Shown piece after piece: positions 1 through 64,000 of a stretch of 64,000 nucleotides of DNA. Origin of the DNA: Pseudomonas oryzihabitans NBRC 102199 (GTDB lineage: Bacteria > Pseudomonadota > Gammaproteobacteria > Pseudomonadales > Pseudomonadaceae); the NCBI RefSeq assembly GCF_000730625.1, contig NZ_BBIT01000021.1:32724-96723 (forward strand), given 5' to 3'. Positions within the stretch are counted from its first letter, which is position 1. Each line of letters starts with the position of its first letter. The notes under the pieces were generated by a model that searched no databases, was not told the origin of the DNA, and was given only the letters and a program-made list of their open reading frames with translations. The translations under genes and the position numbers were made by a program.

Positions 1-1
1 C

Positions 2-370
2 CTGGGCGGCGGCAGCCCGGCCGGGCAGTGGCGCCTGGAAAGTCTGGCGGGCGACTTCCAGCTGGCGCGGGACACCGCCCGCCGCAGCGGCCGCATCCTC
101 GGCTGGCAGGCCGACGCCACCGGCTTTCGCTATCTGCAACTGGTGGCCGACACCCGCGGGCCACGCTGGCAACCCCTGGCCAGTGCCGATCTGCCGGACG
201 GGCGCTGGCCGAGTGGTCTGCAACTGGCCGAGCCGGTGAGTGCCCAGCCGCGGCTGATCTGGTGGCCGAATGGCGATACCCAGGGCCAGCGCCTGGCCTT
301 TGCCGAAGACGAGCGGCAGTGGCTGCTGGTGGTCGACGGGCGCGGCCGCGCCTCGGTGGAGCAGCCATGA
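2..370 (+). CDS. gspH: Type II secretion minor pseudopilin GspH (3' part only)
   Basis: The reading frame is open from the left edge, so the start and the prepilin leader lie outside the window. The visible C-terminal part begins with a stretch resembling LAGDFQLARDTARRSGR, typical of the helix of GspH-type pseudopilins, and ends in a beta-rich segment with LVVDGRGRASV. The assignment rests mainly on its place immediately before gspI and gspJ, with which it shares a 4-base ATGA stop/start overlap. In the family, GspH is a minor pseudopilin in the tip complex of the periplasmic pseudopilus that pushes folded exoproteins through the outer-membrane secretin. GspG is a less likely alternative because that gene is not normally directly before gspI. 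Confidence 0.75.
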   Translation: MGGGSPAGQWRLESLAGDFQLARDTARRSGRILGWQADATGFRYLQLVADTRGPRWQPLASADLPDGRWPSGLQLAEPVSAQPRLIWWPNGDTQGQRLAFAEDERQWLLVVDGRGRASVEQP

Positions 371-708
371 AGCAGACCGGTTTCACCCTGCTGGAGGTGC
401 TGGTGGCCCTGGCCATCGTCGCCTTCATGGCGGTGGGCGTCAGCCAGGTGATCGGCCAGCGACTGGACATCGCCGGGGTCGCCCAGTCCCGCGAGCTGGC
501 CCAGCTGTGCGCACGTGAACTCACTGCCCGGGCGCAGGTGGAGGGCCTGGCCACCGGCCAGGGCGAGTTGAACCAGGGTGGCGAACGCTGCTACTGGCGC
601 CTGGAGGGCGCAAGCGGCCCCCTCGGCGGGCGGCTGACGCTCTATGCCGATGCCGCGCTCAGTCGAAGCCTGGGCGACTGGCCGATCCAGGCCGGAGTCC
701 AGCCATGA
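367..708 (+). CDS. gspI: Type II secretion minor pseudopilin GspI
   Basis: This 113-residue protein starts with a classic type IV prepilin leader: a short basic N-terminus, then the prepilin peptidase site in QTGFTLLEVLVALAIV, with cleavage after Gly and Glu at +5. A hydrophobic helix follows and then a small globular domain. The size and the following gspJ fit GspI, the minor pseudopilin that nucleates the pseudopilus tip with GspJ and GspK. The ATG overlaps the stop of the upstream gene and the 3' end overlaps gspJ, so translation is probably coupled within one operon. Confidence 0.85.
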   Translation: MKQTGFTLLEVLVALAIVAFMAVGVSQVIGQRLDIAGVAQSRELAQLCARELTARAQVEGLATGQGELNQGGERCYWRLEGASGPLGGRLTLYADAALSRSLGDWPIQAGVQP

Positions 709-1292
709 GAAACCAGGCGGGCATGACCCTGATCGAGGTGCTGCTGGCCATCGCCCTCACGGCGCTGCTCGCCGTCTTGCTCGGCAGTCTGGTCAATCTC
801 TGGCTCGACGCCCGCGGTCGCCTGGCCGCGCGGGAATCGACCAACGCCCGGGTGCTGGACCTCTGCGGCCTGCTGGAGCGGCGCCTGGGTGGTCTGGTCC
901 TGCGCCCGCTGCAGGAGCACCGGTTGCCGCTGCACAACGCCCTGCTGGACTGGCGCCCCGCCGAGAACCGCCTGGACTGGGTCGCCCTGGACAGCCTGCC
1001 GCTGAGTGCGGGGCAGGGCGCCGGTCGCCTGCGCCGCCAACGCCTGGAATGGGATGCCGCCCAGGAACGGCTGCGACTCTGGCGCAGTGCCGAGCTGGAT
1101 GCGGTGGAGGCCCCGGTCTGGCAACCGGTGTTCGATCAGTCCGGCATCGAGCGCCTGCAACTGGAATTCCACGGCGGCGGTCGTTGGCTCGCCTATCCGC
1201 CCCCGGCCGAACCCGCCAACGGGGTACGGCTGACCTTTACCCTGCAGGGTGCCGGCTATGTCTGTACCTTCGCCCTGCCTCAGACAGGTTGA
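705..1292 (+). CDS. gspJ: Type II secretion minor pseudopilin GspJ
   Basis: The 195-residue product has a prepilin-type N-terminus (QAGMTLIEVLLAIALTALLAV: Gly before the cleavage site, Glu at +5, long hydrophobic helix). Its globular domain is larger than that of GspI, as expected for GspJ of the pseudopilus tip. The start ATG overlaps the gspI stop. Only four bases separate it from gspL. In most type II clusters gspK lies between J and L. Here it does not, so the K subunit must be encoded elsewhere or be missing. Confidence 0.85.
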   Translation: MRNQAGMTLIEVLLAIALTALLAVLLGSLVNLWLDARGRLAARESTNARVLDLCGLLERRLGGLVLRPLQEHRLPLHNALLDWRPAENRLDWVALDSLPLSAGQGAGRLRRQRLEWDAAQERLRLWRSAELDAVEAPVWQPVFDQSGIERLQLEFHGGGRWLAYPPPAEPANGVRLTFTLQGAGYVCTFALPQTG

Positions 1293-1296
1293 CCCC

Positions 1297-2463
1297 ATGC
1301 TCGCCTCCCTCCCGCTCGGGCGCCTGCTGCCCCTGCTGCGCCGCGACCTCAGCCCCGCCCACAGCTCCACGCGGCTGCTCCTGCGTACGCGGCGACCCGG
1401 TCCGCCGGGCCCGGACAATCCGCTGGTGGCCGCGCGCCTTCAGGACGGCCAGCTGCAAGCCGCGGCAGCGCTGCCCGCGTCCGCCCAGCCGGTGACCCTG
1501 CTGCTGCATGGCGAAGACTGCAGCCTGTTCGATGTCGCCGCGCCCAAGGGGCTGCGTCCGCACGAATGGGGCCTGCTGCTGGAGGACCAGCTGCTGGCGG
1601 AGGCCAGTGACCAGCACCTGGTCTGCCTGGGGCGCAGCCCGGGTCGGTTGCGCCTGCTGGCCCTGGATCGGGCGCTGCTGGAGGCCTGGCGTGAGCACTG
1701 CGCCGCCTGCGGCTGGACGGTGGCGGCCTGCTGGGTCGACTTCCAGCTGCTGCCCGAGCCCACCGCCGAGAGCGGGATCGGCCTGCGCCTGGGCGAAGGC
1801 CTGAGATTCAAGACCCGCGTCGAGGGCCACGAGGTCTGGCTGACCTGGCCGCACGCCCTCGAAGCCAGTCTGCCGCCCGCCCTGGCCGCGATGCTCGAAG
1901 CCGGGCCCGAGGCCTCCGGCGATCCGCTCTGGCCCCAGCCCGTCGCCGGCTTTGCGCCCCAGGATCTCTGGCCGCGCCAGGGCCAGCGTCGCAGTCGGCC
2001 CGCGCTGGGCCTGCCGCGTCCGCTGGTGCTGGGCATGGCCGCGGCCGCGGTGCTGGCGATCCTGCACCTGGGCCTGCAACAGGTCCAGCAGTGGCGACTG
2101 GCCCAGCTCGACCGGGCCTATGTCGCCCAACGGCTGGGTCTGGCCAGCGACGGCCTCCAGGCCGGCCGCGCCGAACGCGAACTCCAGTTGGCCAGCCGCA
2201 CCCGGCGGCAGCTGGAGGGCCAGTGGCGCCTCTGGCAGCGCCTCAGGGAGCCCCTTGGCGCCGCCCTGACCAGCGCACCAGGGCTGCGTCTGGTGGAGTG
2301 GTCGCTCGATGAGCAGGGCATCCAGCTGGTGCTGGAAGGGCCCGCCAGTCTGGACAAGACCTTGCGCAGCCGACTCGGCGAGGAATTCGCTACCCTGCAG
2401 TGGCAACGGCAGGCCGGACGTCTGACCCTGCGCCTGGCAGTCCCGACGGAGAAACGACCATGA
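1297..2463 (+). CDS. gspL: Type II secretion inner-membrane assembly platform protein GspL
   Basis: The 388-residue protein has a cytoplasmic N-terminal half of about 240 residues. One transmembrane helix follows near residue 250 (PLVLGMAAAAVLAILHLGL), then a periplasmic C-terminal part with a ferredoxin-like pattern. This is the layout of GspL, which links the GspE ATPase to the membrane platform through GspM. The ATG at 1297 was chosen because it follows the gspJ stop by four bases; the frame is open a little further upstream but only inside gspJ. The 3' end overlaps gspM by four bases. Similarity is judged from length, topology and context. Confidence 0.8.
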   Translation: MLASLPLGRLLPLLRRDLSPAHSSTRLLLRTRRPGPPGPDNPLVAARLQDGQLQAAAALPASAQPVTLLLHGEDCSLFDVAAPKGLRPHEWGLLLEDQLLAEASDQHLVCLGRSPGRLRLLALDRALLEAWREHCAACGWTVAACWVDFQLLPEPTAESGIGLRLGEGLRFKTRVEGHEVWLTWPHALEASLPPALAAMLEAGPEASGDPLWPQPVAGFAPQDLWPRQGQRRSRPALGLPRPLVLGMAAAAVLAILHLGLQQVQQWRLAQLDRAYVAQRLGLASDGLQAGRAERELQLASRTRRQLEGQWRLWQRLREPLGAALTSAPGLRLVEWSLDEQGIQLVLEGPASLDKTLRSRLGEEFATLQWQRQAGRLTLRLAVPTEKRP

Positions 2464-2882
2464 GCACCCTCTTGCAGCGCTGGCAGCGGCTGCCTGCCGA
2501 ACGCCAGCGACTGGCCCTCGGCGGCCTGGTCATTCTGCTGCTGGCCGCCATCCTCTGGCTGCGCCCCACTCCAGGGGGCCGACCGGCCTCGGTGGACTGG
2601 GTCCGCCTCGCCGCAGAGGCCCGGGCACTGCCGGTCGCCCAGCCGCTGCAGGAGACGGACTGGCGCGCTGCGGTAGGCGGGGTGACCTTCAGCGCCCTGA
2701 CCCTGGCCGAGCCGGTCTGGCACCTGCGTGGCGAAGCGGCGGATATCGCTGCGGTGGAACGGCTGCAGGCCTGGGCGCGGGCACGCGGCTGGTTGCCGCA
2801 GACCCTCAGGATTCGCAGCCAGTCAGGGGGCGTGGCCTTCGAACTGGACGTCCTGGCGGTGCTGGTGGGGCGGACGCCATGA
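2460..2882 (+). CDS. gspM: Type II secretion protein GspM
   Basis: This 140-residue protein has a short cytoplasmic N-terminus (MSTLLQRWQRLPAERQRLAL), a single transmembrane helix around residues 20-37 and a small periplasmic domain. This is the normal build of GspM, the partner of GspL in the inner-membrane platform. The opening LLQRWQRLPAERQRL closely matches the usual GspM start. Its ATG overlaps the gspL stop and its stop overlaps the gspN start, so it sits in a tightly coupled operon. Confidence 0.8.
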   Translation: MSTLLQRWQRLPAERQRLALGGLVILLLAAILWLRPTPGGRPASVDWVRLAAEARALPVAQPLQETDWRAAVGGVTFSALTLAEPVWHLRGEAADIAAVERLQAWARARGWLPQTLRIRSQSGGVAFELDVLAVLVGRTP

Positions 2883-3571
2883 TGCACTGGCTCGCGCGCC
2901 TGGTCGTTACCCTGTTCGCCCTGCTGATCTTCGCCCTGGGCTGCCTGCTCTATTGGCCCGCGGCGGACTGGCTGCCGCGGCTGCTACCGCCCCAGGTCAC
3001 CCCGGTGGGGTTGCAGGGTTCCCTGCTAGGCGGCGGCATGCAGCGCCTCGACTGGTCGGGCGGCGGTGCCGGACCCTGGCAATGGCAGCTGCGCTGGCCG
3101 GGCCGGTTGCAGGTCAGGATCGGCGAGCCCGAGGCTGCGCCCTGGGCAATGGTCCTCAGCGGCTGGCCCTGGCGGTGGCAGGCCGATCTCGCCGGAGGTG
3201 ACCTGCGCTGGCTGCAGGCGCCGGGCAGCGCGCTGCTCGCCGGTCGGCTGGTGGGCGAGGTACGCCTGGCAGGCAGCTGGCGACGTTGCCAGGCGGCGGG
3301 TGGCGGATGGCAGGGCGATGGCCTGCAGCTCCTGGCGCCCCGGCGTCTCGCCCTGGGCGAGTCCCGGCTGCAGGTGGATTGCCAGACGGCGCCCTGGCTG
3401 CAGGGCGTCTTCGAGCGCACCGGCCAACATCGCCTGGAACTGCGCCTGAGCCTGGCCAACTGGCGCGGGCAGGTGCAGGGCACGGCGCAGCCCGGCAGCG
3501 ACATGGCGTCGGTGCTGCAGAACATCGGCTGGCTCAGGCCCGGGCAGAGCCAGGTGATGGGGCGCTTCTGA
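2879..3571 (+). CDS. gspN: Type II secretion protein GspN
   Basis: The 230-residue product begins with a hydrophobic anchor (LVVTLFALLIFALGCLLYW). A tryptophan-rich, largely beta periplasmic region follows, with PVGLQGSLLGGGMQRLDW and SVLQNIGWL near the end. This is the pattern of GspN proteins, which are found only in a subset of type II systems and are often dispensable. It is the last gene of the operon, overlapping gspM by four bases, and the convergent hydrolase gene lies 17 bases beyond its stop with no clear terminator between them. Confidence 0.75.
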   Translation: MMHWLARLVVTLFALLIFALGCLLYWPAADWLPRLLPPQVTPVGLQGSLLGGGMQRLDWSGGGAGPWQWQLRWPGRLQVRIGEPEAAPWAMVLSGWPWRWQADLAGGDLRWLQAPGSALLAGRLVGEVRLAGSWRRCQAAGGGWQGDGLQLLAPRRLALGESRLQVDCQTAPWLQGVFERTGQHRLELRLSLANWRGQVQGTAQPGSDMASVLQNIGWLRPGQSQVMGRF

Positions 3572-3588
3572 ATCTGGAAGGGCAGGGA

Positions 3589-4149
3589 TCAGGCGACGCG
3601 CAGGCCCTGGCTCGACCCCAGCTTCGCCAGGTGGAGCAGGCCTTCCTCCCACTGCCGATGCCCGGAGCGGGTGTTGATATGGCCGGCACCGGGCAGGACA
3701 TCCAGTTCGCTGCCCCAGGCCTGCGCCAGGGCTTCGGCCCGCGGCAGGCTGATGGCATGGTCGTTGTCCGAGGTCACCACCCGCGAGGGGAAGGGTAACG
3801 GCTGGCGTGGCAAGGGGGCGAAACCCACCAGCTCCACGGGGCAACCCGGACGTTCGACATCGGCCGGCGCCACCAGCAAGGCCGCCAGCACCCGCTGCCG
3901 GCGGGCCACCGGCGCGCTGGCCGCCCAACGGGCGACGGTCACGCACCCCAGGCTATGGGCGATCAGCACCACCGGCGCATTGGCCTGGGCGATGGCCGCG
4001 TCGAGGGCGGCGACCCAGCGCTGCGGATCGGGACGCTGCCAGTCGTCCTGTTCGACCCGACGGGCATCCGGCAGGCGGCGTTGCCAGTGGGTCTGCCAAT
4101 GCTCGGGACCGGAGCCTTGCCAACCGGGAAGGATGAGATAGCGGGTCAT
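3589..4149 (-). CDS. RBBP9/YdeN-family serine hydrolase
   Basis: A 186-residue single-domain alpha/beta hydrolase. It opens with YLILPGWQGSGPEHWQTHW, the family's signature start. The nucleophile Ser66 lies in AHSLGC, Asp130 in the SDNDHA segment and His157 in GAGHINTRSGH, giving a complete catalytic triad. Members are small cytoplasmic serine hydrolases of unclear physiological substrate. The gene faces the type II secretion operon with a 17-base gap and has no obvious functional tie to it. The ATG is preceded by GGAGCACCGCC on the coding strand, a usable ribosome site. Confidence 0.8.
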   Translation of the reverse strand: MTRYLILPGWQGSGPEHWQTHWQRRLPDARRVEQDDWQRPDPQRWVAALDAAIAQANAPVVLIAHSLGCVTVARWAASAPVARRQRVLAALLVAPADVERPGCPVELVGFAPLPRQPLPFPSRVVTSDNDHAISLPRAEALAQAWGSELDVLPGAGHINTRSGHRQWEEGLLHLAKLGSSQGLRVA

Positions 4150-4249
4150 GGCGGTGCTCCGCGGGGGAAAGGGAGCATCAATAGTGCCGACGGTCGATCC
4201 GTAGGAGAAAGAATAAAAGGCGCTTTGTTTATGCCTTACGCCTTGGTAT

Positions 4250-4400
4250 GCAGTGGCGGAATCGCGATCGTGGCGGTTCGCCGATGCGACCGCTCCTACG
4301 GAACTTCGGCGTTTTGTGGATCGCGGCCATGGCTGCTCCTACGGAAATATCCGTCTCGTGTAGGAGCGGCCGCGTCGGCGGACCGCCATGGCCGCGATCA
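4250..4400. repeat. REP-like repeat cluster (three units)
   Basis: Two direct copies of a unit ending in GCTCCTACGG (around 4285-4302 and 4320-4343) and one inverted copy beginning GTAGGAGCGGCCGCG (from 4360) lie between the hydrolase and quinone oxidoreductase genes. The same core, TCGCGGCCATGG plus GCTCCTACGG, recurs near 56.6 kb in this window. Small inverted units of this kind in intergenic DNA are typical Pseudomonas REP sequences, mobilised by dispersed RAYT transposases. No transposase gene is present here. Confidence 0.7.
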
Positions 4401-4410
4401 AAAAAACCAA

Positions 4411-5025
4411 CTACTCGTTCCGCCCCAACCGTTCCACTTCCTGCAGCCAGCGCAGCCGCTGTTCCTCGTCCGCCGCCCGCACCGGCGAATACTCGTGCAC
4501 CTGCAGCACCTGGATGCCGCAGGCTTCGAGGCCTTCCTGGATGCCCTGGCGATGGGGCGCATGGTTGCGCAGGCGCTGCCAGGGGGAGGGCGGGGTGTCG
4601 GAGGTGACCAGCAGCTCGGCGCTGCGGCCGGTCAGCAGCGGCTCGCCGCCCCAGGTCTGGTCGCGCTGGGCGAAGGCGAAGCCCGGTTGCAGCACGCGCT
4701 CGAGAAAGCCCGCCAGCACCGCCGGCAGGCCGTTCCACCACACCGGGTAGATGAACACCAGGTGCTCGGCCCAGTGGATCTGCCGCTGGGCTTCCAGCAG
4801 ATCCGGCTCCAGCGTCTGCGAGAGGTCATAGCCCTCGCGCAGCACCGGATCGAACTGGGCGTCGGCCAGCTTGAGCTGGCGCACCACCTGGCCACTGGCC
4901 TGGGCGCCCTGGACATAGGCATCGGCCAGCGACTGGCAGAAACTGGTGCGCTTGGGATTGCCCTGGATGACCAGCAGGCGCCGGCCATCCCCTTCCAGCG
5001 GCGTGGCGCCGCGTGCCTCAGCCAC
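4411..5025 (-). CDS. Flavodoxin-fold NAD(P)H dehydrogenase (quinone)
   Basis: The product resembles the MdaB/KefF-type NAD(P)H:quinone oxidoreductases. The N-terminal LLVIQGNPKRTSFCQSLADA is the FMN phosphate-binding loop, and HLVFIYPVWWNGLPAVLAGF is the signature second flavin-binding segment. I chose the GTG at 5025, whose GTGGCTGA overlaps the fumC stop and suggests translational coupling. It gives 204 residues; the frame is open further upstream but only within fumC. It probably reduces quinones by two electrons in the cytoplasm. The substrate is not evident. It appears to be in an operon with fumC. Confidence 0.75.
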   Translation of the reverse strand: MAEARGATPLEGDGRRLLVIQGNPKRTSFCQSLADAYVQGAQASGQVVRQLKLADAQFDPVLREGYDLSQTLEPDLLEAQRQIHWAEHLVFIYPVWWNGLPAVLAGFLERVLQPGFAFAQRDQTWGGEPLLTGRSAELLVTSDTPPSPWQRLRNHAPHRQGIQEGLEACGIQVLQVHEYSPVRAADEEQRLRWLQEVERLGRNE

Positions 5026-6412
5026 GGCCACCGGCTTCCAGCATGGTTTCCGGACGTACCCATTCGTCGAACTGCGCATCGGTCAGGTAGCCGAGCTCCA
5101 GCGCGGCGGCGCGCAGGGTCTTGTTCTCGGCATAGGCCTTCTTGGCGATCTCGGCGGCCTTGTCGTAGCCGATGTGCGGATTGAGCGCCGTCACCAGCAT
5201 CAGCCCCTGTTCCAGGTGCTCGGCCATCTTGTGCTCGTCCGGCTCCATGCCGGTGACGCAATGGGTGTTGAAGTTGCGGCAGCCATCGGCCAGCAGGCGA
5301 ATGGATTCCAGCACGTTGTGGGCGATCACCGGCTTGTAGACGTTGAGCTGCAGATGGCCCTGGCTCGCGGCGAAACCCACGGTGACGTCGTTGCCGATCA
5401 CCTGGCAGGCCAGCATCGACAGGGCCTCGCACTGGGTGGGATTGACCTTGCCCGGCATGATGGAGCTGCCCGGTTCGTTGGCCGGCAGTTTCACCTCGGC
5501 GAAGCCGGCGCGCGGACCGGAGCCCAGCAGGCGCAGGTCGTTGGCGATCTTCATCAGGGCCACGGCCAGGGTCTTGAGGCCGCCGTGCAGGGCCACCAGC
5601 GGCTCATGGCCGGCGAGGGCGGCGAACTTGTTCGGTGCGGTGACGAAGGGCAGACCGGTGAGTTCGGCGATTTCCTTGGCGATGGCTTCGTCGAAGCCCT
5701 TGGGCGCGTTGAGACCGGTGCCCACGGCGGTGCCGCCCTGGGCCAGTTCCAGGACCGCCGGCAGGGCGTTGCGGATGGCCCGCTCGGCCAGATCCAGCTG
5801 GGCGACGAAGGCCGACAGCTCCTGGCCGAAGGTCACCGGGGTGGCGTCCATCATGTGGGTGCGGCCGGTCTTGACCAGGTTCTGGTAGCGCGCCGATTGC
5901 AGTGCCAGGCCGCCGGACAGCTCGGCGATGGCCGGCAGCAGGTCGTTCTGCACCGCCAGGGCGGTGGCGATGTGCATGGCGGTGGGGAAGCAGTCGTTGG
6001 AGCTCTGCCCGCGATTGACGTGGTCATTGGGATGGACCGGCTTCTTGCCGCCCATGCCGTTGCCGGCCAGTTCGTTGCTGCGCCCGGCGATGACCTCGTT
6101 GACGTTCATGTTGCTCTGGGTGCCGCTGCCGGTCTGCCAGACCACCAGGGGAAACTGGTCGTCATGGAAACCGTCGAGGATCTCGCTGCTGGCCTTCTCG
6201 ATCAGGGTGGCGACGTCTTCCGGCAACTCGCCAAGGCGCAGATTGACCCGCGCGGCCGCCTTCTTCACCGTCGCCAGGGCATGCACCACCGCCAGCGGCA
6301 TCTGCTGGTTGCCGATGGCGAAGTTTTCCAGCGACCTCTGGGTCTGGGCACCCCAGTAGACGTCGTCGGCTACTTCGATGGGGCCGATGCTATCGGTTTC
6401 GGTGCGGCTCAT
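5018..6412 (-). CDS. fumC: Class II fumarate hydratase
   Basis: A 464-residue protein of the fumarase/aspartase superfamily that interconverts fumarate and L-malate in the TCA cycle. It carries the family signature PGSSIMPGKVNPTQCE, the TGSGTQSNMN region near residues 100-110 and the HPNDHVNRGQSSND segment characteristic of FumC. Class II fumarases lack an iron-sulfur cluster and so stay active under oxidative or iron-limited conditions. The neighbours (oxidoreductase downstream, DUF2059 protein and bolA divergent) match the second fumC locus of P. aeruginosa as I recall it, rather than the fumC-sodA operon. A weak Fur-like sequence lies about 70 bases upstream. Confidence 0.95.
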   Translation of the reverse strand: MSRTETDSIGPIEVADDVYWGAQTQRSLENFAIGNQQMPLAVVHALATVKKAAARVNLRLGELPEDVATLIEKASSEILDGFHDDQFPLVVWQTGSGTQSNMNVNEVIAGRSNELAGNGMGGKKPVHPNDHVNRGQSSNDCFPTAMHIATALAVQNDLLPAIAELSGGLALQSARYQNLVKTGRTHMMDATPVTFGQELSAFVAQLDLAERAIRNALPAVLELAQGGTAVGTGLNAPKGFDEAIAKEIAELTGLPFVTAPNKFAALAGHEPLVALHGGLKTLAVALMKIANDLRLLGSGPRAGFAEVKLPANEPGSSIMPGKVNPTQCEALSMLACQVIGNDVTVGFAASQGHLQLNVYKPVIAHNVLESIRLLADGCRNFNTHCVTGMEPDEHKMAEHLEQGLMLVTALNPHIGYDKAAEIAKKAYAENKTLRAAALELGYLTDAQFDEWVRPETMLEAGGRG

Positions 6413-6479
6413 GGCGGTCTCCGTTGATGAGGTAGGGTCCAGCTAACTTGGGCAGCAGGTTAGCGCCAGGGTTCCCAAA

Positions 6480-6494
6480 TGGGAAGTATTCTCA
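6480..6494 (-). promoter_or_regulatory. Possible Fur-like 7-1-7 site between fumC and the DUF2059 gene
   Basis: Read on the fumC strand, TGAGAATACTTCCCA is a 7-1-7 inverted arrangement with one good half (TGAGAAT) and a half that matches five of seven positions. It lies in the divergent intergenic region. Iron regulation of a fumC gene is known in P. aeruginosa, but for the other fumC copy, so this is only a candidate. Confidence 0.25.
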
Positions 6495-6583
6495 AATGGC
6501 TGCGGATCCTCACCAAGTTCAGGCCAGGTTCAGCCGCTCTGTGGCACACTCGCGGTCCATTTTCAGCCTCCTGAAGGATGCCC

Positions 6584-7120
6584 ATGAAGAAGACCCTCCG
6601 TACGCTTGGCGCCGTCGTTGTGCTCGCCAGCGCCAGCAGCTTCGCCCTGGCCGATGCCAAGAGCCACGCGGCCGACGCGGAGCGCTTTCTCAAGCTGGCC
6701 AACGCCGACAAGCTGACCACGCCGGTCTATGCCCAGGTCCAGCAACTCTTCGCCCAGCACTTCGAGCAGGCCAAGGCGCCGGCCAAGAAGGCCGTGCTGG
6801 AAAGCTACACCGCCCGCGCCAACCAGGCGCTGGACAGCACCATCGGCTGGGAAAAGATCAAGCCCGAGATGGTCAAGCTGTACACCGACAACTTCACCGA
6901 AGACGAGCTGGAAGGCCTGATCAAGTTCTACCAGTCCGATCTGGGCAAGAAGATGATCGCCACCCTGCCGCGCCTGTCGGCGCAGTCCGCCCAGCTGACC
7001 CAGGCCAAGCTGGAGCAGGCGGTACCCAAGGTCAACGGCATCCTCGCCGAGATGGACAAGGAGCTGGGCGTGAAGCCGCCGGCCGGTGCCGAGAACGCGC
7101 CGCCGCCCGCCAAGCGCTGA
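6584..7120 (+). CDS. DUF2059 secreted protein
   Basis: A 178-residue protein with a Sec signal peptide (MKKTLRTLGAVVVLASASSFALA, cleavage after ALA). A helical DUF2059 domain follows, with NFTEDELEGLIKFYQSDLGKKM, the conserved core of that family. The C-terminus is a proline/alanine tail (PPAGAENAPPPAKR). The function of the family is unknown, and a periplasmic location is inferred. I chose the ATG at 6584 because the GAAGGA ribosome site sits about five bases before it. The in-frame ATG at 6578 overlaps that site. Confidence 0.8.
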   Translation: MKKTLRTLGAVVVLASASSFALADAKSHAADAERFLKLANADKLTTPVYAQVQQLFAQHFEQAKAPAKKAVLESYTARANQALDSTIGWEKIKPEMVKLYTDNFTEDELEGLIKFYQSDLGKKMIATLPRLSAQSAQLTQAKLEQAVPKVNGILAEMDKELGVKPPAGAENAPPPAKR

Positions 7121-7137
7121 TTCCCGCCGTTGCCACG

Positions 7138-7162
7138 AAGCCCGGACCTGTTCCGGGCTTTG
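7138..7162 (+). terminator. Intrinsic terminator after the DUF2059 gene
   Basis: A GC-rich stem (AAGCCCGGA pairing with TCCGGGCTT, loop of five bases) begins 17 bases after the stop codon. It is followed by a weak T run (TTTGT). Confidence 0.6.
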
Positions 7163-7242
7163 TCGTCTGAGGGCCGACCGGAGCGATTCCGGGCGGGCCG
7201 CCAGCCCGTTAGAATGCGGGTTCTTACAGTCGAGGTATCCCC

Positions 7243-7554
7243 ATGAGCATGCGCGAACGTATCCAGTCCAGCCTGGGCCTGTTGCAACCCGAGCACCTGG
7301 AGGTGCTGGACGAAAGCCACATGCACAGTCGCGGCCAGGAGACCCACTACAAGGCGGTGGTGGTCAGCCCGCACTTCGCCGGTCTCAACGCGGTGAAGCG
7401 CCACCAGAAGGTCTACGGCACCCTGGGCGAACTCATGGGCCAGTTCCATGCCCTGGCGCTGCACACCTACACCCCGGAAGAGTGGGCGGCCCAGGGGCAG
7501 GCACCGGATTCGCCCACCTGCCGCGGCGGCAGCAAGCACGACCTGGCGGGTTGA
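7243..7554 (+). CDS. bolA: BolA family protein
   Basis: The 103-residue protein has the BolA core: MRERIQSSLGLLQPEHLEVLDESHMH, then ETHYKAVVVSPHFAGLNAVKRHQKVY and LALHTYTPEEW. The invariant FxGxxxVxRHQ-type segment is present with His in the RHQK position. BolA proteins bind monothiol glutaredoxins with a shared [2Fe-2S] cluster and also act as transcription regulators during stress and stationary phase. The gene is monocistronic, with its own terminator at 7606. A short Cys-containing tail (SPTCRGGSKHD) follows the domain. Confidence 0.9.
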   Translation: MSMRERIQSSLGLLQPEHLEVLDESHMHSRGQETHYKAVVVSPHFAGLNAVKRHQKVYGTLGELMGQFHALALHTYTPEEWAAQGQAPDSPTCRGGSKHDLAG

Positions 7555-7605
7555 GTCCCGCCAGCCCTGTTCAGCGACAGCCTGTATTGGTTAAAATTTG
7601 ATCGG

Positions 7606-7629
7606 CGCCGGCATCCTTGCCGGCGTTTT
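7606..7629 (+). terminator. Intrinsic terminator after bolA
   Basis: A perfect 8-bp stem (CGCCGGCA / TGCCGGCG) with a four-base loop is directly followed by TTTTC. Confidence 0.75.
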
Positions 7630-7635
7630 CGTCAA

Positions 7636-7778
7636 AGAACCTGTTTCATGACCTCGCGAGCTAGAGACAAACAAGGCGAAAAGGGCTGAGGAAGCGGAGT
7701 TTACGAGTGGTAAATGAGCATTCCAAAGACCTTTTCAACGCAGTTTGGCCGACGCGCAGCAGGTCATGAACAGGTTCT
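7636..7778. repeat. 143-bp MITE-like element with terminal inverted repeats
   Basis: The left end AGAACCTGTTTCATGACCT and the inverted right end AGGTCATGAACAGGTTCT match over 18 positions with one inserted T. Between them is a non-coding, locally self-complementary stretch (AAGGCGAAAAGGG near the left, CCTTTTCAACGCAGTTTGGCC near the right). No transposase is encoded. It sits between the bolA terminator and trhO. It contributes an in-frame ATG at 7714 that would artificially extend trhO by 36 codons. The mobile nature is inferred from the structure alone. Confidence 0.55.
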
Positions 7779-7821
7779 AACCGGTCCGCCCTTTGCGAGG
7801 GCGACCCCTGGGAACCCGAAG

Positions 7822-8775
7822 ATGACCGACAAGATTGTCGTGGCGGCCTTGTACAAGTTCGTCACCCTGGACGACTACGTCCAATTGCGTGAACCCCTGC
7901 TGCAGACCCTCCTGGCGAACGACGTCAAGGGCACCCTGCTGCTGGCCGAGGAAGGCATCAATGGCACCGTCTCCGGCAGCCGCGCGGGCATCGATGCCGT
8001 GCTCGCCTGGCTGCGCGCCGATCCGCGCCTGGTCGACATCGACCACAAGGAATCCTACTGCGCCGAGCAGCCCTTCTATCGCACCAAGGTCAAGCTGAAG
8101 AAGGAGATCGTCACCCTAGGCGTGCCCGGCGTCGATCCCAACCAGCGCGTGGGGACCTATGTCGAACCCCGGAACTGGAATGCCCTGGTCGACGATCCCG
8201 AGGTGCTGGTGATCGACACCCGCAACGACTACGAGGTGGGCATCGGCAGCTTCAAGGGCGCCATCGATCCCAAGACCAAGAGCTTCCGCGATTTCCCGGC
8301 CTATATCCGCGAGCACTTCGATCCGGCCCGGCACCGGAAGGTCGCCATGTTCTGCACCGGCGGCATCCGCTGCGAGAAGGCGTCGAGCTTCATGCTTCAG
8401 GAGGGCTTTCCCGAGGTCTTCCACCTCAAGGGCGGCATCCTCAAGTACCTCGAAGAGGTGCCCGCGGCCGAGTCGCGCTGGGAGGGCGAGTGCTTCGTCT
8501 TCGACAACCGGGTGACCGTGACCCATGACCTCGCCGAAGGGGTCTACGACCAGTGCCATGCCTGCCGCACGCCGGTCTCGCCGGAAGACATGCAGTCGCC
8601 GCACTACAGCCCCGGCATCAGCTGCCCGCACTGCTGGGATTCGCTGTCGGAAAAGACCCGCGCTGGCGCTCGCGAGCGGCAGAAGCAGATCGAACTGGCG
8701 CGTCTGCGCAACGAACCCCACCCCATCGGCCGCGATCCGCGGCTCAACGCCACGCCCAGCCTCGAGGAGGTCTAG
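7822..8775 (+). CDS. trhO: tRNA uridine(34) 5-hydroxylase TrhO (rhodanese domain)
   Basis: A 317-residue protein of the YceA/TrhO family, which uses oxygen to hydroxylate U34 of tRNA as a first step to 5-methoxyuridine-type modifications. It begins with an acylphosphatase-like N-terminal domain ([21 protein letters not shown]). The rhodanese domain has the catalytic loop CTGGIRCEK with Cys178, and the tail carries cysteine pairs (CHAC, CPHC) typical of the family. The ATG at 7822 matches family N-termini. The frame is open upstream to 7714 only because it runs through the inverted-repeat element. It leads a short run of co-directional genes to arfB. Confidence 0.92.
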
Positions 8776-8776
8776 G

Positions 8777-9412
8777 ATGACCGGTCGCCTGCTCTATGTG
8801 ATGGACCCCATGTGCTCCTGGTGCTGGGGCTTCGCCCCGGTGGTCGAGCGCCTGGCCGAGCGGGCGGCTGCCCAGGACATCCCCCTGCAGCTGGTGGTCG
8901 GCGGCCTGCGCCGCGAGCGGGTGGCCCAGGACACCGCCAGCCGGGTACGCACCCTGGCCTACTGGCAGGCGGTACAGGAGACCACTGGCCAGCCCTTCGC
9001 CCTCGACCAGGGCCCGCCGGAAGGCCTGGTGTACGACACCGAGCCGGCCTGCCGCGCCCTGGTCGCCGCGCGCCAACTCGACGAAGAGGCCGTCTGGCCG
9101 CTGGCCAAGCGCATCCAGCGAGCCTTCTATGTCGAAGCCCGCGACGTCACCCAGCCGGCGCTGCTGGTGGAACTGGCCGAGGCCTGTGGCCTGCCGCGCA
9201 TCGAATTCGCCCCGCTGTTCGACGGTGAGGCGGCGCACCAGGCCACCCAGGCCGACTTCGACTGGGCACTCAATCTGGGCATCGCCGGTTTCCCCACGCT
9301 GCTGGCCGAGCGGGACGGCCAGCTGGCGCTGATCACCAACGGCTACCAGCCGCTGGACGAACTGGAGCCGCTGCTGGACGCCTGGCTCAGCCGCGGCGCG
9401 CAGCCGGCGTGA
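8777..9412 (+). CDS. DsbA-like thioredoxin-fold protein (CSWC motif)
   Basis: A 211-residue cytoplasmic DsbA/FrnE-like protein with no signal peptide. The active-site CxxC lies right after the first strand ([19 protein letters not shown], Cys14/Cys17), and the cis-proline loop is GIAGFPTLL. The family includes protein disulfide oxidoreductases and related thiol enzymes; the substrate is unknown. The ATG follows the trhO stop by one base with a GGAGG ribosome site, and the stop overlaps the GTG start of arfB. This suggests a trhO-dsbA-like-arfB operon. Confidence 0.82.
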
Positions 9413-9825
9413 CCCTGGTCATCGACGAGCGTCTGACGCTGCCGGAGCAGGAAATCCAGCTCACCGCGGTGCGCGCCCAGGGCGCGGGTGGCCAGAACGT
9501 CAACAAGGTCTCCAGCGCCGTCCACCTGAGATTCGACATCCAGGCCTCGTCGCTGCCGGAAGCGCTCAAGGCGCGCCTGCTGGCCTTGCGCGACCAGCGC
9601 ATCAGCCGCGACGGCGTGGTGGTGATCAAGGCGCAGCAATACCGCACCCAGGAGCAGAATCGCGCCGATGCCCTGGAGCGCCTGGCCGCGCTGATCGCCG
9701 CCGCCAACGTCCAGGAAAAGCCACGGCGACCCACCAAGCCCACCTACGGCTCCAAGCAGCGCCGCCTGGAAGGCAAGTCGCGTCGCAGCGGCCTCAAGGC
9801 CAGTCGCGGACGGGTGGATTTCTAG
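9409..9825 (+). CDS. arfB: Alternative ribosome-rescue factor ArfB (YaeJ)
   Basis: The 138-residue protein has the class I release-factor catalytic motif GGQ (residues 27-29 in [13 protein letters not shown]). It ends in a basic, unstructured C-terminal tail ([20 protein letters not shown]), which in ArfB occupies the empty mRNA channel of stalled ribosomes. It hydrolyses peptidyl-tRNA on non-stop ribosomes independently of tmRNA. The GTG start overlaps the preceding stop (GTGA), so it is likely translated by coupling with the DsbA-like gene. Confidence 0.93.
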
Positions 9826-9843
9826 GGTGCGCGCGAGCCTGAG

Positions 9844-10689
9844 CTAGCGCACCACGATCAGCGCGCTGCCGGCGGCTTCCAGCATGTTGCGGGTGTTGCT
9901 GCCCATGAAGAAGTGGCGCAGGCGGGAGTGGCCGAAGGCGCCCATCACCACCAGCTCGAGACCGTGCTGCTTGCGATAACGCTCCAGGCCCAGCTCCACG
10001 TCGCCGTCGGTGATGGCGGTGGTGACCGTGCGGCCCCGGGCTCTGAGTTCGTCGGCGGCGCGAGCGAGGGCGACGCGGCGTTCTTCGCGGTCGCGGCCAA
10101 CCGTCACCAGGTGGCAGGCCAGGCCGTCGAACAGTCGGCAGTTGGCCACCCAGGTCACCGCCTTGCGGGCGCTGCTGCTGTCGTCATAGGCCAGCAGCAC
10201 GCCGTCGGGTTTGACGAACAGGTGGCCGGCCACCAGCAGCGGGCGATGCAGGAGGCGGATGGCGCTCTCCAGATGGCGACCGATCAGCCGCTTGGGCGGG
10301 CTGTCCTCGCCCTGGCGGCCCAGCACGATGAGGTCGAAATCCTCCTGCAGACTCTCCAGCGAACCTATCAGGTCACCGTGCTGCAGCACGGCGCCGGCGC
10401 AGCGGGCCTGCTGCTCCTCTACCCGCAACTGGGCGGCATCGAGCAGCAGCCGACCCTGGTCTTCGGCGAGATTGCCGCGCTGCGCGTCCAGGGCGGCCAG
10501 CTCGGTGAGCAGGTGTTCGCGGTTGACCAGCAGCGGCGGCGTGGCCTGGCCCGGCCGCGGGAAGCGGCGCTGATCCAGTACATGCAGCAGGGTGAGCGGG
10601 GCATCCAGGGCGAGGCCTGCCCAGGCGGCGAAGTCGCAGACGGCGGCGCTGACGGCCGAGCCGTCGAGGCAGGCAAGGATCTTGGACAT
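9844..10689 (-). CDS. Tandem-domain universal stress protein
   Basis: A 281-residue protein made of two UspA domains. The first begins MSKILACLDGSAVSAAVCDFAAW. The second ends in VVMGAFGHSRLRHFFMGSNT, which fits the ATP-binding pattern G-2X-G-9X-G(S/T) of nucleotide-binding Usp proteins. I started it at the ATG at 10689 because the nine extra codons upstream do not resemble a Usp start. It lies 60 bases downstream of the SulP transporter gene on the same strand, so it is probably co-transcribed with it. Confidence 0.85.
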   Translation of the reverse strand: MSKILACLDGSAVSAAVCDFAAWAGLALDAPLTLLHVLDQRRFPRPGQATPPLLVNREHLLTELAALDAQRGNLAEDQGRLLLDAAQLRVEEQQARCAGAVLQHGDLIGSLESLQEDFDLIVLGRQGEDSPPKRLIGRHLESAIRLLHRPLLVAGHLFVKPDGVLLAYDDSSSARKAVTWVANCRLFDGLACHLVTVGRDREERRVALARAADELRARGRTVTTAITDGDVELGLERYRKQHGLELVVMGAFGHSRLRHFFMGSNTRNMLEAAGSALIVVR

Positions 10690-10749
10690 GGCCGCGGATC
10701 TCCGGGAGCAGGACATTGCTGGGAAAGACCCGGCGGCGCCGTCCGGGGT

Positions 10750-12210
10750 TCAATCGCCGAGGGCGAGGTCGTCCGTCACCCCGCCGCGACGCAGCAGCTG
10801 CTTGCAGCGTTGCGACAGGTGCAGCACCCGCACCCGCTTGCCGGCCTTGGCATAGCGTTCGTGCAGGGTATGCAGCGCCGCCACCGCGGAGTAGTCGACG
10901 AAACTCAGGTGGCGGCAGTCCACCACGACCTTCGCGGGATCGCCGGCCGGATCGAACTGGTTGAGAAAGGTGGCGGTGGAGGCGAAGAACAGGGTGCCGT
11001 GCACCTGGTACCTCTTGCTGCCGTCCGCCTCCAGGTGGCTGTCGGCATAGAGCCGGCGGGCGTGCTGCCAGGCGAAGTTGAGCGCGGCCAGGACGATGCC
11101 GCAGAGCACCGCGGTGGCGAGATCGGCGAAGACGGTGATCACGGTGACGGCGACGATCATCAGCATGTCGCTGCGCGGAACCCGGTGCAGCACCCGCAGC
11201 GAGGCCCAGGCAAAGGTCTGCTGGGCGACCACGAACATGGTGCCGACCAGCGCCGCCAGGGGAATGCGCTCGATCAGCGGCGAGAGAAACAGCACGAAGA
11301 GCAGCATCAGCACGCCGGCGACCACCCCCGACAGCCGGCCACGGCCACCGGAACTCAGGTTGATCATGGTCTGGCCGATCATGGCGCAACCGCCCATGCC
11401 GCCGAACAGCCCCGAGGCCAGGTTGGCCGCGCCGAGCGCCACGCACTCGCGATTGGGGCGGCCGCGGCTCTCGGTGATTTCGTCGGTGAGATTCAGCGTC
11501 AGCAGGGTCTCCAGCAGGCCGACCAGGGCCATCAGCACCGCATAGGGCAGGATGATCTGCAGGGTTTCCAGACTCCAGGGGATGTCGGGCAGCGTCAGCC
11601 GCGGCAGGCCGCCGGCGATATGGGCCATGTCGCCCAGGGTACGGGTCGGCAGGTCGAGGAAGTGCACCGCCAAGCCGACGCCGAGGATGGCGGCCAGGGC
11701 CGGCGGCACGGCGCGGGTCAGGCGCGGCAGGAGCCAGATGATGGCCATGGTCGCTGCGGTCAGGCCGATCATCAGATACAGCGGGGTACCGCTGAGCCAG
11801 GTCTCGCCCTGCTTGAAGTGCTCCAGCTGGGCCAGGGCGATGACGATGGCCAGGCCGTTGACGAACCCCAGCATCACCGGGTGCGGCACCATGCGGATCA
11901 GCTTGCCCAGGCGCAGAAGACCGAAGCCGATCATCAGCAGGCCGCCGAGCACCACCGTGGCCAGCAGGTACTGCACGCCGTGCTGCACCACCAGGGCGAT
12001 GATGACCACCGCCATGGAGCCGGCGGCGCCGGAGACCATGCCGGGGCGGCCACCGAAGAGGGCGGTGAGGGTACAGATGAAGAAGGCGCCATAGAGCCCC
12101 ATCAGCGGGTTGAGATGGGCGACCAGGGCGAAGGCGATGCACTCGGGCACCAGGGCAAAGGACGTGGTGAGACCGGCCAGGATGTCGGCGCGGGGAGAGA
12201 CACTTTTCAT
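10750..12210 (-). CDS. SulP-family anion transporter with STAS domain
   Basis: A 486-residue inner-membrane protein. The N-terminus (SPRADILAGLTTSFALVPECIAFALVAHL) is the SulP signature region. It is followed by about ten to twelve hydrophobic segments, including the conserved MGGCAMIGQTMINLSSGGRGRLSG loop. A C-terminal STAS domain (about residues 395-470, with VVVDCRHLSFVDYSAVAAL) contains the usual Asp and Ser of the regulatory site. SulP proteins carry sulfate, bicarbonate, dicarboxylates or other anions; the substrate cannot be told from sequence. The ATG at 12210 gives a normal N-terminus, unlike the longer open frame upstream. Confidence 0.88.
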   Translation of the reverse strand: MKSVSPRADILAGLTTSFALVPECIAFALVAHLNPLMGLYGAFFICTLTALFGGRPGMVSGAAGSMAVVIIALVVQHGVQYLLATVVLGGLLMIGFGLLRLGKLIRMVPHPVMLGFVNGLAIVIALAQLEHFKQGETWLSGTPLYLMIGLTAATMAIIWLLPRLTRAVPPALAAILGVGLAVHFLDLPTRTLGDMAHIAGGLPRLTLPDIPWSLETLQIILPYAVLMALVGLLETLLTLNLTDEITESRGRPNRECVALGAANLASGLFGGMGGCAMIGQTMINLSSGGRGRLSGVVAGVLMLLFVLFLSPLIERIPLAALVGTMFVVAQQTFAWASLRVLHRVPRSDMLMIVAVTVITVFADLATAVLCGIVLAALNFAWQHARRLYADSHLEADGSKRYQVHGTLFFASTATFLNQFDPAGDPAKVVVDCRHLSFVDYSAVAALHTLHERYAKAGKRVRVLHLSQRCKQLLRRGGVTDDLALGD

Positions 12211-12669
12211 GGCGTATCCAGAACGGGCGATGGCGCGGCGGGGCGCGATCGCGGAGAGACGACAGGGCAGCAAGACACGGGCAGCCGCCGCAGGGGCGGT
12301 TACCGGGGGAGGGGTGGTGCTATGGCGGCGTCGGCAGGCGCTTGGACATGGTGAAGGGGTCCGAGGCATCGCGAGGAAAGTTAGCGAGCTTAGCATGACT
12401 TTCCGGCGCTGCCGAATCGACAGGATCAGCGGACCGCTCTACCGGACGCCTTTCGCCAGGCCCTGACCTTGCACATCCGCTGGATAAGCAGTCGCGATCC
12501 GCTGCCCACTCGCCACCCCGTTCGTCAGACCGCGGCGGATCAGGAGACGGAAGGCCGACTTCCATTGATCGGCGACAACAGCGAAGCGCTCGATAAGCCA
12601 AACGGTTGAGTTACTCTCTGTGCAGGGTCCGGCTACGCACCGGACCCAGCCTGAACGAGGATAAGAACC
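12211..12669. other. Divergent intergenic region between sulP and fdnG
   Basis: No gene is supported in these 459 bases. The only structure seen is a perfect 8-bp hairpin (GGGTCCGG / CCGGACCC, 12625-12647) ending 22 bases before the fdnG start. It would lie in the fdnG leader RNA and is placed just upstream of the GAGG ribosome site. No convincing sigma-54 or other specific promoter was recognised. Confidence 0.5.
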
Positions 12670-15600
12670 GTGGATATGAACCGTCGGCAATTCTTCAAGG
12701 TCGCTGGAGTCGGCCTTGCGGGATCCAGCCTGGCGGCGTTAGGCATGGCTCCCACAGCCGCCTTTGCCGACCAGGTGCGCCATTTCAAACTGGCGCACAC
12801 CGTGGAAACCCGTAACACCTGTCCCTACTGTTCGGTCGGCTGCGGCCTGATCATGTACAGCATGGGCGACCGGGCCAAGAACGTGGCCCAGAACATCATT
12901 CACATCGAGGGCGACGCCGACCACCCGGTCAATCGCGGCACCCTCTGCCCGAAGGGCGCTGGCCTGCTGGATTTCATCCACAGCCCCAATCGCCTCAAGT
13001 ACCCCGAAGTCCGCAAGCCCGGCAGCAACGAGTGGACCCGCATCAGCTGGGACGAGGCGCTCGGGCGCATCGCCACCCTGATGAAGGAAGACCGCGATGC
13101 CAACTTCATCGCCACCAACGACAAGGGCCAGACGGTCAATCGCTGGCTGACCACGGGCTTTCTGGCCGCCTCGGCGTCCTCCAATGAAACCGGTTATCTG
13201 ACGCACAAGATCGCACGGAGTCTGGGCCTGCTGGCCTTCGACAATCAGGCGCGCGTCTGACACGGCCCGACGGTGGCAGGTCTTGCCCCGACGTTTGGCC
13301 GTGGTGCGATGACGAATCATTGGAGCGACATCAAGAACGCCAATCTCGTCCTCATCATGGGCGGCAATGCCGCTGAAGCCCATCCGTGCGGCTTCAAATG
13401 GGTCACCGAAGCCAAGGCGCACAACAACGCCCGGCTGATCGTGGTCGATCCGCGTTTCACCCGTTCCGCCTCGGTGGCGGATTACTACGCGCCGATCCGT
13501 ACCGGCAGCGACATCGCCTTCCTGGGCGGGCTGATCAATTACCTGATCACGAACGACAAGATCCAGCAGGAGTACGTCCGCAACTACACCGACGCCGGCT
13601 TCCTGGTGAAGGAAGGCTTCACCTTCGAGGACGGCCTGTACAACGGCTACGATGCGGAGAAGCGCACCTACACCGACAAGGTGAACTGGGGCTATCAGAT
13701 CGGCGACGACGGCTTCGTCAAGATCGATCCGACCCTGCAGGATCCGCGCTGCGTCTTCCAGCTGATGAAGCAGCACTACAGCCGCTACACCCTGGAGGTG
13801 GCCAGCCAGACCTGCGGCACGCCGCCCGAGGCGATCCAGAAAGTCTGGGCGGAAATCGCCGAGACCTCGGCGCCCGGTCGCGTCATGACCATCCTCTATG
13901 CCCTGGGCTGGACCCAGCACTCCATCGGCGCGCAGATCATCCGCTGCGGCGCCATGGTGCAACTGCTGCTGGGCAACATCGGCATGCCCGGTGGCGGCAT
14001 GAACGCCCTGCGCGGTCACTCCAACATCCAGGGCCTCACCGACCTGGGTCTGCTGTCGATCCAACTGCCCGGCTACCTGACCATCGGCGGCGACGGCGAG
14101 CAGGACTACAACGCCTTCATCACCAAGCGCGCCAGCAAGCCGCTGCGCCCGGGGCAGCTGAGCTACTGGCAGAACTACGGCAAGTTTCACGTCAGCCTGA
14201 TGAAGGCCTGGTACGGCGACAAGGCCACCAAGGACAACGACTGGTGCTACCACTGGTTGCCCAAGGTCGATGTCACCGGTGCCGGCTACGACGTCCTGCG
14301 CTACTTCGACATGATGGGCAAGGGCCAGGTCAACGGCTATGTCTGCCAGGGCTTCAACCCCATCGCCGCCTTCCCCAACAAGGCCAAGGTGATGCGCGGG
14401 CTGTCCAAGCTCAAGTGGCTGGTGATCATGGATCCCCTGGCCACCGAGACCTCCGAGTTCTGGCGCAACCACGGCGATCACAACGATGTGAACACCGCCG
14501 AGATCCAGACCGAGGTGTTCCGCCTGCCCACCACCTGCTTCGCCGAGGAAGACGGCTCCCTGGTCAACTCCAGCCGCTGGCTGCAGTGGCACTACAAGGG
14601 TGCCGAGGCACCCGGCGAAGGGCGCAGCGACATCGCCATCATGTCCGAGCTGTTCCTCAAGCTGCGCGAGGCCTATGCCAGGGAGGGCGGGGCCTTCCCC
14701 GATCCCATCCTGGGGCTGTCCTGGCCCTACGCCAAGCCCGAGGAGCCGGCACCGGAAGAACTCGCCAAGGAGTTCAACGGCTACGCCGTCACCGATGTGC
14801 TGGATGCCAAGGGCGCGGTCTCGGCCAAGGCCGGGCAGCAGCTCGCCGGTTTCGGCCAGTTGATGGACGATGGCAGCACGGCCTCGGGTTGCTGGATCTT
14901 CTGCGGGTCCTGGACCGAGCAGGGCAACCAGATGGCGCGGCGCGACAACAGCGATCCCTTCCATATGGGGCAGACCCTGGGCTGGGCCTGGTCGTGGCCG
15001 AACAACAGACGCATCCTCTACAACCGTGCCTCCTCGGATCTCCAGGGCAAGCCCTGGGACCCGAGCAAGAAGCTGGTGTGGTGGAACGACAAGGCGCAGA
15101 AGTGGGGCGGCACCGACGTACCCGACTACAAGATCGACGCCAAGCCGGCCGATGGCATGAGTCCCTTCATCATGAACCCCGAAGGGGTGGCGCGCTTCTT
15201 CGCCCTGGACAAGATGGCCGAAGGGCCCTTCCCGGAACACTACGAGCCGTTCGAGACCCCCATCGGCGTCAACCCGTTGCACCCCAACAACCGCAAGGCC
15301 TTGAACAGCCCGGCGGCGCGGGTGCTCAAGGATGACTGGGCGGACTTCGGCGATCGCAAGGACTTCCCCTATGCGGCCACCACCTACCGCCTGACCGAGC
15401 ACTTCCACTACTGGAGCAAGCACTGCCGCCTCAACGCCATCATCCAGCCGGAGCAATTCGTCGAGATCGGCGAGGTGCTGGCCAAGCAGAAGGGCATCGC
15501 CGCCGGCGATCTGGTGCGCGTCACCTCCAAGCGTGGCCACATCGTCTGCAAGGCGGTGGTGACCAAGCGGATCCGTCCGCTGCAGGTCAACGGCGAGACG

Positions 15601-15750
15601 GTGCACCACGTCGGCATCCCCATCCACTGGGGCTTCTCCGGTGTGGCGCGGATGGGTTATCTGGCCAACACCCTGACCCCCTTCGTGGGTGACGGGAATA
15701 CCCAGACGCCCGAGTTCAAGTCGTTCCTCGTCAACGTGGAGAAAGCGTGA
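12670..15750 (+). CDS. fdnG: Selenocysteine-containing formate dehydrogenase, catalytic alpha subunit
   Basis: One 1026-residue selenoprotein is read through an in-frame TGA at 13258-13260 (Sec197). The context [23 protein letters not shown] is the FdnG/FdoG active site. The start is a Tat signal ([15 protein letters not shown]). Next comes a CPYCSVGC [4Fe-4S] motif near residue 50, then the molybdopterin-binding domains. With the iron-sulfur and cytochrome b subunits it oxidises periplasmic formate and feeds electrons to quinone. I kept the GTG at 12670 because MDMNRRQFF aligns with known FdnG starts; an ATG lies two codons later. A SECIS hairpin follows the TGA directly. Conventional gene calling would split this gene into 12670-13260 and 13273-15750. 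Confidence 0.97.
13261..13303 (+). promoter_or_regulatory. SECIS element for selenocysteine insertion in fdnG
   Basis: Directly after the UGA the RNA folds into a hairpin. A 7-bp lower stem pairs CACGGCC (13261-13267) with GGCCGTG (13297-13303). An apical stem pairs GGCA with TGCC and closes a GGTCT loop (13279-13283). This apical loop is the SelB-binding signature known from the enterobacterial fdnG and fdhF elements. The hairpin is part of the coding sequence. Confidence 0.9.
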
Positions 15751-16709
15751 TGGCCAGTCAGGATATCTATGCCCGCTCCGCGACCACCACGGCCTACACC
15801 TCGGTGCGCACCCAGGCGGAAGTGGCCAAGCTGATCGACGTGTCCAAGTGCATCGGCTGCAAGGCCTGCCAGGTCGCCTGCTCGGAATGGAACGAGTTGC
15901 GCGACGAGGTGGGCCATACCCATGGCACCTACGACAACCCGGCGGACCTCACCGCGGACTCCTGGACGCTGATGCGCTTCACCGAGCACGAGGACGAGGC
16001 CGGCAAGCTGGAGTGGCTGATCCGCAAGGACGGCTGCATGCACTGCGCCGAGCCGGGTTGCCTCAAGGCCTGTCCGAGTCCGGGGGCCATCGTCAAGTAC
16101 GCCAACGGCATCGTCGACTTCAACCAGGACCACTGCATCGGTTGCGGCTACTGCATCGCCGGTTGTCCCTTCGATATCCCGCGGATCTCGAAGAAGGACA
16201 ACAAGGCCTACAAGTGCTCGCTGTGTTCGGACCGGGTCGGGGTCGGCCTGGAGCCGGCCTGCGTGAAGACCTGCCCGACCGGCGCCATCACCTTCGGCAC
16301 CAAGGGCGCCATGAAGGAGCACGCCGCCGAGCGCATCGTCGATCTCAAGAGCCGCGGCTACGAGAACGCCGGTCTGTACGACCCGGCTGGGGTAGGGGGC
16401 ACCCACGTCATGTACGTGCTGCACCATGCCGACCAGCCGCAGCTGTACAACCACCTGCCCAAGGACCCGACCATCAGCCCCACGGTGGGCCTGTGGAAGG
16501 GCTTCACCAAGCCCCTGGCGCTGTTCGCCATGGGCGCGGCGGTGCTGGCCGGCTTCTTCCACTACGTGCGTGTCGGCCCCAACCGGACCGATGACGACGA
16601 CGAGGTGGTCGAGGCGCCGCCCCGTCCCGAGGGCGATGCGCCCAGGGGCGAGGTCAAGCAGCTGAGTCCGTCCGTGCAGATCTTCGATCCGCACGACAAG
16701 CAGCCCTAG
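15750..16709 (+). CDS. fdnH: Formate dehydrogenase iron-sulfur beta subunit
   Basis: The 319-residue subunit has four [4Fe-4S] cluster motifs: [11 protein letters not shown] near residue 36, [24 protein letters not shown], and CSLC with CVKTC. A single C-terminal transmembrane helix (about residues 250-272, [19 protein letters not shown]) anchors it to the membrane on the periplasmic side. It passes electrons from FdnG to the cytochrome b subunit. The ATG shares one base with the fdnG stop (TGATG), so translation is probably coupled. An ATG start is preferred over the GTG three bases earlier. Confidence 0.95.
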
Positions 16710-16717
16710 CAGGGGTA

Positions 16718-16740
16718 CGCCCCCGGCTTGGCCGGGGGCG
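16718..16740 (+). other. Intercistronic hairpin between fdnH and fdnI
   Basis: A perfect 10-bp stem (CGCCCCCGGC / GCCGGGGGCG) with a three-base TTG loop fills the 46-base gap and has no T run. It is more likely an mRNA-stability or processing element within the operon than a terminator. Confidence 0.55.
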
Positions 16741-16755
16741 TCCTGGGAGATCGAG

Positions 16756-17379
16756 ATGAAACCTGAAATCCAGCGTTACAACGCCAACGAGCGGACCAAC
16801 CACTGGATCGTGGCGATCCTGTTCTTCATGGCCGGGCTGTCGGGACTGGCGCTGTTCCATCCCGCGCTGTTCTGGCTTTCGAACCTGTTCGGCGGCGGCA
16901 CCTGGACGCGCATCCTGCACCCCTTCATGGGTGTGGCGATGTTCGTGTTCTTCGCCTTTCTGGTGATCCGCTTCTGGCGGCACAACAAGATCGGTCGCGA
17001 GGACGCCCAGTGGCTCAAGCAGATCAACGACGTCCTGAACAACCGCGAGGAAAAGCTGCCGCCGATCGACAAGTACAACCCCGGGCAGAAGATCCTGTTC
17101 TGGGTGCTGCTGGCCTGCATGCTGGTCCTCTTGGTCAGCGGCGTGGTCATCTGGCGGCAGTACTTCGCCCACCTGTTCCCCATCCCGGTGATCCGCCTGG
17201 GCGCCCTGGCCCATGCCGTCGCCGCCTTCGTGCTGGTGCTGTCGATCATCGTGCACATCTATGCCGGGATCTGGATCAAGGGTTCGGTGACCGCGATGAT
17301 GACCGGCTGGGTGAGCCGGGCCTGGGCCAAGAAGCACCACTCGCTGTGGTACGAGAAGGTCACCCGCGAGAAGAAGTGA
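16756..17379 (+). CDS. fdnI: Formate dehydrogenase cytochrome b556 gamma subunit
   Basis: The 207-residue membrane protein has four hydrophobic segments and the FdnI hallmarks. NERTNHWIVAILFFMAGLSGLALF carries a heme-ligating His in helix I, RILHPFMGVAMF a second, and HAVAAFVLVLSIIVHIYAGIWIKG two more near the C-terminus. It binds two b hemes and delivers electrons from FdnH to quinone on the cytoplasmic side. It is the third gene of the fdn operon and is followed by a repeat-rich gap and fdhE. Confidence 0.95.
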   Translation: MKPEIQRYNANERTNHWIVAILFFMAGLSGLALFHPALFWLSNLFGGGTWTRILHPFMGVAMFVFFAFLVIRFWRHNKIGREDAQWLKQINDVLNNREEKLPPIDKYNPGQKILFWVLLACMLVLLVSGVVIWRQYFAHLFPIPVIRLGALAHAVAAFVLVLSIIVHIYAGIWIKGSVTAMMTGWVSRAWAKKHHSLWYEKVTREKK

Positions 17380-17445
17380 GCCCTTTGCTGTTGGGCTTCG
17401 CTGCGCTCAACCCAACCTACCGGATGAGGTACGCGGCATTTTTTG

Positions 17446-17480
17446 CCCCCTCTCCCTCCGGGAGAGGGTTGGGGTGAGGG
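17446..17480. repeat. Intergenic repeat, CCCTCTCC...GGTGAGGG type
   Basis: The unit CCCTCTCCCTCCGGGAGAGGG plus a TTGGGGTGAGGG tail forms a hairpin (CCCTCTCC / GGAGAGGG) between fdnI and fdhE. A near-identical copy lies at 56455-56491. Just before it, GTTGGGCTTCGCTGCGCTCAACCCAAC (about 17392-17416) is another small inverted repeat of a type common in Pseudomonas intergenic DNA. Confidence 0.65.
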
Positions 17481-17553
17481 CAGCAGAGCCCGCACCCCAA
17501 CCCGCCCGCTATCCTGAATCCTCTCTTCCACCGTTCTGCTAAGGAGCCCTGCC

Positions 17554-18471
17554 ATGGCGGGCCAGATCCTCGAGCCCGGCGAAATCGAAGCCGCGGCCGT
17601 CAATCCCGATTTCATCCTGCTGCCCGGTGGCGAGCTGTTCGGCTATCGCGCCGACCGCCTGCGCCTGCTGGCCACCGGCAATGCCCTGGGCGACTACCTG
17701 TTGCTGATGGCCGAGGTGTGCGAGGCCCAGCAAGGGGTCTTCGACCGCCTCGCGCCCCTGCCGCTGGACGAGGCGCGCAGCGCCCGGAGTCTGCAGCACG
17801 GCCTGCCACCCCTGGGCTACGACACCCTGGTCCGCGAAGGCGACTGGCTGCCCGCGCTGGATGCCCTGCTGGAGACCCTCACGCTCTCTCAGGCACCGGT
17901 GCAGGCCGCCCTGGGCGAACTGCGCCAGGCCGACACCGGCCAGCGCAAGGCCTGGGCCATCGCCCTGCTGGCGGGCAGCTACGAGCTGGTGCCGGCCGGC
18001 GTGGTGCCCTTCCTCGGCGCCGCCCTGCAGGTGGCCTGGACCCACTGGCTGCAACGCAGCGACTTCAGCGCCCTGCGCGAACAGGGCAGCCAGACGGCCT
18101 GCCCCTGCTGCGGCGCGCCGCCCATGGCCGGCGTCATCCATCACCTGGGCAAGGCCAATGGCCTGAGGTACCTCACCTGTTCGCTGTGCGCCTGCGAATG
18201 GCACTTCGTGCGGGTCAAGTGCAGCCACTGCGAGACGGGCAAGGGGCTGGGCTACTACTCCCTGAGCACTGACGACGCCAACGCCCAGAAGGCCCCGCTG
18301 CGCGCCGAGACCTGTGCCCACTGCAAGACCTACCTCAAGCACCTCTATCGCGACCACGACGCCCGCAGCGAGCCCCTGTCCGCCGACCTCGCCAGCCTGG
18401 CGCTGGACGTGCGCCTGGCGGAAGAGGGCTACGAGCGCCACGCGCCCAACCTGCTGTTCGCCCCGGGCTAG
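17554..18471 (+). CDS. fdhE: Formate dehydrogenase accessory protein FdhE
   Basis: The 305-residue cytoplasmic protein has the FdhE signature of four CxxC motifs in its C-terminal half (CPCCGAPP, CSLCACEW, CSHCETGKGLGYYS, CAHCKTYLK), which bind iron. FdhE is needed for maturation and export control of Tat-dependent formate dehydrogenases such as FdnG. An AAGGAG ribosome site precedes the ATG. It is probably part of the fdn transcript. In relatives selA and selB commonly follow; here they do not. Confidence 0.95.
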   Translation: MAGQILEPGEIEAAAVNPDFILLPGGELFGYRADRLRLLATGNALGDYLLLMAEVCEAQQGVFDRLAPLPLDEARSARSLQHGLPPLGYDTLVREGDWLPALDALLETLTLSQAPVQAALGELRQADTGQRKAWAIALLAGSYELVPAGVVPFLGAALQVAWTHWLQRSDFSALREQGSQTACPCCGAPPMAGVIHHLGKANGLRYLTCSLCACEWHFVRVKCSHCETGKGLGYYSLSTDDANAQKAPLRAETCAHCKTYLKHLYRDHDARSEPLSADLASLALDVRLAEEGYERHAPNLLFAPG

Positions 18472-21225
<2,754 letters not shown>

Positions 21226-21242
21226 TCGCCATGCGGTGACGG

Positions 21243-21272
21243 AAAACGCCTCCTTCGGGAGGCGTTTTTTTT
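21243..21272 (+). terminator. Intrinsic terminator after katG
   Basis: An 11-bp stem (AAAACGCCTCC / GGGAGGCGTTTT with a TTC loop) is followed by an unbroken T run, 17 bases after the stop. Confidence 0.9.
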
Positions 21273-21374
21273 GGCCTCGCCAGCGACCCGCCGTTCATCC
21301 CCGATCAGTAGCGAGTCTCGCGGAGGCCACAGCCTGGAGCCATTCCGGCGCCCCCGGCGCGAGGGTCCGCCAGC

Positions 21375-21402
21375 CTTAAGCAAACCCTAAGCGCCCCTTA
21401 AG
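21375..21402 (+). promoter_or_regulatory. Three PmrA-type half-sites upstream of the NRPS gene
   Basis: CTTAAG (21375-21380), CCTAAG (21386-21391) and CTTAAG (21397-21402) are spaced exactly five bases apart. This gives two overlapping direct-repeat boxes of the form YTTAAK-N5-YTTAAK, with one mismatch in the middle half-site. The family's response regulators bind such 11-bp repeats at the -35 position. A possible -10, ATACAA at 21421-21426, lies 18 bases after the last half-site, and the start codon is 54 bases downstream. PmrA control is inferred from the motif only. Confidence 0.6.
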
Positions 21403-21456
21403 GAGCGCGTAACCCGGGAGATACAAACTGCGCTAAACACCCAGAGGCTGTCCCCC

Positions 21457-24400
21457 ATGGAAGCGCTTGCCGAACTCTCCCTCAGTCTGGTCGAAGGCCC
21501 CATCCGCCCCGATCTGTGCCGCGATGAAGTCCTCGCCGATCTGTTCGAGGCCACCGCGGCGCGGGCGCCGGAGCGACCCGCCCTGCTCGAAGGCGAGCGC
21601 AGCCTGAGCTACGGCGAACTGAACGCCTGGGCCGACCGCGCCGCCTCGCGGCTGTTGGCCGCCGGCGCCGGGCCCGGCCGCGTGGTCGGCCTCTGGCTGC
21701 CGCGCGGCATCGAGCTGCTGGTGATGCAGCTGGCCATCGCCAAGACCGGCGCCGCCTGGCTGCCCTGCGATGCCGAAACCCCGGCCGACCGCGTGGCCCT
21801 GTGCCTGGAAGACGCCCAGGCGGTAGGCGTGATCACCGGGGCGCCCTTCGCCGATCTGCTGGCGCGCCCCGGGTTGCACTGCTGGACCCCCGACGCGCTG
21901 AGCGTCGCCCTGGGCAGCGGCGAAACCCTGCGCCGGCGCGGCCTGGTCTCTCCGGACAATCTGGCCTATCTGATCTACACCTCCGGCTCCACCGGCAAGC
22001 CCAAGGGCATCGGCATCCGCCAGGACAGCATCTGCCACTTCCTGCGCAGCGAGAATTCGCTGCTCGGCATCGAGGCCGGCGACCGGGTCTACCAGGGTTT
22101 CTCGGTGGCCTTCGACATGTCCTTCGAAGAGATCTGGATCAGCTACCTGGTGGGCGCCACCCTCTGGCTGGCCCCGCGCGAGATCACCGCCGATCCCGAG
22201 GCCCTGGCCCGCGCCCTGAGCGCCAATCGCATCAGCGTGCTGCACGTGGTGCCGACCCTGCTGGCGCTGCTGCCGGAAGACGTCCCCAGCCTGCGCCTGA
22301 TCAACCTGGGCGGCGAGATGTGCCCCGAGCCCCTGGTGGCGCGCTGGAGCCGGCCGCAACGGCGGCTGTTCAACACCTATGGCCCCAGCGAGGCCACCGT
22401 CTCGGCGAGTCTGGCGCAGCTGCAACCGGGCGAGCCGGTGACCATTGGCCGGCCGCTGCCCAACTACAGCCTGCTGGTGGTGCCTGCCGATGCCAGCCAG
22501 CCACTGGCGCTGCTGCCGCGCGACCAGGTGGGCGAACTCTGCATCACCGGTCCCGGCGTGGCCGATGGCTACCTGGGCCGCCCGGAGCTGACCGCCGAGA
22601 AATTCCTGCCCAATCCCTGGAGCACCGGCAGTCACGATCTCAAGCTCTATCGCACCGGTGACCTGGCGCGGGTCGACGAACACGGGCAGGTGCACTGCCT
22701 GGGCCGGGTCGATGACCAGGTGAAGATCCGCGGCTATCGCGTCGAACTGGGCGAGATCGAAGCCACCCTGGCCCGCCAACCCGGGGTCGGGACCGTGGCC
22801 GTGGTGCTGCGCGAAGAGGGCGGCGTGGAGCAACTGGTGGCCTTCCTGGTCGGCGATGGCGGCCCGCTGCCACGCAGCGACCTGCTGCGCACCGAACTGG
22901 CCGGCTGCCTGCCGCTGTACATGGTGCCCAGCCGCTTCGAGTGGCTCGGCGAGATGCCACGGCTGAATTCCGGCAAGATCGATCGCAAGCAACTGCGGGC
23001 CCGCCCCCTGGCCATCGCTGCGGTGGCGCCGGTCGCTCCGGCCAGCGGCGCCCTGGGTGCGCTGCTGGCGGCCACCGCCGAACTCTTCCCCGGTCAGCCG
23101 CTGCACGCCGAGATGGATTTCTTCGACGACCTGGGCGGGCACTCGCTGTTCGCCGCCCGGCTGGTCTCGCGCCTGCGCCAGGATCCGCGCTATGCCAGTG
23201 CCACGGTCAAGGCGGTCTATGCCGGCCGCACCCTGGGCGCCATCGCCGAGGCCCTGGAGGCCGACGCCGCCGAAGCGGGCGCAACGACGGCCACCGAGGC
23301 CTGGGCGCCACCCAGCCGCTGGCGGCGCTGGCGCTGTGGCCTGGCCCAGGCGGTAGCCCTGCCGCCGCTGCTGACCCTGCGCCTGGGCCGCTGGCTGGCG
23401 CCCTTCCTGGCCTTCCCGCTGCTGATCCATTCCGGCACCGCGCTGCCCCTGGCGATGCTGACCGCCCTCAGCCTGTTCGTCCTGGCCATCGGCCTGGAAT
23501 TCGCCGTGGCCGTGGTGGGCAAGCGCCTCACCGGCCGCCTGCAGCCCGGTCGCTATCCGCTCTGGGGACTGACCTACTACCGCTGGTGGCTGGGTGAGCG
23601 TTTCCTCGCTCTGGCGCCGGCCTACCTGCTCAGCGGCTCGCCCCTGGCGCGGGGCTGGCTGCGCCTGCTTGGCGCACGCGTCGGCGCCGAAGCCTTCGTC
23701 GGCACCCTGACCCTGCGCGTCCCCGAGTTGCTGACCCTGGGGCAGGGCGCCAGCCTGGGCAACGGCGTCAATTTCGAAAACGCCCGGGTGCTGCGCGGCG
23801 AATTGCTGCTCGGCGCCGTGACCCTGGGGCGCGAAGCCCAGGTCGGCTCCTATGCCATCCTCGAAGGCGACACCGCCCTCGGTGACGGTGCGCGCCTGCA
23901 GGCCCAATCCGCCCTGCGCAGCGGTCAGCGCATCCCGGCCGGCCGCCACTGGGGCGGCGCGCCGGCCCGCGATCAGGGTGCCGCCGGTGCCCGCGTGCTG
24001 CCGCCGGCCCCGGTGTCCCGTGCCCAGCGTGCCCTGCTCAAGGGCCTCTATGCCCTCAGCGGCCTGGTGGTCTCGGTGCTGTTCTTCATGCCGCTGTTTC
24101 CCCTGGCGCTGCTGATCGACGAACTGGAAAGCTTTGGTGGACTACCCTGGTGGCACACCTCTTCGCTGCTGCTCGATGCCCTGCAGTACGGCGTACTGGC
24201 CCTGCCGCTGGGCGTGGTCAGCGTCGCCCTGACCCTGCTCGGCTGCGCCCTGGCGCGGCGGCTGATCCTGCCACGCCTGGAAGAAGGCCAGTGGTCGATC
24301 GACAGCCTCTTCTACTGGCGCAAGTGGCTGGCCAACCTGATCCAGGAGTCGGCGCTGCAAAGCTTGCAGGGCCTCTATGCCACCGTCTATTCGGCGCTCT

Positions 24401-25452
24401 GGTATCGCCTGCTGGGTGCCCGGGTCGGTCGCGATGCCGAGATATCCACCGCCCAGGGTCCGGTCTCCTCGTTGCTGGAGCTGGGCGCCGAGACCTTTAT
24501 CGCCGATGCCGTGATGCTCGGTGACGAACAGGTCGCCCAGGGCTGGATGACCCTCAGACGCACCTCCATCGCCCGGCGCAGTTTCGTCGGCAACGGCGCC
24601 TATGTCGCCGACGGCTGCCACATCCCCGAAGACGCCCTGATCGGTGTCCTGGGTCGACTCGACGAGGGTGTGCCCCTGCGCCAGGGCGAAACCTGGCTCG
24701 GCTCGCCGGCGGTCCGGCTGCCGGCGCGGGAAACCCTGACTGGCTACCCGGAAAGCCTGACCTTCCGCCCGGCCCCCTGGCGCCGGGTGGCGCGTGGCCT
24801 GATCGAAGCCCTGCGCATCGTGCTGCCCACCGGCTTCACCGTGGCCGCCGGCTGCGCCATCGCCGAGGCCCTGGTGCCGCTGTGGCAGCAGGGCGCCTGG
24901 CTGCAGCTGCTCGGCGAGACCCTGCTGGCCGGCAGCGCCTTCGCCCTGGCCAGCTTCCTGGTCGTGCTGGGGCTCAAGTGGCTGGTGGTGGGCCGTTATC
25001 GTCCGCGTTCGGCGCCCATGTGGACCTTTTTCGTCTGGCGCAGCGAAGCCATCACCAGCCTCTACGAAACCCTGGCGGTGCCCAATCTGCTCGGCACCCT
25101 GCGCGGCACGCCCTGGCTGCCGCTGGCGCTGCGCCTGCTCGGCGCCCGCCTGGGTCGCGGCACCTACCTGGATACCACCGACCTCACCGAATTCGACTGC
25201 GTGCGCCTCGGTGACTACGGCGAACTCAACGCCCTGGCCGGTCCCCAGACCCACCTGTTCGAAGACCGGGTGATGAAGGTCGGCGAAGTCGAGCTGGGGG
25301 CCGGGGTCAACCTGGGGCCGCGCAGCGTGGTGCTCTATGGCGCCCGCGTCGGCGACGACGTGGAACTGGGTCCGCTGTCGCTGGTGATGAAGGGCGAAAC
25401 CCTGCCGGGTCGCTCGCGCTGGGAGGGTAACCCCGTTCAGCCCCGGCGCTAG
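21457..25452 (+). CDS. Pls/PosA-family membrane NRPS, candidate cationic homopolymer synthetase
   Basis: This 1331-residue protein resembles the poly-epsilon-lysine synthetase type. Domains in order: an adenylation domain (about 20-515; YTSGSTGKPKG near 173, YGPSEAT near 308, NSGKIDR near 505), a carrier domain with Ser563 in DDLGGHSLF, and membrane segments (about 630-700). Then come three left-handed beta-helix (hexapeptide) domains near 745-850, 990-1095 and 1230-1330, separated by further membrane helices. There is no condensation domain of normal type and no thioesterase. The extracted substrate code is D220 M221 E224 H263 I282 L284 T307 V315 S316 K507, close to the diaminobutyrate signature as I remember it. 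A basic amino acid is the best guess. A PmrA-type box precedes it, and the next gene lies 67 bases on. Confidence 0.85.
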   Translation: MEALAELSLSLVEGPIRPDLCRDEVLADLFEATAARAPERPALLEGERSLSYGELNAWADRAASRLLAAGAGPGRVVGLWLPRGIELLVMQLAIAKTGAAWLPCDAETPADRVALCLEDAQAVGVITGAPFADLLARPGLHCWTPDALSVALGSGETLRRRGLVSPDNLAYLIYTSGSTGKPKGIGIRQDSICHFLRSENSLLGIEAGDRVYQGFSVAFDMSFEEIWISYLVGATLWLAPREITADPEALARALSANRISVLHVVPTLLALLPEDVPSLRLINLGGEMCPEPLVARWSRPQRRLFNTYGPSEATVSASLAQLQPGEPVTIGRPLPNYSLLVVPADASQPLALLPRDQVGELCITGPGVADGYLGRPELTAEKFLPNPWSTGSHDLKLYRTGDLARVDEHGQVHCLGRVDDQVKIRGYRVELGEIEATLARQPGVGTVAVVLREEGGVEQLVAFLVGDGGPLPRSDLLRTELAGCLPLYMVPSRFEWLGEMPRLNSGKIDRKQLRARPLAIAAVAPVAPASGALGALLAATAELFPGQPLHAEMDFFDDLGGHSLFAARLVSRLRQDPRYASATVKAVYAGRTLGAIAEALEADAAEAGATTATEAWAPPSRWRRWRCGLAQAVALPPLLTLRLGRWLAPFLAFPLLIHSGTALPLAMLTALSLFVLAIGLEFAVAVVGKRLTGRLQPGRYPLWGLTYYRWWLGERFLALAPAYLLSGSPLARGWLRLLGARVGAEAFVGTLTLRVPELLTLGQGASLGNGVNFENARVLRGELLLGAVTLGREAQVGSYAILEGDTALGDGARLQAQSALRSGQRIPAGRHWGGAPARDQGAAGARVLPPAPVSRAQRALLKGLYALSGLVVSVLFFMPLFPLALLIDELESFGGLPWWHTSSLLLDALQYGVLALPLGVVSVALTLLGCALARRLILPRLEEGQWSIDSLFYWRKWLANLIQESALQSLQGLYATVYSALWYRLLGARVGRDAEISTAQGPVSSLLELGAETFIADAVMLGDEQVAQGWMTLRRTSIARRSFVGNGAYVADGCHIPEDALIGVLGRLDEGVPLRQGETWLGSPAVRLPARETLTGYPESLTFRPAPWRRVARGLIEALRIVLPTGFTVAAGCAIAEALVPLWQQGAWLQLLGETLLAGSAFALASFLVVLGLKWLVVGRYRPRSAPMWTFFVWRSEAITSLYETLAVPNLLGTLRGTPWLPLALRLLGARLGRGTYLDTTDLTEFDCVRLGDYGELNALAGPQTHLFEDRVMKVGEVELGAGVNLGPRSVVLYGARVGDDVELGPLSLVMKGETLPGRSRWEGNPVQPRR

Positions 25453-25519
25453 GACTGTCACACAACCATAAAGACAGCCCTGGATACTCCGCCCCGTACA
25501 ACGATGACGGGGCAAGGCG

Positions 25520-26443
25520 ATGACGGCGTGGGTACGACGGATCAGGATCGGACGGACCGGCTGGCTGCTGGGCCTGGCCCTGCTGCTGGCACTGGGGGTG
25601 ACCCAGGGCCTGCGCAGCAGCCATCTGGACAGCCAGTTGCTGTTCTGGGTCGGCCAGCAGTGGCAGAGCGAACCCCGAGCCTCCCTGGAACTCGGTCGCT
25701 ACCGGGTGGCGGTGGAAGCCAAGCCGGTGGCCGGCGTCACCGAGAATCTGTCCGACCTCAGCTATGACCCGGAGCGGGATCGCCTCTGGGCGGTGGTCAA
25801 CAATCCGCCGGAGTTGCTGGCGCTGAGCCGGGACGGCGAGCTGCTGCAACGCCATCGCCTGGAAGGCTTCGATGATGTCGAAGGCGTGACCTATCTAGGC
25901 AACGACCGCCTGCTGCTGGCGGAAGAGGGCGCCAACGCCCTGACCCTGGTAGGCATCCCCGAAGGCGACGACGTGCTCCGGCGCAAGGACTATCGCAGCC
26001 TGACCCTGGATCTCTTCCCCCGCGCCAACCAGGGCTTCGAAGGCCTGGACTACGACGCCGCCCGCGATCGCCTGTTCGTGGTCAAGGAGCACTCGCCGCG
26101 CAAGCTCTATGAAATCCGGGGCCTGCTCAGGAGCTTCGACGGCGACTTCGCCCTGCGCATCATCGATCGCCAGGCCTGGCTGGACCAGGCGCCCAGCACC
26201 GGCGACCTTTCCGCGGTCCATGTCGATCGCCGCACCGGCCACCTGCTGCTGCTCAGCGACGAGTCGCGGGTGCTGATCGAGCTCGATGACCAGGGCCATA
26301 CCCTGGATACCCGTTCCCTGGTGGCGCCCTTCGGCGGCCTGTCACGGCGGATCCGCCAGCCCGAGGGCGTCACCCTGGATACCGCCGGCAACCTCTATGT
26401 GGTCAGCGAACCCAATCTGTTCTATCGCTACCAGAAGCGCTGA
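25520..26443 (+). CDS. SdiA-regulated domain (YjiK-like) protein
   Basis: The 307-residue product has an N-terminal membrane anchor or uncleaved signal (TGWLLGLALLLALGVTQGL). A beta-propeller-like SdiA-regulated domain follows: LSDLSYDPERDRLWAVVNNPPELLAL, VEGVTYLGNDRLLLAEEG and IRQPEGVTLDTAGNLYVVSEPNLFYRY. The family is of unknown function and is predicted to face the periplasm. It follows the NRPS gene by 67 bases on the same strand without a terminator, so it may belong to the same transcript and act on or near the product. It abuts the convergent ankyrin gene exactly. Confidence 0.75.
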   Translation: MTAWVRRIRIGRTGWLLGLALLLALGVTQGLRSSHLDSQLLFWVGQQWQSEPRASLELGRYRVAVEAKPVAGVTENLSDLSYDPERDRLWAVVNNPPELLALSRDGELLQRHRLEGFDDVEGVTYLGNDRLLLAEEGANALTLVGIPEGDDVLRRKDYRSLTLDLFPRANQGFEGLDYDAARDRLFVVKEHSPRKLYEIRGLLRSFDGDFALRIIDRQAWLDQAPSTGDLSAVHVDRRTGHLLLLSDESRVLIELDDQGHTLDTRSLVAPFGGLSRRIRQPEGVTLDTAGNLYVVSEPNLFYRYQKR

Positions 26444-26968
26444 TCAGACGCCGCCCAGTCGCTCCAGCACGGCAGGGGTGTCCTGGGCGCCCATGGCGCG
26501 GGCCACGCTCAGCGCCGTGTTGCCGGCGGCGTCCCGGGCCTTGGGATCGGCGCCGCGGGCGACCAGCAATTCCACCATCTGCACGTGATTGAACATGGCC
26601 GCCATCATCAGTGCGGTCTTGCCGTCGGGCATGGCGCCCTCCACGGCGGCGCCGTGCTCCAGCAGCAGTTCGGCCATCGGCAGGTTGTTCTTGAAGGCCG
26701 CCCCGGCCAGGGGCGACTGGCCCATGTCGTTGGCGAGGTTCGGATCGGCCCGGTGCTCCAGCAGGACACGACTGGCCTCCAGGTGACCGTGGTAGCTGGC
26801 CAGCATCAGCAGGCTGTCGCCCTTGTGATTGCGCAGATTGGGCGTCAGCCCCTTTTCCAGCACCAGGGCCAGCACCTCGGCATTGCCGGTGCGCGCGAGG
26901 TTGAACACCTCGGTGGCGAATTCCTGGGCTTCTTCATCGGTCATGCGCTGGGGACCGTCTGCGGTCAT
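26444..26968 (-). CDS. Ankyrin-repeat protein
   Basis: A 174-residue cytoplasmic protein with about four ankyrin repeats. The clearest are KGDSLLMLASYHGHLEASRV, MGQSPLAGAAFKNNLPMAEL and GKTALMMAAMFNHVQMVEL, each followed by a GADP/RADP-type turn. Ankyrin repeats mediate protein-protein contacts. In P. aeruginosa a similar gene accompanies a catalase, but here katG is 5 kb away and on the other strand. The ATG at 26968 has GGAG at good spacing. The 3' end is contiguous with the end of the SdiA-regulated gene. Confidence 0.85.
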   Translation of the reverse strand: MTADGPQRMTDEEAQEFATEVFNLARTGNAEVLALVLEKGLTPNLRNHKGDSLLMLASYHGHLEASRVLLEHRADPNLANDMGQSPLAGAAFKNNLPMAELLLEHGAAVEGAMPDGKTALMMAAMFNHVQMVELLVARGADPKARDAAGNTALSVARAMGAQDTPAVLERLGGV

Positions 26969-26993
26969 GGGGTTCTCCTGGGCTAAGGCGGAC

Positions 26994-27010
26994 GGGACCC
27001 TCGGGGTCCC
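26994..27010. other. Short hairpin between the lipase-like and ankyrin genes
   Basis: A perfect 7-bp stem (GGGACCC / GGGTCCC) closes a TCG loop just upstream of the ankyrin gene. No T run accompanies it on either strand, so its role as a terminator is doubtful. Confidence 0.4.
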
Positions 27011-27121
27011 GGGCGATAGGAGGGCAGACCCGAACGGCAGGAGGGAGTTCTCCCGCAGCGGCGAAACAAGGCCGCCGCACGTGCCTGTATGGCGGACGCG
27101 CAGTAGTTTTATAAGCGGCTC

Positions 27122-28213
27122 TCAGCCGAAGGTGGCGTGGGTCTCGGCATAGGCCTGCAATTCCGCCACGCTGTAGTTGCCGACCATCAGCACCGGGCCA
27201 TGGGCCGTGCCGATCTGCGCCGGCAGGGTGTCCAGAAAACCACCGGTAGGGGTCACCCCGAGGTTGGTGTATTCGGCGGCCGGCAGATGGAATTCGGCGA
27301 TCAGGCGCGCCGCTTCGGCGATTCCGGCGGCCACGCTGAGCGGATGCAGGGCCGCCCCCAGTGGATTGACCTGGCCACCGTTGTCGCCGTTGAACAGGTG
27401 GCCGACCTTGGCCGCCGCCTGGGTCAGGTCGTGCTGGTCGGCCTGGGCACCGATCAGGAACAGCGAGCCATAGTGGGGCAGGCTGCCGCCACCCTCGGCC
27501 TGGCTGACGAAGCTCGGCGCGAAGGGCTGTTCGCCGCGGATGTCGGAGCTGTAGTTGGCCACCGGATCGCCCAGGGTGACCACATTGACGAAATTGCCCC
27601 CATGGCCCACGGCCTGAGCATCGCGGGGAATGCCCGAGGCCTCGAAGCTGATGCCGCCGAGACCGGTCTGCTGGGCGACGTAGGCCGCCGAGATGCCACC
27701 TAGGGAGTGGCCGGTGACGAAGATGTCCTGGGTGCCATAACCCTGCTTGGCCGCCGCCTCGATGACCTGGTGGGCGAAGTCCAGCGACTGCCGCTGGGCG
27801 CTGGAGACCTGCTGGCCGAGGATCTGCAGATCGCTCAGCAGGCCACCGGCGGTGGAGAGGGGATCGATCAGCAGATTCTCGCCTCTAGTGGTGCCGGCAT
27901 AGGTGATGAGCACCTGGTTCTCGGCGGTGATCCAGGTGTGGGCCGTGGCGCCGTTGAGCGAGTTGTGCAGCGTCAGCTGATGGCCATCGACGAGGAACGG
28001 CCGCATGCCGTCGGGCGTGCCACCCAGTACGTACTCGCTGATGGCGCCGTTGAGGAATTCGCTGACGGTAGGGGTGCTGGCCGAGTGGGTCTGCGCCAGC
28101 GGCGTGGCCGCGGCGCTCTTCAGCGTGTGCAGGTAGGTGAAGTTGCCGAGGCTGACGATGTCGCTGCTGTCGAGCAGGCCATCGCTGGCCCAGAGGGAGG
28201 ATTTCTTGGACAT
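27122..28213 (-). CDS. Lipase-like alpha/beta hydrolase
   Basis: A 363-residue class 3 lipase-like protein. The nucleophile Ser170 lies in [14 protein letters not shown], and [15 protein letters not shown] resembles the region before the nucleophile in fungal-type lipases. LGDPVANY probably carries the acid residue. The catalytic His cannot be fixed by eye. The N-terminus ([21 protein letters not shown]) has no signal peptide and no RTX nonapeptides were found, so the export route, if any, is unclear. I started it at 28213; the much longer frame upstream lies across the divergent selA gene. Confidence 0.75.
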
Positions 28214-28489
28214 GACGGCACCTTTGTTATTGTCGTGAGGTGGACGTGGTGGCCAGGGCCCTCCACACCAAGACCGCGGCAGGTGGCTGGGAAGAGCCCG
28301 CGAAACCATCCTAGGACGGGCTCTGGCACGCGGCAAACCGGGAACCCGGGGGTCATTTCCGGACGCCCCGGGTCCGGGTTCGGGCCGCTCTCTCCCAGGG
28401 CGGGACGAGCCTGCGGCAGTCCGGCGCCCCTGGTCGACCCGCCGCGGGTTCGGGCTACACTGGGGGTCGACTCGACCCAAGAGGCTCCC

Positions 28490-29899
28490 ATGACCGCCAT
28501 CCGCCTGCCGTCCATCGACCGCCTGCTGCGCCATCCCGCTTCGCGTCCGCTGGAGGAGCGCCACGGTCGCGAGCAGGTCCTTGGCGGCTATCGCTCGCTG
28601 CTGGACGATCTGCGCGAGGCCCTGAGGGCCGGCACCCTGACCGCGGTGGAGGTGGAGGAGGGCGTGCTGGCCGGCCGTCTGGGCGAGCGCCTGGCGTTGC
28701 ACAGCCAGCCGCGGGTGCGGCGGGTGTTCAACCTCACCGGCACGGTGCTGCACACCAACCTGGGGCGGGCGCTGCTGGCGGAAGAGGCCATCGCCGCGGT
28801 AGTCGAGGCCGCGCGTCAGCCGATGAATCTGGAATTCGACCTGGCTACCGGTAAGCGCGGCGATCGCGACGACCTGGTCGCCGACCTGGTGCGCGAACTC
28901 ACCGGCGCCGAGGCGGTGACGGTGGTCAACAACAACGCCGCGGCGGTCCTGCTGGCCCTGCATGCCATAGGCGCACGCAAGGAAGGGGTGCTGTCCCGCG
29001 GCGAGCTGATCGAGATCGGTGGCGCCTTCCGCATCCCCGACATCATGGCCCGCGCCGGGGTCAAGCTGGTGGAGGTGGGCACCACCAACCGTACCCATGC
29101 CCGCGACTACGAAGCCGCCATCGGCCCGCGCACCGCGCTGCTGATGCGGGTGCACACCAGCAACTACAGCGTCCAGGGCTTTACCGCCAGCGTGGCTACG
29201 GCGGAGCTGGCCGCCATCGCCCGCGCCCATAAAGTGCCGCTGTTGGAAGACCTGGGCAGCGGCACCCTGGTGGACCTGACCCGTTGGGGACTGCCCGCCG
29301 AACCCACGGTGCAGCAGGCCCTGCGCGACGGCGCCGACCTGGTGACCTTCAGTGGCGACAAGCTGCTCGGCGGCCCCCAGTGCGGCCTCATCGTCGGTCG
29401 CCGCGACCTCATCGAGCGCATCAAGAAGAATCCGCTCAAGCGGGCGTTGCGGGTCGACAAGCTGACCCTGGTCGCCCTGGAGGCGACCCTGGCGCTCTAT
29501 CGCGATCCGGATCGACTGGCCGAGCGGTTGCCCAGCCTGCGCCTGCTGTCGCGCCCGGCCGAGGCCATCACCACCCAGGCCGAGCGGCTGCTACCGGCCT
29601 TCGCCGCCGTGCTGGGCACGACCTATGCGGTCAGCGTGGAGCCGGCGCTCGGCATGATCGGCAGTGGCGCCCAGCCGGTGGCCCGCCTGCCCGGGGCGGC
29701 GCTGTGCTGTCGCCCCCAGGTCAGCAAGCGCCTGCGTGGGCGCGCCTTGCGACAACTGGAAGAAGGCCTGCGCCAGCTACCCATCCCGGTGGTGGGGCGC
29801 ATCGACGCCGATGCGCTCTGGCTGGACCTGCGCCAGCTCGACGACGAAGCCGCCTTTCTCGCGCAATTGCCAGCGCTGCTGCTGCCGGAGATTCGTTAA
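28490..29899 (+). CDS. selA: L-seryl-tRNA(Sec) selenium transferase
   Basis: The 469-residue PLP enzyme converts seryl-tRNA(Sec) to selenocysteyl-tRNA(Sec) with selenophosphate. It has the SelA N-terminal start ([11 protein letters not shown]), the [19 protein letters not shown] segment, and the PLP-binding Lys291 in [18 protein letters not shown]. It is essential for decoding the UGA in fdnG, which lies about 13 kb upstream. The ATG at 28490 is preceded by AGAGGCT. selB usually follows selA directly, but here the next gene is convergent and overlaps the selA stop by four bases. Confidence 0.97.
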
Positions 29900-31491
29900 C
29901 GGACGACCCAGCGCTGCCGGGCCCAATTGCTCAGCAGATCCACGCCCAGCACCAGCACCAGCATGCCGAGGATCACGGTGGCGGCCTGGGCCTGCTGGAA
30001 CAGGCTCAGGCTGAAGTACAGCTGCTGCCCCAGGCCACCAGCGCCGACGAAGCCGAGGATGCTGGCCATGCGGATATTGTTTTCCCAGCGATAGAGCAGA
30101 TAGGCCAGCAACTGCGGCCAGACCGCCGGCAGGGTGCCGTAGAGAAAGGCCGCCAGCGCGCCACCGCCGGCCAGGCGAATGGCTTCGGCCGGCGCCTTGG
30201 GGGTGTTTTCCAGGGCTTCGGCGAACAGCCGACCGAGCACCCCGGCGGTGTGCAGGGCCAGCGCCAGGGTGCCGGCGTTGGGTCCCAGGCCGGCGGCCAG
30301 CACCATCAGCGCCGCCCAGACCAGTTCTGGCACGGCGCGCAGGGCATTGAGCAGCAGCCGTGCCAGCGCCAGGGCGCCCAGGCCAAGGCGACCGGCCGCC
30401 GGCAGCGCCAGCAGGATGCCGAGCAGCCCGGCGAGCAGGGTACCCAGGGCCGACATGGCCAGGGTTTCTAAGGCGCCATGGGCCACGGCCGACAGCTGGG
30501 CGAGGGAAAAGTCCGGCTGGAGAAAGTCAGCCAGGAAGCTGCCCATCTGCGCCAGGGCGCGAGCGCTCAGCAATTCGCCGAAGGCGGTGCCCAGGTAGCT
30601 GGCGGACGCCACCAGGGCGGCGCCCATGGCCAGCACCGTCAGAGCGCCCCGGCCCCGGCCCTGACCACGCTCCACCTGGCGCAGCAGGCGACTGAGCACA
30701 TCGGCCAGGAGCACCAGCACCAGGAAGGTCAGCAGCAGGCTGGCCACCTCGCCACCGGCGAACATGCGCAGCGACAGATCGACCTGCTGGCCGAGCCCGC
30801 CGGCGCCGACGAAGCCCATCACCACCGAGGCGCGAACGGCGCACTCCCAGCGATAGACGCTGTAGGAAATCATCTCGCCCGCGGCGTTGGGCAGCACGCC
30901 ATAGACGAAGGCCTGCAGGCGACTGGCGCCCTGTAGCAGGAGGGCCCGCGCCGGGCGTGGATCGACCGATTCGAAGATTTCCGCATAGACCTTGCCCAGC
31001 ATGCCGCCGTAGGTGATGGCGATGGCCAGCACCCCGGCGGTGGGACCCAGGCCTACGGCGCGGACGAACAGCAGCGCCCAGACGATCTCCGGCACGCTGC
31101 GCAGGACGATCAGCACCCCGCGCACCAGTCCGCGGAGCAGGCGCGGCAGGCGGCCTGGACGTCCGCCGCGGGGCAGGGCGGAGATCGACAGGACACGGGT
31201 GGCGAGCAGGGCGGCGGGCAGGGCGATCAGCGCCGCCAGGGCCATGCCCAGGGTGGCGATGGCCAGGGTTTCCAGGGTGGCGCGCCCGAGCACGGCGAGA
31301 AAGTCGGCGTCATGGGCGGGCGGCCAGAAGCCGGCGAGAAAGTTGCCCATGGTGCGGGCGTTGTCGCCGGTGAAGAGACCCAGCAGATCGAATTCCGCCA
31401 GGCGCAGCGTCGGCCAGGCCAGCAGCAGGGCCAGCAGGGTGAGCAGCAGTCGGGACCGGGCGGCCGGGTCCTGGCGGGGCGAGGTCAGCAT
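29896..31491 (-). CDS. PhnE-type ABC transporter permease, two domains fused
   Basis: A 531-residue inner-membrane protein made of two homologous permease halves. Each carries the same cytoplasmic coupling signature, [11 protein letters not shown], once near residue 225 and once near residue 490. The upstream pairs ([11 protein letters not shown] and [24 protein letters not shown] and [14 protein letters not shown]) are also duplicated. Phosphonate-type importers normally use two PhnE copies; here one gene encodes both. It overlaps the ATPase gene by seven bases and ends convergent with selA. The likely cargo is a selenium oxyanion (see the binding-protein gene). Confidence 0.88.
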
Positions 31492-32294
31492 CGCGGCAGG
31501 TCGAGCGGTGTCTCGGCTGGGGCCGGGGCGGCAGGCTTGAGGGTGGTGCTCAGGCCTTCATTGGCATAAAGGTCGGCGAGGTCGGTCGGGGTGACCGCGC
31601 TGGCGGGCTTGTCCCACAGCAGCCGCCCGGCCCGCAGACCGAGGATGCGCGGAAAGCGCTGCAACGCCAGTTCGACGTTGTGCAGGCTGGTGACCAGGGT
31701 GGTGCCCTGGCGCGCCGCGGCGTCGCTCAGCACCTCCAGGGTATGGGCGGCCAGCACCGGGTCCATGGCCGACACGGGTTCGTCGGCGAGCAGCAGCTGC
31801 GGCTGCTGGTAGAGCGCCCGGGCGATGCCGATGCGCTGCAACTGGCCACCGGACAGCTGATCGCAGGAGGAGTAGAGGCGATCGGCGAGATCCAGCGGCG
31901 CCAGGGCCGCCGCGGCGCCGGCGCGATCCAGCGGATGCACCAGGCTGACCAGGCTGCGCGCCAGCGACCACTGGCCGAGACGGCCGGCCAGCACCGCGGT
32001 GATGACCCGCTGGCGCGCTGGCAAGGGCGGCGCCTGGTGGATCAGGCCGATGCGGGCGCGCAACTGGCGCCGCGCCCGGTTGCCCAGGCTCCAGGGCTGC
32101 TGGCCGAGCAGCTCCAGCTCACCCGCGAGCGGCCGCAGCCCGGTGGCCAGCAGGCGCAGCAGGCTGGTCTTGCCCGCCCCGGACGGACCGATCAGCGCGA
32201 CCTGCTCACCCTGTTGCAGGTTGAGGTCGAGATCGGCCAGGGCGGGCGACCCGTCGGCGTGTACCAGCGTCACGCCCCTGAGGGCGAGACTCAC
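31485..32294 (-). CDS. PhnC-like ABC transporter ATP-binding protein
   Basis: The 269-residue ATPase has a Walker A (GPSGAGKTSLLRLL, about residues 36-44), the ABC signature LSGGQLQRIGIARAL and a Walker B LLLADEPVSAMDP. It aligns in layout with PhnC. The GTG at 32294 overlaps the stop of the binding-protein gene (GTGA), and its own stop overlaps the permease start. The three genes therefore form one coupled operon. It has a proline/alanine-rich C-terminal tail of about 25 residues. Confidence 0.9.
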   Translation of the reverse strand: MSLALRGVTLVHADGSPALADLDLNLQQGEQVALIGPSGAGKTSLLRLLATGLRPLAGELELLGQQPWSLGNRARRQLRARIGLIHQAPPLPARQRVITAVLAGRLGQWSLARSLVSLVHPLDRAGAAAALAPLDLADRLYSSCDQLSGGQLQRIGIARALYQQPQLLLADEPVSAMDPVLAAHTLEVLSDAAARQGTTLVTSLHNVELALQRFPRILGLRAGRLLWDKPASAVTPTDLADLYANEGLSTTLKPAAPAPAETPLDLPRC

Positions 32295-33139
32295 TTGAGC
32301 AGGCCGGCCGCCAGGGCGGAAGCCTCGATGCTCTTGTAGTTGTCCGGCGAGGTCGGCACGAAGCGGCTGGCTGCCTGCAGGTCGAGGATCGCCTTGTCGG
32401 CCGGCTTGGCCGGATCCAGGTCGAGGAAGGCCTGCTTGATCTTGGCCGCCAGTTGCGGATCCAGATTGCCGCGCACCGTCCAGTTGTAGTCGTAGTAGGC
32501 CGGGGTGGTGGAGATGACCCGGACCTTGCTGGTGTCGACCTTGCCGGCGTCGACCAGCTTCTTCCACACCGAGGCGTTGAGCACGCCGGCATCGGCCTTG
32601 CCCGCGGCGACCCAGGCGACGGTGGCGTCATGGGCGCCGGAATAGGCCACCCGCGAGAAGAACTGCTCGGGGACGATGCCGTCCTGCTGCATGAAGTAGC
32701 GCGGCATCAGGCTGCCCGAGGTGGAAGAGACCGAACCGAAGGCGAAGGTCTTGCCCTTGAGGTCCTGCAGGGTCTTCACGACCGGGTCGGCGGTGATGAA
32801 CTTGCTGGTGAACTGCTGATCTTCTGCGCGCTGCACCAGGGGGGTCATCGGCGCCTTGCGCTGCGCCTGGACGAAGGTGAAACCGCCGAACCAGGCCAGG
32901 TCCAGGCGATCCGAGGCCATGGCTTCCACCACGCCGGCATAGTCGGACACCGGGACGAATTTCACCGGCATGCCCAGGCGCTGCTCCAGGTATTCACCCA
33001 GCGGCTTGAACTTGCGGATCAGCTCGGTGGGCGCCTCGTCGGGAATGGCCGAGACGCGCAGTTCGTCGGTGGCGTGGGAGAACAGGGAGGTCAGGGACAG
33101 GGCCAGGCCTGCTGCCAGGGCCAGCGAACGCTTGAGCAT
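32291..33139 (-). CDS. PhnD-like periplasmic binding protein, putative selenium oxyanion transporter
   Basis: A 282-residue exported protein with a Sec signal (MLKRSLALAAGLALSLTSLFSHA). The mature part follows the PhnD/phosphite family: LRVSAIPDEAPTELIRKFKPLGEYLEQRLGM, VEAMASDRLDLAWFGGFTFV and FGSVSSTSGSLMPRYF. I recall a PhnD subfamily annotated as putative selenate binding protein because it co-occurs with selenium genes. Its position next to selA fits that group. Phosphonate or phosphite import cannot be excluded, as no phn catabolic gene is present to argue either way. Confidence 0.8.
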   Translation of the reverse strand: MLKRSLALAAGLALSLTSLFSHATDELRVSAIPDEAPTELIRKFKPLGEYLEQRLGMPVKFVPVSDYAGVVEAMASDRLDLAWFGGFTFVQAQRKAPMTPLVQRAEDQQFTSKFITADPVVKTLQDLKGKTFAFGSVSSTSGSLMPRYFMQQDGIVPEQFFSRVAYSGAHDATVAWVAAGKADAGVLNASVWKKLVDAGKVDTSKVRVISTTPAYYDYNWTVRGNLDPQLAAKIKQAFLDLDPAKPADKAILDLQAASRFVPTSPDNYKSIEASALAAGLLK

Positions 33140-33337
33140 GGGTTTCTCCGGTTCAATAGCGGAAAAAAAGGGGCTGCAGTATAGGGGGTGGCGCTGTTTT
33201 GCGCAGCCGCCACGAGGCCGCGGGCCTGGCAGGATGCAGCTGCGGCGTGGCGCGACGGCTCTGGGAAGGGGTCAGGCAGCGGACGCGACCCGGCGTGCGA
33301 GTCCGCTGCGGTGGTGTCAGGACGGGTCGGCGAGCAC

Positions 33338-35266
33338 TCAGGTCTCGTCGAAGAAACGCTCGTTCCAGTCCACCAGGGGTTGCGGCGAATTGAGCTTCTG
33401 CCCGTAGATCACCGCATAGGCCAGCACGTTCTGCACGTACTGGCGCGTCTCGTCGAAGGGAATGGTCTCCACCCAGACATCGAAGGCCAGGTGGCGGGCG
33501 CCCGTCAGCCAGCGCTTCACCCGGCCGGGACCGGCGTTGTAGGCCGCCGAGGCCAGCACCCGGTTGCCGTTGAACTGGGCATGGACCATGGACAGATAGG
33601 CGGTGCCCAGCTGGATGTTCTTCTCCGGGGTCAGCGCCTGTTGCGGCGAGGCCAGGGGAATGGCGAACTTGCTGGCGGTATGGCTGGCGGTGGCCGGCAT
33701 CAGCTGCATCAGCCCCATGGCGCCCACCCCGGAGCGCGCATCGGCCATGAAGCCGCTCTCCTGGCGGGTGATGGCGAACACCCAGCTGCTGTGCAGACCG
33801 CGGGTCTGGGCCTCGCGCACGAAGCTTTCGCGATAGGCGATGGGGAAGCGGATGTCCAGGTCGTCCCAGTACTTGGCCAGGCTGATGGTGCGGATCGCCG
33901 GGAAGTACCACTGCATGTCGTAGGCCATGCGGGCCTGGGCCACCAGTTCGTCACGGTTGAAGTGACGGCTGACATAGAACCACTCGCGGCGAGCATTGAT
34001 CGGCTCGCCACGGGCGATGAATTCCAGGGCCCGCTGCACGCCGGGGGTGTTGCGCACCTTGCGCTTGAGGGCGTCGCTGAGCATCAGCGGCTTGTTGTTG
34101 AGCTGATAGGGCGCCTTGCTGCGGTCCGCGGCAAGGAAGCCATAGTAGTCGCGCTCGCGACTGACCTCGGCGTATTCCCGCAGCACCGCCGGACTCTGCG
34201 GCTGCATCAGCTCCAGGGTGCGGGCGCGCCAGTATTCCCAGCGATTGGCCTTGGCCAGGCTCGGCGGAAAGCGCTCGATCAGCGCATGGGCATCGCTCCA
34301 GCGACCCAGGCGCAGCAGCAGGCGGGCGCGCCATTCGCTGACGTCATCGTCCCGCAACTCGGGATCATAGCGCTCCATCAGCGGCAGGGCGCGCGGATCG
34401 AAGTTCTTCGCCAGGGTCAGGCCGATCTGGCGGGCGATGGCGACCTTTTCATCGCGGGTGAAGGGCATGCGCTGGCTGTAGACCTCGAGCAGGCTCATGG
34501 CCTGTTCCGGGTCCTGGCGCGCCAGCTTGCGCAGGCCCAGGCCGACCACGTCGGCGAGACTCTCGCTGGCCGGGGCGAAGGCCTGGACATTGGCGATCTG
34601 CTGCGGCTTCTGGGCCACGTCGATCAGCCGCTGGGCCTGGCCGGACAGCGTCGGCAACTGGGCGGACAGGGTGCGCACCAGGCCGTACTCGCCCTTGTCG
34701 GCGGCCAGCTTGGCACGCTCCCAGACGCGCTCCTCGGTGAGTTGCCCGCGCGCCGCCCAGGCCTGGAACAGGCCGTCGCAGGTGGTCGGCTGGGCCTTGC
34801 CCACCAGCCAGTATTTCTCCGCCAGTTTGAAGCCCTCGCTGGCATTGCCCTGGGCGATCAGGTACTGGCCGTGCAGGCAGTCCAGCTCGGTGAAGTTGAA
34901 GTCCGGCGAATAGTATTTCTCGAAGCGATTCCAGTCGCCGCGATCGGCCAGGCTGCGCAGCCAGCGCAGGCGCAGCCAGTTGGACTGCGGCAGATCGCCG
35001 TGCTCGGCGAGAAAGGTCTCGATCTCGGCATCGCTGGCCCCGGGAACACGCTTGATCAGCTCGTCATAGGCCAGGTAAGGCTCCAGCGGATAGGTGCGCA
35101 ATTCACCGCGATTGGCCAGGTAGACACTGGCATCGCCGCGGTCCAGCGCCGCCTTGGCCTGGTCGTAGAGTTGCCGCTGCTGCTCCAGGGGAGCGGCTTG
35201 CGAGGTGGTGGAGCCGATCAGGGGAGCGAGGAGCAGGGGCAGGATGACGAACAGGCGACCGCGCAT
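33338..35266 (-). CDS. slt: Soluble lytic murein transglycosylase
   Basis: The 642-residue periplasmic enzyme cleaves peptidoglycan glycan strands, forming 1,6-anhydromuropeptides. It has a signal peptide (MRGRLFVILPLLLAPLIGSTTSQA) and a long superhelical N-terminal domain. The C-terminal goose-lysozyme-like domain has the catalytic Glu near residue 503 in TRQESGFMADARSGVGAMGL, followed by MQLMPATA and NVLASAAYNAGPGRVKRW-type motifs. I started it at 35266, where the signal peptide begins; the open frame further upstream is antisense to uup. Length is normal for Slt70. Confidence 0.95.
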   Translation of the reverse strand: MRGRLFVILPLLLAPLIGSTTSQAAPLEQQRQLYDQAKAALDRGDASVYLANRGELRTYPLEPYLAYDELIKRVPGASDAEIETFLAEHGDLPQSNWLRLRWLRSLADRGDWNRFEKYYSPDFNFTELDCLHGQYLIAQGNASEGFKLAEKYWLVGKAQPTTCDGLFQAWAARGQLTEERVWERAKLAADKGEYGLVRTLSAQLPTLSGQAQRLIDVAQKPQQIANVQAFAPASESLADVVGLGLRKLARQDPEQAMSLLEVYSQRMPFTRDEKVAIARQIGLTLAKNFDPRALPLMERYDPELRDDDVSEWRARLLLRLGRWSDAHALIERFPPSLAKANRWEYWRARTLELMQPQSPAVLREYAEVSRERDYYGFLAADRSKAPYQLNNKPLMLSDALKRKVRNTPGVQRALEFIARGEPINARREWFYVSRHFNRDELVAQARMAYDMQWYFPAIRTISLAKYWDDLDIRFPIAYRESFVREAQTRGLHSSWVFAITRQESGFMADARSGVGAMGLMQLMPATASHTASKFAIPLASPQQALTPEKNIQLGTAYLSMVHAQFNGNRVLASAAYNAGPGRVKRWLTGARHLAFDVWVETIPFDETRQYVQNVLAYAVIYGQKLNSPQPLVDWNERFFDET

Positions 35267-35486
35267 GGGAATTCCGTAAAAGCTGGATGCGGAGGGGGCG
35301 GCGCGCACTGCGCAAGGCAAGCGGCCGACCGTCACGGGGCAGTCTAGCTTACGTGCCGGTGCCAGGCGGCGAAAGCGTCGGCCATGGCCTGCCGTCGGGC
35401 GGTCCGGGCGTTTCGCCGGCTCGTGTCGACCGGCGCCGGGGTGGGCGTCTCTGCTAGACTGGCTGGCCTTTTTCGCGGAGAAACCC

Positions 35487-37397
35487 ATGGCGCTGCTCAA
35501 GTTCACCAACGTATCCCTGGCCTTTGGCGTCACCCCCTTGCTGGACGGGGTGTCCTGGCAGATCGAGCGGGGCGAGCGGGTATGCATCATCGGCCGCAAC
35601 GGCACCGGCAAATCCAGCCTCCTGCGCATCGTCAAGGGCGAGCAGCAGGCCGATGACGGCGAGGTCTGGCGCGCCCCGGCGCTGAAGATCGGCGAACTGC
35701 CGCAGGAATTGCCGCGCGCCGACGACCGCTCGGTGTTCGACGTGGTGGCCGCGGGCCTGGCCGGCGTCGGCGAATTGCTCGCCGAGTACCATCACCTGAC
35801 CCAGGACACCAGCGGCGAACTGGATATGGAGCGGCTCATGCACGTCCAGCAGGAGCTGGAGGCCCGCGATGGCTGGCGCCTGCAGCAACTCGTGGAAAGC
35901 ACCCTGAGCCGGCTGCAGCTGCCGGCGGAAAAGACCCTCGCCGAACTGTCCGGCGGCTGGCGGCGGCGCGTGCTGCTGGCCCAGGCGCTGGTGGCCGAGC
36001 CGGATCTGCTGCTGCTCGACGAACCCACCAACCACTTGGACATCGGCGCCATCGCCTGGCTGGAAGACGCCCTGCGCGGCTATCCGGGCGCCGTGCTGTT
36101 CATCACCCACGACCGTGCCTTCCTCCAGGCCCTGGCCACCCGCATCCTCGAACTGGATCGCGGCAACCTGATCGACTGGCAGGGCGACTACGCCAGCTTC
36201 CTGGTGCACAAGGAGCAGCAGCTGGCGGCCGAAGAGACCGCCAACGCCCTGTTCGACAAGCGCCTGGCCCAGGAAGAAGTCTGGATCCGCCAGGGCATCA
36301 AGGCCCGCCGTACCCGCAACGAAGGTCGGGTCCGTGCGCTCAAGGCCATGCGCAACGAGCGCAGCGAGCGCCGTGAGCGTCAAGGCAAGGCCAATCTGCT
36401 GCTGGAAACCGCCGACAAGTCCGGCAAGCAGGTCATCCTTGCCGAGCACATGAGCTATGCCCATCCCGGCGGCGAACCCCTGATCCGCGACCTGACCCTG
36501 CTGATCCAGCGCGGCGATCGCATCGGTCTGCTCGGCCCCAACGGCTCGGGCAAGACCACCCTGCTCAAGCTGCTGCTGGGTGACCTCCAGCCCACCGCCG
36601 GCAAGATCCAGTACGGCACCAAGCTGGAGATCGCCTATTTCGACCAGCTGCGCCTGCAACTGGAACCGGAAAAGTCGGTGATCGACAACCTCGCCGAGGG
36701 TCGCGAATTCATCACCATCAACGGCCAGGATCGGCATGTGCTGAGCTACCTGGGCGACTTCCTGTTCAGCCCCCAGCGTGCCCGCACGCCGGTCAAGGCG
36801 CTGTCCGGTGGCGAACGCGCGCGCCTGCTGCTGGCCAAGCTGTTCAGCAAGCCGGCCAACCTGCTGGTGCTGGACGAACCCACCAACGACCTCGACGTCG
36901 AGACCCTGGAGCTGCTGGAAGAGGTGCTGCTGAGTTTCGAGGGCACCGTGCTGATGGTCAGCCACGACCGGGCCTTCCTCGACAACGTGGTGACCAGCAC
37001 CCTGGTGTTCGAGGGGGAAGGGCGGGTCCGCGAATACGTCGGTGGCTACCAGGACTGGCTGCGCCAGGGCGGCTCGCCGCGTCTGCTCGGCGTGCAGACC
37101 CGGGAGGACAGCAAGCCGGCGCCGGCCAAGGCCGAACCCGCGTCCGCTGCGGCACCCGTGGCCGCTGCCGCCGCACCGGCCAAGCGTAAGCTCAGCTACA
37201 AGGAGCAGCGTGAGCTGGACGCCCTGCCGGGCGCCATCGAAACCGCGGAGATCGAATTGGAGGCCCTGCAGACCGCCATTGCCGACCCGGGCTTCTACCA
37301 GCTGCCGAACGAGGTCACCCAGGCCAAGCTCGCCCGAATGGACGCGCTGCAGGCCGAACTGGATCGCCTCATCGAACGCTGGGCCGAACTGGAATAA
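35487..37397 (+). CDS. uup: ABC-F ATPase Uup
   Basis: A 636-residue cytoplasmic ABC-F protein with two ATP-binding cassettes. Walker A sites are GRNGTGKSS near residue 36 and GPNGSGKTT near 350. Signature motifs are LSGGWRRR near 154 and LSGGERAR near 441, and the Walker B motifs are LLLLDEPTNHLD and LLVLDEPTNDLD. The linker between cassettes is basic. After an Ala/Pro-rich hinge, the C-terminal coiled-coil domain (about 565-636) that binds DNA in Uup is present, separating it from Ettα and YbiT types. Uup acts in DNA metabolism and on ribosomes. It has its own promoter region, divergent from slt. Confidence 0.93.
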   Translation: MALLKFTNVSLAFGVTPLLDGVSWQIERGERVCIIGRNGTGKSSLLRIVKGEQQADDGEVWRAPALKIGELPQELPRADDRSVFDVVAAGLAGVGELLAEYHHLTQDTSGELDMERLMHVQQELEARDGWRLQQLVESTLSRLQLPAEKTLAELSGGWRRRVLLAQALVAEPDLLLLDEPTNHLDIGAIAWLEDALRGYPGAVLFITHDRAFLQALATRILELDRGNLIDWQGDYASFLVHKEQQLAAEETANALFDKRLAQEEVWIRQGIKARRTRNEGRVRALKAMRNERSERRERQGKANLLLETADKSGKQVILAEHMSYAHPGGEPLIRDLTLLIQRGDRIGLLGPNGSGKTTLLKLLLGDLQPTAGKIQYGTKLEIAYFDQLRLQLEPEKSVIDNLAEGREFITINGQDRHVLSYLGDFLFSPQRARTPVKALSGGERARLLLAKLFSKPANLLVLDEPTNDLDVETLELLEEVLLSFEGTVLMVSHDRAFLDNVVTSTLVFEGEGRVREYVGGYQDWLRQGGSPRLLGVQTREDSKPAPAKAEPASAAAPVAAAAAPAKRKLSYKEQRELDALPGAIETAEIELEALQTAIADPGFYQLPNEVTQAKLARMDALQAELDRLIERWAELE

Positions 37398-37415
37398 TCC
37401 AGCCCGGCCGCGGGA

Positions 37416-37856
37416 TCAGGCCTTGTCTTTCTTCAAGGCTACCGCCAGGGTATCGCAGGGCGCGCCGTGCAGCAGGTCGTTGGACGTCGAGCCCAGCAGC
37501 AGCGCCAGGCCGTGACGACCGTGGCTGCCGACCACGATCAGGTCGCAGCCCTGTTCCTTGGCCATGCGGTGGATTTCCTGGCGCGGTTGGCCGTAGGCCA
37601 GCACGCAATTGCCGGCCAGCTCCGCATACTGGGTAGTGAAACCGTCCAGTCGCTCGCGGGCCTGCTCGATCTGCTGCTGCTGCAGCGACGACAGATCCAT
37701 GGGCACGTCACCGCCAAAGGCCATGGCCATGGGCTCGACCACGTGCACCAGCGACACCTTGCTGCCACAGCACTGACCCAGGGCAACCGCACGGCGGATC
37801 ACCGGCTGGCAATCTTCGGTCAGGTCGACGGCAACCAATATGTGTTGGTAGGCCAT
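37416..37856 (-). CDS. Universal stress protein, single UspA domain
   Basis: The 146-residue protein begins MAYQHILVAVDLTEDCQPVI and ends with DLIVVGSHGRHGLALLLGSTSNDLLHGAPC. This matches the ATP-binding G-2X-G-9X-G(S/T) pattern of UspA proteins. The ATG at 37856 was chosen because GGAGAG lies at the right distance; the ATG six bases earlier overlaps it. The gene converges on uup with an 18-base gap. Expression under stress is expected from the family only. Confidence 0.9.
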   Translation of the reverse strand: MAYQHILVAVDLTEDCQPVIRRAVALGQCCGSKVSLVHVVEPMAMAFGGDVPMDLSSLQQQQIEQARERLDGFTTQYAELAGNCVLAYGQPRQEIHRMAKEQGCDLIVVGSHGRHGLALLLGSTSNDLLHGAPCDTLAVALKKDKA

Positions 37857-38072
37857 ACACATCTCTCCTTCATGATGGGGCGCCAGACCGTACCGTGGCT
37901 GGCGCTCGATTCGCAGGCTCTAGCCCACTTGTAGTTTCGACTCCAGGAGTCGGGGATAGCTCCACGGCTATCTTGCACAGAAGCGCGCCAAGCTCAAGCG
38001 CCGGCCGTTGGAACCCCCGGTCGCGCTTTCCCCCTGCGTCCCAATTGACAAGTGCCCGCTTTTGCCAGAAGG

Positions 38073-38102
38073 TTGTGCGAGCCGTTCAAACGGTTGTATG
38101 AA
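38073..38102 (+). promoter_or_regulatory. Candidate fadBA promoter with PsrA-like half-site
   Basis: In the 360-base gap before fadB, TTGTGC (38073) and TATGAA (38097) form a possible -35/-10 pair with an 18-base spacer. The spacer holds TTCAAACGG (38085-38093), identical to the right half of the psrA operator at 47132-47155, followed by TTG. Repression of fadBA by the fatty-acid sensor PsrA is known in P. aeruginosa. The second half-site here is poor. The rest of the gap shows no gene. Confidence 0.35.
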
Positions 38103-38216
38103 TTTTCGCCCCGGCCCGGCCGGTGCCCTCCACAGAACAATATCGGGGCTGGCGATTCTCGGCTTCCACCCAAGCCGCCGCCCGCTTCGCGACCAGGACT
38201 CAAGGGAGACCCGCTG

Positions 38217-40364
38217 ATGATTTTCGAAGGCAAAGCCCTTTCGGTGCGCGACGTGGAGGACGGCATCGCCGAACTTCGCTTCGACCTCCAAGGCGAATCG
38301 GTCAACAAGTTCAGCGCCATCACCCTGCGCGAATTCCGCCAGGCCGTGGATGCCCTGAAAGCCCACGCCGGCCTGCGCGGCGTCATCGTCACCAGCGGCA
38401 AGGACGTCTTCATCGTCGGCGCCGACATCACCGAATTCGTCGAGATGTTCGGTCGGCCGACCGAAGAGCTGCAGGCCGGCATCGCCGAGATCAACCGCAT
38501 CTTCAACGATTTCGAAGACCTGCCGGTGCCCACCGTGGCCGCCGTGGGCGGCATCGCCCTGGGTGGCGGTTGCGAGATGACCCTGGCCGCCGACTACCGG
38601 GTGCTGAGTACCGCAGCGCGCATCGGCCTGCCGGAAGTCAAGCTGGGCATCTATCCGGGCTGGGGTGGTACCGTCCGCCTGCCGCGCCTGATCGGCAGCG
38701 ACAACGCCATCGAGTGGATCGCGTCCGGCAAGGAAAACGACGCCGCCACCGCTCTCAAGGTCGGCGTGGCCGATGCCGTGGTCGCCCCCGAGCACCTGTT
38801 CGACGCCGCCCTGGACCTGGTCCGCCGCGCCGCCGCCGGCGAGCTGGACTACCGCGCCAAGCGCAAGCCCAAGCTGGAAAAGCTGCAGCTCAATGCCATC
38901 GAAGCCATGATGGCCTTCGAATCGGCCAAGGGCTTCGTCGCCAGCCAAGCCGGTCCGCACTATCCAGCACCGCTGGAAGCCATCAAGGCCATCCAGAAGT
39001 CCGCCAACTACGGCCGCGACAAGGCACTGGAAGTCGAAGGCGCCGGTTTCGCCAAGATGGCCCAGACCTCGGTCTCCGCCAGCCTGGTCGGCCTGTTCCT
39101 CAATGACCAGGCGCTCAAGCGCAAGGCCAAGGTGTTGGAGAAGCAGGCCGCGCCGGTCAAGCTGACCAGCGTGCTGGGCGCCGGCATCATGGGTGGCGGC
39201 ATCGCCTACCAGTCCGCGCTCAAGGGCACCCCGATCCTGATGAAGGACATTCGCGACGAAGCCCTGGAGCTGGGCCTGAGCGAAGCCAGCAAGCTGCTCA
39301 ACAAGCGCGTCGAGAAGGGCCGCCTGGAGCCGGCGAAGATGGCCGAGGCGCTCAATCGCATCCGCCCGACGCTGTCCTATGGCGACTTCAAGAACGTCGA
39401 CCTGGTGGTCGAAGCCGTGGTCGAGAATCCCAAGGTCAAGCAGGCCGTGCTGGCCGAGGTGGAAGGCCAGGTGCGCGAGGACGCCATCCTCACCTCCAAC
39501 ACCTCCACCATTTCCATCAGCCTGCTGGCCCAGGCGCTCAAGCGTCCGGAAAACTTCTGCGGCATGCACTTCTTCAACCCGGTGCACATGATGCCCCTGG
39601 TCGAGGTGATCCGCGGCGAGAAGACCAGCGAGAAGGCCATCGCCACCACCGTGGCCTACGCCCGCCAGATGGGCAAGAACCCCATCGTGGTCAACGACTG
39701 CCCCGGCTTCCTGGTCAACCGCATCCTCTTCCCGTACTTCGGCGGCTTCGCCGCGCTGCTGGCCCAGGGGGCCGATTTTCAGCGCGTCGACCGGCTGATG
39801 GAGAAGTTCGGCTGGCCCATGGGCCCGGCCTACCTGATGGACGTGGTCGGCATGGACACCGCCCACCACGCCCGCGACGTCATGGCCGAGGGCTTCCCCG
39901 AGCGCATGAAGGAAAGCCGCAAGACCGCGGTGGACGCTCTCTACGAAGCCCAGCGCTTCGGCCAGAAGAACGGCAAGGGCTTCTATGTCTACGAGACCGA
40001 CAAGAAGGGCAAGCCGAAGAAGGTCGCCGACCCGGCCGTGGCCGAGGTGCTGGCACCGGTCACCTACGAGCAGCGTGAATTCACCGACGAGGAGATCGTC
40101 GAGCGGATGATGGTGCCGCTGTGCCTGGAAGCCGTGCGCTGCCTGGAGGACGGCATCGTCGAGAGCGCCGCCGAGGCCGACATGGGCCTGATCTACGGCA
40201 TCGGCTTCCCGCCCTTCCGCGGTGGTGCGCTGCGCTACATCGACAGCCTGGGCGTGGCCGAATTCGTCGCCATGGCCGACAAGTACGCCGACCTCGGGCC
40301 GCTGTACCACCCGACCCCCAAACTCCGCGAAATGGCCGCCGCTGGCCAACGCTTCTTCGGTTGA
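38217..40364 (+). CDS. fadB: Fatty acid oxidation complex alpha subunit
   Basis: The 715-residue multifunctional protein catalyses the enoyl-CoA hydratase, isomerase and L-3-hydroxyacyl-CoA dehydrogenase steps of beta-oxidation. The N-terminal crotonase domain has [33 protein letters not shown] and [15 protein letters not shown]. The NAD-binding dehydrogenase domain starts near residue 318 with [16 protein letters not shown] and includes [17 protein letters not shown]. The start is ATG at 38217 with AGGGAG upstream. It is followed 15 bases later by fadA, with which it forms the alpha2-beta2 complex. Confidence 0.97.
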
Positions 40365-41558
<1,194 letters not shown>

Positions 41559-41581
41559 TCCGCCGCAGCGTGCGTCATCCG

Positions 41582-41619
41582 ACCGGGGCGCCCCCAGGGC
41601 TGCCCCGGTTTTCTTTTTT
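41582..41619 (+). terminator. Intrinsic terminator of fadBA
   Basis: An 8-bp stem (ACCGGGGC / GCCCCGGT) with a 12-base partly paired loop is followed by TTTCTTTTTT. It ends 12 bases before the next start codon. Confidence 0.85.
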
Positions 41620-41630
41620 CGAGGTGGAAC

Positions 41631-41882
41631 ATGGCATTGCAGACGGGACTCTACCGGCACTACAAGGGGCAGCAGTATCGGGTACTGGGCGTGGCCCGGC
41701 ATTCGGAGACCGAGGAAGAGCTGGTCATCTATCAGGCGCTGTACGGCGAATACGGACTCTGGGCCCGGCCTCTGAGCATGTTTCGCGAGAGCGTCCAGGT
41801 CGATGGCGAGCAGGTGCCGCGCTTCGCGCTGATCAGCGTCGAAGCCGATCCCTTGGGTCTGGATGCCACGCCGCAGCCTTGA
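41631..41882 (+). CDS. DUF1653 protein
   Basis: An 83-residue protein with the compact DUF1653 core: GLYRHYKGQQYRVLGVARHSETEEELVIYQALYG, then LWARPLSMF at the end of the domain. The fold is predicted to be a small beta-barrel and the function is unknown. A GAGG ribosome site precedes the ATG. It lies between the fadBA terminator and topA and is probably transcribed alone or into topA. Confidence 0.88.
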   Translation: MALQTGLYRHYKGQQYRVLGVARHSETEEELVIYQALYGEYGLWARPLSMFRESVQVDGEQVPRFALISVEADPLGLDATPQP

Positions 41883-42031
41883 CCTTGCCGACATCGCCAC
41901 TATATATAGCGGTGCCGCGTTGGCCGACCGCCCCCGGCGCACCAGACTGAAGAAGTTCTGGTCCTCCATTCGCCGTTCCGGCGCTCGCCTTTCGCTCGCT
42001 CATCGCTTTCAAGCAGGAATCTGACTCTCCC

Positions 42032-44638
42032 ATGGGTAAATCGCTGGTCATCGTGGAATCCCCGGCCAAGGCCAAGACCATCAACAAGTACCTGGGCAAC
42101 CAGTACGTGGTGAAGTCGAGCATCGGCCATATCCGCGACCTTCCCACCAGCGGCGCCGGCACCGCCAAGGAGCCCGCCGCCAAGACGCGCAAGACCGCCG
42201 CCGAGGCGCCCGCGCTGTCACCCAAGGAAAAGGCCCGGCGCCAGCTGTTCGCCCGCATGGGCGTCGACCCCGAGCACGGCTGGAAGGCCCACTACGAGAT
42301 CCTGCCCGGCAAGGAAAAGGTGATCGAGGAGCTGCGCCGCCTCGCCAAGGACGCCGACACCGTCTATCTCGCAACCGACTTGGACCGCGAAGGGGAGGCC
42401 ATCGCCTGGCACCTGCGGGAAGCCATCGGTGGCGACGACTCGCGCTACAAGCGCGTGGTCTTCAACGAGATCACCAAGAAGGCCATTCAGGAAGCCTTCT
42501 CCCAGCCCGGCGAGCTGGACATCAATCGCGTCAACGCCCAGCAGGCGCGGCGCTTCCTCGACCGCGTGGTCGGCTACATGGTCTCGCCGCTGCTGTGGTC
42601 GAAGATCGCCCGTGGCCTGTCCGCCGGTCGGGTGCAGTCCGTCGCGGTCAAGCTGGTGGTGGAGCGCGAACGCGAGATCCGCGCCTTCGTCCCCGAGGAA
42701 TACTGGGAGATCCATGCCGACCTGGCCACGCCGAAAAAGGCCCAGGTGCGCTTCGAAGTGGTGCGCGAGAAGGGCGAAGCCTTCAAGCCGCTGAACGAAG
42801 CCCAGGCCAAGGCCGCCCTGGCCAAGCTGGAAAAGGCCGCCTATCGCATCGCCAAGCGCGAAGACAAGCCGACCAGCAGCCGGCCCTCGGCACCTTTCAT
42901 CACCTCCACCCTGCAGCAGGCGGCGAGCAATCGCCTGGGCTTCGGGGTGAAGAAGACCATGATGATGGCCCAGCGTCTCTATGAGGCCGGCTACATCACC
43001 TACATGCGTACCGACTCGACCAACCTGTCGGGCGATGCCATCGCCATGGCCCGCGGCTATATCGAGAGCGAATTCGGCAAGCAGTACCTGCCGGAAAAGG
43101 CCAACGTCTACGGCAGCCGTGAAGGCGCCCAGGAAGCGCACGAGGCCATCCGCCCGTCCGACGTCAACGTCAAGCCCAACAGCCTGTCAGGCATGGAGCG
43201 TGACGCCGAGCGCCTGTACGAACTGATCTGGCGCCAGTTCCTGGCCTGCCAGATGCCGCCGGCCGAGTACCTGTCCACCACGGTGACCGCCGCGGCGGGT
43301 GATTTCGAGCTGCGTGCCCGCGGCCGCATTCTCAAGTTCGATGGCTACACCCGCGTCCTGCCGCAACAGAGCAAGCCGGGCGACGACGACGTGCTGCCCG
43401 AGATGAAGCAGGGCGAGGACCTCGGCCTGGTCAAGCTCGACCCGAGCCAGCATTTCACCAAGCCGCCGGCGCGCTTCTCGGAAGCCAGCCTGGTCAAGGA
43501 ACTGGAGAAGCGCGGCATCGGCCGACCCTCCACCTACGCGGCCATCATTTCCACCATCCAGGATCGTGGCTACGTGACGGTGCACAACCGCCGCTTCTAT
43601 GCCGAGAAGATGGGCGACATCGTCACCGATCGCCTCAACGAAAGCTTTGCCAACCTGATGGACTTCAGCTTCACCGCCAACATGGAAGGCAACCTGGACA
43701 ACGTTGCCCAGGGCGAGCGGGACTGGAAGAACCTGCTCGACGAATTCTATGGCGACTTCAAGCAGAAGCTGGAGACCGCCGAGGCCGGCGAGAAGGGCAT
43801 GAGGGCCAACCAGCCCACCCTGACCGACATTCCCTGCCAGGTCTGCGGCCGGCCGATGATGATCCGCACCGCGTCCACCGGGGTGTTCCTCGGCTGCTCG
43901 GGCTATGCCCTGCCGCCCAAGGAACGCTGCAAGGCCACCATCAACCTGGTGCCGGGCGACGAGATCGCCGAAGACGACGAGGGCGAATCCGAGTCCCTGG
44001 TCCTGCGCGGCAAGCACCGTTGCCCCATCTGCAGCACGGCGATGGATGCCTACCTGATCGACGAGCACCGCAAGCTGCACGTCTGCGGCAACAACCCGGA
44101 CTGCCCGGGCTACGAGATCGAAGAGGGCAGCTATCGCATCAAGGGCTACGAAGGCCCATCGCTGGAATGCGACAAGTGCGGCAGCGAGATGCAACTCAAG
44201 ACCGGGCGCTTCGGCAAGTTCTTCGGCTGCACCAATCCGGCCTGCAAGAACACCCGCAAGCTGCTCAAGAACGGCGAGCCGGCCCCGCCGAAGATGGACG
44301 CCGTGCCCATGCCGGAGCTGCGCTGCGAAAAGGTCGACGACACCTATGTGCTGCGCGATGGCGCCTCGGGGCTGTTCCTGGCTGCCAGTGGCTTCCCGAA
44401 GAATCGCGAGACCCGCGCGCCGTTGGTCAGCGAATTGCTGCCCCATCGCGACGAGATCGATCCCAAGTACCATTATCTGCTCAGTGCCCCGGTGAAGGAC
44501 TCTGAAGGCCGTCCGGCGGTGATCCGCTTCAGCCGCAAGACCAAGGAGCAGTACGTGCAGACCGAGGTCGAGGGCAAGCCCACCGGCTGGAAGGCCTTCT
44601 ACGACGGCAAGAAGTGGCAGGTGGAAGAAAAGCGCTAG
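42032..44638 (+). CDS. topA: DNA topoisomerase I
   Basis: The 868-residue type IA topoisomerase relaxes negative supercoils. The Toprim domain starts [18 protein letters not shown] and has [15 protein letters not shown]. The catalytic Tyr324 lies in [14 protein letters not shown]-terminal tetracysteine zinc ribbons are visible (CQVCGRP...[21 protein letters not shown]...[15 protein letters not shown]...GCTNPAC), followed by further topoisomerase C-terminal repeats. A TA-rich palindromic patch (ACTATATATAG, 41898-41908) lies upstream and may belong to its promoter. Confidence 0.98.
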
Positions 44639-44696
44639 CGTCTCTAGCGCCAACTGCAGACAGGAGGCCGGCGTGAGCCGGCTCCAGGAGAAGGGC

Positions 44697-45215
44697 ATGG
44701 CCAACGAGCGTTATACCCGCACCAACCAGAAGCTGTACTTTGCCGGTCTGGCCCTGGAAAACTGGCGCCTGGCCCAGGCTGCGCCCGCCGCGCAAAGCCA
44801 GGGCCGGATCATGGCCGAGCGGGAAGCCTGCCTGTTTCACCTGCACGGCGCGCTGCTCGGTCTCTGCCAGGAGGTGGCGGGTTTTTACCGGCACCCCACC
44901 ATGGAGGCCACCTCGCTGGCGGTGCTGCTCGCGCCCGCCGCCCTGGATGAGGCACCCAGCCCGGAGATAGGCGAGCTCGTCGAACTGGCCGGCAATCCGG
45001 AGACCTGGCTGGCGCGACTGATCGCCGAGTACCAGCGGCTGCTGCAGCCGCCCCAGGCACCCCGGCGACCCAAGCAGGATCCGATGCTGCCCTTGATCGA
45101 GGCGGTCAGCCTGGAGCCGGCCGAGCCGGAGCTGGGTCTCGAAGAGGTGGAAGCCTGGCGTGAAAGCCTCAAGCAGACGGCGCTCAGATTCCGTGGCGCC
45201 ATGACCGAGTGGTAG
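44697..45215 (+). CDS. DUF6586 family protein
   Basis: A 172-residue, largely helical cytoplasmic protein starting MANERYTRTNQKLYFAGLALENW, the conserved opening of this Pseudomonas-type family found next to topA. The C-terminus ends WRESLKQTALRFRGAMTEW. Function is unknown. I chose the ATG at 44697, with GGAGAAGG just before it, rather than the GTG at 44673. It follows topA by 58 bases and may be co-transcribed. Confidence 0.75.
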   Translation: MANERYTRTNQKLYFAGLALENWRLAQAAPAAQSQGRIMAEREACLFHLHGALLGLCQEVAGFYRHPTMEATSLAVLLAPAALDEAPSPEIGELVELAGNPETWLARLIAEYQRLLQPPQAPRRPKQDPMLPLIEAVSLEPAEPELGLEEVEAWRESLKQTALRFRGAMTEW

Positions 45216-45345
45216 GGCAGTTCTCGCTACAATGCCGTAGAGGCCGTCAGGATGATGGCCTTGCAGACCGTCGAAAAAGGCTCAGGCAAGTCAGCCTCTC
45301 AGACCCCACGCTGTTACACTGTCCGCTTAGCTGTGGAGATACTGA

Positions 45346-45582
45346 ATGACTACTGCCTACCTGGAAATCGTTGAACTCTCCGATGGTCGCATCGTGTTGC
45401 GCCGTGCGGACGACGAGGAAGCCCTCGTTACCCTGGAGTTTTCCAGCGATGCCAAGGATTTCCTGCATGGACAGCAGATAGAGGTGGCCAAGGCCATGTT
45501 CAACCTGGGTGTGCAGATGGCCGGGCGCCTGGCCGAAGGCGATAGCCTCCAGCGCGACGATCAACCGCGCGTCCTGCACTGA
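45346..45582 (+). CDS. Conserved small protein of unknown function
   Basis: A 78-residue acidic protein (TTAYLEIVELSDGRIVLRRADDEEALVTLEF, then FLHGQQIEVAKAMFNLGVQMAG). It looks like a small beta-helix domain without catalytic motifs. A gene of this size sits between the DUF6586 gene and sulA in Pseudomonas as I recall it, which supports its being real. TGTGGAG precedes the ATG. It converges on sulA with a 66-base gap. No function is claimed. Confidence 0.7.
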   Translation: MTTAYLEIVELSDGRIVLRRADDEEALVTLEFSSDAKDFLHGQQIEVAKAMFNLGVQMAGRLAEGDSLQRDDQPRVLH

Positions 45583-45648
45583 TTCTTTTCCAGATCCGGC
45601 ATTCCGTCCTGGAATGCCGCCGCTACATCCCGTCCCGCCGCCTGCTTC

Positions 45649-46149
45649 CTACGCGAATCTGACGTTCAGACTCTGGCTGTTGCCCTGGGCCGCGGCACGT
45701 GCCAGCTGCTGCTTGCCCGCATCGCTCAGGTCGTGCAACCAGCTGATCACCGTATGGCTCTGCCCCTTGCGCAGCACCTCGCAGGCCAGTTGCAGCGTCT
45801 TGGCAGCGCTCGGCGTCTGCAGTAGCAGTACGCGCTCCGGATTCAGATGGGTACTGCGCAACCAGGCGTTGCTGAGCAGCGACGGCGGGGTGACCAGGGT
45901 CAGCCAGCGGGCATCGTCCTTGTCGCTCAGCTGGCGCAGGATGGGCGCCAGCAACTGCAGGCACTGTTCCTGGCTGCCGTGCAGGGACATCTCGCTGAAG
46001 GTGTCCGGCAGTGGAGCGGCGGGCAGTTCTCGGGCCGGCTTGCCAGGCTTGGGCAGAAAGGCGGTCAGCTCCTGCAGCAGGAACTCCGGTGCCAGATCCA
46101 GCTCTTGAACCGACGAGCGCGGCGCATCGAACATCAGGGGAAATTGCAT
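45649..46149 (-). CDS. sulA: SOS cell division inhibitor SulA
   Basis: A 166-residue RecA-fold-like inhibitor of FtsZ polymerisation made during the SOS response. The core LTLVTPPSLLSNAWLRSTHLNPERVLLLQ and LPFRGQS-equivalent LRKGQSHTVISWL match SulA of Pseudomonas. AGGAGG lies just upstream of the ATG. It follows lexA on the same strand by 182 bases. A dyad that nearly matches a LexA box lies 42-60 bases upstream (46191-46209), so it may be controlled by its own weak site, by readthrough from the lexA promoter, or both. Confidence 0.9.
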   Translation of the reverse strand: MQFPLMFDAPRSSVQELDLAPEFLLQELTAFLPKPGKPARELPAAPLPDTFSEMSLHGSQEQCLQLLAPILRQLSDKDDARWLTLVTPPSLLSNAWLRSTHLNPERVLLLQTPSAAKTLQLACEVLRKGQSHTVISWLHDLSDAGKQQLARAAAQGNSQSLNVRFA

Positions 46150-46190
46150 GGCGACCTCCTGGAGGCGACTCGATCAAATCCACACGAGAT

Positions 46191-46209
46191 CATGTACCAC
46201 GGATACATG
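46191..46209. promoter_or_regulatory. LexA-like dyad upstream of sulA
   Basis: CATGTA and TACATG form a perfect 6-bp inverted repeat around a seven-base centre. The core TGTA...TACA resembles a LexA box, but the spacing is one base longer than the CTGT-N8-ACAG consensus and the outer C/G are changed. Its position fits an operator for sulA. Confidence 0.35.
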
Positions 46210-46304
46210 ACGTCACTGTGCTCAGCCTGGTCTTGAGCGCTTTCCGGAGCGCGAACAGATACCCCCGATCAAGACTTCGGCGTAAGGCATAAAGGCGTGA
46301 TAAC

Positions 46305-46324
46305 GGCTGGCCCGAGGGCCAGCC
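46305..46324 (-). other. Hairpin just after lexA
   Basis: GGCTGGCC and GGCCAGCC pair around a four-base loop, seven bases after the lexA stop. No T run follows on the lexA strand, so it could be a weak or partial terminator, or an RNA stability element between lexA and sulA. Confidence 0.45.
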
Positions 46325-46331
46325 TTAGACG

Positions 46332-46943
46332 TTAGCGGCGGATGACGCCGACGCTTAACCCTTCGATGGCGAATTCCTGGGTGGAAAGATCGACTTCGAT
46401 AGGGGAGAACTCGGGATTTTCCGCCAGCAGGGTGACCTGGTTGCCCGAGCGCTTGAATCTCTTCACGGTGACTTCGTCGCCCACCCGGGCCACGACGATC
46501 TGGCCGTTGTGCACTTCGCGGGTCACATGGACGGCCAGCAGGTCGCCATCGAGGATGCCGACATCTCTCATGCTCATGCCCTTGACCTTGAGCAGGTAGT
46601 CGGCACGCGGCTGGAAGAAGGCCGGGTTGATGGCGCAGTTTTCCTCGACGTTCTGCTCGGCCAGGATGGGGGCGCCCGCAGCGACCCGACCGATGACCGG
46701 CAGGCTCTCGTCGGCCTTGCGCGAGGTATCCAGACCCGGGATGCGGATGCCCCGGGAGGCGCCCGGCGTCATCTCGATGGCACCCTTGCGGGCCAGCGCC
46801 TTGAGGTGCTCCTCGGCCGCATTCGGCGATTTGAAACCAAGCTCCTGCGCGATCTCCGCGCGGGTAGGCGGAAAGCCATTGGCTTCGAGGCAACGCTTGA
46901 TGAAGGCCAGGATCTCGGCTTGTCGCGGTGTCAGTTTCAGCAT
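46332..46943 (-). CDS. lexA: LexA repressor
   Basis: The 203-residue SOS repressor has a winged-helix N-terminus ([34 protein letters not shown]). It is followed by the Ala89-Gly90 self-cleavage site in RVAAGAP and the catalytic dyad Ser124 (KGMSMRD) and Lys161 (VTVKRF). It represses DNA-damage genes until RecA filaments stimulate autocleavage. A canonical box on its own promoter shows autoregulation. sulA follows downstream. Confidence 0.98.
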
Positions 46944-46969
46944 GATGCACGTCGCGTCGTCTAATGATG

Positions 46970-46985
46970 CTGTGATTATATACAG
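46970..46985 (-). promoter_or_regulatory. LexA box on the lexA promoter
   Basis: On the lexA strand the sequence is CTGTATATAATCACAG, matching CTGT-N8-ACAG. It overlaps the -10 region; a -35 candidate TTGCCT lies at 47000-47005, giving 17 bases to TATATA. The box ends 27 bases before the lexA start codon. Confidence 0.9.
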
Positions 46986-47131
46986 TAAGTCCGGGTGGTA
47001 GGCAAGGCCGCCGACCTCGACTTCGGACGACAGGCCGCGATCGTGACCAGAAGCCCGCAGAGGGTGGAAAGACGCGGCTTCCAGGCCATTGGCTGGTGGC
47101 TCGCCGGCCGAACCGCGATTGACTTCGATAG

Positions 47132-47155
47132 CGTTTGAAACATATGTTTCAAACG
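47132..47155. promoter_or_regulatory. PsrA operator on the psrA promoter
   Basis: A perfect 24-bp palindrome: CGTTTGAAACAT followed by its exact reverse complement. Its core GAAAC-N4-GTTTC fits the PsrA consensus (G/C)AAAC-N(2-4)-GTTT(G/C). A promoter TTGACT (47119-47124) with TATGTT (47143-47148) at 18 bases places the operator over the -10, so binding would repress psrA. It ends 23 bases before the start codon. Confidence 0.85.
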
Positions 47156-47178
47156 GAATTCATCTACCGGGGAAGGTC

Positions 47179-47889
47179 ATGGCGCAGTCGGATACCGTGG
47201 AGCGCATTCTGGATGCGGCCGAGCAACTGTTCGCCGAGCGCGGCTTTGCCGAGACCTCGCTGCGACTCATCACCACCAGAGCCGGGGTCAACCTGGCGGC
47301 GGTCAACTATCACTTCGGATCCAAGAAGGCCCTGATCCAGGCGGTGTTCTCGCGCTTTCTCGATCCCTTCTGCTTCAACCTGGAACGGGATCTGGATCAG
47401 TGGCAGCCCAGGAATGGCGAGGAGGTGAGCCTGGAGGCGCTGCTGAATCTGCTGGTGGATCACTCCCTGGCCATCAAGCCGCGGCATGGCAATGACCTCT
47501 CGGTGTTCATGCGGCTGCTGGGACTGGCGTTCAGCCAGAGCCAGGGCCACCTGCGCAAATACCTGGAGCAGACCTATGGCCGTGCCTTCCGCCGCTTCCT
47601 GCTGCTGGTGAACCGGGCAGTTCCCGAGATTCCGCCCCTGGAGCTGTTCTGGCGCGCCCACTTCATGCTCGGCGCAGCGGTGTTCAGCATGTCCGGCATC
47701 AAGGCGCTGCGGGCAATCGGCGAGAACGACTTCGGCGTCGATACCCACACCGACCAGGTGCTGCGGCTGATGGTGCCCTTTCTCGCCACCGGCATGCGGG
47801 CGCCCACGGCGATGCACGCACCGGAACTGGCCCAGGCCCAGTATCGGCCGCGGCGGCCGGTCGCCGTGGAGACGGCCGAGACCTACTAG
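47179..47889 (+). CDS. psrA: TetR-family fatty-acid-responsive regulator PsrA
   Basis: The 236-residue regulator has a TetR helix-turn-helix (ERILDAAEQLFAERGFAETSLRLITTRAGVNLAAVNYHFGSKKALIQAVF). A C-terminal ligand domain follows, in which long-chain fatty acids relieve DNA binding in P. aeruginosa. Assignment rests on the TetR type, its place beside lexA and nagZ, and the PsrA palindrome in front. Known targets include psrA itself, fadBA and rpoS. fadBA is in this window. The ATG at 47179 is preceded by GGGGAAGG. Confidence 0.92.
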   Translation: MAQSDTVERILDAAEQLFAERGFAETSLRLITTRAGVNLAAVNYHFGSKKALIQAVFSRFLDPFCFNLERDLDQWQPRNGEEVSLEALLNLLVDHSLAIKPRHGNDLSVFMRLLGLAFSQSQGHLRKYLEQTYGRAFRRFLLLVNRAVPEIPPLELFWRAHFMLGAAVFSMSGIKALRAIGENDFGVDTHTDQVLRLMVPFLATGMRAPTAMHAPELAQAQYRPRRPVAVETAETY

Positions 47890-47969
47890 GCTGCGGCATC
47901 AAGGGTGGCTGGGGTAAGCTTGCGTCCCTTTCACGGCGCCGTGCGCCGGAGCATTCGGACGAGGTACCC

Positions 47970-49714
<1,745 letters not shown>

Positions 49715-49723
49715 TAGCGCTCA

Positions 49724-49756
49724 AGCCGCTCCCGGGATCGACCGGGAGCGGCTCTT
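49724..49756. terminator. Bidirectional terminator between the phosphorylase gene and mfd
   Basis: A perfect 11-bp stem (AGCCGCTCCCG / CGGGAGCGGCT) with an eight-base loop lies in the 45-base gap between convergent genes. Flanking T tracts are short (CTCTTC on the plus strand), so strength is uncertain. Confidence 0.7.
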
Positions 49757-49759
49757 CGA

Positions 49760-52700
49760 TCAGCTGGCGGCGGGCGTCAGGCGGTCGAACAGGGCTTCCA
49801 GGACGTTGAAGCGCTCTTCCGCCCGCTCCATGGGTACCTGGAACTTGAACAGGGTCGCGCCTTCCAGCCGGTACTTCTTCGGCTGCGCCTGGATCATCTT
49901 CACCAGCACCAGCGGATCCACCTGGGTGTCGGCGGCGAATTCCAGCCGTCCGCCCTGGGGCCCGGCATCCACCTTGACGATGCCCAGGCCTTCCGCACGC
50001 AGCTTGAGCAGCGTCAGGCGCACCAGGTTCTTGGTCGGTTCCGGCAGGAGCCCGAAGCGGTCGATCATCTCCACCTGCAATTCCTTGAGGGCGTCTTCGT
50101 CCGCCGCCGAGGCGATGCGCTTGTAGAGGATCAGCCGCGCATGGACGTCGGGCAGGTAGTCTTCCGGGATCAGCGCGGGCACGCGCATGTTGATGTCCGG
50201 ACCGCCGCCCAGGGGTTGTTCCAGGTTGGGCTGCTCGCCCTTGCGGATGGCCTTGACCGCGCGCTCCAGCATTTCCATGTAGAGAGTGAAGCCGACCGCC
50301 TGGATCTGGCCGCTCTGGCCTTCGCCGAGCAGTTCGCCGGCGCCGCGGATCTCCAGGTCGTGGGTCGCCAGGATGAAGCCGGCCCCCAGGTCCTGGGCAC
50401 CGGCGATGGCTTCCAGGCGCTTCTCGGCGTCCGGCGTCATGCCCTTGCGCGGCGGGGTGAGCAGATAGGCATAGGCCTGGTGGTGACTACGGCCGACCCG
50501 GCCGCGCAGCTGGTGCAGCTGGGCCAGGCCGAACTTGTCGGCGCGCTCGATGATGATGGTGTTGGCATTGGGCACGTCGATGCCGGTCTCGATGATGGTC
50601 GAGGCCACCAGCACGTTGAATCTCTTGTGGTAGAAATCGCTCATCACCTGTTCGAGATCGCGTTCGCGCATCTGTCCGTGGCCGATGCCGACGCGGGCCT
50701 CCGGCACCAGCTCGGCCAGTTCGCGGGCCCGCTTCTCGATGGTCTTGACCTCGTTGTGCAGGAAGTACACCTGGCCGCCGCGCAGCAGTTCGCGCAGCAG
50801 GGCTTCCTTGATCACCGCGTTCTGCTCCTCCATGACGAAGGTGCGCACCGAGAGACGCCGAGCCGGCGGGGTCGCAATGATGGACAGGTCGCGCATGCCG
50901 GCCACGGCCATGTTCAGGGTGCGTGGGATCGGCGTGGCGGTGAGAGTGAGGATGTCCACCTCGCTGCGCAGCGACTTGAGCTGTTCCTTCTGGCGCACCC
51001 CGAAGCGGTGCTCTTCGTCGATGATGGCCAGGCCCAGGTCCTTGAACTTCACGTCGCCCTGCAACAGCTTGTGGGTGCCGATGATGATGTCGATCTTGCC
51101 TTCGGCCAGCTCGCGTGCGGCGGCGGCGACTTCCTGGGCCGACTTGAAGCGGCTCATCACCTCGACGCGTACCGGCCAGTCGGCGAAGCGATCGCGGAAG
51201 CTGTTGTAGTGCTGCTGGGCGAGGAGGGTGGTGGGGACCAGCACCGCCACCTGGCGGCCACCGTGCACGGCGATGAAGGCCGCGCGCATGGCCACCTCGG
51301 TCTTGCCGAAGCCCACGTCGCCGCAGACCAGGCGATCCATAGGCGTGCCCGCCAGCATGTCCCGGTGCACCGCCTCGATGGCGGCCTGCTGGTCCGGCGT
51401 CTCCTCGAAGGGGAAGCCGGCGGAGAAGGTGGCGTAGTCCGCCGCCGGGTCCTTGAAGGCATAGCCTTTGCGCGCGGCGCGCCGGGCATAGATGTCGAGC
51501 AGTTCGGCAGCCACGTCGCGCACCTGTTCGGCGGCCTTGCGCTTGGCCTTCTGCCAGGTCTCGGACCCCAGCTTGTGCAACGGCGCCAGGGCGTCGTCGG
51601 TGCCCGAGTAGCGGGCGATCAGGTGCAGGTTGGCCACCGGCACATAGAGCTTGGCGTCGTCGGCGTATTCGAGCAGCAGGAATTCCTGGGGCTGGTCGTC
51701 CAGCTCCAGGGTGATCAGGCCCATGTAGCGGCCGACGCCATGGTCGATGTGCACCACCGGCGCGCCTTCGCGCAGCTCGGTGAGGTTCTTGATGACGTTC
51801 TCGCCGGCGTCACGGCCTTTCTCGCGCCGGCGGCGCTGCATGATGCGCTGGCCGAACAGCGGATTCTCCGGAATCAGGGCGACCCCGGCGTCATCCAGCA
51901 CCAGGCCTTCGTCCAGCGGCGCCAGGGCGATGGCGATGCGCTCGGCGCTGGCCTGGAAGGCCGCCCAGCCGTCGACCTGGCCAGGGCGCAGGTTCAGTCG
52001 GGCGAGCAGCTCCAGCAGCACCTCGCGGCGACCGGCGCTTTCCGCGGTGAACAGCACGCGACCGGGGAAATCGGTGATGAAGTGCTCCAGGGCCGCCAGC
52101 GGCTGGCTGGCCTTGGCGTCGATGGCCAGGTCCGGCAGGGCGCGTGCGGCGAAGCGCTCGCGGCCCACGCCGGCTTCCAGGTCGTCCGCGCCGATGACCA
52201 CCCGCGGCCAGGCCTTCAGCCGGGCGAAGCAGTCTTCCACCGGCAGGAAGACATCGGCCGGCGGCAGCAGCGGCCGCTCCGGATCGACCCGGCGGTCTTC
52301 GTAGCGATTACGGACATCGATCCAGAATTGCTCGGCCGCCTGTTCGATACCCGGCAGGGAAAACACCTGGGTGTTGGCCGGCAGATAGTCGAAGAGGGTC
52401 GAGGTCTCGTCGAAGAACAGCGGCAGGTAGTACTCGATGCCTGCCGGGGTGATGCCGCTGGCCAGATCCTGATAGATGGGGCAGCGGCGATAGTCCACGT
52501 CGAATCTTTCGCGGAATCGCGCACGAAAGCCGGTCACCGCCTCCTTATGCAGCGGGAATTCCCGCGCCGGCAGGAGACGGATGCTGTCGACCTTGTCGAT
52601 GGATCTCTGCGTTTCCGGATCGAAGGTACGCAGCGTCTCGATCTCGTCGTCGAACAGGTCGATCCGGTAAGGCAGGTTGCTGCCCATGGGAAAGAGATCG

Positions 52701-53209
52701 ATCAGGGCGCCGCGCACGGCGAATTCGCCGTGTTCGTACACCGTATCCACATATCTATAGCCGGCCGCTTCCAGGCGCGCGCGGGTGGCTTCCACGTCCA
52801 GCCGCTGGCCGACGTCCAGCACCAGGCTGCTGCCGAGCAGGAAGCGAGTGGGCGCCAGGCGGTGTAGGGCAGTCGCCAGAGGGACTACCAAAATGCCGTG
52901 GGACAGCTCCGGCAGCCGATAAAGGGTGGCGACACGCTGGGAGATGATGTCCTGGTGGGGCGAGAAGACATCGTAGGGCAGCGTCTCCCAATCGGGAAAA
53001 TTCAGTACCGGAAGTTCAGGGGCGAAGAAGCGCAGTTCCTGCTCCAGGCGATCAGCGGTCTGGCTGTCCTGGGTGATCAGCAGGGTGAAGCGGCGGGTCG
53101 CGGCCTTGGCGGCTTCAGCGATGGCGAGGGCTAGCGCGGCGCCGGGCAGATTGCCCCACTGCTGGCGGCCGGCGGTTTCAGGAATTGACGGGGTACGCAA
53201 AACTGACAC
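49760..53209 (-). CDS. mfd: Transcription-repair coupling factor Mfd
   Basis: The 1149-residue protein removes stalled RNA polymerase and recruits UvrA. It has a UvrB-like N-terminal region (LITQDSQTADRLEQEL, FPDWETLPYDVFSPHQDI). The RNA-polymerase-interacting domain (VVHIDHGVGRYMGL, LLLEYADDAKLYVPV) comes next. The translocase motor follows, with Walker A GDVGFGKTEVAMRA near residue 630, DEEH near 730 and TATPIPRTL, then the TRG region and C-terminal D7 domain. Length is normal. The gene is convergent with the phosphorylase gene and divergent from the GAPDH gene. Confidence 0.97.
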   Translation of the reverse strand: MSVLRTPSIPETAGRQQWGNLPGAALALAIAEAAKAATRRFTLLITQDSQTADRLEQELRFFAPELPVLNFPDWETLPYDVFSPHQDIISQRVATLYRLPELSHGILVVPLATALHRLAPTRFLLGSSLVLDVGQRLDVEATRARLEAAGYRYVDTVYEHGEFAVRGALIDLFPMGSNLPYRIDLFDDEIETLRTFDPETQRSIDKVDSIRLLPAREFPLHKEAVTGFRARFRERFDVDYRRCPIYQDLASGITPAGIEYYLPLFFDETSTLFDYLPANTQVFSLPGIEQAAEQFWIDVRNRYEDRRVDPERPLLPPADVFLPVEDCFARLKAWPRVVIGADDLEAGVGRERFAARALPDLAIDAKASQPLAALEHFITDFPGRVLFTAESAGRREVLLELLARLNLRPGQVDGWAAFQASAERIAIALAPLDEGLVLDDAGVALIPENPLFGQRIMQRRRREKGRDAGENVIKNLTELREGAPVVHIDHGVGRYMGLITLELDDQPQEFLLLEYADDAKLYVPVANLHLIARYSGTDDALAPLHKLGSETWQKAKRKAAEQVRDVAAELLDIYARRAARKGYAFKDPAADYATFSAGFPFEETPDQQAAIEAVHRDMLAGTPMDRLVCGDVGFGKTEVAMRAAFIAVHGGRQVAVLVPTTLLAQQHYNSFRDRFADWPVRVEVMSRFKSAQEVAAAARELAEGKIDIIIGTHKLLQGDVKFKDLGLAIIDEEHRFGVRQKEQLKSLRSEVDILTLTATPIPRTLNMAVAGMRDLSIIATPPARRLSVRTFVMEEQNAVIKEALLRELLRGGQVYFLHNEVKTIEKRARELAELVPEARVGIGHGQMRERDLEQVMSDFYHKRFNVLVASTIIETGIDVPNANTIIIERADKFGLAQLHQLRGRVGRSHHQAYAYLLTPPRKGMTPDAEKRLEAIAGAQDLGAGFILATHDLEIRGAGELLGEGQSGQIQAVGFTLYMEMLERAVKAIRKGEQPNLEQPLGGGPDINMRVPALIPEDYLPDVHARLILYKRIASAADEDALKELQVEMIDRFGLLPEPTKNLVRLTLLKLRAEGLGIVKVDAGPQGGRLEFAADTQVDPLVLVKMIQAQPKKYRLEGATLFKFQVPMERAEERFNVLEALFDRLTPAAS

Positions 53210-53363
53210 GCGGGCGGAACTCCGGTGGATTTCGGGAGGGTTGGGATTGTAACGACCGGGCTTTCACGCTGTCAGTGCAGCGACGCGCGTAGATTGCCTG
53301 GGACAGGCAGCGCGGTCATAATGTAGTTCCTTTTTTCAGCTCCTACATAGGGAAGGATTTGTC

Positions 53364-54806
53364 GTGAGTCAGAAGCCTGAGCAGTGCCTTGAAGAATGGA
53401 TCGATCGCGAAGCGCTCGCCGAGGCCATGATTCCCCTGATTGGTCAGCTGTACCGTAACAACAATGTTGTGACCTCCATTTACGGTCGCGGTTTGGTCAA
53501 CCGTTCGGTGATCTCCATTCTCAAGGCCCACCGGTTCGCCCGCCAGATCGACAACGTCGAGCTGTCCGTGCAGGACACCTACCCGCTGGTCAAGGCCCTG
53601 AGCGAGCTGGAACTGGGCGCCGCCTCCATCGACCTCGCCCGCTTGAGCCTGAAATTCAAGGCCGAAGGCGCCGGTCGCGACCTCAAGGACTTCCTGCGCA
53701 GCGAGCTGTCCGCCGTGGTCGGCAAGCAGGGCGTCGAGCAGCGCAAGGGCAAGGACGTGGTCCTCTACGGCTTCGGTCGCATCGGTCGTCTGCTGGCGCG
53801 CATCCTCATCGAGCACCAGGGTAGCGGCGACGGCCTGCGCCTGCGCGCCATCGTCGTGCGCAAGGGCGCCGACAATGATCTGGTCAAGCGTGCCAGCCTG
53901 CTGCGTCGCGACTCCGTGCACGGTTCCTTCGACGGCACCATCACCGTCGACGAAGCCAACAGCACCCTGTGTGCCAACGGCACCCTGATCAAGGTGATCT
54001 ACTCCAACGATCCCACCACCGTCGACTACACCCAGTACGGCATCCAGGATGCCATCGTGGTCGACAACACCGGCAAGTGGCGCGATGCCGAAGGCCTGGG
54101 CCAGCACCTCAAGTGCAAGGGCGTCTCCCGCGTGGTGCTGACCGCACCCGGCAAGGGCAGCCTGAAGAACATCGTGCATGGCATCAACCATGACACCATT
54201 ACCGCCGAAGACACCATCGTCACCGCGGCCTCCTGCACCACCAACGCCATCGTGCCGATCCTGAAGGCGGTCAACGACAAGTACGGCATCGTCAACGGTC
54301 ACGTCGAGACCGTGCATTCGTACACCAACGACCAGAACCTGATCGACAACTTCCACAAGGGCGATCGCCGTGGCCGCAGCGCCGCGCTGAACATGGTCAT
54401 CACCGAGACCGGCGCCGCCAAGGCCGTGGCCAAGGCACTGCCGGAACTGGCTGGCAAGCTGACCGGCAACGCCATCCGCGTGCCGACGCCCAACGTCTCC
54501 ATGGCGATCCTCAACCTGAACCTGGAAAACGCCACCAGCAAGGACGAGATCAACGAGTACCTGCGCGAGATGGCGCTGCACTCGCCGCTGCACAAGCAGA
54601 TCGACTTCGTGAACTCGCCGGAAGTGGTGTCCAGCGACTTTGTCGGCTCCCGCCATGCGGGTGTGGTCGATGCCGGTGCCACCATCGTCAGCGACAACCG
54701 TGTCGTCCTCTACGTCTGGTACGACAACGAGTTCGGCTACAGCTGCCAGGTCGTGCGGGTGCTGGAAGAGATGGCGGGCGTCAATCCGCCGGCCTTCCCG
54801 GCCTGA
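53364..54806 (+). CDS. Glyceraldehyde-3-phosphate dehydrogenase, long form
   Basis: A 480-residue GAPDH. The catalytic Cys291 is in TAASCTTNAIVPIL, and the NAD-binding Rossmann motif YGFGRIGRLLARIL begins only near residue 134. About 125 residues of helical extension therefore precede the normal domain (MSQKPEQCLEEWIDREALAEAMIPLIGQLY...). This long form occurs next to mfd in Pseudomonas and is distinct from the short glycolytic Gap. GTG at 53364 was chosen because GGAAGGA precedes it. A gluconeogenic role is plausible but not shown by the sequence. Confidence 0.92.
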   Translation: MSQKPEQCLEEWIDREALAEAMIPLIGQLYRNNNVVTSIYGRGLVNRSVISILKAHRFARQIDNVELSVQDTYPLVKALSELELGAASIDLARLSLKFKAEGAGRDLKDFLRSELSAVVGKQGVEQRKGKDVVLYGFGRIGRLLARILIEHQGSGDGLRLRAIVVRKGADNDLVKRASLLRRDSVHGSFDGTITVDEANSTLCANGTLIKVIYSNDPTTVDYTQYGIQDAIVVDNTGKWRDAEGLGQHLKCKGVSRVVLTAPGKGSLKNIVHGINHDTITAEDTIVTAASCTTNAIVPILKAVNDKYGIVNGHVETVHSYTNDQNLIDNFHKGDRRGRSAALNMVITETGAAKAVAKALPELAGKLTGNAIRVPTPNVSMAILNLNLENATSKDEINEYLREMALHSPLHKQIDFVNSPEVVSSDFVGSRHAGVVDAGATIVSDNRVVLYVWYDNEFGYSCQVVRVLEEMAGVNPPAFPA

Positions 54807-54837
54807 GTCTTGCGTCCTAGGCAAGGCTGACTTGCAA

Positions 54838-54875
54838 GAAAAAACGGGAGCCCGCGTGGCTCCCGTTTTCGTTTT
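54838..54875 (+). terminator. Intrinsic terminator after the GAPDH gene
   Basis: A 12-bp stem (AAAACGGGAGCC / GGCTCCCGTTTT) with a five-base loop is followed by CGTTTTG, 34 bases after the stop. An A run on the other side could serve the reverse direction. Confidence 0.88.
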
Positions 54876-55015
54876 GACCGGGTTTTGCGCCACAATAGCG
54901 ACCCGTGACAAGAGGTCGCAGCCCCCTGGGGCGATCTCGCGCCGGATCCGACCTCTCGCGAGGCGGTCCGGCTCCAGCCGTCGCCTGCGGACGGCTAACC
55001 TTCTGAGGAGAAAGC

Positions 55016-56410
55016 ATGGCGGTCTATAGCTACGACGTGGTGGTACTGGGTTCGGGACCGGCAGGCGAGGGCGCGGCGATGAACGCCGCCAAGAATGGCC
55101 GTCGCGTGGCGGTGGTGGACAATCGCCAGGTGGTCGGCGGCAACTGCACCCACCTGGGCACCATTCCCTCCAAGGCGCTGCGCCATTCGGTCAAGCAGAT
55201 CATCCAGTTCAACACCAACGAGATGTTCCGCTCCATCGGCGAGCCGCGCTGGTTCTCCTTTCCCGATGTGCTGCGCAGCGCCGAGCGGGTGATCGCCCGC
55301 CAGGTGTCGTCCCGCACCAGCTACTACGCGCGCAATCGCGTCGACCTGTTCTTCGGTACCGCCAGCTTCGCCGACGAGAACACCATCGAGATCGTCAACC
55401 TGCGTGGCGATCTGGAGCGCCTGGTGGCCAAGCAGGTCGTCATCGCTACCGGCTCGCGACCCTATCGCCCGGTGGACGTAGACTTCAGCCATCCGCGCAT
55501 CTACGACAGCGACACCATCCTGTCGCTGACCCATACCCCGCGCCGGCTGATCATCTATGGTGCCGGGGTGATCGGCAGCGAATACGCCTCCATCTTCAGT
55601 GGTCTCGGCGTGCTGGTGGACCTGATCGACAACCGCGACCAGCTGCTCAGCTTCCTCGACGACGAGATCTCGGACGCCCTGAGCTATCACCTGCAGAACA
55701 ACAATGTGCTCATTCGTCACAATGAGGAATACGAGCGCATCGAAGGCCAGGAAAACGGCGTCGTCCTGCACCTGAAGTCCGGCAAGAAGCTGCGCGCCGA
55801 TGCCCTGCTGTGGTGTAACGGCCGGACCGGCAACACCGACCAGCTGGGCCTGCAGAACGTGGGCATCTCGGTCAACAGCCGGGGCCAGGTCACCGTCGAC
55901 GAGAACTACCGGACCTCGGTCGCCAACATCTATGCGGCGGGCGACGTCATCGGCTGGCCAAGCCTGGCCAGTGCCGCCTACGACCAGGGGCGTTCGGCCT
56001 CGGACAATATCCTGCACGACAACAACGGGCGGGTGGTCAACGACATCCCCACCGGCATCTACACCATTCCCGAGATCAGTTCGCTGGGCAAGACCGAGCG
56101 CGAGCTGACCCAGGAGCGAGTGCCCTATGAGGTCGGCAAGGCCTTCTTCAAGAGCATGGCGCGGGCGCAGATCTCCGGCGAACCGGTGGGCATGCTGAAG
56201 ATCCTCTTCCACCGCGAGACCCTGCAGGTGTTGGGCGTGCACTGCTTCGGCGACCAGGCCTCGGAGATCCTGCACATCGGCCAGGCGATCATGAACCAGG
56301 AAGGCGAGGCGAACAGCATCCGCTATTTCGTCAACACCACCTTCAATTACCCGACCATGGCCGAGGCCTACCGGGTAGCGGCTTTCGATGGCTTGAATCG
56401 GTTGTTTTGA
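55016..56410 (+). CDS. sthA: Soluble pyridine nucleotide transhydrogenase
   Basis: The 464-residue flavoprotein equilibrates NADPH with NAD+. It has the FAD-binding start [20 protein letters not shown], the NAD(P) motif [16 protein letters not shown], and the second FAD motif [20 protein letters not shown]. The disulfide-reductase redox motif is degenerate ([15 protein letters not shown], with Thr in place of the second Cys), as is normal for SthA and unlike glutathione or lipoamide reductases. GAGGAG precedes the ATG. Confidence 0.96.
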
Positions 56411-56454
56411 GTCGGCCCAGGTTGAGCGGACGGAGGCGAATGTCCGCTCGGCTA

Positions 56455-56491
56455 GCCCCCCTCTCCCCTCGGGAGAGGGCTGGGGTGAGGG
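56455..56491. repeat. Intergenic repeat, CCCTCTCC...GGTGAGGG type (second copy)
   Basis: CCCTCTCCCCTCGGGAGAGGG plus a CTGGGGTGAGGG tail is nearly identical to the unit at 17446-17480 and forms the same hairpin. It follows sthA and may act as its 3' end structure. Confidence 0.65.
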
Positions 56492-56559
56492 TGCTCCCCG
56501 TAGCAGTCTCCAGTGGAAAAGGCTGCGGCGTTTTCCACGCTACGGAGTCGGCTCGCATC

Positions 56560-56765
56560 ACGGCCATGGCGGTCCACCGCTGCGGCCGCTCCTACGGGTG
56601 TTTGCCTAGAGGTAGGAGCGCTGTCTTTATCGCGGCCATGGGCCGCTCCTACGGTTACATCGAGCCTGTAGGAGCGGCCCATGGCCGCGATCAGTGAAGC
56701 ATCAGAGTCCCGCAGAGGCGGCCGCAGCGACGGACCCCATGGCCGCGACTGCTCGGGCAGGCAGG
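56560..56765. repeat. REP-like repeat cluster with a perfect inverted pair
   Basis: Several copies of the core GCGGCC...GCTCCTACGG occur here. Two of them, 56629-56652 and 56668-56691, are exact 24-base inverted copies separated by 15 bases, an arrangement like a bacterial interspersed mosaic element. Partial units lie around 56560-56597 and 56611-56620. With the preceding hairpin repeat they fill the 358-base gap between sthA and the phosphodiesterase gene, which has no other feature. Confidence 0.75.
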
Positions 56766-56768
56766 AGC

Positions 56769-57485
56769 CTACCCCAGCGTCCGTCGCGCCAGACTCGGAA
56801 AATCGGTGATCAGGCTGTCCGCGCCGAAGTCGGCCAGGCGGCGCATCAGGCTGGCGTCGTTCACCGTCCAGACCGAGACGTGCAGGCCCTGGCGCTGAGC
56901 CTTGAGCAGCCGTTCCGGGGTGCACAGCGTCCAGTTCAGCGCCAGCAGGTGGCAGTCGTAGTGAGCGGCCACCTTGAGCGGATCCAGCCAGGCGTATTCC
57001 GCCACCAGTCCACGCGCCAGCTGTGGGGTGTCGCGCTGCAGGGCGCGCAGGACCTCGCGCGAGGAGCTGGTGACGGTCACCTTGTTCTGCAGGCCGAATT
57101 CCTCGACCAGCTGGGCGATGGCCCTCACGGTCTGCGCCGCCCGCACTCGCGAGGCGCTCTTCACCTCCAGCTGCCAGTGTTCGAAGGAACACTTCTCGAA
57201 CAGCTCGCGCAGGGTCGGGATGGGGCAGGGGCGCGGCCACACCGGCCCCCCCTGGCGGGCATCCAGGGCGACCAGATCGGCGACCGCCTTTTCGCTGACC
57301 TTGCCGCCACGCCCGGTGGTGCGTTTCAGGGTCGGGTCGTGGATCACCACCAGCTCGCCGTCCCGGGAGAGGTGCAGGTCCAGCTCGCAGCGCGTGACGC
57401 CCAGTTCCAGGCACAGCTCGAAACCGGCCAGGGTGTTTTCCGGGGCTTCGCCGCGGGCGCCGCGGTGTCCGTAAATAAGGGTCAT
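56769..57485 (-). CDS. Glycerophosphodiester phosphodiesterase
   Basis: A 238-residue TIM-barrel phosphodiesterase without a signal peptide, so the cytoplasmic UgpQ-like type. Catalytic and metal residues are visible in YGHRGARGEAPENTLAGF (His and Glu), CELDLHLSRDGELVVIHDPTLKRTT (Glu, Asp and His) and VEFEIK-equivalent QLEVKSASR. The substrate-side VWTVNDASLMRRLADFGADSLITDFP is also typical. It hydrolyses glycerophosphodiesters to glycerol-3-phosphate and an alcohol. The small exported protein gene and the PilZ gene lie upstream on the same strand. Confidence 0.92.
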   Translation of the reverse strand: MTLIYGHRGARGEAPENTLAGFELCLELGVTRCELDLHLSRDGELVVIHDPTLKRTTGRGGKVSEKAVADLVALDARQGGPVWPRPCPIPTLRELFEKCSFEHWQLEVKSASRVRAAQTVRAIAQLVEEFGLQNKVTVTSSSREVLRALQRDTPQLARGLVAEYAWLDPLKVAAHYDCHLLALNWTLCTPERLLKAQRQGLHVSVWTVNDASLMRRLADFGADSLITDFPSLARRTLG

Positions 57486-57500
57486 GAGGGCTCCTAGGCG

Positions 57501-57791
57501 CTAGGGTGAGGGGACCGGACGCCGCGGTTCGCGAACCGCATCCAGCACCCGGTCGTTTTCGAAATAGACGCTGAAATCTCTGTAGTCCCAGCGGCGGATG
57601 GCTGGCCGACCGACCGGCGGGTGCTCCTGATCGGGCAGGCCGAAGCGCTCCAAGACCTGGCTGCGACTGTCGCCACGCAGAGGCAGCGGGGTACTGCCAT
57701 CGCCCTGCTGGCCCAGCGGGATCTGCAGGGTCTCGGCCCAGCCGGGCAGGGCGGCGCCGAGCAGCAGGAGCGCCAGCCAGGGGCGTTTCAC
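57501..57791 (-). CDS. Small exported protein of unknown function
   Basis: A 96-residue protein with a Sec signal peptide (VKRPWLALLLLGAALPGWA, GTG start) and a short mature part (RSQVLERFGLPDQEHPPVG, IRRWDYRDFSVYFENDRVLDAV). The mature part resembles the small OmlA/SmpA-like fold, though this is only a visual impression. The GTG at 57791 overlaps the PilZ stop (GTGA), so translation is coupled. It is likely periplasmic. It lies 15 bases upstream of the phosphodiesterase gene in the same operon. Confidence 0.75.
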   Translation of the reverse strand: MKRPWLALLLLGAALPGWAETLQIPLGQQGDGSTPLPLRGDSRSQVLERFGLPDQEHPPVGRPAIRRWDYRDFSVYFENDRVLDAVREPRRPVPSP

Positions 57792-58339
57792 GCCTCGTCT
57801 CCACGGTCGGCGCGGCGCACCCGGGCCTGCTGACGCAAGACGTGGCGCGCCAGCAGCTGGCGCTGGGCGTCTTCCAGGTCGATGAAACTGGTGCCGATCT
57901 CGTACCCGCCCTTGACGGCCTGGCAACCGGTCACCTCGGCCAGCACCTGCAGGCCCAGGCCCTGGGGCGGCAGTGCCATGCGCAGGTCTAGGCGGGTGCC
58001 CAGGGCATAGGGCTCGGCATCGACGAAGGCCAGGCCGCCTTCGGACAGCACCACGTCGCGGGTGGCGCCGCTGTCGTGCAGGAGATTCCAGGTAAAGGCC
58101 TGGCCGAGCAGGTCCAGGCGCTTGTGCACCAGGCGCAGGCAGGCGGTGACGGCGCGGTCGCGCTCGTCCAGATTGCGCAGCAGATGACGGGATTCGAATT
58201 CCAGCTGATGCAGTTCGCTCAGGAGTGCGAACAGCGGCGCGGTCTCGCCGGGGACCCCGTCGGCAGGGCTGATTTGCAGTGCGATACGGTCGGTGATGCG
58301 ATAGTATTCCCGCCGTTCACGCGCGTCTGGGGTGGTCAT
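57788..58339 (-). CDS. PilZ-domain protein
   Basis: A 183-residue cytoplasmic protein beginning MTTPDARERREYYRITDRIALQI, where RREYYR resembles the arginine-rich c-di-GMP-binding start of PilZ domains. A beta-barrel segment follows (LGTRLDLRMALPPQGLGLQVLAEVTGCQAVKGGYEIGTSFIDL). The usual D/NxSxxG motif is present only in altered form, so c-di-GMP binding is uncertain. The ATG at 58339 starts 108 bases before lolC on the opposite strand. Downstream genes overlap or lie close by, forming a three-gene operon with the exported protein and phosphodiesterase. Confidence 0.78.
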   Translation of the reverse strand: MTTPDARERREYYRITDRIALQISPADGVPGETAPLFALLSELHQLEFESRHLLRNLDERDRAVTACLRLVHKRLDLLGQAFTWNLLHDSGATRDVVLSEGGLAFVDAEPYALGTRLDLRMALPPQGLGLQVLAEVTGCQAVKGGYEIGTSFIDLEDAQRQLLARHVLRQQARVRRADRGDEA

Positions 58340-58446
58340 GTCGGGCCGCTCCGTGGGTGATGGCCCCGAGTGTAGCCGGCGAGCCGGCACGGTGTCGCCG
58401 TCCAACCCGCAGGGCGCCTACGTCTTTCCGCCGTGCAAGCGAGCCT

Positions 58447-59697
58447 ATGTTCAGACCCCTGCCGATCTACCTTGGCCTGCGTTACGTCCGCGCCAAGCGC
58501 CGCAACCATTTCGTCTCCTTCATCTCGCTCACCTCCATGATCGGCCTGGCACTCGGCGTGGTCGTGATGATCGTGGTGCTGTCGGTCATGAACGGCTTCG
58601 ACCGCGAGATGCGCGATCGCGTCCTCGGCATGATTCCCCATGCGACGGTGGAGTCCTACCAGCCGGTCAACGACTGGCGCAGCGTGCGCGAATTGGCGCT
58701 GCAGAACAGCCAGGTGGCCGCGGTGGCGCCCTTCACCCAGTTGCAGGGCATGCTGGCCCACGACAAGGCGGTGCAGACGGTATTGCTCAACGCCATCGAT
58801 CCGGCCGAGGAGCCCAAGGTCTCGATCATCCCCAGCTTCATGCGCGAGGGCCGGCTCGACGACCTCAAGCCGGGCGAATTCGGCATCATCATCGGCTCCC
58901 TGGCCGCCGAGAAACTGGGCGTCAAGGTCGGCGACAAGCTCACCTATATCGCCCCGGAAGTGGCCGTGACCCCGGCCGGCATGTTTCCGCGCATGAAGAG
59001 ATTCACTGTGGTGGGCATCTTCAGCGTTGGCGCCGGTGAGCTGGACGGCTCGGTGGGCCTGATCGACATCGAGGACGCCGCACGGCTGCAGCGCTGGCCG
59101 GCGAACGCGGTACAGGGCGTGCGCCTCAAGCTGCACGACCTGTTCCAGGCGCCGGACGTGTCCTGGAACATCGCTCGCCAGCTGCCGGGCAACGACTGGT
59201 ACGCCCGCGACTGGACCCGCACCCACGGCAATCTCTACCAGGCCATCGGCATGGAAAAGACCATGATCGGCCTGCTCCTGCTGCTGATCGTCGCCGTGGC
59301 CGCCTTCAATATCGTCTCCACCTTGGTGATGGTGGTGACCGACAAGAAATCCGACATCGCCATCCTGCGCACCCTGGGCGCCACGCCCCGGCAGATCATG
59401 GCGGTGTTCATGGTCCAGGGGACCTTCATCGGCGTCATCGGCACCGCCATCGGCTGCCTGCTGGGCGTGCTCGCCGCGCTCAACGTCAGCGCCGCCCTGG
59501 CCTGGGTGCAGCGGGTCACCGGGCACCAGTTCCTCAACGCCGAGGTGTACTTCATCGACTACCTGCCGGCGCAGCTGCAGCTGCACGACGTCCTGCTGGT
59601 CTGCGGCGCGTCCTTTGCCCTGAGCTTCCTGGCCACGCTCTATCCCTCCTGGAGCGCCGCCCGTACCCAACCCGCCGAGGCCCTGCGTTATGAATGA
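58447..59697 (+). CDS. lolC: Lipoprotein-releasing ABC transporter permease LolC
   Basis: The 416-residue MacB-fold permease has a first transmembrane helix after [30 protein letters not shown], a large periplasmic domain, and three C-terminal helices beginning [28 protein letters not shown]. The coupling segment [16 protein letters not shown] contacts LolD. With LolD and LolE it extracts lipoproteins from the inner membrane and passes them to LolA. It is distinguished from lolE by order and by the nearly duplicated sequence. It overlaps lolD by eight bases. Confidence 0.95.
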
Positions 59698-60391
59698 TCG
59701 AGCCGTTTTGCGTTGCCAGGACCTGGGCAAGCGCTACGAGGAAGGCCCCCAGACCGTCGAGGTGCTGAGCAACGTCCAGCTGACCCTGCAACCGGGCGAG
59801 CGGGTGTCCATCGTCGGCAGTTCCGGGTCGGGCAAGACCACCCTGCTGAACCTGCTCGGCGGCCTGGATACCCCCAGCAGCGGCAGTGTCTGGCTCGACG
59901 GCGAGGAGCTGTCGGCGCTCAACGAGAAGGCCCGCGGCCTCCTGCGCAATCGCGCCATGGGCTTCGTCTACCAGTTCCACCACCTGCTGCCCGAATTCAG
60001 CGCCCTGGAAAACGTCTGCATGCCTCTGTTGATCGGCAAGGCCTCCATCGGCGAGGCCCGCGAGCGCGCCGCCAAGCTGCTGGAGCGGGTCGGTCTCGGC
60101 CATCGCCTGGGCCACAAGCCGGCCGAGCTGTCCGGTGGCGAGCGCCAGCGCGTGGCCATCGCCCGGGCGCTGGTCAACCAGCCCAAGCTGGTGCTGCTCG
60201 ACGAACCCACCGGCAACCTCGACCAGCACACCGCGCACGGCATCCAGGATCTGATGCTGGAGCTGTCCACCTCGCTGCGCACCGCCTTCCTGGTGGTGAC
60301 CCACGACCAGGTGCTGGCCGGCCAGATGGACCGGATGCTGCGCCTGGACGAAGGCCATCTGGTCGACGCCACGCCGGCCCGGCAGGTCTGA
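59690..60391 (+). CDS. lolD: Lipoprotein-releasing ABC transporter ATPase LolD
   Basis: The 233-residue ATPase has Walker [19 protein letters not shown] near residue 43, the [21 protein letters not shown]-loop region typical of LolD, signature [15 protein letters not shown] and Walker [13 protein letters not shown]. It powers the LolCE membrane subunits. The ATG lies inside the lolC 3' end, indicating translational coupling, and lolE follows seven bases after its stop. Confidence 0.97.
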
Positions 60392-60398
60392 GGTCGCC

Positions 60399-61640
60399 AT
60401 GTTCAGACCGCTTTCGCTGTTCATCGGCCTGAGATACACCCGCGCCAAGCGGCGCAAGTCGTTCATCTCCTTCTTCTCGCTGGTCTCCATGTTCGGCCTG
60501 GCGCTGGGCGTGCTGGCCATGATCCTGGTGCTGTCGGTGATGAACGGCTTCCAGGAGGAAATGCGTGGCCGCATCCTCGGCATGGTGCCCCATGCCTTCA
60601 TCAGCGCGGCCCAGCCGCTGGACGACTGGCGCCCGCTGGCGGCCAAGGCCGAGCAGCAGCCCCATGTGCTGGCGGCGGTGCCCTATACCCAGTTGCAGGG
60701 CATGCTCTCGGTACGGGGGCGCATGCAGCCGCTGCTGGTGGACGGCATCGATCCCGCCCAGGAAAAACGCGTGTCCATCGTCGGCGAGCGCATGACCCAG
60801 GGCAGTCTCGACGCCCTCAAGCCTGGCGAATTCGGCATCGTGCTGGGCGAGATCGCCGCGCGGCGCTTCCAGCTGGAGCTGGGCAGCCAGGTCACGGTGA
60901 TCATCCCCGAGGTCGGCGCCACCGGCAGCATCACCCCGCGGCTGCGGCGCTTCACCGTGGTCGGCACCTTCAAGGTCGGCGCCGAACTGGATGCCTCCCT
61001 GGCGCTGATCAACGTCGCCGATGCCGCGCCGCTCAAGGGCTGGCAGCCGGGCCAGGTGGAAAGCATCCGCCTGGCGCTGGACGATCTGTTCCAGGCGCCG
61101 CGCATTTCCCGTGACGTGGCCAAGGCCCTCGGCGACGGCTACCAGGCGCGCGACTGGACGATCTCCCAGGGCAGCCTGTTCCAGGCCATGCAGATGGAAA
61201 AGACCATGATCGGCCTGCTGCTCTTGCTGATCGTCGCCGTGGCCGCCTTCAACATCATCGCCACCCTGATCATGGTGGTGGCCGACAAGAAGGCCGACAT
61301 CGCCATCCTGCGCACCCTGGGCGCCACGCCCGGGCAGATCATGGCGGTGTTCATGGTGCAGGGCACGGTGATCGGCCTGGTCGGTACCCTGATCGGCGGC
61401 GTGCTGGGCGTCATCGCGGCGCTCAACGTCAGCAGCTGGATCGCCGCCCTGGAGCGCCTGGTCGGCCACAAGCTGTTTGGCGGCGACATGTACTTCATCA
61501 GCAACCTGCCGTCGCGGCTGGAGCTGGAAGACGTGGTGCTCATCGCCGTGGCCGCCCTGAGCATGAGTTTCCTGGCAACCCTCTATCCCGCCTGGCGCGC
61601 CTCGCGCACCTCACCGGCCGAAGCCCTGCGCTACGACTGA
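60399..61640 (+). CDS. lolE: Lipoprotein-releasing ABC transporter permease LolE
   Basis: The 413-residue permease is a paralogue of the LolC encoded two genes upstream. It has the same N-terminal pattern (FIGLRYTRAKRRKSFISFFSLVSMFGLALGV), a periplasmic domain and C-terminal helices starting [28 protein letters not shown] with [16 protein letters not shown]. The two permeases share long identical runs, evidence of an internal duplication. It is the last gene of the lolCDE operon; the next gene, comEC, starts 104 bases later. Confidence 0.95.
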   Translation: MFRPLSLFIGLRYTRAKRRKSFISFFSLVSMFGLALGVLAMILVLSVMNGFQEEMRGRILGMVPHAFISAAQPLDDWRPLAAKAEQQPHVLAAVPYTQLQGMLSVRGRMQPLLVDGIDPAQEKRVSIVGERMTQGSLDALKPGEFGIVLGEIAARRFQLELGSQVTVIIPEVGATGSITPRLRRFTVVGTFKVGAELDASLALINVADAAPLKGWQPGQVESIRLALDDLFQAPRISRDVAKALGDGYQARDWTISQGSLFQAMQMEKTMIGLLLLLIVAVAAFNIIATLIMVVADKKADIAILRTLGATPGQIMAVFMVQGTVIGLVGTLIGGVLGVIAALNVSSWIAALERLVGHKLFGGDMYFISNLPSRLELEDVVLIAVAALSMSFLATLYPAWRASRTSPAEALRYD

Positions 61641-61744
61641 TCTCCTGCCGGGCCAGGGGGCGCCATGCCCCTGGTCCTGTGGCGTCCAAACTGCTCTAAT
61701 CCGCGCTTCTGAAGCCCTTTCGGCTCTCCATGGATGGAGTCCTG

Positions 61745-63985
61745 ATGCGCGCCGCTCTGCTGTCCTTCGCCCTGGGCGTGCTGCTCCTGCGCGCCTTCGC
61801 CACGCTGCCGTCGCTACCGCTGCTGGCGGCCCTCGCGGCCGTGGCCCTGGTGCTGCCGTTCACCCGCTTCCTGGCGCTCGGTGCCCTCGGGCTGGGTCTG
61901 GCCTGGGCGCTGCTCAATGGCCACTGGGCGCTGGACGATCGCCTGGATCCAGCGCTGGAACAGCGGGTGCTGTGGATCGACGGCCAGATCAGCGGGCTGC
62001 CCACGGTGGACGCCGATTCGGTGAGTTTCGTGCTCGCCGGGGCGACCAGCCGCCGCGCGCTTGAGCTGCCGGCGCGGATCCGCCTGAGCTGGCACGGCGG
62101 GCCGCGCCCGCTGGCCGGCGAACGCTGGCGCCTGGCCGCGGAGTTGCGCGGCCCGGCGGGCCTGGTCAACCCCCTCGGCCAGGACCGCGAAGCCTGGCTG
62201 CTGGCCCAGGGCATAGGCGCCACCGGCAGCGTCAAGGATGGCCAGCGCCTGGCCGCCGCCAGTGGCCTGGCGACCTGGCGCGACGGCATCCGGCAATACC
62301 TGCAGAGGCGCGATCCGGCCGGGCAGGGCGGCCTGCTCGCCGCCCTGGTGGTGGGTGACGGCTCGGGCATCACCGATGCCCAGTGGCAGCTGTTCCAGGA
62401 CACCGGCACCGTGCACCTGATGGTCATCTCCGGGCAGCACATCGGCCTGATCGCCCTGGGCGTCTATGCCGGAGTGGTCCTCCTGGCGCGGCGTGGCTGC
62501 TGGCCGCGCCGGCTGCCCTGGCGCCTGTCCGCGGCGGCGCTGACCATCGCCACCGCGCTGGGCTACGGACTGCTGGCCGGCTTCGAGGTGCCGGTGCAGC
62601 GGGCCTGCGTCATGGTCACCCTGGGCCTGGTCTGGCAACTCGGGCGCCAGCAGGTGCGGCTGGCGGATGCCGTGCTGCTGGCCTTGGTGCTGGTGCTGGC
62701 CGCCAATCCGCTGGTCAGTCTGCTGCCCGGCTTCTGGCTGTCCTTTGGCGCCGTGCTGTTGCTGCTGTGGAGCTTTGCTGGCCGCCTGGGCCGCCTGCCC
62801 TGGTGGCTCACCCTCGGACGCGCTCAGTGGTGCATGGCCGTGGGCCTGGCGCCGCTGCTGCTGGCGCTGGGCCTGCCGCTGAGTCTGAGCGGTCCGCTGG
62901 CCAATGCCCTGGCCGTACCGCTGATGGACCTGACCATCGTGCCCCTGGCCCTGGTGGGGACGCTGCTGTCCCTGCTCTGGTCGCCGCTGGGAACTCCGGC
63001 CTTGCTGCTGGCGGGTGGCCTGCTGCAGGGACTGCTCTGGCTGCTGGGCGGCTTGGCGCACCTGGGGGCGGCCTGGCAACCGGTAATGGCACCCACCTGG
63101 GCGCTATGGCTGGCGGGGCTGGGCGCGCTGCTGGCCCTGCTGCCCGCGGGGGTGCCGCTGCGATTATTCGGCGCGCTGCTGATGCTGCCGGGGCTGTTTC
63201 CCCCGCCACCGCTACCCGCGGAGGGCCTGGCACGGATCACCGTGCTGGACGTGGGGCAGGGCCTGGCAGTGCTGGTGCGCACCCGTGACCATGCACTGCT
63301 CTATGATGCCGGTCCGCGCCAGGGCAGCTACGACAGCGGCGCCCGGGTCGTCCTGCCCAACCTGAAGGCCTTCGGCATCGGCGCCCTGGACGTCATGCTG
63401 CTCAGTCATGCCGATGCCGACCACGCCGGTGGTGCGCCGGCCGTGGCCAGGGGACTGCCGCCAGGACAGGTGCTCAGTGGCGAGGCGGGACGCCTCACGC
63501 CGGAACTGCACGCCCGGGACTGCACGGATGGGGCCGAGTGGCGCTGGAACGAGGTCGCCTTCACCACCTGGTGGCGCCCCGCGGCGGATTCCAACGCTTC
63601 CTCCTGCGTGCTCAGCGTCGTGGCGAGGGGCGAGCGCCTGTTGCTGACCGGCGACATCGACGCCCGCCGTGAAGCCGAACTGCTGGCCAGCGGTGTGCCC
63701 GTGGCAGCGGAATGGCTGATCGCTCCGCACCACGGCAGTCGCAGCGGCTCCAGCGCCGCCTTCATCGACGCCGTCCAGCCACGTGGCGTGCTCATCTCTC
63801 GGGGGCTGAACAATCGCTATGACCATCCCCATCCCCAGGTACTGGCGCGCTATCGCGAGCGCGGCGTGCTGCCCTACGACACCGCCGAGCGGGGCGCCCT
63901 GAGCTGGACCCTGGGTCGCTGGGAGGCACCACGCGGGCAGCGCCAGGTGCGGCATTGGTGGCGGATAGGCCCACCGACACCCTGA
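61745..63985 (+). CDS. comEC: DNA internalization protein ComEC/Rec2
   Basis: The 746-residue membrane protein forms the inner-membrane channel for single-stranded DNA in natural transformation. An N-terminal DUF4131/OB-like region is followed by the competence membrane domain with LMVISGQHIGLIALG near residue 230 and many helices. The C-terminal metallo-beta-lactamase-like domain has ITVLDVGQGLAVLV, LLSHADADHAGG near residue 555, LLTGDI and APHHGSRSGSS near 661. The ATG at 61745 is preferred because GGAG sits six bases before it. The gene is complete and ends 15 bases before the window edge. Confidence 0.93.
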   Translation: MRAALLSFALGVLLLRAFATLPSLPLLAALAAVALVLPFTRFLALGALGLGLAWALLNGHWALDDRLDPALEQRVLWIDGQISGLPTVDADSVSFVLAGATSRRALELPARIRLSWHGGPRPLAGERWRLAAELRGPAGLVNPLGQDREAWLLAQGIGATGSVKDGQRLAAASGLATWRDGIRQYLQRRDPAGQGGLLAALVVGDGSGITDAQWQLFQDTGTVHLMVISGQHIGLIALGVYAGVVLLARRGCWPRRLPWRLSAAALTIATALGYGLLAGFEVPVQRACVMVTLGLVWQLGRQQVRLADAVLLALVLVLAANPLVSLLPGFWLSFGAVLLLLWSFAGRLGRLPWWLTLGRAQWCMAVGLAPLLLALGLPLSLSGPLANALAVPLMDLTIVPLALVGTLLSLLWSPLGTPALLLAGGLLQGLLWLLGGLAHLGAAWQPVMAPTWALWLAGLGALLALLPAGVPLRLFGALLMLPGLFPPPPLPAEGLARITVLDVGQGLAVLVRTRDHALLYDAGPRQGSYDSGARVVLPNLKAFGIGALDVMLLSHADADHAGGAPAVARGLPPGQVLSGEAGRLTPELHARDCTDGAEWRWNEVAFTTWWRPAADSNASSCVLSVVARGERLLLTGDIDARREAELLASGVPVAAEWLIAPHHGSRSGSSAAFIDAVQPRGVLISRGLNNRYDHPHPQVLARYRERGVLPYDTAERGALSWTLGRWEAPRGQRQVRHWWRIGPPTP

Positions 63986-64000
63986 TAGCCTATTCAAAGG

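Follow-up and report, generated by a model that had tools for sequence, protein, structure and literature searches.

Upstream of a posA-like non-ribosomal peptide synthetase (NRPS) gene in the 64,000-nucleotide stretch of DNA analysed here (the window), three six-base half-sites are repeated at an exact 11-bp pitch and form an operator-like array. Judging from the sequence comparisons below, the most probable occupant of this array is phosphorylated BqsR (CarR), which is predicted to activate posA, and we give this reading a probability of about 0.45. That some regulator of the PmrA/BqsR class binds the array is very probable. Our best reading is an array for an activator of this class, with BqsR the most likely member and PmrA the next, and the chance that BqsR is its main regulator falls a little short of even.

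The array upstream of posA

The preliminary description of this DNA had reported three half-sites, CTTAAG, CCTAAG and CTTAAG, at exact 11-bp spacing in front of the NRPS gene, and all three are present on the forward strand, at 21375..21380, 21386..21391 and 21397..21402 respectively. The array ends 54 bp 5' of the NRPS ATG at 21457, and its third half-site lies near the expected -35 position. A degenerate fourth hexamer, CGTAAC (21408..21413, forward strand), follows in the same 11-bp register, with two mismatches to TTAAG on the sense strand. A terminator-like hairpin with a TTCG loop and a T run (21245..21272, forward strand), recognized by eye 3' of katG and aligned in nine of the ten upstream regions described below, sets posA apart from its upstream neighbour; it does not appear in the output of the consensus scan.

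The core promoter is poorly defined. No sigma-70-type promoter before posA passed the consensus scan, as would be expected if an activator is needed. The hexamer ATACAA, previously proposed as the -10 element, is indeed found at 21421..21426, 18 bp past the third site, but it agrees with TATAAT at only one of six positions; the best candidate begins one base further on (TACAAA, 21422..21427, forward strand) and is itself weak, with a 4/6 match. Across the ten genomes that carry posA this hexamer reads TACAAA in five, TACACA in four and TACAGA in one. The overlapping array is plainly present; the -35/-10 placement of its last pentamer is uncertain.

Matches to CTTAAG-N5-CTTAAG with up to two mismatches occur three times in the window, overlapping one another and all at the posA array, and 100 shuffles gave a mean of 0.24 with none reaching three. 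Three in-register TTAAG pentamers, again with up to two mismatches, occur at this single place in the window and in none of 60 windows simulated with a first-order Markov model. CTTAAG pairs alone are not special on the scale of the genome, since with up to two mismatches they give 40 matches per strand, fewer than the 79 obtained with the reversed control pattern.

Conservation and distribution

A posA gene is present in 10 of the 13 genus genomes searched, at 93–100% identity; in the other three, matches were weak and confined to the adenylation domain. The seven named relatives closest to the NRPS (93–98% identity) belong to P. oryzihabitans (three), P. rhizoryzae (one) and Pseudomonas sp. 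(three, one of them a MAG), and they place the window in a genome of the P. oryzihabitans group. All ten posA-bearing genomes have the half-site array 5' of the gene, so that within the genus the sites are conserved in front of orthologues, and the proposal of the preliminary description passes the comparison named there as able to refute it; they are kept also where the upstream gene is a different one, and with one spacer drifting. In one such genome (L141) katG is not upstream of posA, yet sequence identity begins at the array.

When the ten upstream regions are aligned, half-sites 1 and 3 are invariant (12/12 columns) and half-site 2 is invariant at five of six columns, reading CCTAAT in four of the ten genomes, for a total of 17/18. 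The fourth hexamer is invariant at 5/6 columns, the remainder to the ATG at 31/43, and the 20 columns just upstream of the array at 1/20. Spacers 1 and 3 are fully kept (5/5 each), so the contrast between sites and spacers rests on spacer 2, with 1/5 columns invariant. Seven Pseudomonas loci among the 80 best posA loci (of 312) all carry the array as well; by their coordinates they are seven of the same ten genomes, and the conservation count therefore stays at ten.

Outside the genus we compared 76 posA homologues, comprising the other 73 of the 80 best loci (of 312) and three from an order-wide search in which 5 of 341 genomes had a strong posA match. None of the 76 has the triple array with fewer than four mismatches on the sense strand up to 400 bp upstream, and control through the array would thus be lineage-specific. 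Pairs of TTAAG with at most one mismatch precede posA in four of the 76 (perfect in L051, one mismatch in L056, L059 and L073), which we read as mostly chance. In L056, L059 and L073, which are related posA loci from Undibacterium and its relatives, a TTTAG-N6-TTAAG pair recurs at about -76 to -82 before posA, and possibly represents independent control or a core promoter element.

Where else such arrays occur depends on the stringency of the search. A degenerate three-site pattern with one mismatch gave eight rows and the reversed control also gave eight, only the exact matches at posA and at a bqs-like operon standing out, and a stricter pentamer pattern was adopted for this reason. That pattern, TTAAG-N6-TTAAG-N6-TTAAG with at most one mismatch on either strand, gave 38 rows in the 13 genus genomes and a single control row. 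Overlapping rows, which we merged, resolve into 22 places in the ten posA-bearing genomes: ten at posA, ten at the bqs promoter and two at a third locus. In four of the ten posA arrays the one-mismatch reading is on the antisense strand only, the sense strand having two mismatches. The three posA-free genomes have the same pattern at five places, none of them at the bqs operon. Arrays as such are not unique, as the triple TTAAG array is present in 31 of 57 relatives searched.

The genome of the window (G000) has a third TTAAG-type array at G000:C30:32836-32874 (L097, about 3837-3875), which reads better in reverse orientation and is flanked by a YCII gene and by an acyltransferase-3 gene whose start is about 215 bp downstream; arrays similar to it in sequence are found in G007 and G009. 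Pairs of CTTAAG with a single mismatch are also located 5' of a bestrophin-family gene (L083, about 1501) and of an HBM-domain chemoreceptor-like gene (L085, about 1501), and these two genes are possible further members of the regulon.

Candidate regulators

The closest counterpart of the posA array within these genomes is the promoter of an operon with the gene order PepSY-PepSY-regulator-kinase (a response regulator and a histidine kinase), an arrangement that by sequence matches BqsPQRS/CarRS of P. aeruginosa; the bqsPQRS operon is named in PMC12666569, and CarR is another name of BqsR (PMC8041468). The bqs promoter carries four in-register pentamers in 10 of the 13 genomes and two in the three that lack posA, and, as at posA, there is a fourth hexamer in the 11-bp register. 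The BqsR/CarR-like regulator is found in all 13 genomes. Among solved structures its top match, at 213.9 bits over 123 residues, is the receiver of P. aeruginosa CarR (8gc6). The DNA-binding domain of CarR (9yfa) matches over 97 residues (149.7 bits), the recognition regions being nearly identical, and Klebsiella BasR matches over 219 residues (154 bits). Its best NCBIfam models are QseB and PmrA, with scores well below cut-off for both. For PmrA and BqsR, the available part of the SELEX atlas (PMC8041468) contains no motif text.

The sites recognized by BqsR in P. aeruginosa have the sequence TTAAG-N6-TTAAG and can be extended into overlapping arrays of up to five pentamers; in a dissected promoter the last pentamer overlaps with the -35 and output rises with additional pentamers, and the system serves to protect the cell from cationic stressors (PMC4682146). 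The posA array has TTAAG-type pentamers with the 6-bp spacer, and on the sense strand it departs from the consensus at 1 of 15 positions in six genomes and at 2 of 15 in four. Two features do not fit neatly. The first is the middle pentamer, CTAAG in six genomes and CTAAT in four, which has a C at position 1 in all ten; exchanging T for C at the first position of the upstream pentamer reduced BqsR-driven expression nearly 10-fold (PMC4682146). This pentamer would be a weak BqsR site and counts against BqsR, and because of it we do not class the posA array as a canonical BqsR operator. The second is orientation, which mattered for BqsR (PMC4682146): on the minus strand the array reads as four pentamers with at most one mismatch each in all ten genomes, leaving its orientation ambiguous. 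The posA promoter is also no exact copy of either of the other promoters considered here, as a TANNNT element 10 bp past the last hexamer is present in 13/13 bqs promoters, in 10/10 promoters of the regulator gene L110 (see below) and in 0/10 posA promoters. We looked by eye for covariation between bqs pentamer 2 (TTAAG/TTAAT) and posA half-site 2 (CCTAAG/CCTAAT); the two agree in 7 of 10 genomes, which are too few and not independent, and the comparison was set aside.

The signal would presumably be Fe2+ or a related cation. PaBqsS is stimulated by Fe2+, with Glu48 the key ligand and with Glu45 and Asn49 needed for signalling (PMC12666569). In the bqs kinases of these genomes (L194-L206) the likely matching helix reads GETEN at six loci, SETEN at four and TESEN at two, the latter from posA-free genomes, so that 12 of the 13 loci fit the pattern. 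In the inferred register the kinase seems to retain the Glu-Asn pair but to lack the initial Glu of ExxE, which counts against BqsR; its Fe2+ response may differ from that in P. aeruginosa.

The main competitor is the proposal made at the outset, that the array is a PmrA box: PmrA would bind CTTAAG-N5-CCTAAG, the third site being additional, and would turn on posA in response to low Mg2+ or cationic peptides. We consider this possible, and somewhat less probable than control by BqsR. Enteric PmrA boxes have the form CTTAAG-N5-XTTAAT, and the pbgP variant CTTAAT-N5-CCTAAG is documented by a Salmonella PmrA footprint and by Klebsiella PmrA binding (PMC3973317), so that half-sites 1 and 2 suit PmrA. 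Two hexamers of the CTTAAG/XTTAAT type are indeed present at posA head to tail with a 5-bp gap, if CCTAAG is accepted as in pbgP. The form of the motif and its retention in ten of ten genomes therefore agree with the original proposal; the motif is nonetheless common to PmrA and BqsR, and the array form matches the bqs promoter. Pairs of the PbgP type (CTTAAK-N5-CCTAAK) occur at 25 places in the 13 genomes, ten of them at posA; the other 15 precede several recurring open frames, and 5 of these 15 are followed by GGCATAA. These pairs speak neither for nor against a PmrA regulon.

The genome of the window also encodes three further regulators of the PmrA/QseB type. One of these, L110, we take provisionally to be PmrA on the basis of P. 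aeruginosa sequence and a match to BasR. It is found in exactly the 10 posA-bearing genomes of the 13 (E ≤ 1e-75), and its own promoter keeps GTTAAT-N5-CTTAAG in 10/10. Against a role for it at posA, this promoter has two sites and no array, and it is at bqs and posA that these genomes have arrays. Among NCBIfam models L110 scores highest with QseB (264.3 bits), with PmrA second at 244.4 bits (cut-off 330), and two other regulators, L107 (244.7) and L115 (247.0), score similarly on the PmrA model, all three below the cut-off. By sequence, L110, L115 and L107 are thus all of the PmrA/QseB type, and the PmrA label for L110 is not borne out by the model scores. That L110 and L115 are present only in the ten posA-bearing genomes, and BqsR in all 13, might be listed against BqsR. 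We tried and rejected this co-occurrence as evidence for PmrA, because the shared distribution of posA, L110 and L115 (the same 10 of 13 genomes) reflects a single clade split, and we have not used it in choosing between regulators. A comparable polycation is under PmrA control in P. aeruginosa, where PmrA drives production of surface spermidine (PMC9746822).

It is unlikely that the site belongs to another member of the class, L115 or L107. The recognition stretch is EVH or EVL in L107, L110, L114 and L115 alike, so that protein sequence cannot decide which of them it would be, and the distribution of L115 equals that of posA. The region that separates L115 from a divergent PepSY_2 gene contains a CCTAAG-N5-ATTAAG pair (L242:1830-1846; G000:C21:48329-48345), and a CTAAG-N6-TTAAG pair beside L115 is kept in 7 of 10 genomes. 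This locus, however, has only two sites, absent in 3 of 10 genomes, which read towards the divergent gene and form no array. The pair is about 45 bp before the PepSY_2 gene, which is small and is followed by a cytochrome b561 gene.

Activation by BqsR also has to be weighed against repression, in which the bound regulator would, for example, cover the -35 and the polymer would be made only when stress is absent. Half-site 3 is at the expected -35 position and reading the array on the minus strand gives an equal or better match, but BqsR sites overlapping the -35 are activating (PMC4682146) and the posA core promoter is weak, which together make repression improbable. Least probable, by a little, is that the hexamers are a chance AT-rich core element with no regulator, as might be argued from the lack of genome-wide enrichment of CTTAAG pairs and from the conservation of most of the core promoter beyond the half-sites (31/43 columns to the ATG, and spacers 1 and 3 in full), since three in-register sites of this quality arose in 0/60 simulated windows and the half-sites are kept in 10/10 genomes while spacer 2 drifts.

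The synthetase and its relation to known systems

The posA-like gene (21457..25452, forward strand) encodes a Pls/PosA-family NRPS of 1331 residues, with an adenylation domain, a carrier domain and a long C-terminal domain with hexapeptide repeats in Pfam. It passes the NCBIfam model TIGR02353 for the Pls/PosA family (693.5 bits, cut-off 423.1) as well as an adenylation model, and among solved structures it is closest to the A. baumannii PosA adenylation domain (8g95; 530.6 bits). The pocket residues D M E H N G T V S are identical to those of A. baumannii PosA at all nine compared positions, where we placed the G at an LGG stretch and took the final K only from the GKIDR motif. The earlier assignment of the gene to the Pls/PosA type is thus upheld, and the agreement of the pockets points to delta-poly-L-ornithine as the predicted product, so that the enzyme is a predicted delta-poly-L-ornithine synthetase. 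Directly 3' of posA is a gene of the SdiA-regulated family PF06977 (25520..26443, forward strand), a possible operon partner, which is found there in 10/10 genus genomes and in none of the available flanks of the 76 other posA loci.

If BqsR is the regulator, its phosphorylated form would occupy the array, possibly sharing the site with PmrA, and would recruit RNA polymerase to the weak posA core promoter. PosA would then make delta-poly-L-ornithine at the membrane, to serve as a cationic envelope polymer under cation stress. We put forward tentatively, and as less probable than BqsR binding itself, a larger proposal: a membrane NRPS, induced by BqsRS/CarRS (and perhaps PmrAB as well), would cover the cell in this polymer and so provide a shield for the envelope that can be switched on, alongside aminoarabinose and surface spermidine. 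The idea that a cationic polymer defends the envelope is a good one and can be tested; if true, non-ribosomal polymers would join envelope charge defence as effectors of a new kind. What cationic homopolymer synthetases do for Gram-negative bacteria is little understood; the conserved operator-like array suggests a condition to try (Fe2+ or cation stress) as well as candidate regulators, through which both the producing conditions and the function become testable.

A. baumannii PosA is a demonstrated delta-poly-L-ornithine synthetase; its knock-out formed only slightly more biofilm, and a synthetic ornithine 12-mer inhibited fungi with minimal activity on two Gram-negative bacteria (PMC10522769). 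The window NRPS is of the same Pls/PosA family and has the same adenylation pocket at the compared positions. Unlike A. baumannii PosA as described, it has a TTAAG array upstream and a PF06977 gene downstream, and the available main text on the A. baumannii enzyme never mentions PmrA, a promoter, polymyxin or any word beginning with regulat- (PMC10522769). Among the matches listed in the open-access literature, the scope of our search (which leaves subscription papers aside), none links a Pls/PosA-type synthetase to PmrA or BqsR.

The posA array resembles the PmrA box of Salmonella and Klebsiella pbgP in its CTTAAG/CTTAAT and CCTAAG half-sites, its five-base spacer and its head-to-tail arrangement, and differs from the enteric box in having three (arguably four) in-register sites rather than two. 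It resembles BqsR (CarR) operators in having TTAAG-type pentamers every 11 bp in overlapping arrays, a site near the expected -35 and a relative of the regulator in the same genomes, and differs from them in its middle pentamer, CTAAG or CTAAT, which is rare and weak for BqsR, in its ambiguous orientation and in its target, a polyamino-acid synthetase. The parts are of known kinds and their combination is new. A further parallel is with the PmrAB-controlled spermidine genes PA4773-PA4775 of P. aeruginosa, where a surface polycation is made under the control of a regulator of cation stress, as proposed here for posA; the product there is a small polyamine, whereas that of posA is a predicted non-ribosomal polymer.
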